Origin: Candidatus Geothermincola primus
GTDB lineage: Bacteria > Actinomycetota > Geothermincolia > Geothermincolales > Geothermincolaceae
Length of the DNA: 36,788 bases
Assembly: GCA_015711725.1 (NCBI GenBank)
Contig: JACVIX010000014.1
Location: forward strand, 1-36,788
Direction: 5' to 3'
The notes under the pieces are model-generated. The model saw only the letters and a program-made list of their open reading frames with translations, was not told the DNA's origin and did no database searches. This document shows, one piece after another, positions 1 through 36,788 of this stretch. Position 1 is the stretch's first letter; every line of letters starts with the position of its first letter. The translations under genes and the position numbers were made by a program.

Positions 1-1139
1 CATGCTCGACTCTCTTCCGTTCTTTTGTTCTTACCAGGTGAGGGCGGATTGTCTCAATGCTGAGTTGCATTCGATACCTGCTGCGAGGGGGCTCATACGC
101 ATGGTGATGAGTCTTCATAAATATACTTGTCAGAGCCTTTGTTTTCTTTTTATCAGGTGAGGGTGTATCGCCCTCATCGCCAAGTGGCTTATGAGAAGTT
201 TATTTTCTTCTTGCCGTGTGACAGTGACGCTAAAATGCTGCCGGCTATGATAACTATTTGCTGGCTCAAAAACCTCCTTTTAAAAGCAACCCTCCTAAAA
301 TGGTACTTTGACTGCGCGTTCGGCACCATGAAGTCGCAGGGATCCGCCGCAGGGATGGAACTAGCGAAGGTAAGAAGATAATTATGGACGCATGCGCCTT
401 GCCGACGACTTAGATATAACATATATTCTGGTAGTCACCGCGGATATAAAGCTTGCCAATCCGTTAGGGAAGCGTTCAAGGGAAGTGGCTATATCCTTTC
501 TCCACAAAATCTATTCGGATATGAATTTCCGCAACCTACGCTGAATGTTGGAAGTGGTGGGAAAATAAAATCGACGATTTTACGAGATAATCCGATATGT
601 GGAAGTTGGCCAAAAGAGCAATCCCGGTTACGCATCCAACTAATGCCATATACGGAAGCTTGGGCAAATGAGACAATAAACATAATTTACATAATGTATA
701 TATTATTTTTAAGGATAAAGATATATGACCGTAAAAATGATTGAGATGACACTTAACATATCGATCAACTGGGCAACAATAGTTGTGCACCTGCTAAGGT
801 CTCCATGCGGATGTGGGGCCTCGAAGCATCCGCATCGTGCAAATCGCAATCTAGCCGGGGCTGTTAAGTCGAGAGTCATTTAAACTCAAGAAAGGCTATC
901 AACTCAGATTTTATCCACATCCAACACCATAATGGGCTACAAATCCACCGCTATGACTAAACAGATCTATACGGGCACTTCCTAAACGAAGGCAACATTA
1001 CCTGCGTAGCCGAAAATGCTAATGATCTACCGTTCTTTGTATGGGTGATAAAACCTACCTCTTGTATCAGACATTCCGTGGAATGGGCGTAGCCAACGAT
1101 AACCAAGAATGGGAAGCCGGGAAGAATCACCTTTTGCTG
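1..1139. other. Gene-free stretch before tRNA-Val
   Basis: I find no convincing coding region in this stretch. The open frames are short, lack ribosome binding sites and show no recognisable protein motif. Near the left edge a T-rich run followed by CAGGTGAGGG occurs twice, at about 20-50 and 138-168 (core at 35-44 and 154-163, 119 bp apart). This suggests a decayed repeat. The stretch lies on the 3' side of a tRNA gene, a common integration site, but no copy of the tRNA 3' end was found here. Confidence 0.5.
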
Positions 1140-1161
1140 AAAAAGGGCCTCTAGGGCCCTT
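1140..1161 (-). terminator. Rho-independent terminator of tRNA-Val
   Basis: On the minus strand AAGGGCC, a five-base loop CTAGA and GGCCCTT form a perfect 7-bp G+C-rich stem followed by a short T run. It starts six bases after the CCA end of the tRNA-Val gene, so it most likely ends that transcript. Confidence 0.8.
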
Positions 1162-1166
1162 CTAAT

Positions 1167-1241
1167 TGGTGGGCGCTAAGGGATTTGAACCCATGACCTC
1201 TGCCGTGTGAAGGCAGCGCTCTCCCACTGAGCTAAGCGCCC
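1167..1241 (-). tRNA. tRNA-Val (anticodon CAC)
   Basis: The minus strand folds into a full cloverleaf: a 7-bp acceptor stem GGGCGCT/AGCGCCC, D-stem GCTC/GAGC, anticodon stem CTGCC/GGCAG with loop TTCACAC (anticodon CAC, reading GUG valine codons), and a T-arm with loop TTCAAAT. The CCA end is encoded. The T-stem (ATGGG/CCCTT) carries one T-T mismatch at its second pair from the outside. No other tRNA lies beside it, so it appears to be a single-gene unit with its own terminator. Confidence 0.96.
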
Positions 1242-1427
1242 TTGAATTTCTCGCTTTAAATAATATCAAAATATATCAAAATATAATATCCTTGAGAAGC
1301 AACCGATAAGGTCAACATATAGCTTCACCAGTTTTTAAACCCCGGTTTCTGTCTTGCTTGATATCTCCGCAAAGCCGCCTGTTGCCTTACCGTCCCAATG
1401 TTATATGCCTTTCTCAACCAAAACGAT

Positions 1428-3395
1428 TTAATCCCTTTGTAGCTCCGGGACTATCTTATGGTAAAAATCCAGAAGGCTGGGATTGGCTAAGGCTTCTCGG
1501 TTAGATACCGGCCTCCCGTTGATGATATTGGAGACCGCTATCTCCACTTTTTTCATATTCAGGGTATAAGGTATGTCTGGAGCTTCTACGATTAGCGCCG
1601 GCACATGACGCGGGGATGCGTTATTGCGCAAAGTCTTCTTTATCTTAACCTCAAGGTCCTCATCAAGCTTGTACCCGGGGGCCAACTTGACGAAAAGGAT
1701 GATGCGCTGGTCTTCTTTCCACTGCTGCCCGATTGCCAGGCTATCAGCCACTTCTTCCAGACTTTCCAGGGCGTTGTAGATTTCCGCGGTTCCGATGCGC
1801 ACCCCTGAAGGTTTGAGAACCGCATCAGAGCGCCCATAGAAGGTGATCCCTCCCGTGTTGGAATGTATCTCGATATAATCCCCGTGCCTCCAGACATTCT
1901 TATCTTTGAAATACGTGAAATAAGCGTTCTTGTACTTCTCAAAATCGGGATCCTCCCAGAAATATAAGGGCATAGAGGGGGAAGGAAGCTCGCAAACCAG
2001 CTCGCCCTGCTGGTCCACAACGGGCTTCCCTTCCTCGTCATAGGCGGCTACCTTCATCCCCAAGGCAGGAGCCTGCAATTCCCCCGCGTACACAGGAAGG
2101 GTGGGGCTTCCCGCGGCGAAACAACCGTTGATGTCCGTGCCTCCTGAGATGGAGTTGAAATGCAGGTCCTTCTTGATTTCCCGGTAGACGTACTCAAAAC
2201 CATCTTCCGAGAGAGGGGAACCGGTCTGGGAGATCTCCCGGAGAGATGAAAGGTCGTACAGCCTTCCCGCCTTGATGTTCTGACCTTTAAGAATATTTAT
2301 GTAACTGGCGCTAGTTCCCAATATGGTGATGCGGTAATCCCTGATAAGCTTCCAGATAGCGAAGACATCGGGATAGAAGGGATAACCATCGTATAGGAAA
2401 ATAGTGGAACCCACCGCTAGCGAACTTATCAACCAGTTCCACATCATCCAGCTGCAGCTGGTCATGTAAAGCATGATATCATCCTTTTTTAAATCGGTGT
2501 GTAGGATTAACTCTTTCAAATGATTGATGAGCACGCCTCCGGCACCCTGTACCATGCATTTGGGCTTGCCAGTAGTTCCAGATGAAAACATAATATAGAC
2601 GGGATGGTCAAAGGGAAGCTGTTCGAAATCTATCTCCAGATTATCCTCCTCTGAGAGAAAATCGTCGAAATATATAGAATGAGGGATATCGCTGATATCA
2701 GGCTGTTCATCGGTATAGGGAACTATCACCACTCGCTCCAAGCTAGGTATCCCTTTAGCTACCTCCGCCGCCTTTTCCAAAGTTTTAAAAGTGTTCCCCT
2801 TGTAATAATAACCGCTAGCGGTAAAAAGAACTTTAGGTTGTATCTGACCGATCCGGTCAAGAGCGGCAGGAGCCCCTAAATCGGTGGCGCACGAAGACCA
2901 AACTGCCCCCGCACTAGTGGCGGCAAGCATGGCTATAGCCGTCTCTATCATGTTGGGCATATATGCACACACTCTATCACCTGGCTTTACTCCCATCTGA
3001 CGTAGGGATCTCGCAAGCCTAGCTACTTTGTCGTAAAGCTCCCTGTAAGTCATCTGGGATTCCACCATAGTTTCGCCCCTGAAGATGAAAGCGACACTGT
3101 CATCCCGATATCTTAATAGGTTCTCAGCGAAATTGAGCTTCGCCCCATCAAACCACTTAGCCCCGGGAAACTTGTTGAGGTCATCCACCACCTCATCGTA
3201 TCTCCGAGATGATTTAATATCCACGAAATCCCACACCGCCGCCCAGAAGTCCGCCACCTTGTCGACGGACCAATCGTATAATTTCCAGTAGTCATCGATT
3301 TTAAGACCGTATTTCTCGTTGACGAAGGAGATGAAACGCGTCATGTTCGCGTTCCTCACAATTTCCTCGGAAGGTTCCCATAGCAACTTACCCAT
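1428..3395 (-). CDS. aacS: Acetoacetyl-CoA synthetase (acetoacetate-CoA ligase)
   Basis: This 655-residue protein belongs to the ANL adenylating family and activates acetoacetate with ATP and CoA to acetoacetyl-CoA in the cytoplasm. The full ANL layout is visible: an N-terminal ACAS_N-like part with KLNFAENLL near residue 86, the adenylate-binding P-loop SSGTTGKPK at 271-279, and the C-terminal lid with YGRSDAVLKPSGVRIGTAEI. Length and the lid motif point to the acetoacetate rather than the acetate enzyme. The catalytic lysine region reads PYTLNMKKVEIAV, with Met where Gly usually precedes the lysine. The ATG at 3395 is chosen because GAGGAGGAAAGGGGG lies before it; an in-frame start 60 bases upstream has no ribosome binding site. 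It is transcribed alone, divergent from the next gene. Confidence 0.93.
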   Translation of the reverse strand: MGKLLWEPSEEIVRNANMTRFISFVNEKYGLKIDDYWKLYDWSVDKVADFWAAVWDFVDIKSSRRYDEVVDDLNKFPGAKWFDGAKLNFAENLLRYRDDSVAFIFRGETMVESQMTYRELYDKVARLARSLRQMGVKPGDRVCAYMPNMIETAIAMLAATSAGAVWSSCATDLGAPAALDRIGQIQPKVLFTASGYYYKGNTFKTLEKAAEVAKGIPSLERVVIVPYTDEQPDISDIPHSIYFDDFLSEEDNLEIDFEQLPFDHPVYIMFSSGTTGKPKCMVQGAGGVLINHLKELILHTDLKKDDIMLYMTSCSWMMWNWLISSLAVGSTIFLYDGYPFYPDVFAIWKLIRDYRITILGTSASYINILKGQNIKAGRLYDLSSLREISQTGSPLSEDGFEYVYREIKKDLHFNSISGGTDINGCFAAGSPTLPVYAGELQAPALGMKVAAYDEEGKPVVDQQGELVCELPSPSMPLYFWEDPDFEKYKNAYFTYFKDKNVWRHGDYIEIHSNTGGITFYGRSDAVLKPSGVRIGTAEIYNALESLEEVADSLAIGQQWKEDQRIILFVKLAPGYKLDEDLEVKIKKTLRNNASPRHVPALIVEAPDIPYTLNMKKVEIAVSNIINGRPVSNREALANPSLLDFYHKIVPELQRD

Positions 3396-3694
3396 TAGCG
3401 CCCCCTTTCCTCCTCGCTCGCGCTGCAATGAAAATATAATTGAAGAAAGTATCAACCAAGTCGTTCTAAGAATATTAAGCTAGGTTTCTTTGACTCTGGT
3501 TTTGACAAAGAGCGTTTATTCTATTGGAGCCTGCTGAAACTCTTTTGCGAACTTTGCTTCTAATAGATACTTTTATACCTATTTTTTTTCGGTCTGGCAA
3601 GTCTTTGTTGTGTTTAGAGCTCACTTTGAATTATTTTCGTCATTTCGCTATTATCTTAGTCGGGTATATTGGACAAACCCGAAAGGAAGACGCC

Positions 3695-4813
3695 ATGGAC
3701 GCGCGTTACGCGACCAAGACACCAACCCGGGATTACCCATCCTTGGCCAGAAAAAACTGGAGCCTCTGGGATGTTATGTACGCTCGCAGATCACATCGTA
3801 AATACATTCAAGGTGAACCTCCTGCTGACCTCTTCCCCTCAATGCTCAATCTAATAGAACTGAGCGCGAAGGCGCGAAAATCATCTCAGAGGAGCATACA
3901 TTTGATTACTAGGAAACAGGAGATCGAAGAGCTAGTCAGGCGATCCTGTAGGGGAATTACCAACATGATCAACCGGTGGATGTTAAAATCCCCTATATTC
4001 GGGCTGCTAGTTATATCCATACCCGAAAAAGACCTGATTCGGGAGAGGCCCAGAGGAATTTCCCAGATAATAATGACCGCCGAGGACTGCGTTCTCTTCC
4101 TGACCGAGAGAAAAGTCGGCAGCTGCTGGCTGGGGGCAATCAATCGGAACGAAGTGCGTGACTTCATGAGACTGGACAAAGAGAAGGTGACCCCTTTGAT
4201 GATCTGCATGGGTCATCCCAAACAGAGAACGAAATCCCCCGACGTAGATTACTTGCTCTATCGCTCCCTCTCCCGCAAGAGGAAACCCTTATCCTCCATC
4301 GCCCATGATGGAATATATGGCAAACCCTATGCTGTCCAGGATTTAAAAGTCAGCTCAATAACGCCCGCCGCGCGTCAGGACGTGGAAAGCCTGCTGCAAA
4401 GTATGTACAACCAAGACTACCAAGTCTGCGATGCCTCCTTGGAACTGATCATCGAATCATGCTTGGAAGCGGCGAGGATCGCGCCCTCCGCTGGAAACCA
4501 ACAGGAATGGAACTTCATCGTGGTAACCGAAACGAAAACGATAGAAAAGGTGAGGGAGGCTTGTGGAGGTCGACATTCTTGGAGAGCCGCCATCATCGGC
4601 TCGGCGCCGGAAACAGGATTGGAATCCCTTCTCTTGGATAGGCCTTTCTGGGTCATCGATCTTTCCATCGCTTTCTCCCATATGACTCTGATGGCGGCGT
4701 CTATGAACTGCGCTCATGAGCTGTGTGTGCAGGATATAGATGAAGTCACCGTAGGGAAGTTGGCGGGGCTACCCTCTAAGATACGCACGCTGGGCGTCCT
4801 GGGTATTCTTTAA
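3695..4813 (+). CDS. Tandem, partly degenerate nitroreductase-family protein
   Basis: This 372-residue cytoplasmic protein appears to hold two nitroreductase modules, as in the TM1586-like group. Module 1 (about 20-180) has the FMN-phosphate motif ARRSHRKY at 30-37 and ends in an MICMGHP strand, but its usual Asn/Gln/Trp flavin motif is eroded. Module 2 (about 240-372) has a good APSAGNQQEWNFIVV motif at 263-277 but no RRSxR start, and ends early after LGVLGIL. Each half thus keeps a different part of the flavin site, and together they may make one site. The family reduces nitro compounds, flavins or other substrates with NAD(P)H; the substrate here is unknown. The ATG at 3695 follows GAAAGGAAGA; an upstream in-frame ATG at 3524 gives an unrelated extension. 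Confidence 0.72.
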   Translation: MDARYATKTPTRDYPSLARKNWSLWDVMYARRSHRKYIQGEPPADLFPSMLNLIELSAKARKSSQRSIHLITRKQEIEELVRRSCRGITNMINRWMLKSPIFGLLVISIPEKDLIRERPRGISQIIMTAEDCVLFLTERKVGSCWLGAINRNEVRDFMRLDKEKVTPLMICMGHPKQRTKSPDVDYLLYRSLSRKRKPLSSIAHDGIYGKPYAVQDLKVSSITPAARQDVESLLQSMYNQDYQVCDASLELIIESCLEAARIAPSAGNQQEWNFIVVTETKTIEKVREACGGRHSWRAAIIGSAPETGLESLLLDRPFWVIDLSIAFSHMTLMAASMNCAHELCVQDIDEVTVGKLAGLPSKIRTLGVLGIL

Positions 4814-4892
4814 ATATTGGCGCTTATCTTCATGAAAGTCTCTCCGCTTGTTCAAATGAGATAATCGGCTCGCGCCAACCTCGCAATCGATT

Positions 4893-5837
4893 TCAATATT
4901 TTTCCATCAGCCTTAGCGTTTCATTCAATGACCAATCTTTGATCTCTCTGCAGACCTCCGCTTCTTCCGCAAAGCGAGCGAAATCTTGAAACCCTGTAAA
5001 TTTTTTGTTCGTTAATTTTTCACACTCTAGAGCCTTGAATTTCTTAAAATAATTGCGCAAGAATTCCTGACCCACTGACCAGAGCTCGCCTTCTTCCCTT
5101 CCCCGATAAAGGTTTATATGTCCCTTGAGAAATAGAGTTAATGTGCCCCAAGCTCCCTCTCCTTTGGGATCAATTCCGAACCTCCAGCCTATGGGAACGA
5201 AAGCTCCCGCCACCGCCGCGCATAAACCTCCAGAGAGGCCAATCCCTCCGTTCAAGGTGACATATAGATCCTCTATCAGCTCGCTTCCAAGCCCAGTCTC
5301 TCTTCTCAATTCCCGCAACACGTCAACTGCGCAATGATTGACCTGGGTTACCCCTCCCGGATCTTCTTCGTTTAGTGGATTGCTCACCTTTTCCGCTAAC
5401 CAATCCGCCGCCTTTCCCACGTGATTTACGCAACGCGTGAAAACCTTGCCCAGAAAGATGTAGTTCATAAATCCCCAGAAACTGTTAACCTCCACACCTG
5501 ACCTCTCTCTGCAGAGGGTACTCTTAAACTCTTTTTCAAACCAGCTAGTATATTCCTTCAACAGGGAATGTAGAGCCGCCATCTTTCCCGGTTCTTCAGA
5601 CCGGATATCGTCCAGATAACGTAGGCCGATAGCGAGACAACCTCCGGATACCACGCCGCAGGTGGACCCCGAACTGAATCCCCCACCTTCCAATTGACAA
5701 TTTACCTTAAGGAGATGACCATCCCCTTCACCCAGGAAATCCGCGATGGTTCCCAGGGTGGCTTGGTTACAATTGAGATATCTGATCAATCTATATCTGG
5801 CTGTCCGGGAGACACCCTCTCTGGTTAACCTATTCAT
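4893..5837 (-). CDS. Duplicated C_GCAxxG_C_C-family redox protein
   Basis: This 314-residue protein carries two copies of the C_GCAxxG_C_C module, a putative redox-active cysteine family usually about 130-150 residues long and often associated with iron or electron-transfer genes. Copy 1 has Cys23, a Gly-rich GGGFSSGSTC ending at Cys60, then Cys67 in CGVVSGGCLAIG, and Cys109 and Cys136. Copy 2 has Cys169, GGIGLSGGLCAAVAG with Cys206, then Cys272 and Cys296. Copy 1 carries an extra Cys in the central motif; copy 2 matches the family consensus better. No signal peptide or membrane segment is seen, so it is probably cytoplasmic. The ATG follows AAAGGAGGAGAAG, a strong ribosome binding site. It lies downstream of the PurM-like gene on the same strand; a shared transcript is possible but the gap is 328 bp. 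Confidence 0.8.
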   Translation of the reverse strand: MNRLTREGVSRTARYRLIRYLNCNQATLGTIADFLGEGDGHLLKVNCQLEGGGFSSGSTCGVVSGGCLAIGLRYLDDIRSEEPGKMAALHSLLKEYTSWFEKEFKSTLCRERSGVEVNSFWGFMNYIFLGKVFTRCVNHVGKAADWLAEKVSNPLNEEDPGGVTQVNHCAVDVLRELRRETGLGSELIEDLYVTLNGGIGLSGGLCAAVAGAFVPIGWRFGIDPKGEGAWGTLTLFLKGHINLYRGREEGELWSVGQEFLRNYFKKFKALECEKLTNKKFTGFQDFARFAEEAEVCREIKDWSLNETLRLMEKY

Positions 5838-6165
5838 CTTCTCCTCCTTTTATCCTGTAAAAAATACGGATAGAAACCTAACAGTCGTTACATAGTAAAT
5901 CGCCCTCAGCTCCGCTGGGAAAAAAGTCAGCGGACCGATAAATCGTCTCTTTGTCACCACGATCCTTATTCAGGGTAACCGCCTTTTTTAGTTTCACCTG
6001 AATTTAATACACAATGTTTATGAAATACCTCCGAGCCAATCCGCTCTTAAAAAGCTTCCCTTACCCCGGAGCCCAACTTCTGATTCATATCAATAAATTT
6101 CATATGCAAAGAGGATTGTCTACACAGATTTCTTCGTCTCCCAAACCCTCATGGACCATTGGTTC
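5838..6165. other. Intergenic stretch with hairpin and duplicated gene tail
   Basis: No complete gene is present. A perfect hairpin TCCGCTG/CAGCGGA with a 10-base loop lies at 5911-5934; no T run follows it on either strand, so it is not a typical terminator. At 6108-6142 is an exact copy of 35 bases from the end of the upstream gene. The strong ribosome binding site of the C_GCAxxG_C_C gene is at the left end. Confidence 0.6.
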
Positions 6166-6217
6166 TCATTTCTGGGAAATAGAAAGAGGATTGTCTACAC
6201 AGATTTCTTCGTCTCCC
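6108..6217. repeat. 35-bp exact direct repeat, 75 bp offset
   Basis: Positions 6108-6142 and 6183-6217 are identical over 35 bases. The right copy lies in the last codons of the PurM-like gene and the left copy beyond its stop. The offset of 75 bases is 25 codons, and the left copy followed on the minus strand also encodes GDEEICVDNPL and then meets a stop. It looks like a tandem duplication of the gene end, with the spacer having diverged. Confidence 0.9.
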
Positions 6218-7137
6218 CAGATAAAAGTGAGTTCTTTCTCTTCCCTAACCTCACCAAAACAACATGTCTCCAACCCCTGAAGACGGAAGAGCTCCTTCAA
6301 CCCCTTCATTTTCTCCGGTTTCACCGTGAAAAGAAAACCGAAACTGGGATAGCAGAATAACCACTGCTCAACGCTCACTCCCTCGGGCTTGGTTATCCTA
6401 GTAAGATCCACCCAGGCTCCGACCCCAGAAGCCTCGACGAGCATGGCCAGAGTTCCCAGCAGCCCCGCGTTGCTCACATCTCTGCAGGCGGTAGCCAGCT
6501 CACCCTCGGCGATTTCCAGCAGCAAACCATAATTATCACCGATTCGTTCCTCATCCCTTTGGCTAGTTGAATCCCAGATAAGCATCTCCTCATCCCAGTC
6601 TCCCTCTGGATCGTAAACGAATAATAGGGCATCCCCAGGGGAAGCCCCATAGGTAGTCATCAGTTTGCTAGCCCTTCCGATTAAGGAAACTGAGAGGCCT
6701 CGTGACTTGGAAAGATAATCAACATGCCCACCTAATACCAGAATCCCGTGAAACCTACATCCTTCCCTTATGCCTTGGGCTACCTCCTGAGCCCAATTAT
6801 CATCGCCTTCCGGCACATGAATGCAGTTGACCAGCGCAAGGGGGATGCCTCCAGTGGCGTATATATCGTTCACGGCTACAGTTACGGCGCAAAATCCCGC
6901 ATAACCGGGTTTTTCCAGAAGTTCTTCCCTGATCGCATCGTTGGTCAATAAAAGATAGTGATCACCGTTTCGAAGATAACCTGAATCATCGCCCAGACCG
7001 TAGTCTTTTACTCCGCCATTGTCTTGAAAGATTTGGAGGATGGGCCAAATGGCCACTTTCCTCTTTGTCGCCTGGTTATCTTGAAACAATTGGATTAGGC
7101 TCTCCAGATTCAAATTATACCGCTTTCCTCTCAACAT
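6166..7137 (-). CDS. PurM-like (AIR synthase-related) ATP-binding protein
   Basis: This 323-residue protein has the PurM/SelD/ThiL/HypE fold. Visible motifs are the metal/ATP motif GLGDDSGYL at 47-55, the dimer-core segment VTVAVNDIYATGGIPLAL at 85-102, the Gly-rich GGHVD at 136-140, and DVSNAGLLGTL in the C-terminal half, typical of the second PurM domain. Members act as kinases or ATP-dependent synthases on small molecules. It most resembles the AIR synthase-related sll0787-type proteins rather than true PurM, SelD or ThiL, so its substrate is unknown. The start at 7137 is chosen because family proteins begin shortly before this point; no clear ribosome binding site is visible, and a longer frame upstream encodes an unrelated hydrophobic stretch. 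The 3' end is partly duplicated. Confidence 0.75.
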   Translation of the reverse strand: MLRGKRYNLNLESLIQLFQDNQATKRKVAIWPILQIFQDNGGVKDYGLGDDSGYLRNGDHYLLLTNDAIREELLEKPGYAGFCAVTVAVNDIYATGGIPLALVNCIHVPEGDDNWAQEVAQGIREGCRFHGILVLGGHVDYLSKSRGLSVSLIGRASKLMTTYGASPGDALLFVYDPEGDWDEEMLIWDSTSQRDEERIGDNYGLLLEIAEGELATACRDVSNAGLLGTLAMLVEASGVGAWVDLTRITKPEGVSVEQWLFCYPSFGFLFTVKPEKMKGLKELFRLQGLETCCFGEVREEKELTFIWGDEEICVDNPLSISQK

Positions 7138-7385
7138 TCTAAAAAGATCGTATAAGGCTAGGTAAATTGAAGTTGTAAACCTACCAGTTAAATGATATCC
7201 TTTTAAGCGACTGGTTGGAACATTTGTGGTAATGATTCGTATCAATGATAGCACGAGGAGAAAGCAGAAAAAAACAGAGCAGGAGTGAACAGACCAGAAA
7301 CCCCCACAAAGGATTTTCCAGGGAGAGGAAAAATCATGAGACCCCAATTTAGCCTTAACTTACTGTGGAAAAGGGAGGGAGAAAG

Positions 7386-8384
7386 ATGTTTGAAGTAGTT
7401 GCCCAAGGAGAGGGTCCTCTTTTCATGGATCCCGACGCGGATAAAGCCCGGGAATTCTTCCGTAAGAAAAACAGATCCCTGGTGAACAAGCTTATGACCG
7501 TAAAGGAGGCGGTAAGTAAATTCGTCCACGACGGAGATTATCTTGGAATTGGAGGATTTGGTGCTAACCGCATACCTACTGCTATATGTCACGAGATCGT
7601 AAGGCAGGGAAAGAAGAACATGGCTTTTGCGGGTCACACCTCCACCCACGATTTCCAGATTCTTGCCGCGGGCGAGGTTTTTAACCGCTGTGACATTGCA
7701 TATATCATCGGTTTGGAGGCTAGAGGTCTTTCGCCTAATGCTCGCCGTTACATGGAGAGCGGCAAGGTAGAGTGTTGCGAATGGACAAACTATGCGATGG
7801 CTCTCCGGCTTAAGGCGGCAGCCATGGGGGTCTCTTTTATCCCCGGACGCAACATCATGGGAACCGATACTTTTAAACATAGCGCGGTGAAGGTGGTTAA
7901 ATGTCCTTTTACCGGTAAACTTTATGCTCTTTACCCTGCCCTCTGGCCTGACGTGGCGGCTATACATGTGCACGAAGCCGACATATACGGGAATTGCAGG
8001 ATAAGAGGTATATCCATTGCTGACTTGGAACTGGCCAGAGCGGCAAAACACCTCATCATCACCTGCGAGCGTCTGGTACATAACGAAGAGATTCGCAGTA
8101 ACCCATCTGCTACCGCAATACCTTATTATCTGGTTGATGCGGTCTGTGAGGTGCCTTATGGCAGTTACCCCGGGAATATGCCTTATGAATACTTCTCCGA
8201 CGAGGAACACTTGAAACTATGGTTAGAGACGGAAAAAGACCCAGAGGAATTCAAGAAATTCCTAGACAAATACATTTATAACACTAAGGATTTCAACGAA
8301 TACCTGGAGTTATGCGGCGGTATCGAGCGTATTAACGAACTGCGGGCCCAAGAGAAACTTATCGAATTGAACGGGAGGGAGTGA
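7386..8384 (+). CDS. CoA-transferase subunit A (glutaconate CoA-transferase/IpdA type)
   Basis: This 332-residue protein is the alpha subunit of a family I CoA-transferase. After a 35-residue N-terminal extension comes a typical core: a switch region DGDYLGIGGFGANRIPTA, then GHTSTHDFQIL, PGRNIMGTDTF and DVAAIHVHEADIYGN, which match GctA-like subunits. Such enzymes move CoA between acyl-CoA and a carboxylate; in actinobacteria relatives open rings of steroid catabolites (IpdAB), so the substrate cannot be fixed from sequence. The ATG at 7386 follows GGGAGGGAGAAAG. The stop is five bases before the start of the beta subunit, so the two are co-translated partners. Confidence 0.88.
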   Translation: MFEVVAQGEGPLFMDPDADKAREFFRKKNRSLVNKLMTVKEAVSKFVHDGDYLGIGGFGANRIPTAICHEIVRQGKKNMAFAGHTSTHDFQILAAGEVFNRCDIAYIIGLEARGLSPNARRYMESGKVECCEWTNYAMALRLKAAAMGVSFIPGRNIMGTDTFKHSAVKVVKCPFTGKLYALYPALWPDVAAIHVHEADIYGNCRIRGISIADLELARAAKHLIITCERLVHNEEIRSNPSATAIPYYLVDAVCEVPYGSYPGNMPYEYFSDEEHLKLWLETEKDPEEFKKFLDKYIYNTKDFNEYLELCGGIERINELRAQEKLIELNGRE

Positions 8385-8389
8385 TCCAG

Positions 8390-9157
8390 ATGGCGGATTA
8401 CAACACCATGGAAATGATGATCGTAGCGGCGGCCCGAAACCTGGAGGATGGGGCAACTGTAGGGGTGGGCACCGGCGCACCCTGCGCTGCTTCCATGCTG
8501 GCTCAGAAGACCCACGCGCCCAATCTGGTGATCATGTTTGAGGCTGGAGGCATCTCCCCTCTATTGCCCACCATGCCCATATCCGTGGGGGACTCCCGCA
8601 CATTTTACAAAGCGGTGATGGCCAGCGGAATGTGCGACATAATGGAGACCTGCCAACGGGGAATGGTGGATTACACCTTTCTGGGGGGAGCCCAGATAGA
8701 CATGTACGGAAACCTTAATTCTACTGTGATAGGGGAATGGCGTAAACCCAAAGTGCGCTTTCCCGGGTCGGGAGGCGCCAACGATTTCGCCTCCTTCTGC
8801 TGGAGGATCATGGTCATCACCCCCCAAGATGCTAGGAGATTCGTGGAAAAGGTTAGCTTCATCACCTCCCCTGGCTACCTAGACGGCCCGGGCGCCCGGG
8901 AAAAAGCAGGTCTCCCGGCCAATACCGGACCATATAAGGTCATCACCAATATGGCGGTAATGGGTTACGATGAGGAGACAAAACGCATGCGCGTGGAATC
9001 AATCCATCATGGTTATACCTTTGAGCAAGTACAGGAAAACACTGGGTTTGAGCTGCTCAAAGCGCCTGATTTGAGCGAGACCAAACCCCCAACCGAAGAG
9101 GAGCTTCATATACTACGTACCGAGGTAGATCCCAACCGCTATATCATCGGAAGATAA
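8390..9157 (+). CDS. CoA-transferase subunit B (glutaconate CoA-transferase/IpdB type)
   Basis: This 255-residue protein is the beta subunit paired with the gene before it. It has the oxyanion-hole region VGVGTGAPCAASMLA and the motif MFEAGGISP, in which Glu51 aligns with the catalytic glutamate that forms the glutamyl-CoA intermediate in GctB. Later motifs GGAQIDMYGNLNST and PGSGGANDFAS are also typical. The conserved Glu argues for transferase rather than hydrolase chemistry. The ATG at 8390 is chosen because GGGAGGGA lies about eleven bases before it; a GTG nine bases earlier sits too close to that site. Confidence 0.88.
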   Translation: MADYNTMEMMIVAAARNLEDGATVGVGTGAPCAASMLAQKTHAPNLVIMFEAGGISPLLPTMPISVGDSRTFYKAVMASGMCDIMETCQRGMVDYTFLGGAQIDMYGNLNSTVIGEWRKPKVRFPGSGGANDFASFCWRIMVITPQDARRFVEKVSFITSPGYLDGPGAREKAGLPANTGPYKVITNMAVMGYDEETKRMRVESIHHGYTFEQVQENTGFELLKAPDLSETKPPTEEELHILRTEVDPNRYIIGR

Positions 9158-9179
9158 TACCACTTTGCCTATCAACTGC

Positions 9180-9211
9180 AAAAAGATGCCTGGGCGGAAA
9201 ACCCGGGCATC
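9180..9211 (-). terminator. Rho-independent terminator of the EamA gene
   Basis: On the minus strand GATGCCCGGG, a 7-base loop and CCCAGGCATC form a 10-bp stem with one G-U pair, followed by TTTTT. The stem starts inside the TGA stop codon of the EamA gene. It may also help end the converging CoA-transferase transcript, but that side has no T run. Confidence 0.85.
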
Positions 9212-10148
9212 AGTCTTCTACCCACTCCTCAACTGGCCCGCGATAAGTGGCCAAAATGATTCCCGCTGAAGCCAGAACAACGGGGATGACCACCTTTCCG
9301 GGCTGCTCTCCCAGGATGATCCAGGCGAACGTCACTGCCAGAAAGGGTTTGAGAAAAAACAGACTTGCGCCGGACGCTGCCGGCACCTTTTTCATTCCCC
9401 CGAAATAGAAGAGGTAACCGATACCCACTGTGAAGACACCGAGATATATGCAAATCAGCCAAGTGGCCAGATGGAAACGAGCGACGAAACCTATCTCCCC
9501 CCGGACTATAATGGTGAGCAGGAATAGAAAAGCGCCTATTCCCATGCTGATCATGGATATAACTTCCTCCCCGAACTCCTCGGCATATTTCTTTCCCAAA
9601 GCTGTATAAAGCGCCCAGCTAACCGCTGAAGCCAACATAGCCAACCCCGCGTTCAATTCACCCCATTTAAGAGGAAAGATAAAAGACATCCCGGTGATGG
9701 TGAGGTAGGCGCCCAACAGTCCAAATAGAAAGCCAAACCAAACTCTTAGCTTCACCTTCTCCCGGAGTAAAGGAATGGCTATGATGGCGGTAAAGACTGG
9801 GTTGGTGGAAAATACGATGGCGGCGGTGGAAGCATCTGTGCGCTCCAGGCCCCAGTAATAGAAAGTAAAGGTGAGGTATATCCCTAACACACCCAAAACC
9901 AGCATAGGTAGAGGGTTTCTTTTCAGCGCTTCGGGAATCTTTCCTAATCTTTTTCGCGCCGCCATAAAGGGGAGTAAGAAGACCAAACCGAAGAAAAAAC
10001 GTAGAAACGCTATCTGATAATGGTCGATCTCGTTGCTTCCGTAAAGCTTATAAATATACTTTGCAGCTACTTCCACCGTGCTAAAGAGAAAGATGGCCAC
10101 AGCCACCGAAAGGTATCCCCAGATCCTCTTTCCTTTTAAATCTTTCAT
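9210..10148 (-). CDS. EamA/DMT-superfamily inner-membrane transporter
   Basis: This 312-residue protein has ten hydrophobic segments arranged as two EamA repeats (about 12-148 and 165-303), the standard drug/metabolite transporter layout. Motifs include the segment FLRFFFGLVFLLPF after TM2 and a YLTFTFYYWGLERTDASTAAIVFSTNPVFTA-like stretch spread over TM3-TM4, and PAASGASLFFLKPFLAV in the second half. Such carriers usually export amino acids or other metabolites; the substrate is unknown. The ATG has no ribosome binding site but a perfect -10 box ends seven bases upstream, suggesting a leaderless transcript. It converges on the CoA-transferase pair and shares a hairpin with it. Confidence 0.88.
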   Translation of the reverse strand: MKDLKGKRIWGYLSVAVAIFLFSTVEVAAKYIYKLYGSNEIDHYQIAFLRFFFGLVFLLPFMAARKRLGKIPEALKRNPLPMLVLGVLGIYLTFTFYYWGLERTDASTAAIVFSTNPVFTAIIAIPLLREKVKLRVWFGFLFGLLGAYLTITGMSFIFPLKWGELNAGLAMLASAVSWALYTALGKKYAEEFGEEVISMISMGIGAFLFLLTIIVRGEIGFVARFHLATWLICIYLGVFTVGIGYLFYFGGMKKVPAASGASLFFLKPFLAVTFAWIILGEQPGKVVIPVVLASAGIILATYRGPVEEWVED

Positions 10149-10155
10149 CAGGTAA

Positions 10156-10161
10156 ATTATA
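10156..10161 (-). promoter_or_regulatory. -10 box of a probable leaderless promoter (EamA gene)
   Basis: The minus strand reads TATAAT, then seven bases, then the ATG of the EamA gene. The transcript would start within one base of the ATG. No good -35 box is visible at 16-18 bases upstream. Confidence 0.5.
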
Positions 10162-10262
10162 CGCTCTCAAGCCGCTTAGGAGGCCAATTTTTCAGAAAGA
10201 GAATTAACTCTTCCGAATTGAGCCAAATTCAGTGACAAAACTACGATCGGATCGGGTAAAGG

Positions 10263-10325
10263 ATATGGATGATAATCCGCAAGCTCTTTTTGCGAGCGGC
10301 AAATATGGATGGTAATCCGCAAGCT
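10263..10325. repeat. 23-bp direct repeat, 40 bp offset
   Basis: ATATGGATG(A/G)TAATCCGCAAGCT occurs at 10263-10285 and 10303-10325 with one mismatch. It lies in the gap downstream of the LCP gene. Function unknown. Confidence 0.8.
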
Positions 10326-10375
10326 TTTCATGCACCCGGACATTTAAATGCGAACAAGCGAATGAACAATCAGGC

Positions 10376-11680
10376 TTATAGAGTGAAGTCCTTACCGATA
10401 ACAATTACCACGATGCTCTGGTACTTCTTGGTTACGTCATTGTCCACCTGGAGAACGGAAGTCATCTCGCCGAAGAGATCGTTAGTCACTTTCTTGCCCA
10501 CATCCCAGTAACCGGTGGCCACGTAAACGGTGGAAACGTTGTATTTGTTCCTGGCATCTCCAGTCTTGGGCTGATAACCCTTTGTTTTCAGATTCTCGGC
10601 TACTTGGCCCGCAATACCCGGTTTTCCCGATCCATTGAGAACAGTCAGCGAGATACCTCCCGGATTGTTAAGAAGATTGGCGATCACTTCATCAAGAGGT
10701 GGTTCCACCATGCAATATTTTTTCACATTATTGAAAATCTCAGCGGTCTTTTCGGGGTCGTGAATGAAATACCAGACTCCACCTACCATCTTATCCGTTC
10801 CTGGAATGGTTGCCATCTGTATCCTGTCTACCGTGATACCCTGCATGCACTGTGCAATGTTGAGTATCATATCTGGCTTCATGGTGGTCAGGACATAAAG
10901 AATTACCGCATCGAGAATCTGCTTCATTTGCTGGACGTTTCTGATGGTTATGGCTTTTTGCGCCAATGCGTATAGAAATTTTTGCTGATTCTGAATGCGG
11001 TACAGGTCCGCCTCGGGATCGTCCCGGGAACGCGCAATGATCAAAGCTTGTTCCCCGGTTAGATTGTAATCGCCCGCCGGAAGGAGCCCGCCCGCCTTGG
11101 GATCGTCGATGGTCCGGTCCAGATGAAAGGGAACACCCCCGATGGCGTCCACTATTTTTTTGAACGCCACAAAATCCAGGTCCACGAAATGGTGAATCTC
11201 CATTCCGGTCAATTCCTTTACCGCTTTTATCGCTCCCTGAGGCCCTCCGTAAGCGTGGGCAGCGTTGATCTTCTGGCTTCCGTGCCCAGGGATCTGTACT
11301 TTGGTATCTCTGGGGATGGAAACCACCGCAGCTCTTTTATTGATCAGGTCAAGTGAAGCCACTAGCATAACATCGGACCGGCAATAACCGGTCTCTCCTT
11401 TAACACTTCCTCTGTCGGTCCCGATACATAGAATATTCAGGGGCTTATTGGGGTCATGCCATTTGGAGAGCTCCTCATAAAGATCCGGCTCCTTTTCCTC
11501 AGATATAATCATCTCTTGAGCGCGCAGTCTCCAGTAATGCGCCGCAGCCCAGTTACGAATAGGTTTCCATGCCACCAGTCCCAGCACCAGACCGCCAACT
11601 AGCAGGACGTACAACGCCACCTTTAATATAAGTATTTTCCTGCTACGACTTTGAATTTTCCTCCGAGTCAGCCTGTCCAT
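10376..11680 (-). CDS. LCP-family (LytR-CpsA-Psr) cell-wall glycopolymer transferase with LytR_C domain
   Basis: This 434-residue membrane-anchored protein has a short basic cytoplasmic start, one membrane helix at about 16-38, the extracellular LCP domain at about 82-235 and a LytR_C domain at about 335-430. LCP motifs are NILCIGTDRG, the RSDVMLVASLD strand, VVSIPRDTKVQIPG and KINAAHAYGG, and Arg/Asp residues in IARSRDDPEADLYR that bind the polyprenyl pyrophosphate. The family transfers teichoic-acid-like or other glycopolymers from lipid carriers onto peptidoglycan. LCP plus LytR_C is typical of Actinobacteria and other monoderms. The ATG follows a weak GGGAAG site. It lies alone between the EamA and exonuclease VII genes. 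Confidence 0.9.
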   Translation of the reverse strand: MDRLTRRKIQSRSRKILILKVALYVLLVGGLVLGLVAWKPIRNWAAAHYWRLRAQEMIISEEKEPDLYEELSKWHDPNKPLNILCIGTDRGSVKGETGYCRSDVMLVASLDLINKRAAVVSIPRDTKVQIPGHGSQKINAAHAYGGPQGAIKAVKELTGMEIHHFVDLDFVAFKKIVDAIGGVPFHLDRTIDDPKAGGLLPAGDYNLTGEQALIIARSRDDPEADLYRIQNQQKFLYALAQKAITIRNVQQMKQILDAVILYVLTTMKPDMILNIAQCMQGITVDRIQMATIPGTDKMVGGVWYFIHDPEKTAEIFNNVKKYCMVEPPLDEVIANLLNNPGGISLTVLNGSGKPGIAGQVAENLKTKGYQPKTGDARNKYNVSTVYVATGYWDVGKKVTNDLFGEMTSVLQVDNDVTKKYQSIVVIVIGKDFTL

Positions 11681-11941
11681 TTATCTTCCCGTTTTTATCT
11701 CCACCTTTTTGATTGTGACGATTCTAGTCGAGGAATCGTTCCTCTAAATCAATTCTTTATCTTTATCGAATCTCCTTAATCTCACTTCAACTCGCAATAC
11801 TCTTAAGCCTCGGTGCTATTATAACATTCCCTCGTTAACCCTTAAGGAAGTATTTAATCTCACATGGGAGGTTCACGCTAACCCATTGGGCAGAGGAAAT
11901 TTCTAGCTTCCTACCTCTAAATCCATTTTCGCTCTCTACCC

Positions 11942-12193
11942 TTAAATCAGATCCTCATTCTTTTCCCCAAAAGCTAATTCTTCCCTTACCACACCCTCAT
12001 CGATGGAACCCAATAGCATTTCCACCTTGCCTCGAGCGTCCGCCAGCTTCTTTCTACTCTCCTTAAGCAGCTTTATCCCTTCCTCAAACAACTCCAGCCC
12101 TTCTTCTAGTTCCAGATCCTCCCTCTCCAAGGTCTGGGTGATCTCCTCGAGGCGGTCCAGCATCTGCCTGAAGGTCATTCCTTCGCCAGCCAT
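11942..12193 (-). CDS. xseB: Exonuclease VII small subunit
   Basis: This 83-residue helical protein matches XseB: MTFRQMLDRLEEI at the start, then the paired helices with LEREDLELEEGLELFEEGIKLL and KLADARGKVEMLL. It wraps around XseA to form exonuclease VII, which degrades single-stranded DNA in both directions. The ATG at 12193 has GGAGGGGAGAGGG before it and is preferred to a GTG at 12214 that overlaps the xseA stop. It directly follows xseA on the same strand, so the two are one operon. It carries an acidic C-terminal tail. Confidence 0.93.
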   Translation of the reverse strand: MAGEGMTFRQMLDRLEEITQTLEREDLELEEGLELFEEGIKLLKESRKKLADARGKVEMLLGSIDEGVVREELAFGEKNEDLI

Positions 12194-12210
12194 CTTCCCT
12201 CTCCCCTCCT

Positions 12211-13692
12211 TCACGGTTCACGGAAAAAATCATCCGGTAGGTCCGCATGGGATTTCCGAGACTCCTGGATAACATCCTTAACCTCGCATTTCATCCCCCC
12301 CTGATATAGCGTCACGTCCACTTGATCCCCCTTGCTAACCTTTGTCGCGTCCTTCAAAGGTTTCTTTGATCCCTCGGGATAGACAATGGCATATCCCCTT
12401 GACAATGCCTTCAATGGATTCAGGGATACCAACTTTCCACCGGTAAACCTCCATGACCCCTCAAAGTTTCTTATCCTCTCTCGAAGGTTCCCCGTTATCA
12501 TATGAGTCAGTTCAACCATTTCCTCGTCTCGCTCTTTGAGAAACCACCTGATCGTTTGAACCAGTTTCGCCTGTCGCAGCCCAATAGCCATGGGCAACTC
12601 TCGATTTTCCCGGGCGTAACCTTTGATTTTCAGATCATGGTACTGAACGGACCTTTCCATTTCACTCAGCGCCCTGATCCAGCTTTCCCTGATGGACGAG
12701 TGAGCTTCCGCCAGGGTTTGTGAGGGAGCCAGGAGAAAGGCTTCCGGGACTCTGAAGCATCGGTGGCGTGAAAGGTATTCTAGCCCCTTCCCCAGATCAT
12801 CTAACTTCTTTTTCCAGGCACTCTCCATTCTTGACTTGATGACATTCAAGCCGTGGATAATGTCGGCTATATATGGCACTACCTTTTGCGCCGCCCCCGT
12901 CGGGGTACTAGCCCGAAAATCGGCTGCAAAATCTGCGATGGTATAATCCGGCTCATGTCCTATGCCAGTAACCACCGGGATCCGGGAGGAGCGTATAGCC
13001 CTAGCCACCTCTTCTGTGTTGAACGCATGGAGATCCTCGAGGGAACCTCCTCCCCTAGCGATAATCAGCACCTCGATCTGGAAATGAGGAGAAATTCTGT
13101 TGAGGAAATCGATGGCATCCACAATCTCCTCAACCGCTCCTTCGCCTTGCACTCTTACACTTCTCAGATAAATAGAAGCAGGGGGGAATCGTTTTCGAAT
13201 ATTGGTTATAACATCCCGAACTGCCGCTCCTTCCACCGAGGAGATAACCCCTATGGAAAAGGGGATCTCCGGTAGGGGGCGTTTGATCTCATCTGAGAAG
13301 AGACCTTCCTCGGAAAGCTTACGGAATAATCTCAAGAACTCTTTCCTTAACCTGCCCTCTCCGCTCTCTTCAGCCTCGAGGACATTGAGACGGTACTGAC
13401 CTTTCTTGACGTATATGCCCAGAACGCCCCGCGCTAAAAGAGAGATCCCCTCTTGCAACTGAAGAGGGAGGGAACGGAGGGCCTCTCCGAAAATAACGCA
13501 TGGTAATACCGCCAGTTCATCACGTAGACTGAAAAAACCAAAGTTCTCATAGCCCAAGCGCAAGTCGCACACTTCCCCTTCCACCCAAATCTCTATCCCT
13601 TTAAGCTGGTTATCCGCCAACCTGTTAACCTCGCTTACGGAATAGATGCGTTCCTCCTCTAGATATTTCCTAGGTGGGTAGCTCTCCTCCAT
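12211..13692 (-). CDS. xseA: Exonuclease VII large subunit
   Basis: This 493-residue protein is the catalytic subunit. An N-terminal OB fold (about 15-110, with YSVSEVNRL and the IEIWVEGEV strand) binds single-stranded DNA. The catalytic domain (about 125-440) shows GVISSVEGAAVRD, ARGGGSLEDLHAFN at 212-225 and GIGHEPDYTIADFAADFRAS, all hallmark XseA motifs. The long helical part 275-400 holds the small subunits, and the C-terminal LSRGYAIV strand is conserved. The ATG is preceded by a perfect -10 box seven bases upstream and lacks a ribosome binding site, so the operon probably starts leaderless. Confidence 0.95.
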   Translation of the reverse strand: MEESYPPRKYLEEERIYSVSEVNRLADNQLKGIEIWVEGEVCDLRLGYENFGFFSLRDELAVLPCVIFGEALRSLPLQLQEGISLLARGVLGIYVKKGQYRLNVLEAEESGEGRLRKEFLRLFRKLSEEGLFSDEIKRPLPEIPFSIGVISSVEGAAVRDVITNIRKRFPPASIYLRSVRVQGEGAVEEIVDAIDFLNRISPHFQIEVLIIARGGGSLEDLHAFNTEEVARAIRSSRIPVVTGIGHEPDYTIADFAADFRASTPTGAAQKVVPYIADIIHGLNVIKSRMESAWKKKLDDLGKGLEYLSRHRCFRVPEAFLLAPSQTLAEAHSSIRESWIRALSEMERSVQYHDLKIKGYARENRELPMAIGLRQAKLVQTIRWFLKERDEEMVELTHMITGNLRERIRNFEGSWRFTGGKLVSLNPLKALSRGYAIVYPEGSKKPLKDATKVSKGDQVDVTLYQGGMKCEVKDVIQESRKSHADLPDDFFREP

Positions 13693-13699
13693 GATTCCA

Positions 13700-13705
13700 A
13701 TTATA
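13700..13705 (-). promoter_or_regulatory. -10 box of a probable leaderless promoter (xseA)
   Basis: TATAAT on the minus strand ends seven bases before the xseA ATG. No purine-rich ribosome binding site lies in between. A -35 box is not obvious. Confidence 0.5.
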
Positions 13706-14141
13706 TATTCGTATCAGAAGGTGAACTAGGCAGGGTTAGATATAAAAACGGAAAAATAGTAGAAAAAGTCCCTTTAAAGAAAGTTAGCGCAAACCATTAA
13801 CCCGCTTCTTCATGGGTCAAACTTCGAAAAACACGTGGCACTTACCATCGCCTGCTGGATAATTAAGGGCGCTTTTTGTCATTAGACTCTCATATCATTA
13901 TTCTCATAAGGCAAGATGTAGACATTCTTGGCAATCCGCAGAAAACGAAAGATCGCGTTTAAATTTTTCACGGCGTAAAAGGGAATGAAGCTCGCTTGGC
14001 GAAAAATCTCATAAAAGAGTAAAAGGCGATATGGAATTTTGTAATCAGTTATATAGTAGTTTTAAATTTTAAATAACACAACATATAGTATTTTAAAAGT
14101 TGTTCTTATGGCCCAGTGATAACTTAAAGGAGAGATGGGCT
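13706..14141. other. Gene-free intergenic stretch
   Basis: No coding frame of interest is seen. The right half is A+T-rich and carries AAAGGAGAG, the ribosome binding site of the next gene. I compared the 13900-14000 part with common riboswitch cores and recognised none. Confidence 0.5.
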
Positions 14142-14624
14142 GTGGAAATTATCGCTTTCCTCCTACTGGGCTTAATAGCTATGTTGGCGATTGTTCCTCC
14201 TATCATCAGGGGAAGAATTGAGGAATCACCTATCAACTCAACCAGAAACTTTAAAAAGAGCATGCTGGAGATGGCCGCGTCAGTAGATCCCTCTCATTAC
14301 AGGAGAGAGTTGTCCCAGAACCGACGTCGCCTTTTCTTATCCCCACTGCTCACCCATGGCCAAGGGTTGTCTGGTACCAGGATCAGAAACGGAAGAACAT
14401 CCTATTCTAGCCCTATCTCTCAAACTTACGTACAGCGTTATAAGATGCATAGGACCAGCGCTGTTACCAGGCGAAGGCGAGTTTATTTCGTATTAGTATT
14501 TTCCTCGTTGCTTTCCGGACTTTTCGCTTTGGCGCTCCAGAATGCATTGGCGATAGGTTTCTTCGCGACCTTTTCTGGCCTTTTCCTGCTCTATATCACC
14601 CTGGTCTTTATCTTCACCAGATAA
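14142..14624 (+). CDS. Small membrane protein with N-terminal and paired C-terminal helices
   Basis: I do not recognise this 160-residue protein. It has an N-terminal membrane helix (about 4-22), a basic, Ser/Arg-rich hydrophilic middle of about 90 residues, a RRRR patch near 112, and two further membrane helices packed at the C-terminus (about 117-155). The GTG start at 14142 is chosen because AAAGGAGAG sits seven bases upstream; a TTG further upstream gives a longer but unsupported start. The layout resembles membrane proteins near cell-envelope genes, and the genes beyond the facing strand are envelope-related. Function unknown. Confidence 0.6.
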   Translation: MEIIAFLLLGLIAMLAIVPPIIRGRIEESPINSTRNFKKSMLEMAASVDPSHYRRELSQNRRRLFLSPLLTHGQGLSGTRIRNGRTSYSSPISQTYVQRYKMHRTSAVTRRRRVYFVLVFSSLLSGLFALALQNALAIGFFATFSGLFLLYITLVFIFTR

Positions 14625-14770
14625 AACTGTTGAGCGACTAGTTTTTTATCTCTTATATTCCTCCTCCTCTTTTTCTCCCCTTCTCCGATTTCAATAGTTT
14701 TTATGCCGTCAGATCGCACTTCTAGCTTTCTTTCACTCAAATCTCTTTTCTTCTTTGGATTGACAATATA

Positions 14771-15070
14771 TCAAGAAAAAAACGTTAGGCAGGCGGCGAG
14801 AGCCAAATGAAGAGCGATAAATGCGAGAAGGAAAAATAAGGCCCATTTTCCATAAGTCTTTCGAAAATAGAACCTATAAAGAGCCAAAAGGAACCCAATG
14901 GAAAGCGCCACTGAAAGCACTCCCAATGCCCACGCTTTCCATGGCCAGCTGGCTATCATACCCCAACCTGGGTTTAGCTTGGAAAAGTAGCTTACACTAA
15001 CAATATCCGCTAGATAGATCGCCGCCATGATAGAAAGCTCTCCCAAAGTTATCTCCTCTCCCTTTTTCAT
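14771..15070 (-). CDS. Small three-helix membrane protein
   Basis: This 99-residue protein has three hydrophobic segments (about 10-28, 44-66 and 74-98) and a short charged start. It is not a family I recognise. A strong ribosome binding site AAAGGAGAG precedes the ATG. It lies 62 bases downstream of the M23-domain gene on the same strand, so they probably share a transcript. Its small size and position suggest an accessory or protective partner of that protein, which is an inference only. Confidence 0.65.
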   Translation of the reverse strand: MKKGEEITLGELSIMAAIYLADIVSVSYFSKLNPGWGMIASWPWKAWALGVLSVALSIGFLLALYRFYFRKTYGKWALFFLLAFIALHLALAACLTFFS

Positions 15071-15132
15071 CTTTTACTCTCCTTTCTGCTAAACTAGTTG
15101 ATTAAGATTAAGTATTTACATGAAACGAATCA

Positions 15133-17040
15133 TCACGGTAACAGCTGGATTCCTCCACCTTCCTGATCTCCCCCTCGGGCCAGAGGATTGATGAGCTCCT
15201 TTCCTCCTCTATTTATTAACTTTTTCGCCAATGATTTGGCGAATTCCCTAAAGAAAGACTTGCCTATACCTAGATATTCCTTTAGGACTTTTATGGGTGA
15301 GGTACTAAAAAGAGCTACGCTCAAGCCCCCTACCAGAGCTCCTCCAAAGAAAGAGATAAGAGCCTCATTGAAGGTAAAGCGGGCGCCCGTTATCAAGTGT
15401 ATGGAAAAGTCCAGGAGGAAACCGGTACACCCGCAAAAAGTTATATAGGCCAACTTTTCCACCAAAGCCGTTGTCAGCGCGGTCAACTGGAACTTTAGAT
15501 AGGTCAAAAGGCCTTCCTTCCCGATTATTCCCAAAGAGGTCGAAGCAAGACTGATCCCCTCCATACCGCTGCCTGCCACGGCAGATCCTATGGCCAAGCC
15601 TTCCAGTATTCTTTCGCTGATCCCCGCGATAAAAAGTTTGCCCGTTCCGCCCATCAAACCACCCAAGAAAAATGACAATAATAAAATCGACCAGGAAATC
15701 GGTTTTCCCGTGACTTTATTTATCAAAACGTAAGCGAGAGAATCAGCCATACCATGTACCAGAAAAGTCTTGGCGAAACCGATAAAACCTAGCTTGGACC
15801 ACCCCGAAACCAGTAGGGGATAGAACTGTGCGAAGCACAAAGTAGCTACGGCAACCGAACCCCCTACCACTAGACAACCTAGAAAACATTGAGCGAAGTT
15901 GAAACTGTCCCCACAGGAGAAGGCATAGTAAAGAGCATAACCGATGGCGGCGATTGACCCCAGGATTATAGCCACAACCGCTGTAGCCAACGAGATACCG
16001 AAAGCCAGAGCGATCGCCAACACCAGACAAACTATTATTGCAATCGCCGCCACAGCGGCCAACAGCGCCTGAACAAACTTGTTGGAAAAGATGAAATGGA
16101 GCACGGAGTAAATACATGACCATGTTTTCGAAGCCAGGGGAGCGACAACCGACTTGTAAAAATATCTCATCGCCCCGCCCGCTGCCCTTATCGCGCTCAT
16201 CAGCAACGACCAGCTCTTGGCCAACGCTTTGCATAACAATTCCCATCCACGCTGAAGTAATCCCGAGACCTTATTTCCCAGGGACGCCAATCCCCTGAGA
16301 ATGAATTTGAATGGGTTCCCGCTACTTTGAGCTTCGAGAAATTTCTCAGCTGACCTCACGTCTTCCCAGGGGCCCAGGAAGAGATTGCGGGAGGGGTCCA
16401 ACAAGCTGCCATTCAAAAGCAGAAGGGGATCGATAGGGATGTCGTTGAGATACGCCCCGAAGTGGAGGTGGGGAAGGGATGTGGATTTATCCTTGCACCC
16501 ATCACTTTTCCCTATGATACTCCCTTTACTCACCCGCATTCCCTTTTTTACCGAAGCCTCGGACAGAGAAACATAAGTGGTCTTAATTCCTCCAGCATGT
16601 GCTATGCTCACGCAAATACCCAAAGGGGTATTTCCAGCGAAGGTTATCGTTCCCTCTGAGCTCGCTTTTACCGGCGTACCCACAATCGCATCTATGTCTA
16701 TCCCCGCATGTCCTCCCGATCCGTATGGACCCGTAGCGGGCCGGAAAGGCATAATTATCCTACCCTGCAGCGGCCATACGAAGGCGGGGGATCCGGCCCC
16801 GGAAGGAGCCGCCGAAGCCGGACTGATACAAGAGGAAAATAAGGCGAGGGTAAAGATGACGACTGAGATGAGGGCTAAGAATCTCGGGGCGTTGAGGATT
16901 TTACTCGGCAAGCCGCGGGGGAAGCCATGGCCACACAAGATGCAAGCTTCTACATCATCACAGTTTTTCCTGAGCCTGGGCTCTACGCCGTGAAGTGCCA
17001 TGGACAGACTCGGGAAACCCTGTATTCTGTATCTTCCCAC
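15133..17040 (-). CDS. M23-domain polytopic envelope protein
   Basis: This protein of about 635 residues begins with a cytoplasmic stretch, then a signal or anchor helix (about 52-70). An extracellular LytM/M23 domain follows (about 85-210) with zinc motifs HAGIDID at 111-117 and HLHFG at 191-195. In the motif usually reading TxYxHLS the sequence is TTYVSLS, so one catalytic His is replaced by Ser; such variants occur in actinobacterial M23 proteins and may be inactive. The rest (about 260-600) is a run of roughly eight Ala/Gly-rich hydrophobic helices, ending in a basic tail and a Gly-rich hydrophilic end. I know no standard family with this layout; the hydrophobic part recalls spacer regions of polymorphic toxins. 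The GTG at 17040 follows GGAAGGAG; a start at 17088 or the ATG at 17001 are alternatives. Confidence 0.7.
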   Translation of the reverse strand: MGRYRIQGFPSLSMALHGVEPRLRKNCDDVEACILCGHGFPRGLPSKILNAPRFLALISVVIFTLALFSSCISPASAAPSGAGSPAFVWPLQGRIIMPFRPATGPYGSGGHAGIDIDAIVGTPVKASSEGTITFAGNTPLGICVSIAHAGGIKTTYVSLSEASVKKGMRVSKGSIIGKSDGCKDKSTSLPHLHFGAYLNDIPIDPLLLLNGSLLDPSRNLFLGPWEDVRSAEKFLEAQSSGNPFKFILRGLASLGNKVSGLLQRGWELLCKALAKSWSLLMSAIRAAGGAMRYFYKSVVAPLASKTWSCIYSVLHFIFSNKFVQALLAAVAAIAIIVCLVLAIALAFGISLATAVVAIILGSIAAIGYALYYAFSCGDSFNFAQCFLGCLVVGGSVAVATLCFAQFYPLLVSGWSKLGFIGFAKTFLVHGMADSLAYVLINKVTGKPISWSILLLSFFLGGLMGGTGKLFIAGISERILEGLAIGSAVAGSGMEGISLASTSLGIIGKEGLLTYLKFQLTALTTALVEKLAYITFCGCTGFLLDFSIHLITGARFTFNEALISFFGGALVGGLSVALFSTSPIKVLKEYLGIGKSFFREFAKSLAKKLINRGGKELINPLARGGDQEGGGIQLLP

Positions 17041-17204
17041 CTGCGGCGCTCCTTCCGAGTAAGAACGGCGTCTCAATTCACACCTCACTTTTCTTGCATA
17101 ATTAGATCCCTTCCGGGTGAGAAAACTACTTTAAAGGAAATAAAAAGCAATTCAAGCAAATGGCGACATAGTGTTTATATCAATTGGCTTACTCATTCTG
17201 CTTT

Positions 17205-18791
17205 CTATGGACTGTCCGGTTTTTGTTGAAGGGGTCCTGTGCTTACATAAATTCTTACCCGATCACCGGCATCCAAGAGCTCCCCTCTTCTCGGTTCTTG
17301 GAGAACTATCTTTCCCTCGGGAATCACGTTGGAAGGTTCCTCCAAAACTTCCACTTTAAAACCCATCTCTCCCATGAGACGGCTCGCTTCCTTGGAGTCC
17401 AGCCCAGTAAGGTCCGGCATACTCAAGTTCATGTGGTCTTCAATGGGCGCTGATTCAATAGCTTCGCTCAATTGTGATGAGGGCTCTTTGGGAGAAGAAC
17501 CGATGAAACGAATTCCTGCCAAGCAAAGGAAAAGGATCACAAGGATTAGGAGGGTCACTTTCCAAATATGCAAAGCGCTACCCCGGCGACCTCCGCGGGA
17601 GGATGCCGTCTTTTCCATATGTACTCCTGATAGGTCGCTCACCATTTTTTGAAGATTGGATACCCTTGAAGGTTTTCCTCTATAAGATTCCTGGTTATAG
17701 TTACCCGTATATCGAAAGTCTCCGCTCTCCTCCCGCCCAAGAGGCGTCGTTTCATAGAGATCGCGGGCAGGATTGGGGCGGAAGTTCATCCAAGAAGTCC
17801 CACCTCGGTAATTACCCTGACTGTTATCCTCTGCTTGGGTTAAGTCTCCGTTCTCTTCTGGATCGGAAAGAGCCCGCAAAGGACGATCGCCTGTCTTTTC
17901 AACGCTAAGAGTTCCCGAAACTGATTTATTCACAGGAAAATGCTCGCAAGGAAAGGATTGCCTAGAATGAAGCCAAATAGGCTTTTCCCCAACTAATCCG
18001 TTTTCTTCAGCACATTCAGCTCTTCTCTCACCCAACCCTTTATCCATGGTAAGAATTCCTCGCCAAGGTAAATGGCCGCCTAGAGCTTCCTCAATCTGTT
18101 CCAGAAATACTTTCGCCGAGGGATGGCGATCGGTTGGTTGGAAAGAACAGGCCTTTAAACATATGTTTTTCAACATCGTATTCTCAAAACATGACGAGAG
18201 CAGTTCCCTGCAGAGCACACCCAAAGAAAATACATCTGAGCTACGGGTGCCTTCCTCCCCTCTCAACACCTCTGGAGCCCAATAGACAGAGAGTTCTCGG
18301 AAAAGGCGATCGTCCTCGCTCTCCAAGATAAAAGAATAACCTGGCCTGAGCAGTTTGATATCTCCCGTGCGTTCCACCCATATCTGATGGGGATTTATGC
18401 CTAGAAAATATATCCCCTTGCCCTGAGCGACCGCCATCCCCCCGATGATATCCCGAAGAATTTTAAGGGATTGAGCAGGTGGAAGATCACCGCTTTCTCT
18501 CAGAAGATCCCTCAATAAGATTCCATGAGAATAATCGTTGATTACGAAAAAGTAATCTTCTTCTTGGCCCCAAGTATAGACCCTGGAGATATGGGCGCTT
18601 TTAAGAGAGAGGTTTCTTTCTAGCAGATCGATAAGGATGGCTCTATCTCTTCTCATCTGATTTGGAAATATCAGATCTACCATTACCTGTGTGCCTAGGA
18701 GATGATAATGAGCGAGATAACTTTGAAAAATATCGCCTTTTTCCTTTAGCGCTATCAATGTGTACTTGCCATCGACGGTTTTGTTAATCAT
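17205..18791 (-). CDS. Membrane-anchored Ser/Thr pseudokinase with one PASTA domain
   Basis: This 529-residue protein has a kinase-fold domain (about 5-240), a hydrophilic, low-complexity linker (about 245-405), one membrane helix (about 409-431) and a single extracellular PASTA domain (about 456-520, with MPDLTGLDSKEASRLMGEMG). Kinase landmarks show the fold but not the chemistry: the beta-3 lysine is Asp39 in VMVDLIF, HRDLKPxN reads LGINPHQIW, and DFG reads RPG at 149-151. Kept are YWAPEVL, the Asp of SSDVFSLGVL and the final RHPSA Arg. It should therefore bind partners or peptidoglycan rather than phosphorylate. Family PASTA kinases usually have three or four PASTA units. The ATG at 18791 follows GAGGTATATAAG and a promoter with TTGACA. 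The M23 gene lies downstream on the same strand. Confidence 0.85.
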   Translation of the reverse strand: MINKTVDGKYTLIALKEKGDIFQSYLAHYHLLGTQVMVDLIFPNQMRRDRAILIDLLERNLSLKSAHISRVYTWGQEEDYFFVINDYSHGILLRDLLRESGDLPPAQSLKILRDIIGGMAVAQGKGIYFLGINPHQIWVERTGDIKLLRPGYSFILESEDDRLFRELSVYWAPEVLRGEEGTRSSDVFSLGVLCRELLSSCFENTMLKNICLKACSFQPTDRHPSAKVFLEQIEEALGGHLPWRGILTMDKGLGERRAECAEENGLVGEKPIWLHSRQSFPCEHFPVNKSVSGTLSVEKTGDRPLRALSDPEENGDLTQAEDNSQGNYRGGTSWMNFRPNPARDLYETTPLGREESGDFRYTGNYNQESYRGKPSRVSNLQKMVSDLSGVHMEKTASSRGGRRGSALHIWKVTLLILVILFLCLAGIRFIGSSPKEPSSQLSEAIESAPIEDHMNLSMPDLTGLDSKEASRLMGEMGFKVEVLEEPSNVIPEGKIVLQEPRRGELLDAGDRVRIYVSTGPLQQKPDSP

Positions 18792-18835
18792 CTTATATAC
18801 CTCTATTATATATTTTATATAAATCAACTTATATA

Positions 18836-18862
18836 ACTATAACAACTTACCTTTATTGTCAA
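18836..18862 (-). promoter_or_regulatory. Promoter of the pseudokinase gene
   Basis: On the minus strand a perfect TTGACA (18857-18862) is followed after 15 bases by TATAGT (18836-18841), in a very A+T-rich stretch about 45 bases before the start codon. Other -10 choices in the same A+T run are possible. Confidence 0.5.
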
Positions 18863-19152
18863 GAAGTTTTTTAAATTTTCTATGAACTTTTTTGAAAATA
18901 TTTCGGAAAAATCTCTGAAAAAGATATCTGGACGATGAAAAGTCGAGGGGCGATTGTTTTTTCACACACATCCGGCAGAGGCTCATTGGATGGGAGGGGA
19001 GACCATCTTGGGTGTCTAAATAGCTCAGGGGTCCAAATAGCTAAATGGAGTTGTACTTCGAAGATTAAGGACGCAAATCACCATAAACATCCGCTCCATA
19101 GAATATAATTAATGTGGATTAGTACGTTCCAATCAATGAATGGGATTCAACC
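18863..19152. other. Gene-free intergenic stretch
   Basis: No gene is seen. CTAAATAGCT and a near-copy CCAAATAGCTA occur 19 bases apart at about 19016-19045. A TATAAT at about 19102 may be part of a promoter for the following small gene. Confidence 0.4.
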
Positions 19153-19359
19153 ATGGATTGGGAAAACTTCATCCTAGGAAGTGTCTGTATCGTTTGGGGA
19201 TGCATCGCAATAGCCTTCCGTAAAGAACTCTATAAGCTGGCGAAAGAGAGCGGGAGGGGCCTAAAGGATATTCGCATACTGAGGCCCTTGATCATTTTCC
19301 TCTGCTTCGCTTTGCCAATCGCTGGATTATATCTAATTCTGATGAGAGGAATATTATAG
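19153..19359 (+). CDS. Small two-helix membrane protein
   Basis: This 68-residue protein has an N-terminal hydrophobic segment (about 5-23), a basic loop with KELYKLAKESGRGLKD, and a second helix (about 45-65). It is not a family I recognise. No strong ribosome binding site is present, but the regular pattern of two helices and charged loop is more protein-like than chance. A near-perfect hairpin AAGTGG/CCACTT lies 22 bases after the stop at 19381-19402. Confidence 0.5.
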   Translation: MDWENFILGSVCIVWGCIAIAFRKELYKLAKESGRGLKDIRILRPLIIFLCFALPIAGLYLILMRGIL

Positions 19360-20040
19360 ACGAGTCAAAACAATATCATAAGTAAGTGGCTTCCCACTTG
19401 TTACAATGCTATATGGCCGATTACATTGTTTTTCGTTTTAAGTGTTTATTTTTGCCATAAGTGCGGTCAAATTGGCGTGATACCGCAGGTACCTTATGCG
19501 GCGTCTCCTCTATAGAAATTTTAAAGTTTGTAAATATATATTTTGCCTTATTTTGCCTCGCGCTCGACATGTCTTGAGCCAGTTTATATATCAAGATTTA
19601 AATATCACCCCTTCTCTTATCGGAACAACGCAACTCCTCGCTGTGCATAAATCGTGCTTGTTTCAACATAACGAACGTGCGATGTTGGGGCTAAGTTCCC
19701 TGGGGCGAGGAGGTTAAGGAGGAGAGCATCAGAAACCTGCATCGAAGGCATATGCCATCGTTCTAGGAGGTGAGTGGCAAAACTTTTCTTAAGGATATTT
19801 ATAGGAGCTCGCTATTGATGAGATAACATCACGGTAGATTTTTATCATGATAAATCGCTCATTTTTTAATTTAGCATCGCGGTATTCCATTAGATGGATT
19901 TATTTCTCAAGATTCACTTTACTTTCTTTATGCGCATCTTTTTATTTACACTTCTGCTTCCTACTAGTTGAACAATACCTCACTTCGGGGATAAGAACTT
20001 TTGGAAGAGTCTTGGATTGCTTTAACTTTTACCAGAGAGA
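19360..20040. other. Gene-free stretch of about 680 bp
   Basis: Only short frames without ribosome binding sites are present. A hairpin (19381-19402, AAGTGG/CCACTT with CTTC loop, no T run) follows the small membrane gene. The remainder is A+T-rich with no repeat I could identify. Confidence 0.5.
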
Positions 20041-20075
20041 TTTTGTTTTGATTCCTAGACGGAATTAAAACAAAA
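20041..20075 (-). terminator. A+T-rich hairpin at the end of the pyruvate carboxylase operon
   Basis: A 15-bp stem (20041-20055 with 20061-20075, one G-T pair) and a 5-base loop overlaps the last codons and stop of the biotin carboxylase gene. It is symmetric and rich in A/T with no separate T run, so it may act as a weak terminator or as a 3' end protecting structure. Confidence 0.55.
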
Positions 20076-21408
20076 GCTCGCTTTCCACCGAGCGCGTGTG
20101 ATAATATCCCTTTCTGAATCGTGGGCTCATCATCAACTTGATGTGGAAAGGTATAGTGCTTCTCACCCCCTCAATTTCGAACTCGCTCAACGCTTGCAGG
20201 GTTAGCCTGATGGCCTCTTCCCGGTCCCTTCCATGCACGATCAGCTTGGCTAAAAGCGAGTCGTAATTAGGGGAGATACGATAACCCTGGTAACAGTGCG
20301 TATCTACTCTCAAGTGCGGCCCCCCCGGCACTGTCCATCTCTCGATAACCCCCGGTGTAGGCATAAAATCCCTCTCTGGGTCTTCCGCGTTTATCCTGCA
20401 TTCTATGGCATGTCCTTCCATACGTAGCTCTTCCTGGCTGAAACTCAGAGGCTCGCCCATAGCCACTTTAATCTGCTCCACCAGGATATCTTTTCCGGTA
20501 ATCATCTCAGTTACAGGGTGCTCTACCTGAATACGCGCGTTGAATTCCATAAAATAGAAATGATTATCTTCATCCAGTAAAAATTCCATGGTCCCAGCAG
20601 AGTTATAATTGATGGAAGCGGCTCCTCTCACCGCCGCTTCCCCCATCTTTTCCCTCAAATCTGGCGTTACCGCCGGGGAAGGGGATTCTTCCAGCAATTT
20701 CTGATTTCTCCTCTGGATGGAGCATTCCCTCTCAAATAGATGGATCACATTACCATGATGGTCGCCTAGAACCTGGATCTCCACGTGCCTCGCGTTCCTT
20801 AAAAATTTCTCAATGTATATCTCCTCGGATCCGAAGGCACTCCTGGCTTCCGCTTTCACCAGGGGAAGTGAACGAATCAATTCCTGACGGTCGTTGACTA
20901 TCCGCATTCCCTTCCCGCCTCCGCCCAGCGAAGCCTTTATTAGAACCGGGAAACCTATTTCCTCAGAGATTTTTAATGCGGCGGACTCGTCCAGATCCGA
21001 GGAGGAATACCCGGGAAGAACCGGGACCCCCGCTTTACCCATAGCTTCACGAGCTTTAGCTTTATTTCCCGTGAGGGCCATGGCATCCGGATCGGGACCA
21101 ATAAACACGATATCCGCGTCCCTGCATGCCCTGGCAAACTCCTCGTTCTCCGCTAAAAAACCATAGCCCGGGTGAATGGCGTCGGCACCGCTTATCTCCG
21201 CCGCTCCGATGACGTTCTGAATATTTAGATAAGATTCCGCGCTGGCAGGGGGACCAACACAGACCTTTTCGTCCACGTATTTCAGATGAAGGCAATCGGT
21301 GTCAGCTTTGGAATATACCCCTACCGTCTCCAAGCCTAGTAACTTACACGCCCTTAAGACACGCAGAGCGATCTCCCCCCGATTGGCGATCAGTACTCTC
21401 TTAAACAA
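20065..21408 (-). CDS. pycA: Biotin carboxylase subunit (pyruvate carboxylase subunit A / AccC-like)
   Basis: This 447-residue enzyme carboxylates biotin with bicarbonate and ATP. It shows the standard layout: N-terminal KRVLIANRGEIALRVLRA, the ATP-grasp Gly-rich loop KASLGGGGKGMR, the EKFLRNARHVEIQVLGD segment, the active-site ERECSIQRRNQKLLEESPSP, and the MEFNARIQVEHPVTE segment with the biotin-carboxylation arginine. AccC and PycA cannot be separated by sequence alone; here it starts right behind pycB, so it is called the pyruvate carboxylase biotin carboxylase. It may also serve acetyl-CoA carboxylase. The start is TTG at 21408, three bases after the pycB stop, with GGGGGG upstream; no other start precedes the conserved MFKRVLIANRG. 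Confidence 0.9.
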   Translation of the reverse strand: MFKRVLIANRGEIALRVLRACKLLGLETVGVYSKADTDCLHLKYVDEKVCVGPPASAESYLNIQNVIGAAEISGADAIHPGYGFLAENEEFARACRDADIVFIGPDPDAMALTGNKAKAREAMGKAGVPVLPGYSSSDLDESAALKISEEIGFPVLIKASLGGGGKGMRIVNDRQELIRSLPLVKAEARSAFGSEEIYIEKFLRNARHVEIQVLGDHHGNVIHLFERECSIQRRNQKLLEESPSPAVTPDLREKMGEAAVRGAASINYNSAGTMEFLLDEDNHFYFMEFNARIQVEHPVTEMITGKDILVEQIKVAMGEPLSFSQEELRMEGHAIECRINAEDPERDFMPTPGVIERWTVPGGPHLRVDTHCYQGYRISPNYDSLLAKLIVHGRDREEAIRLTLQALSEFEIEGVRSTIPFHIKLMMSPRFRKGYYHTRSVESELLF

Positions 21409-21411
21409 GGC

Positions 21412-23259
21412 TCAAACCCCCCGGGGTTCGATCTCCATCAAAACCTGATCGTACTCCACCCCTTCTGCGTGTTCCACCAGGATTCGTTTGATCTTTCCCG
21501 ATACCGGTGAGGGTATCTCGTTGAACAGCTTCATAACTTCCACAATGCAGAGGGTTTGTCCTTCCTCCACCTCGTCTCCTTCCTCCACATAAGGTGGCGC
21601 GCCTGGAGAAGGAGTACGGTAGAAGGTGCCCACCAGGGGAGACCTCACCTGGATTAACTTCATATCCTCAACGGCTGTAGCGGTAGTCTCCCTTCTGGGC
21701 GCCGTGGAAATACCAGCTGGAGCTGCGGCTACTTCTCTTGTCGCGCCCTCTCCCATGCTGATAGTGATGCTCATATTTTGAAATATATTCGCGATCTCCT
21801 GGGTCACCCTGGTAATAATATCTTCCACCACCTCCCCCATAGACCTTTCCTCTAAATACTTGCGTTCCCTCCTCTCCATCTGCTTGATCGGAGCCTCCTC
21901 ATCATCGATAACAGGATTCTTTCTCCACTCAAAGAACTTAAGTGCTATATCGGGAAAGATGGCATAAGATATATAATCTTCCTCCTTCTCCACCAAGCTA
22001 GGATCCAGCTCCCTCTTGGCTTTGGGCATTTCCGGTTCTAGTACATCCGCCGGTCTCACCGTTATGGGTTCCCCTCCTTTTAGGGCTCTGCGTTTGAGCT
22101 CCTCGCTGATGGGGCCAGGAGGCCTGCCATAATATCCTTTGACATAGTTCTCCACCTCCCGGGGAATGATTTTGTATCTCTCGCCCAACAGGACGTTAAA
22201 GACCGCCTGGGTACCCACTAGTTGACTGGTGGGTGTGACCAGAGGAGGATAACCCATGTCTCTCCTTACTATAGGGATTTCCTCTAACACCTCCTCTAAG
22301 CGATCCAAGGCGTTCTGTTGCTCTAGTTGGGCGATTAAGTTGGTGGCCATCCCCCCAGGAATCTGATGGGATATCACCGTTATATCGATCAAAGGTTGTT
22401 CCTGCCCCATGAGTTTCCGGTTCTGCGCAACCACCTCGAAATATTCCGACACGTCTCTTATCGCCTCGAAGTTGAGACCCAGTTCATATTGGGTATCTCG
22501 CAGGCAGGCCACCATGGTCTCCACCGCGGGCTGGCTGGTATAAAGAGAGAGCGGTGCGGCTGCGCAATCGATAACATCCGCCCCCGCCTCGATGCCTTTG
22601 ATATAGGAATTGGAGGCCATGCCCGTGGAAGCATGAGAATGCAACTGAATGGGGACTTTTACCGCCTCTTTCAACTTGCTTACCAGCTCATAAGCCACGT
22701 AAGGGGCTAATATCCCGGACATATCCTTTATGCAAATGGAATCCGCGCCCATATCCACCAAGGTCCGCGCCACACCCACAAAGTGCTCTACATTGTGGAC
22801 CGGGCTGATAGTGTAGCTAAGAGTGCCTTGGGCATGTGCCCCTTCCCTCTTTATTATCTCTATGGATTTCTCCATATTCCTGGTGTCATTGAGGGCGTCA
22901 AATACCCTGATGATGTCTATACCCCCCGCGATAGCTCTCTTAATAAACTCCTCCAGTACGTCATCGGGATAGTTACGATAACCCACCAAATTCTGCCCTC
23001 TCAAAAGCATCTGTAATTTGGTTCGCTTGAATTTTTCCCTGATGCGATAGAGACGATCCCAGGGGTCCTCATGTAGAAATCTCATGCAAACGTCGAAAGT
23101 TGCGCCTCCCCAAACCTCCACGGAATGATATCCCACATCATCGATACGCTCGGCGATGGGAAGGATATCAGTCAATCTCATGCGGGTGGCCCATAAGGAT
23201 TGATGTGCATCCCTTAAAGTGGTATCGGTGATCCCTACATGTCGTTTTTTTTCTTCCAA
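21412..23259 (-). CDS. pycB: Pyruvate carboxylase subunit B: carboxyltransferase with fused biotin carrier
   Basis: This 615-residue protein joins a carboxyltransferase domain (about 9-460, with ITDTTLRDAHQSLWATRMR, a GQNLVGYRNYPDD stretch, IKDMSG and LHSHASTGMASNSY) to a biotin-carrier domain (about 538-613). The biotin lysine is Lys577 in EVMKLFNEI. The carrier domain resembles AccB (VGTFYRTPSPGAPPYVEEGD) rather than the usual PycB/OadA carrier with EAMKM. Together with the biotin carboxylase downstream it should make oxaloacetate from pyruvate; oxaloacetate decarboxylase is less likely as no OadB/G is nearby. The start is TTG at 23259, preceded by a strong GGAGGTCATA; a TTG 33 bases upstream has none. 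Confidence 0.9.
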   Translation of the reverse strand: MEEKKRHVGITDTTLRDAHQSLWATRMRLTDILPIAERIDDVGYHSVEVWGGATFDVCMRFLHEDPWDRLYRIREKFKRTKLQMLLRGQNLVGYRNYPDDVLEEFIKRAIAGGIDIIRVFDALNDTRNMEKSIEIIKREGAHAQGTLSYTISPVHNVEHFVGVARTLVDMGADSICIKDMSGILAPYVAYELVSKLKEAVKVPIQLHSHASTGMASNSYIKGIEAGADVIDCAAAPLSLYTSQPAVETMVACLRDTQYELGLNFEAIRDVSEYFEVVAQNRKLMGQEQPLIDITVISHQIPGGMATNLIAQLEQQNALDRLEEVLEEIPIVRRDMGYPPLVTPTSQLVGTQAVFNVLLGERYKIIPREVENYVKGYYGRPPGPISEELKRRALKGGEPITVRPADVLEPEMPKAKRELDPSLVEKEEDYISYAIFPDIALKFFEWRKNPVIDDEEAPIKQMERRERKYLEERSMGEVVEDIITRVTQEIANIFQNMSITISMGEGATREVAAAPAGISTAPRRETTATAVEDMKLIQVRSPLVGTFYRTPSPGAPPYVEEGDEVEEGQTLCIVEVMKLFNEIPSPVSGKIKRILVEHAEGVEYDQVLMEIEPRGV

Positions 23260-23335
23260 TATGACCTCCAGCTCGGGCAAAATTTTACACAATATTATTT
23301 AAGCGGAATTTCTCATCTGCGAACTTAAGGCAAGC

Positions 23336-23368
23336 GATAGAGCTATCAATTTATCCATATGTATTATA
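23336..23368 (-). promoter_or_regulatory. Possible pycB promoter with palindrome
   Basis: On the minus strand TGATATAAT (an extended -10 box at 23363-23368) is followed, right after the expected start point, by a perfect 12-base palindrome GATAGAGCTATC at 23336-23347. It sits about 80 bases before the pycB start and could be an operator. Confidence 0.4.
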
Positions 23369-23427
23369 TCACCGACAGCCGCCTCGAAACCTCATACAAA
23401 TGGATTATCGGCGTTCTCAAAACCCCG

Positions 23428-24012
23428 CTAAATTTTGACTATTCTAAATGAGCTAAAGGCCAGAGAGGCCGCCAAAGCTTTTAGGACATCCACCAGAATA
23501 AAGGGTTTTATCCCTAGTGCATAAGCTAGAACCATGCTCTTTCCATGTAGCCCTAGCCAGGAAGCCAGCCATCCGGCTCCCAGCAAGTAGATGACCGCCA
23601 GCCCACTCAAACAGGCGAGAAAAGCTCCCGACATTTTATATCTTCCCCTCACGAGGATGGTGTGACTGATTATCCCCACACACCCCGACGCCACCACAAA
23701 ACCCCACAGGTATCCCCCAGTGGGCCCGAAGAGCACCTGGGGTCCCGTATAGGGAGGAGCCGCGAAGAAGGGGGCCCCGCAGAGCCCAGCGAGGAGATAG
23801 AGCATCTGACTTACCGGTCCCCACACCGGTCCCAGCACTAGCCCAGAGAGCAATACGAAGAAGACTTGCATGGTAACGGGAACTGGCGTAAGGGATATGC
23901 GGATTATCGCACCTATTCCGGTGAGCGCCGCGAAGAGCAAAGCGGGAACCACGCCCTCCCGCAATATCGAGATATCCTTCGACTTTACCGCGCTAGCCAA
24001 TCCTTTATACAT
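23428..24012 (-). CDS. bioY: BioY biotin transporter substrate-binding component
   Basis: This 194-residue membrane protein has six hydrophobic helices and matches BioY: ALTGIGAIIRISLTPVPVTMQ in the first part, then LGPVWGPVSQMLYLLAGLCGAPFF and a GPTGGYLWGFVVAS segment, all strong BioY signatures. BioY is the S component of ECF-type biotin uptake, alone or with an energy-coupling module. It lies directly upstream of pycB-pycA on the same strand, where biotin is needed. The ATG at 24012 is preceded by AGGGGTGG; a GTG nine bases earlier is less likely. Confidence 0.93.
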   Translation of the reverse strand: MYKGLASAVKSKDISILREGVVPALLFAALTGIGAIIRISLTPVPVTMQVFFVLLSGLVLGPVWGPVSQMLYLLAGLCGAPFFAAPPYTGPQVLFGPTGGYLWGFVVASGCVGIISHTILVRGRYKMSGAFLACLSGLAVIYLLGAGWLASWLGLHGKSMVLAYALGIKPFILVDVLKALAASLAFSSFRIVKI

Positions 24013-24045
24013 ATGTGCCACCCCTGCTAACTAAATCGTAATATC

Positions 24046-24074
24046 TGTTTATAGAAAATTTTTTTCACTGTCAA
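24046..24074 (-). promoter_or_regulatory. Possible bioY promoter
   Basis: On the minus strand a perfect TTGACA (24069-24074) lies 17 bases before TAAACA, or 15 before TATAAA, about 35 bases upstream of the bioY ribosome binding site. I saw no BirA-type palindrome. Confidence 0.4.
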
Positions 24075-24395
24075 TAGATTGAAAGAAAATATTGAAAAAA
24101 TATGCTCAAGAACCGTTTATTTCTGAATATTCGCTCTCGCAAATGTATTATTTCACATATTATTACATATTGTTAATAATATTATTCTTCTGCTTTTTAC
24201 ATCACACCCAACCGATCCTCCACGAAGATCATAACGTCAAGCTGCTGCCCCATTAAAGGTGCCTTCAGAGACGCCCAGAATCAATCAGGCAGTCCCTGCC
24301 CTGTCAAGATGGGAAAACAACCTCCCATCCTATGAAACACATTGACAGAGATTGAGAAGAAATGGGACGTGTCCGTTTCCCGCCCCCCATCTCAA
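24075..24395. other. Intergenic stretch with hairpin debris
   Basis: No gene is seen. The left part is very A+T-rich. In the right part lie a 6-bp hairpin GATGGG/CCCATC (24308-24329) and a block with AATGGGACGTGTCC followed by TTCCCG and CCCCCCAT at 24360-24391. This resembles ends of decayed IS200-like or REP-type elements, but no transposase remains. Confidence 0.35.
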
Positions 24396-24407
24396 ATGAA
24401 CGTTCAT
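24396..24407. promoter_or_regulatory. Perfect 12-base palindrome upstream of radical SAM gene
   Basis: ATGAACGTTCAT is a perfect palindrome 35 bases before the -35 box of the radical SAM gene. Its shape matches TetR-type operators, but no regulator gene is beside it. Confidence 0.35.
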
Positions 24408-24441
24408 ACGTTCTAAACACCTTCATGGCTAAAACGTATCA

Positions 24442-24468
24442 TTGAAAATACCAAAAAGGATATATAAT
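24442..24468 (+). promoter_or_regulatory. Probable promoter of radical SAM gene
   Basis: TTGAAA (24442-24447) is followed by TATAAT (24463-24468), spaced by 15 bases in an A+T-rich run; then come a short leader, AAGGAG and the ATG at 24493. Confidence 0.5.
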
Positions 24469-24492
24469 ATCTCATAAGGAGTGTGATTACGC

Positions 24493-25368
24493 ATGATATC
24501 TTATGAACAACCACTTTACCGCCCACCTTGTGAAGCAGGCAGTCTGATTATACAAGTGACCCTGGGATGCCCCCATAACCGCTGTACCTTCTGCGGGATG
24601 TACAAGATGAAGAAGTATCAAGTGAGGGACGCAGAAGAGGTAAAAGCGGATTTGAGGAAAGCCCGCATCATCTACAGTTATGTGGAATCTATCTTTCTCG
24701 CCGATGGCAATACCATAGCCATGAACTCGGAGAAGCTGGCCGAGATCATCGCTTACGCGCGCGAGCTCTTTCCCGAGACTAAACGAGTTTCTAGCTACGG
24801 CGGAGGCAGGTTCCTGAAGGGGAAATCGCCTGAAGCCCTGAAGAGACTGGCGGAAGCCGGACTGGACACCATTTATTTCGGTTTGGAGACCGGAGATGAC
24901 TACATCCTTAACAAGGTAAACAAGGGAGTAACCTCGTCTGAAATGGTAAAAGCCGCATTGAAAGTAAAGGAAGCAGGCATCGTTCTCAGCGTGTACATTC
25001 TTCTTGGACTGGGGGGAGAAAGGTTTTGGAGGCAACATGCCGAGAACACTGCGATCGCCCTCAACCAGATGCAACCTAACTATATACGCCCCAGAACCCT
25101 GTATTTGCTTCCCGGAACCCCACTCCATGAAGAGAAACAGCGCGGTGAATTCGAGGAAGCCTCGGGGGAGACTATCATGCGGGAGCTGCGCTTGATGCTG
25201 GAGATGTTAGAGGTAGAAGAGTCATATTTTCTCTCCGATCACGTCTCCAACTACATACCGGTTTACGGCCTCCTTCCCAGGGACAAGGGAAAGATGCTAG
25301 AGATGATCGATCAGGCTCTCTCCGAACCCGATCGTTATCTGGCGCCGCGGATACTTACCCACCTCTGA
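24493..25368 (+). CDS. Radical SAM family protein with CX4CX2C cluster motif
   Basis: This 291-residue protein is a radical SAM enzyme: QVTLGCPHNRCTFCGMYK holds the [4Fe-4S] motif at Cys26, Cys31 and Cys34 (CX4CX2C, not the usual CX3CX2C), and later segments match the SAM barrel (a GGG motif in SYGGGRF, IYFGLETGDDYIL, and the glycine-rich LLGLGGER). It belongs to a COG1032-like group of uncharacterised bacterial proteins with CTFCGMYK-type sites. The reaction and substrate are not known. The ATG follows AAGGAG about ten bases upstream and a recognisable promoter. It stands alone on the plus strand. Confidence 0.85.
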   Translation: MISYEQPLYRPPCEAGSLIIQVTLGCPHNRCTFCGMYKMKKYQVRDAEEVKADLRKARIIYSYVESIFLADGNTIAMNSEKLAEIIAYARELFPETKRVSSYGGGRFLKGKSPEALKRLAEAGLDTIYFGLETGDDYILNKVNKGVTSSEMVKAALKVKEAGIVLSVYILLGLGGERFWRQHAENTAIALNQMQPNYIRPRTLYLLPGTPLHEEKQRGEFEEASGETIMRELRLMLEMLEVEESYFLSDHVSNYIPVYGLLPRDKGKMLEMIDQALSEPDRYLAPRILTHL

Positions 25369-25462
25369 CCGAAAGCAAAGGATAGCTGACGCAGCCCAAG
25401 GAAGCCTCTTCCAAATTCGAGGATGTATAGTTCTGAGCTCCATATAGCCGCGCCAAGGATTT

Positions 25463-25606
25463 TCAATAACGTCTCTTGTAATCAGCGCAGGATGTGGCAT
25501 TGGGCCTTTGAGGGTTAGCGCATGCCCCTGGATAATCGAACATGCAACTATCGCAGAGGAACTTCTTCCCTCTAAAAATTTCTTTTATCCTTACCCAGAT
25601 AGACAT
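25463..25606 (-). CDS. Small Cys-rich protein (47 residues)
   Basis: This short protein has a basic helix-like start (IWVRIKEIFRGKKF) and a compact cysteine end: CDSCMFDYPGACANPQRPNATSC, with Cys at CxxC, then two more, and DYKRRY. Four cysteines in this spacing suggest a small metal-binding (zinc or iron) fold. I recall similar CxxCxYxxxxxCxxPxRPNATxCxxY proteins but cannot name a family. The ATG at 25606 is chosen because TATACT lies exactly six bases before it and TTGATT 18 bases further upstream: a leaderless promoter. A longer frame with an upstream start has no support. Confidence 0.6.
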   Translation of the reverse strand: MSIWVRIKEIFRGKKFLCDSCMFDYPGACANPQRPNATSCADYKRRY

Positions 25607-25612
25607 AATGCA

Positions 25613-25642
25613 AGTATAGTTTCGGGAATGGCCAAGAATCAA
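25613..25642 (-). promoter_or_regulatory. Leaderless promoter of the Cys-rich protein
   Basis: On the minus strand TTGATT (25637-25642), an 18-base spacer and TATACT (25613-25618) are followed after six bases by the ATG at 25606. The predicted transcript starts on the A of the ATG. Confidence 0.5.
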
Positions 25643-25754
25643 TGGGAATAGCCAATCCACCCTGACGAATAAATCTCCGCGAGGCGTTGACAATATTACA
25701 AAATCTTAGGCCAAAGCCGATTTTAACCCACCGGGAAAACTGTACTACCAGGAC

Positions 25755-26396
25755 CTATACTACCAGACCTCTGCGAAGAGCTGACGCCACCGCCTCGGTT
25801 CGATCTTTTACCCCCAATTTCTCGAAGATATGGGCTATATGGGTTTTCACCGTCTGGGTGCTTATATAGAGCTTGCTGGCAATCTCCTTGTTGGTGAACC
25901 CATCTGCCAGCAATTGCAGAACTTCCAACTCTCGATCGCTCAAACCATAGGTCTCCCGTTGGCTCTTTGCCATATGGCTGTATTCTTTTATCAGGTGAGC
26001 CTGAGCTTTGGGATGCAGAGACGCGTCTCCCCGATGAACTTCGCGAATAGCCCTGGTTAATTCATCAATGCTGGTGTTCTTGAGAACGTATCCCGTTGCT
26101 CCCGCCTTGATTGCCTCATATACATAGCCCTCTTGGTCCAACATGGTCAGCATGATTACTTTTACATCAGGAAGCTTATCTCTAATCATGCGGGTAGCCA
26201 CTATTCCATTCGTTCCCGGCATGCTGATATCCATGAGGATAACGTCTGGCGATATATCCTTGGCTTTATGGAAAGCCTCATCCCCACTGGAAGCTTCCCC
26301 CACCACCTCGATATCCGCCTGTAGGGATAGTATGTTCTGTAGCGCCTCCCTCACAAGCTTATGATCATCAACTACCATAACTCTGATGGCTGCCAA
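25755..26396 (-). CDS. NarL/LuxR-type response regulator
   Basis: This 213-residue regulator has an N-terminal receiver domain (phospho-acceptor Asp56 in VILMDISMPG, conserved Lys106, acidic pair DD in VVDDH) and a LuxR-type HTH domain at about 150-213 (LSDRELEVLQLLADGFTNKEIA, then STQTVKTHIAHIFEKL). It is the likely partner of the histidine kinase whose gene ends 15 bases upstream on the same strand. The start is TTG at 26396, with AGGAGG seven bases before it. The regulated genes are unknown. Confidence 0.93.
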   Translation of the reverse strand: MAAIRVMVVDDHKLVREALQNILSLQADIEVVGEASSGDEAFHKAKDISPDVILMDISMPGTNGIVATRMIRDKLPDVKVIMLTMLDQEGYVYEAIKAGATGYVLKNTSIDELTRAIREVHRGDASLHPKAQAHLIKEYSHMAKSQRETYGLSDRELEVLQLLADGFTNKEIASKLYISTQTVKTHIAHIFEKLGVKDRTEAVASALRRGLVV

Positions 26397-26411
26397 TCCT
26401 CTGCCTCCTCG

Positions 26412-28034
26412 CTACCTCTTTATAATGTTCTCTAGAGGTATTGAAATGAAGATTTGAGTCCCTTCCCCGGGTTCCGAATCGATGGTCATCTCCCCTCCAA
26501 AGAATTCAACCCGCTCCTGCATCCCCAAAAGCCCATAACATTTAGATAGATCTCTATCCGGAGACTTAACTAAAAAGCCTTTCCCATCGTCCTGAATGGT
26601 CAATTTCAGCAGTCCGTCCTCCGCTCGCAATCCTATAAGTCCCAGGCGACAGCCCGAATGTTTAGCCATATTGCTCAATCCTTCCTGGAAGATACGATAG
26701 ATGGCGTTTTCCGCTTCCGGCTTCAGCGGTGGGAGGGAGTTCTCCATCTGTAAATCGATGGCAAAAGGTAGGTTGGGTTCTAAGGATTTCACATAAAGCT
26801 CCAACGATTTGAAAAGGCCCAGATCGTCCAGCATAGCCGGACGTAGCCCTCCCACGATCCTCCTCGTCTCGTTAATGGAAGAATCAATAATTCTGCGCAC
26901 CTCCTCCATGGCCATAAATACCCCTTGGGGTATATCTTGAAGGCTGGCTATGGCGTACTGTTGCAGGTAAAGGGCGCTTACCAGATCCTGGATGATTCCA
27001 TCATGTAATTCCGTGGCCAACCTTCTTCTTTCCTGTTCTTGGGCGGTGACCACGCGATGCAGTAGCTCTTTGTGGACTTCTTCATCACGCCTCAAGCTCT
27101 CGTACAGGCGGGCATTTTCGATAGCTATTGCCGCCTCGTTACAGAGCGCTTTTAATAGGTCCGCCTCCTCGGAATTGAGAAACATGGAAGTATTCTTGGT
27201 CAAAGTGAGCACCCCTATGAAATCATCCCTTGCCACCAGAGGGAAAATATAGATGCTCTTCTGCCGGGACAATGGCTCAGTGGCTTCATTGGCAAAAATC
27301 GAAGTGTCTTCGATTTTTACATATTCATTCCTCTTCATAAGCCTGTCGACGTTTTCGGGTCCAAGCAGCTCCAGAGGATACTCAAAAAGGGCTCCCTCCG
27401 TCTCTGAAACAAAGACATGACTCTTCGCCGCGGAGTGGCGCAGAATTCTCTTCTCCGCATCCAACAGGCTTATCCCACACAAACTGAGGTCGAAGAGGAG
27501 TAGAATTTTTTCCACAATGATATCCAGAACCTCCTGAAGGTCCAACGTGGAGATAATAGCCTTGGTGACATCGTAGATGGTAGCCAGCTGCAGTTTCCTG
27601 ACCAACTCCAATCGTTGAAGCATCTGCCTCTCCCTCTCCTGAGGCTGAAGAATCTTTTCCACGATGGCGCCCAGACTCTTGAGATCAAAAGGTTTGGTGA
27701 TGTAGTCGATGGCGCCCCCGCTATAACCCCTCAACTTATCCGCGTCCCCGGTGCGCGCAGTGATCACCACCACGGGGATGTCCCTGGTAGTTTGGCATTC
27801 CTTCAGGTGATAAAGTACCTCCCAGCCATCCATGCGGGGCATCATTATATCCAGGAAAATAACGTCTGGGGTTTCTTCCTTGGCTTTCTGTAAAGCCTCA
27901 AAGCCGTCATAGGCTGGAATTACCTGATAACCATAGGATTTCAGTTTCATGGACATAATGTGAACCACATCGGGTTCATCATCGGCTATCAAAACTTTTG
28001 CCTCTCTCTTGTCAGCGTTTTGCCTCTCTACCAT
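26412..28034 (-). CDS. Soluble REC-GAF-HisKA_3 histidine kinase
   Basis: This protein of about 540 residues has an N-terminal receiver domain (about 13-130, Asp62 in LDIMMPRMDGWE, Lys114), a GAF domain (about 155-310), a HisKA_3 dimerisation helix pair with His344 in ATELHDGIIQDL, and a HATPase_c domain (about 410-540, N-box NMAKHSG, G-box GDGKGF-like DDGKGF). No membrane helix or signal is seen, so it acts in the cytoplasm and senses an internal signal or a phosphoryl input through the receiver. The ATG at 28034 starts close to the receiver domain; a TTG/ATG at 28094/28091 would add a basic extension. No ribosome binding site decides it. It is followed at once by the NarL-type regulator. Confidence 0.88.
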   Translation of the reverse strand: MVERQNADKREAKVLIADDEPDVVHIMSMKLKSYGYQVIPAYDGFEALQKAKEETPDVIFLDIMMPRMDGWEVLYHLKECQTTRDIPVVVITARTGDADKLRGYSGGAIDYITKPFDLKSLGAIVEKILQPQERERQMLQRLELVRKLQLATIYDVTKAIISTLDLQEVLDIIVEKILLLFDLSLCGISLLDAEKRILRHSAAKSHVFVSETEGALFEYPLELLGPENVDRLMKRNEYVKIEDTSIFANEATEPLSRQKSIYIFPLVARDDFIGVLTLTKNTSMFLNSEEADLLKALCNEAAIAIENARLYESLRRDEEVHKELLHRVVTAQEQERRRLATELHDGIIQDLVSALYLQQYAIASLQDIPQGVFMAMEEVRRIIDSSINETRRIVGGLRPAMLDDLGLFKSLELYVKSLEPNLPFAIDLQMENSLPPLKPEAENAIYRIFQEGLSNMAKHSGCRLGLIGLRAEDGLLKLTIQDDGKGFLVKSPDRDLSKCYGLLGMQERVEFFGGEMTIDSEPGEGTQIFISIPLENIIKR

Positions 28035-28421
28035 TTCTTTATACTTAATTCTCCGGATTCCAGCCTTACCTAATGGTTTGGGCGGTCTCATCAATGAAAC
28101 GCGATTACATCATTATATTCGGCAAAAGAGGGGAAAAATAAAGCCGGCTGTTTGATGTCTAATTGAACCGTCCAAATATCTCTGCCTCAACCCCGCTTTC
28201 CTGAATTAAACTGAAGGCACGAGTCGACTCTTCGAGATAGCTAACCATTGCTTATGATAATCTTCGCTCATAAACTCCATAATTAATCAAAAAGTGAGAT
28301 GGATGGCGAGTTGAAATATTATGAAGCGATGATCTTCAACATCCTAATTGAGCGAAAGACCGCCCTTTCCTTTCATGGTAGAATGGTCTCAAACGGATCC
28401 TGCGGTGGAGGAGGTAATCAC
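28035..28421. other. Gene-free intergenic stretch
   Basis: The stretch separates divergent genes. A TATAAT on the minus strand at 28112-28117 may serve the kinase gene, with no clear -35 box. The right end carries GGAGGAGGT, the strong ribosome binding site of the next gene. Confidence 0.4.
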
Positions 28422-29075
28422 ATGTCTTACGCCAATATAAACGAAATATGGATTAGGTACCTGGAAACCCGTTGCCAGACCGCCATTAAAGCCTTGTCCA
28501 AAAAAGGTTATGACGCCAGATTCGCGGCCAACCGCGATAAGGCGGTGGAAAATATTCTCAACATCATACCAGCGAACGCCGAGGTTGGGTGTGGTGGCTC
28601 GGTTACCGTGCGTCAATTGGGAATACTGGATCGGCTTCGGGAGCGGGGAAATCAGGTATGGGCTCACGAGCCCCAGATGAGCTTCGAGGAAGCTCTTGAG
28701 GTAAGAAGAAAGGCTATACACAGCCAATTTTATCTCTCGTCCAGCAACGCCATAACTCTCAAAGGGGAGTTAGTAAACACCGATGGCTTCGGCAATCGAG
28801 TGTCAGCCATGATCTTCGGCCCTCCCACGGTAATCGTGGTGGCGGGAGCCAACAAGCTAGTGGCCGACCTAGATCAAGCTTTCCAGCGCATCCGGAGCGT
28901 GGCGGCGCCAGCCAACGCCATCCGTTATAATCTGGACCTACCCTGCGTGAAGAAGGGAGAATGCGGCGACTGCAACTCCCCTTTAAGCATCTGCTGTATC
29001 ACTTCTATATTGCACCGCAAGCCCATGCTCACTGATTTCAAGGTAATATTGATTCCCGAAGAATTGGGGTTTTAG
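28422..29075 (+). CDS. LUD-domain protein (LutC/YkgG-like family)
   Basis: This 217-residue protein belongs to the LUD (DUF162) family that includes LutC. The family core is visible: AEVGCGGSVTVRQLGILDRL, then SSSNAITLKGELVNTDGFGNRVSAMIFGP and VVAGANKLV. The C-terminus has Cys175, Cys181, Cys184, Cys191 and Cys192 in CVKKGECGDC and ICC, found in stand-alone LUD proteins of anaerobes and perhaps binding a metal. LutC-type proteins work in lactate use, but no lutA or lutB lies here, so its job is unclear. The ATG at 28422 is fixed by GGAGGAGGT just upstream. Confidence 0.85.
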   Translation: MSYANINEIWIRYLETRCQTAIKALSKKGYDARFAANRDKAVENILNIIPANAEVGCGGSVTVRQLGILDRLRERGNQVWAHEPQMSFEEALEVRRKAIHSQFYLSSSNAITLKGELVNTDGFGNRVSAMIFGPPTVIVVAGANKLVADLDQAFQRIRSVAAPANAIRYNLDLPCVKKGECGDCNSPLSICCITSILHRKPMLTDFKVILIPEELGF

Positions 29076-29631
29076 CCCAAGTCCCATATAAAACCGTGAA
29101 ATTTATTTCTCCACCTTTTTAGGTATTTAGGACAGAACTAGGCTCCTCCCTAAAACCCCTCCTGAAAAAAGACATACATATAGCGCCAATCGCCCAATCA
29201 CGAAACAGGGAATTGGCCCATAAGACGATTGTGTTTCTCACCAGAGGGGTAATGATGCCGGCTAGCATAGGGGGCTTTTTCGCCATTCTTATACTAGTCG
29301 TTTGAAAATTAGAAGTTAAAAATTTTTGATTGAAGTGATAGCGAAATTCCCAAATATACCCATAAGTTGGTAACAGTGATTAGCGATAGGAAATTTTTAC
29401 TGAAAACCTAAGAATCAACAAAGCTTTGACCCGTTAATGACCTTTTGCGCAACGATCCCCCACGTCTTGCTTATCCTCGAGATTTTTCTTGCCAGTCCAG
29501 CCTAATATAAGCAGCCGATAATTTATTCTTGGTTGCCTGGGGACAAGTTTGTTCAATCTATTCTGGTCGGACGGCTAATATATAAACTCAATTTATTCTG
29601 GGGAATAAGGGTATAAATAAGCTCGCCAATC
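29076..29631. other. Gene-free stretch of about 550 bp with a short repeat
   Basis: No coding frame of interest is seen. The right end holds three repeat units with a 35-base period (see next entry). A C-rich block TAAAACCCCTCCTG at about 29151-29164 lies near the left end. Confidence 0.45.
29520..29601. repeat. Three short repeats with a 35-base period
   Basis: AATTTATTCTTGG (29520), AATCTATTCTGG (29555) and AATTTATTCTGG (29590) start exactly 35 bases apart. The sequence between them has diverged, though units 2 and 3 both end in TATAAA...CTC. It lies just downstream of the HPS-RraA gene on the minus strand. Confidence 0.65.
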
Positions 29632-30930
29632 TCACCTGGTCTTCTCCCATTTTTCCAGGTAAGCGACTTGGGAGAGTGTGGATCCCTCCTCTATCTCCGC
29701 CCTCAGACGATTCTCTTTCTCCAGCACGTCCATAGCTCGATTGGCCATCTCTACCACTTTGTCGCGAGGAATGACAATCACCCCATCATCGTCCCCCACA
29801 ATCCAGTCGCCGGGGAAAACCTTCCTTCCCCCACAAGTTATGGGTACATTGATTTCGCCGAATCCCTTGGGTTCTCCCGCAGTGGGAGTGATCAGCCGGG
29901 AGAAGGCAGGAAACTGAAGGCGCCTGATCTCCACGGTATCGCGGATGGCGCCATCGATAACCACCCCGCTTATTTTTCTCTGAAGACAGCTATGAGTTGC
30001 CAATTCCCCCCAAAGAGCCGGGCCTACTCCTCCCGCGTCGATCACGATCACCTCCCCTTCCCTGGCAACATCTATGGCTTCCACCGGTTTGGACCAGTCG
30101 CCAGGATAAGCCCGCACAGTGACCGCTGGTCCCACCATCTTTAGGCCAAAGCTTATGGGAAGGATACCCTCCATCTCTCCACTACGGTGCATGGCGTCGG
30201 AGATATTGGGTGTGGAAACCTGCATGAGGATTTCCCTCACGTTCTCCAGGTTTACTCGTTTGTAAAGGTCGGTTTTGATCTCCACTCCGGTGAGCATGGC
30301 TTTCTTTATCTCTCGAGCCGCCTGGCGGGCGTCCTTGCTCTTGATAATGGCGCCCCCCACAATCACGATGCTTGCCCCGAACTTCACCGCTTTGGCCGCA
30401 GTCTCCGAATTGATGCCGCCAGCTACTGCCACTGGGATGTTTACTGAATTGGCCACGACTTTTAATCTCTCGAAAGGGTCCCCACCATGCATCTGCACGT
30501 CTATGGCAGTGTGAACAGCGATATAATGGGCGCCCGCAAGCTCCGCCGCTCGAGCTCTCTCCGCTGGGTCTCGTACCTCGATGAGGTCTACGATGATCTC
30601 CGCCCCATAATTATTCGCTGCCTCCACACATTCCTTTACAGTCGCGTCGGAAGCCGCTCCCAGCACATCGATGATATTAGCCCCTGCCTTAGCCGCAGCC
30701 TCCACCTCGGCGCGCCCAGCGTCCATGGTCTTCATGTCCGCGACGATCACTCGGTTGGGGAAGCGCCGCTTCAATTCCCTCACGGCGTTAAGGCCCTCGC
30801 TTTTGATCAGAGGGGTTCCCGCTTCGATCCAGTCGGCTCCACCCTCCACGGCCTCTTCCGCCACTTTAATGGCGCGCTCCAGGTCAACGAAATCCAAAGC
30901 CACTTGCAGGATAGGTCCGTCTATTCTCAT
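29632..30930 (-). CDS. Hexulose-6-phosphate synthase / RraA-like fusion protein
   Basis: This 432-residue protein fuses two known domains. Residues 1-215 form an HPS-type OMP decarboxylase-fold barrel with QVALDFVDL at the start and the diagnostic DMKTMDAG at 65-72, as in hexulose-6-phosphate synthase, which condenses formaldehyde and ribulose-5-phosphate or runs in reverse to make ribulose-5-phosphate. Residues 220-430 form an RraA-like domain with GELAT at 308-312, VIDGAIRD at 324-331 and GDWIVGDDDGVIVIP at 374-388. RraA proteins include aldolases and RNase E inhibitors; the Arg-Asp motif is kept. Similar fusions are annotated in archaea as HPS/ribonuclease regulator. No partner isomerase (PHI) gene is in this window. 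The ATG is immediately preceded by a leaderless-type -10 box. Confidence 0.88.
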   Translation of the reverse strand: MRIDGPILQVALDFVDLERAIKVAEEAVEGGADWIEAGTPLIKSEGLNAVRELKRRFPNRVIVADMKTMDAGRAEVEAAAKAGANIIDVLGAASDATVKECVEAANNYGAEIIVDLIEVRDPAERARAAELAGAHYIAVHTAIDVQMHGGDPFERLKVVANSVNIPVAVAGGINSETAAKAVKFGASIVIVGGAIIKSKDARQAAREIKKAMLTGVEIKTDLYKRVNLENVREILMQVSTPNISDAMHRSGEMEGILPISFGLKMVGPAVTVRAYPGDWSKPVEAIDVAREGEVIVIDAGGVGPALWGELATHSCLQRKISGVVIDGAIRDTVEIRRLQFPAFSRLITPTAGEPKGFGEINVPITCGGRKVFPGDWIVGDDDGVIVIPRDKVVEMANRAMDVLEKENRLRAEIEEGSTLSQVAYLEKWEKTR

Positions 30931-30936
30931 GGGAAG

Positions 30937-30942
30937 ATTATA
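30937..30942 (-). promoter_or_regulatory. -10 box of a leaderless promoter (HPS-RraA gene)
   Basis: TATAAT on the minus strand ends six bases before the ATG, so the transcript would begin on the A of the start codon. There is no ribosome binding site and no obvious -35 box. Confidence 0.5.
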
Positions 30943-31324
30943 ACATTGTATATCGCATATTCGATACGTTTGCCTGGCTGAAATTATAGACGATAATATG
31001 GACGATAAATGGGGCGGTTGATGAATTTATCCGTTTGGAATCAAAAGAGGAATTAGCCTTTAATATCGAGTTAATTAAATGAAGCACATCCTAGGATCTC
31101 ATATATCTTTCCTTAAGAACATCTACAGGTAGCGATTCAAGCATTATGCATTTTTACGATAAAGCCTCTTATGTTATCAGAAGCTGAAAGCCTCCACTTA
31201 TTTTCACCTTTTTATCGTCATGAGACAATATATTTATCAGTCATATCCCCCATAGTTTTTTACGACATGTAATAAAATTTAATAGACTTAATAATTCATG
31301 TTTTTATCGCCCAAACGTTTTCAA
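30943..31324. other. Gene-free intergenic stretch
   Basis: Mostly A+T-rich, with no repeat, RNA fold or coding frame that I could support. It separates two minus-strand genes, the first of which probably has its own leaderless promoter. Confidence 0.4.
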
Positions 31325-32395
31325 CTAGCCACTTCTCACGCTCACAGTGAGGTCCCCATTATCTTTAAGTTCCCATTCTCTGACGGTGTCCTCTTTTCTT
31401 GTAATCAATTCATAGAGACCTTGTAACGTTCCCACCATCAACAGGTGGATACAGGAGTTCTCAATGGTCACGGTGGCATGTTGTTCATCAATTTCCATCT
31501 GGGTGAGCATGCCCAGTCCCCTAATCGCCATCATGCGTTTGAAGCCCTCAGGGGTTATCTCCTGCCAATCCTTCCTGGACATGGTCTCTCTAACGAAACG
31601 GCGCTGCGCCTCGATGACCGCGTCCGGAATGGTCTCGCCCAGTTCCGACTCTAGTTCCTTAAAGACTGCCTCCAGTCCTACATTCCCATAAAGGGCCATT
31701 CTCCTTCCCGTCTCCGGATCGGTGATAATGCCATCCTGGAGGTTCCAGCGAAAACTCGCTACTTCCTTGGGAATTCCACATGCTGGGCACCTCTCCATAG
31801 AGATACTTCCCGGCTTGAGTAGATAGCGCTTTACATGTAACCTCTCTCGGAGTTCCGGAGGATGAACGCCTATCCGGACGACAATCTTGTATGTATCCTC
31901 GCTAACCTTCTCGCTCTCTACCGTGCACTCCCTTCCAGTGGCCGCCTCCATTCCGCCCAAATTGTCCCCTTGGAAAAAAAGGAAGGAGTAAGGATTGCGC
32001 ACGGTAATGACCATGTAGTCTTCACTCCCAAAACGCCTGTATATCTCCTCCACCCGCACGTCTCCGTAACCGTATGCCTTAGCTATATTGGCCATCCTTT
32101 TGGCTATAGTCGCTGGTCTCGCCAAGTAAATCGCCTTTCTCACAACAGCTGGAATCATCTTCTCTAAATATTCTTTGGTGAGCCTGCTCTTGCACTCCAC
32201 CACTATACGCCCGATGGGCAAGCCGATGATCTCCTCGATACCTGTGAATAAACGGTCCAAGTTATCCGACTCGTAAAAGATCATACGGTGTTCAGGATCC
32301 TTGGTCTCGTAGATCACTCCATTGTTATCCCAGGTTTGCCCATTGCTTACCAGCAACGGTACCCCACAAACTTTACAAACTTTTATCCTACTCAT
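31325..32395 (-). CDS. Unrecognised protein of two repeated Cys-motif modules
   Basis: This 356-residue protein is a tandem duplication. Module 1 begins with CKVCGVP (Cys7, Cys10), module 2 with CPACGIP (Cys203, Cys206). In both, a Trp 12-14 residues after the second Cys (W22, W217) is followed by a short strand with a G-I/V-I core, then a helix of the LxxLF/VF..LE type, a G/PxxRI or PDAVIE strand, and later a segment with KRM..I, a VTxxN strand and a G...E/L...TxR turn (residues 99-175 and 286-356). The last part faintly recalls V4R-type sensor domains. The two Cys pairs could bind one zinc or iron each. No membrane segment is seen. The ATG follows AGGAGAGAG. I cannot assign a function. Confidence 0.7.
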   Translation of the reverse strand: MSRIKVCKVCGVPLLVSNGQTWDNNGVIYETKDPEHRMIFYESDNLDRLFTGIEEIIGLPIGRIVVECKSRLTKEYLEKMIPAVVRKAIYLARPATIAKRMANIAKAYGYGDVRVEEIYRRFGSEDYMVITVRNPYSFLFFQGDNLGGMEAATGRECTVESEKVSEDTYKIVVRIGVHPPELRERLHVKRYLLKPGSISMERCPACGIPKEVASFRWNLQDGIITDPETGRRMALYGNVGLEAVFKELESELGETIPDAVIEAQRRFVRETMSRKDWQEITPEGFKRMMAIRGLGMLTQMEIDEQHATVTIENSCIHLLMVGTLQGLYELITRKEDTVREWELKDNGDLTVSVRSG

Positions 32396-32684
32396 ATGCT
32401 TCTCTCTCCTATCGCCCTAATACATAAATCAATTACCAACGACTATAACAAGAATGGCCTATCCCTTACATTTCTCCGCCATAAAATTTACGTATATAAA
32501 TATCGGCTGTAATTGAACTTTCAATAACTATTTTGTATACTTCACCAATATATTCTTTCCAGGAAATTTAAACACGTCCTTCTAAATATATTCATTCTAC
32601 TCAACTTTTAACGGACCCAATATTCGCCGTAATCAGCCCACCCGCTAGACAACACCTGTGTTTCGTCAATTATTGGTTCTGCCC
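32396..32684. other. Gene-free intergenic stretch
   Basis: The left part holds the start region of the minus-strand gene; the rest is A+T-rich with no feature I can support. I looked for a T-box leader before hom and did not find its conserved core. Confidence 0.4.
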
Positions 32685-32742
32685 ATCTGTAACCACTCTA
32701 AATAGACCGGTAACAGATCATTCTAGAGACAATCCTGTCTCT
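32685..32742. promoter_or_regulatory. Two inverted repeats upstream of the hom promoter
   Basis: ATCTGTAACC (32685-32694) and GGTAACAGAT (32709-32718) form a 10-base inverted repeat with one mismatch and a 14-base gap. AGAGACA (32725-32731) and TGTCTCT (32736-32742) form a perfect 7-base hairpin with a 4-base loop, touching the -35 box of the next entry. They may be regulator sites. Confidence 0.5.
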
Positions 32743-32770
32743 GACAATAGCTTAAGAAAGCTGATAGAAT
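32741..32770 (+). promoter_or_regulatory. Probable promoter of the threonine genes
   Basis: CTGACA (32741-32746), an 18-base spacer and TAGAAT (32765-32770) form a plausible promoter 44 bases before the hom start. The spacer holds AGCTT-AAGA-AAGCT, another short inverted repeat. Confidence 0.45.
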
Positions 32771-32813
32771 AATGTTCGTGATTTAAGCATGAATCTATGA
32801 GGTGAAAGAGAAA

Positions 32814-34121
32814 ATGGAGATAAAGGAGACGAGAATACTTAAGATCGGACAGATCGGATGCGGAACCGTGGGTTCCGGTGTATTCAAAATCCTTGAGGAA
32901 AATCGCCAGCTGATAGCCAACCGCACCGGTTGTGATCTGGAGGTTAAGAAGATCGCGGTGCGGGACTTTTCCGACCCTCGATATGTGGAAGTACCTGAAC
33001 GACTTCTCACCACCTCTGTCGAGGAAATTTTGGATGACCCTGAAACAGACATGGTGGTTGAGGTGATAGGGGGAATAGAACCCGCCCGTTCCTTTATCAT
33101 ACGAGCTATCTCCAATGGTAAGCATATCGTTACCGCCAATAAGGAGCTGATGAGCACCCACGGAGAGGAGTTGCTCGCCCAAGCTGAACAAGCGGGGGTG
33201 ACCATCGCCTTCGAAGCCAGCGTGGGCGGAGGCATACCTATAATCCACCCTTTAAAGGAGGGTCTGGCGGGAAATAGGATCCTAAAGATATTAGGCATCG
33301 TAAACGGCACAACCAATTACATACTGAGCAGAATGAGCAGTGAGAATCTCCCATTTCAGGAAGCCTTGCGCCAAGCGCAGCGGAAGGGTTACGCAGAAGC
33401 GGATCCTTCCGCCGACATTGAGGGTCGGGACGCCGCCGCGAAACTCGCCATCTTAGCTTCCATCGCCTTCAACGTGAGGGTGCGCCTGGACGACGTATAC
33501 ACCGAGGGGATCTCCAATATCACCCAGGATGACATATTCTTCGCCCGCGAACTAGGCTATACCATCAAGTTGCTGGCCATAGCCAAGAACGAGGAAGACG
33601 GCATCAGCGTCAGGGTGCATCCCACCATGATTCCCCTTTCCCATCCTCTTGCCTCCGTGCACGACGTCTTCAACGCCATCTTCGTCACCGGCGACATGGT
33701 GGGCGACCTTATGTTCTATGGCCAGGGAGCGGGAAGCCTACCTGCGGCCAGCGCCGTAGTGGGAGATATCATCTACGTGGCGCGCCATCATTTTCAAGGA
33801 GCGAAGGGCATCGGATGCACCTGTTTCGACTCCAAGCCCATCAAGGACATGGGATTGACCGTCTCCCGCTATTACATGCTGTTCGACGTGCCGGACCGCC
33901 CTGGAGTTCTGGCAAAAATAGCCGGTGTTTTTGGCGAAAATCAAGTGAGCATCAAATCAGTTATCCAGCACGGGACGGGCTCAAAAGCTAAAATCGTATT
34001 AATCACCCACACGGTCAAAGAGGAAAGTATCAACGCAACTATAAAAGGGTTGGAGGCTCTTCCGGTGATCAACCAAATCTCCAGCGTGATTCGAGTGGAA
34101 GATACCGAGGGTGATGAATGA
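32814..34121 (+). CDS. hom: Homoserine dehydrogenase with ACT domain
   Basis: This 435-residue enzyme reduces aspartate semialdehyde to homoserine. It has an N-terminal NAD(P) fold with IGQIGCGTVGSGV, the ANKELMSTHG segment, the catalytic core with GIVNGTTNYILSRM, the YAEADPSADIEGRDAAAKLAILA signature, and a C-terminal ACT domain (about 350-430, with DVPDRPGVLAKIAGVFGE), which typically gives feedback control by threonine. The ATG at 32814 follows GAGGTG; a GTG at 32802 is part of that site. Its stop overlaps the start of thrC (ATGA), so the two are translationally coupled. Confidence 0.96.
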   Translation: MEIKETRILKIGQIGCGTVGSGVFKILEENRQLIANRTGCDLEVKKIAVRDFSDPRYVEVPERLLTTSVEEILDDPETDMVVEVIGGIEPARSFIIRAISNGKHIVTANKELMSTHGEELLAQAEQAGVTIAFEASVGGGIPIIHPLKEGLAGNRILKILGIVNGTTNYILSRMSSENLPFQEALRQAQRKGYAEADPSADIEGRDAAAKLAILASIAFNVRVRLDDVYTEGISNITQDDIFFARELGYTIKLLAIAKNEEDGISVRVHPTMIPLSHPLASVHDVFNAIFVTGDMVGDLMFYGQGAGSLPAASAVVGDIIYVARHHFQGAKGIGCTCFDSKPIKDMGLTVSRYYMLFDVPDRPGVLAKIAGVFGENQVSIKSVIQHGTGSKAKIVLITHTVKEESINATIKGLEALPVINQISSVIRVEDTEGDE

Positions 34122-35200
34122 TGGATATGGATAAAGACGTGCATAAGGATAGGAACTGGAAAGGAGTGATCGAAGCCTATCGGGATTTTTTACCAGTCGG
34201 CGAAAAAACCCCGGTAGTGACCCTTCTGGAAGGAAATACCCCTCTTATAAGGGCCAAATATATTAGCCAGCAACTCGGCGTCGATGTATACCTTAAATAT
34301 GAAGGCTTAAACCCCACCGGTTCCTTCAAGGACCGGGGCATGACCATGGCTATCAGCAAAGCTTTAGAGGACAAAGCCAAGGCGGTTATCTGCGCTTCTA
34401 CGGGGAATACCTCCGCCTCTGCCGCGGCTTACGCCGCCCGCGCTAGATTGGATTGCGTGGTGCTCATCCCGGAAAAAGCCATCGCTCTGGGTAAGCTAGC
34501 CCAAGCACTCATCCATGGAGCAAAAGTTGTTGCGGTGGAGGGAAACTTCGACCAAGCTCTGAAGATGGTGGTGGAGGTTTCCCGCAATTATCCCATCGTT
34601 CTGGTAAACTCCCTCAATCCCTTCCGCATAGAGGGACAGAAAACCGGCGCATTCGAGATCTGCGATAAATTGGGAAGGGCTCCTGATTACCATTTCATTC
34701 CTGTGGGAAACGCTGGCAATATCACCGCCTACTGGAAAGGCTATCGCGAGTACTATCAGGCGAAAAAAATTGACAGTCTGCCGCGCATGATGGGCTGGCA
34801 GGCCGAGGGCGCAGCCCCTATCGTGCTGGGAAGGGTGGTGGAGAAACCTGAGACCATCGCCACCGCAATTCGCATAGGCAATCCCGCCAGTTGGAAGCAC
34901 GCGGAGCGAGCGGCACGGGAATCGGAAGGCGCGATCGACATGGTAAGCGATGATGAAATTCTTACAGCTTATAAATTATTAGCCAATCGGGAGGGCGTCT
35001 TCGTAGAACCAGCCTCAGCGGCGTCGGTGGCTGGGTTATATAAATTCCACCGCAGCGGCAAGCTTCCAGCGGGAGCCCTAGTGGTATGTGTCCTCACCGG
35101 ACATGGTTTAAAGGACCCCGACCGCGCCATTCTCTCTGTTGAGGAGCCTAAGAAAATAAAGGCTGACATGGAATCTCTCTTGCGATTTCTGGGGTTTTAA
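34118..35200 (+). CDS. thrC: Threonine synthase
   Basis: This 360-residue PLP enzyme converts O-phosphohomoserine to threonine. It has the fold type II motifs: PLIRAKYI near the start, NPTGSFKDRGM with the PLP-binding Lys71, CASTGNTSASAAAYAARA, and the late VEPASAASVAGLYK. The ATG overlaps the hom stop. The substrate O-phosphohomoserine needs a homoserine kinase; no thrB is in this window, and the next gene is the likely substitute. No terminator follows within the 209 bases to that gene. Confidence 0.95.
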   Translation: MMDMDKDVHKDRNWKGVIEAYRDFLPVGEKTPVVTLLEGNTPLIRAKYISQQLGVDVYLKYEGLNPTGSFKDRGMTMAISKALEDKAKAVICASTGNTSASAAAYAARARLDCVVLIPEKAIALGKLAQALIHGAKVVAVEGNFDQALKMVVEVSRNYPIVLVNSLNPFRIEGQKTGAFEICDKLGRAPDYHFIPVGNAGNITAYWKGYREYYQAKKIDSLPRMMGWQAEGAAPIVLGRVVEKPETIATAIRIGNPASWKHAERAARESEGAIDMVSDDEILTAYKLLANREGVFVEPASAASVAGLYKFHRSGKLPAGALVVCVLTGHGLKDPDRAILSVEEPKKIKADMESLLRFLGF

Positions 35201-35409
35201 GTGGGAGATTTATATGCCTATTACATTCTGATTATAAACTGGAGAGGATTATTAACTTGCGCGAATTCTCAAACTCAAGAACTAGGCACAAACGAGGCGC
35301 ATACTTTACTTAGGATGCAGGAAGGTTGTTCTCCCTAGTTCATTTGTCCATCGAATGACAGAGGGAATGAAGCAACTTGAAGAATTTGAAGTATAAGTGA
35401 GAGCTGTAT

Positions 35410-36600
35410 ATGAGCAAGTATTTAATGGTCGTGCCTGATGGAGCCGGGGATTACCCCTTGAAAGAACTGGGGGGGCGGACCCCACTGGAAGTGGCAGACA
35501 TCCCCAACATGGATTTCATCGCTCGCAAGGGTATCTCCGGTACCGCGGTTACCATCCCTTCCGGCTTGACTCCGGGAAGTGACGTTGCCAACCTTTCCCT
35601 TCTAGGTTACGATCCGGCGCGCTATTACACTGGGAGAGGCCCCATAGAAGCGGCAAGTATGGGGGTTCAACTTCGGGAAGGGGAATATGCTTTCCGCTGC
35701 AATCTAGTGACAGTGAATGAAGACACCCTTTTAGACTACAGCGCCGGGCATATATCCTCCCAAGAAGCTGAAATATTGATAAGGGATGTGCAAGGGGCGC
35801 TCGGCGGCCCAGGAATCGCTTTTTATCCCGGGGTAAGTTATCGCCACCTCTTAGTCCTCGAGGGAGACTTTGCGGAAGTGGATTGTTACCCACCCCACGA
35901 CGTGGTGGGAATGCCCTTAAGAGATATCCTGCCCAGGGGAAAGCGCTCCTCCTTGTTGCTGGAACTAATGGTGAGATCCAGAGAAATATTAGAGGCTCAT
36001 CCGGTGAACATAAGCAGAAAAAAGAGAGGGGCGCCACCTGCCAACTCTATCTGGCCCTGGGGACAGGGTAGAAGTCCTCAACTCCCTTCATTACGGGATA
36101 AGTACGGCATAAAGGGCGCGGTTATAACTGCAGTGGACCTCATCAAAGGCCTGGGGAAATGCGCGGGGATGGAAGTGCTCGAAGTCGCCGGAGCCACCGG
36201 TTATTTCGACACCGATTACGCGGCGAAGGCGGCATACGCTCTCGCGGGTCTGGATCATAACGACTTAATATTCATCCATATAGAAGCCCCTGATGAAGCG
36301 GGTCATCAGGGAGATATAAAGAGAAAGATCGAGGCCATCGAGGAGATTGACCGTAAAATTGTGGGGACTATCTTGGAAGAAATGCACCGGAAAAGCGAGG
36401 ACTTTCATATACTGGTCGCGCCCGACCATTTAACCCCCATTACCGTGCGCACGCACGTAGCGGAGCCAGTTCCCGTGGCTCTATACCATCCTCGGATAAG
36501 AGCGGATGCCTCTACCTCCTTCAGCGAAAAGGAGGCGCGCAAGGGAAGCCTTCGCGACTACCCGGGTCCCAATTTGATGGATCTACTCCTTAATCCATAA
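35410..36600 (+). CDS. apgM: ApgM-like phosphotransferase, proposed homoserine kinase
   Basis: This 396-residue protein belongs to the alkaline-phosphatase-fold cofactor-independent phosphoglycerate mutase (ApgM) family. It has the metal site VVPDGAGDYP at 7-16, the phospho-acceptor region TPGSDVANLSLLGYDP at 54-69, GRGPIEAASMGV, HDVVGMP, and the second metal site DEAGHQGDIKRKIEAIEEID and APDHLTP. A subgroup of this family found next to hom and thrC has been proposed to act as homoserine kinase; the family was named on gene context, and activity is not shown by sequence. A plain phosphoglycerate mutase cannot be excluded. The ATG follows a weak GTGAGAG. Confidence 0.85.
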   Translation: MSKYLMVVPDGAGDYPLKELGGRTPLEVADIPNMDFIARKGISGTAVTIPSGLTPGSDVANLSLLGYDPARYYTGRGPIEAASMGVQLREGEYAFRCNLVTVNEDTLLDYSAGHISSQEAEILIRDVQGALGGPGIAFYPGVSYRHLLVLEGDFAEVDCYPPHDVVGMPLRDILPRGKRSSLLLELMVRSREILEAHPVNISRKKRGAPPANSIWPWGQGRSPQLPSLRDKYGIKGAVITAVDLIKGLGKCAGMEVLEVAGATGYFDTDYAAKAAYALAGLDHNDLIFIHIEAPDEAGHQGDIKRKIEAIEEIDRKIVGTILEEMHRKSEDFHILVAPDHLTPITVRTHVAEPVPVALYHPRIRADASTSFSEKEARKGSLRDYPGPNLMDLLLNP

Positions 36601-36788
36601 ATTTTCTTATGCAACAGCTCTCTAATCGATATATCTCATTTTTACTGCGTGATGGAACGCACACCATATAATCACCATTTCCGAGCTCACAACACAACAG
36701 CTTCTACGCCTTGGACCGCAAAGGCTACCTATAAAAATGCCCTACTTTTCCACCTTTTCAAAGAGATAAAGATCGCCCACTTGATATG
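36601..36788. other. Window end without gene
   Basis: No gene or terminator hairpin is seen in the last 188 bases. Confidence 0.4.

Follow-up and report, generated by a model that had tools for sequence, protein, structure and literature searches.

A PASTA-domain pseudokinase maintained beside an M23-domain membrane protein throughout the Candidatus Geothermincolales

PASTA kinases are central regulators of wall synthesis in Gram-positive bacteria and are normally treated as active enzymes. A gene in the window analysed here, a stretch of 36,788 nucleotides that makes up the entire contig C12 of a 3.17 Mb genome (99.7% complete), raises the question of what such a receptor might be kept for once its catalytic residues have gone. 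From its sequence the gene had been predicted to encode a PASTA-domain protein with a catalytically dead kinase domain, lying next to an M23-domain membrane protein. Below, PSK denotes the PASTA pseudokinase gene and its protein, and M23mem the M23-domain membrane protein next door. The features of the locus are collected in Table 1.

Table 1. Features of the pseudokinase locus (positions refer to the window)
Feature	Position	Strand	Basis or remark
PSK gene, 528 aa	17205..18791	-	Open reading frame; Pfam Pkinase and PASTA; orthologues order-wide
Pseudokinase domain, residues 8-238	18078..18770	-	AlphaFold2 block pLDDT 88-98; Foldseek Stk1/PknB E=2.6e-16
Beta-3 Lys replaced by Asp39 (VMVD)	18675..18677	-	Asp in 16/17, Glu in 1/17 orthologues
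Catalytic loop HRDLKPxN replaced by FLGINPHQ, residues 129-136	18384..18407	-	Family consensus YLGLNPxQ
DFG replaced by R149-P-G	18339..18347	-	Arg in 16/18 orthologues
APE motif intact (WAPEV, E174)	18270..18278	-	E174 invariant in the family
Single transmembrane helix, residues 405-427	17511..17579	-	Hydropathy and AlphaFold2 helix
Single PASTA domain	17238..17420	-	PF03793 (genome search, hmmscan); AlphaFold2 block pLDDT about 79-96
M23mem: signal anchor, M23/LytM domain, polytopic membrane C-half	15133..17088	-	Same-strand gene downstream of PSK
M23/LytM domain	16426..16713	-	Zn ligands H127, D131, H209 and first His of HxH (H207) kept
M23mem YxH catalytic His replaced by Ser174	16569-16567	-	Role of the His from PMC5519744
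Small putative membrane protein	14100..14624	+	Conserved beside the pair, opposite strand; no Pfam match
xseA, exonuclease VII large subunit	12211..13692	-	Conserved neighbour
xseB	11942..12214	-	Conserved neighbour
LytR-CpsA-Psr (LCP) protein	10376..11680	-	Conserved neighbour

Fold and catalytic positions of the pseudokinase

The limits given for the gene in the original prediction proved correct: the frame runs on the minus strand from an ATG at 18791 to a stop that ends at 17205. Pfam recognises a Pkinase domain (E=1.6e-14, 54.4 bits against a cut-off of 31.7) and, as had been claimed, one PASTA unit only (E=1.2e-12, 48 bits against 23.2), the fold of which AlphaFold2 also predicts with confidence. 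Against the PASTA-kinase model NF033483 of NCBIfam the protein scores 103 bits and does not reach the curated cut-off of 450. Structure prediction, one of the checks proposed with the claim, returned a bilobal kinase fold for residues 1-240 (AlphaFold2 with an 18-row alignment, block pLDDT 88-98), followed by a linker predicted to be disordered (about residues 247-403). The best PDB matches found by Foldseek were S. aureus Stk1/PknB, ranked first, and M. tuberculosis PknA/PknB, and an HMM of the PSK family had PknA, Stk1 and StkP as its first matches. Elsewhere in the window, an Rfam scan found one tRNA and no other RNA, and promoter and terminator scans stayed near chance level. The 1.2-kb gap upstream of PSK holds, on the opposite strand, an open reading frame of 68 aa that resembles a small membrane protein (19153-19359, plus strand).

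The prediction held that the fold was intact around the APE, DxFSLG and RHPSA motifs while all three catalytic centres had changed, and the alignments bear this out. PSK retains WAPEV (E174), DVFSLG (D186) and DRHPS (R222), and the columns of the APE Glu (E208), the helix-F Asp (D220) and the Arg partner of APE (R280) are each unchanged in 18 of 18 orthologues. The beta-3 Lys is indeed Asp, and DFG indeed reads RPG, a motif of the same length with no deletion. The loss of HRDLKPxN likewise stands, but its replacement had been read one residue out of register, as LGINPHQIW; the loop is F129-LGINPH-Q136, in which the HRD Asp has become Gly and the catalytic Asn has become Gln. The alpha-C Glu is gone too, its place taken by Leu. 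Had a Lys, Asp or DFG Asp been displaced to another position, this would have told against the claim; profile and motif alignments of PSK revealed none.

These losses are conserved across the whole order, and on this ground PSK can be called a pseudokinase. The Lys72 position is acidic in 17 of 17 orthologues and the DFG Asp (D184) position is Arg in nearly all (Table 1). The alpha-C Glu (E91) column holds a hydrophobic residue (Leu, Ile, Val, Met or Cys) in every one of 17, the HRD Asp (D166) column Gly in 17 of 18 and Ala in the remaining one, and the catalytic Asn column Gln in 15/18; at the C-spine Ala, Glu is found in 11/17. Within PSK the remodelled cleft keeps a polar set made up of D39, N/S133, Q136, R149 and E157.

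Descent and selection within the order

All 18 of the Candidatus Geothermincolales genomes examined (G000-G017; Actinomycetota) contain a PSK orthologue. Several of the loci that bear one belong to Candidatus Solincola, class Ca. Geothermincolia, as seen when public contigs were scanned with a subset of the alignment; a scan of public genome contigs with the single PSK protein gave no match, whereas an alignment of closer relatives did. When 297 Actinomycetota genomes were searched, members of the order matched at E<=5e-83 and the best match outside it reached 1e-36. The top matches outside the order, whose motifs we inspected, carry VAxK, HRDxKPxN and DF/LG and are therefore canonical kinases; no PSK orthologue was found among the other Actinomycetota genomes of this search.

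When 91 kinase domains were placed in a tree, the PSK family formed one side of a branch with an SH-aLRT of 100, obtained by a quick method without bootstrap in which long branches were flagged and from which we make no claim on the deep placement of PSK. Its subclades mirror the genome families, namely that of the window with G001, that of G002, and a Solincola-type family, and this branching in step with the genomes points to vertical inheritance. The domain make-up varies among them: Solincola-type orthologues carry a PKD domain, and in the G002 family the protein is 387 aa long and has no PASTA domain, while the pseudokinase and transmembrane helix are kept and the gene abuts M23mem. Since PASTA can thus be dispensed with, the cytoplasmic domain and the transmembrane helix appear to be the core of PSK.

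Every orthologue inspected has an open frame. In close pairs, dN/dS is about 0.13-0.22 for the kinase domain, similar to the values for PASTA and PKD, and about 0.3-0.5 for the linker and transmembrane region. Columns of the former active site have an entropy of 0.93 bits, as against 1.61 in the rest of the domain (P=3.6e-4, one-sided Mann-Whitney). PSK is an order-specific, vertically inherited gene under purifying selection, which is at its strongest near the former cleft, and it is not in decay.

The neighbouring membrane protein and the other kinases of the genome

The prediction had also placed an M23-domain membrane protein next to PSK, and rightly so: M23mem has a signal anchor, and at each locus of the order that allowed both genes to be read PSK is its immediate upstream neighbour on the same strand, often abutting or overlapping it. 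Beyond M23mem, most loci of the order continue with the oppositely oriented gene of the small membrane protein, then with xseA, xseB and the gene of the LCP protein. M23mem itself is found class-wide, in 31 of the 31 genomes searched. Crude gene calling missed or left unclustered several sister-order M23mem genes that a genome search recovered; at 13 loci of the sister orders, no kinase-like open reading frame was found near M23mem. The pair is therefore not obligate, and it would seem that PSK joined, or stayed beside, an older M23mem in this order only.

Across M23mem the HxxxD motif and both His of HLH are invariant. The His of YxH is absent from all full-length proteins inspected, being Ser, Ala or Cys in the order and Asp or Gly in sister orders; its counterpart in LytM is H260, a residue reported to be indispensable to catalysis (PMC5519744). 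In this genome the two remaining M23 proteins that score well retain it (YYMHL). The closest solved structure to the LytM domain of M23mem is that of DipM, which is described as a catalytically inactive regulator of autolysins (PMC10336132). Given this loss and this closest structure, M23mem is predicted to be probably impaired as a peptidase, and it may be a regulator instead. For its membrane half no recognised relative was found; among the matches listed by Foldseek, the LytM domain alone was represented.

A second, active PASTA kinase, which the original prediction advised looking for, is present on contig C53, unlinked to the PSK locus on C12. It is a canonical PknB of 606 aa with four PASTA hits and its active-site motifs in place, encoded in the order PP2C phosphatase, FtsW, PBP, a 448-aa protein, PknB. 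In actinobacterial operons the slot beside pknB is usually occupied by pknA. Here the 448-aa protein (L044:4876-6222) stands at that position, and it is itself a degenerate kinase with two PASTA domains, HGNLVPEK and DSG. In its family the Lys is mostly kept, HRDLKPxN is replaced by HGSLDERH or HGNLVPEK and DFG by DPG or DSG, and APE is not alignable; nearly every genome of the order has it, and it was not found in the sister orders. A third pseudokinase, likewise specific to the order and PKD-tailed (L045:1738-3189, contig C37), has HLFL where HRDx and KDPA where xDFG would stand, and is present in 14/18 genomes of the order. Within the order there are, in addition, duplicates of PknB that have lost HRD (HGG; L113:4995-6647, L112:5620-7227 and L118:1301-2938), and pseudokinases seem to emerge from PknB repeatedly in the Geothermincolales.

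The genome further encodes another canonical kinase, on contig C18, and a MurJ that is a separate frame of 572 aa with no kinase domain. The PP2C phosphatase encoded together with PknB (L044, frame 552-1886) has a C-terminal PASTA domain of its own, and a 287-aa protein on contig C27 (L047, minus strand, about 1514-2377) combines two PASTA domains with CxxCxGxG zinc-finger-like repeats.

Possible role and relation to known families

Throughout the order the fold is kept, every catalytic residue is replaced alike and the gene pair is stable. We consider it probable, at roughly 0.6, that PSK is a single-pass membrane pseudokinase which goes back to a PASTA kinase of the PknB type and has been retained as a non-catalytic adaptor of the envelope, acting jointly with M23mem. 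The role of a docking protein appears the most likely because the catalytic residues have been lost and yet the dead version persists order-wide beside M23mem. In active kinases Lys72 lies opposite the DFG Asp across the phosphates of ATP. As these two charges are swapped in PSK, we infer that a reversed ion pair between Asp39 and Arg149, replacing that of Lys72 and Asp184, could hold the cleft shut without nucleotide, and that the cytoplasmic domain might serve as a docking platform in a nucleotide-free state. It may dock the membrane domain of M23mem, the active PknB, or both; PknB and the PP2C phosphatase are encoded and thus available to phosphorylate PSK or to pair with it. PSK would then work with M23mem at the membrane, where the outward PASTA domain, together with PKD in the Solincola-type sister family, may touch peptidoglycan, the wall or the LytM-like domain; the latter, having lost one of its two catalytic histidines, may regulate and not cleave. 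Of the original suggestion, the pseudokinase and its tie to M23mem are borne out, whereas the sensing of peptidoglycan, in view of the PASTA-less G002 family, and the scaffold are presumptive. Against an adaptor it can be said that M23mem occurs in sister orders where no pseudokinase was found beside it, that the G002 family does without PASTA, that a shared operon could mean co-regulation only, and that the unusual pseudokinases SelO and SidJ have enzyme activities. A bolder extension, which we offer tentatively and think rather unlikely as a whole, is that the order has shifted some of its envelope signalling to at least three order-specific pseudokinases (PSK, the one with two PASTA domains at the pknA position and the PKD-tailed one) arranged around one active PknB, and that PSK and M23mem, both dead as enzymes, join in a transenvelope complex that couples a nucleotide-free, charge-swapped cleft inside to a zinc-loaded, non-hydrolytic LytM outside.

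It is possible, though we regard it as unlikely, that PSK is instead a phospho-switch like MviN: PknB would phosphorylate its linker or tail, an FHA or other reader would bind there and peptidoglycan synthesis would be controlled, with M23mem merely co-transcribed. There is precedent in the M. tuberculosis MviN pseudokinase, which regulates wall synthesis once phosphorylated by PknB according to a 2025 review (PMC12599244). The genome encodes both PknB and PP2C, its MurJ has no fused pseudokinase, so that the role is vacant, and the long disordered linker (residues 247-403) could carry sites. Against this, conservation of the linker is poor (dN/dS about 0.3-0.5) and the alignment shows no Thr motif shared by the family; PSK is far from MviN in sequence (17-22 bits), and its positional partner across the order is M23mem, not MurJ.

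An allosteric partnership, in which an N-lobe heterodimer with PknB activates or restrains that kinase and the link with M23mem is secondary, strikes us as doubtful. In eukaryotes, pairs of inactive and active kinases do work by allostery, PSK shares the architecture and ancestry of PknB, and another PASTA pseudokinase adjoins pknB in the order. Among the residues R10, L33 and D76, which we take to be those of the PknB back-to-back dimer, the Arg equivalent to R10 is kept in 16/17 and L or I at the position of L33 in 13/17; the D76 equivalent, however, is not conserved, so that R10 alone of the three is nearly invariant, and there is no linkage between PSK and pknB.

We think it very improbable that, like SelO or SidJ, PSK has gained a new enzymatic activity through its remodelled cleft. 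Few parts of the protein are as constrained as the former active site, whose polar residues persist, but in SelO and SidJ residues of the Lys and Asp type that serve ATP and metal are retained (PMC12599244), whereas PSK has lost every such position, and a Glu at the Ala of the adenine roof would be expected to clash with adenine. A decaying pseudogene or an assembly artefact, which the loss of all catalytic residues might bring to mind, can be set aside in view of the order-wide open frames, the same substitutions throughout, dN/dS well below 1 and the invariant fold residues.

An order-wide, constrained PASTA pseudokinase suggests that the layout of kinase, transmembrane helix and PASTA can be useful without any catalysis, and PSK provides a natural case in which to study what the kinase fold does alone. 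With M23mem, it lets one ask whether pairs of a pseudokinase and a pseudo-peptidase carry wall signals, and the exchange of charges in the Lys/Asp ion pair yields a specific structural prediction that can be tested.

How does this pair compare with known systems? Like the degenerate LytM regulators DipM, EnvC, NlpD and SpoIIQ, M23mem has an M23 fold minus a catalytic residue. It differs from EnvC and NlpD, which have lost Zn ligands, in keeping all three (HxxxD, HxH), and from these regulators in its polytopic membrane half.

PSK falls under the general definition of a pseudokinase, having lost the VAIK Lys, the HRD Asp and the DFG Asp on a kinase fold. The 2025 review (PMC12599244) distinguishes seven bacterial families, and judged by those published defining features that can be tested here PSK appears to fit none of them. 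ActPs2 has Arg for the Lys, Asn for the HRD Asp and a deletion at DFG, where PSK has Asp, Gly and a full-length RPG. GLW pseudokinases read GLW for HRD and LLLL/W at beta-3, PSK FLG and VMVD. CP1 proteins have no transmembrane helix and carry a COG3899 domain, while PSK has one helix and PASTA, and DYD/DLHK proteins retain HRD and/or DFG, both lost in PSK. A C-terminal PQQ-type domain is common, not universal, in ActPs1, a family related to Act1; by Pfam, PSK consists of Pkinase and PASTA alone. YukC/EssB of T7SSb is a membrane-anchored pseudokinase scaffold and in its anchoring resembles PSK, but it has no PASTA and belongs to another family and system. Neither an open full-text search nor the parts of that review drawn on here describe a PASTA pseudokinase.

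The comparison with MviN suggested in the original prediction is one of function only and does not extend to sequence. The MviN pseudokinase of M. tuberculosis (ActPs3; 3UQC) has, as PSK has, lost all three motifs and is an actinobacterial envelope protein (PMC12599244). The MviN-type domain, however, forms a fusion with MurJ, shows deletions in its activation loop and reads VALT and LSIDHPSR, whereas PSK has no MurJ match in Pfam. Two MurJ-fused pseudokinase domains score 22.4 and 17.3 bits with the PSK profile, as against about 100-123 bits for canonical PknB-type kinases, which rules out membership of MviN/ActPs3 and marks PSK as a degenerated PknB-type protein. It is with the PASTA Ser/Thr kinases PknB, PrkC, StkP and Stk1 that PSK shares its fold, its sequence ancestry and its kinase-transmembrane-PASTA layout; those kinases have the catalytic Lys, the Asp, DFG and several PASTA domains, whereas PSK has none of these catalytic elements and a single PASTA domain.
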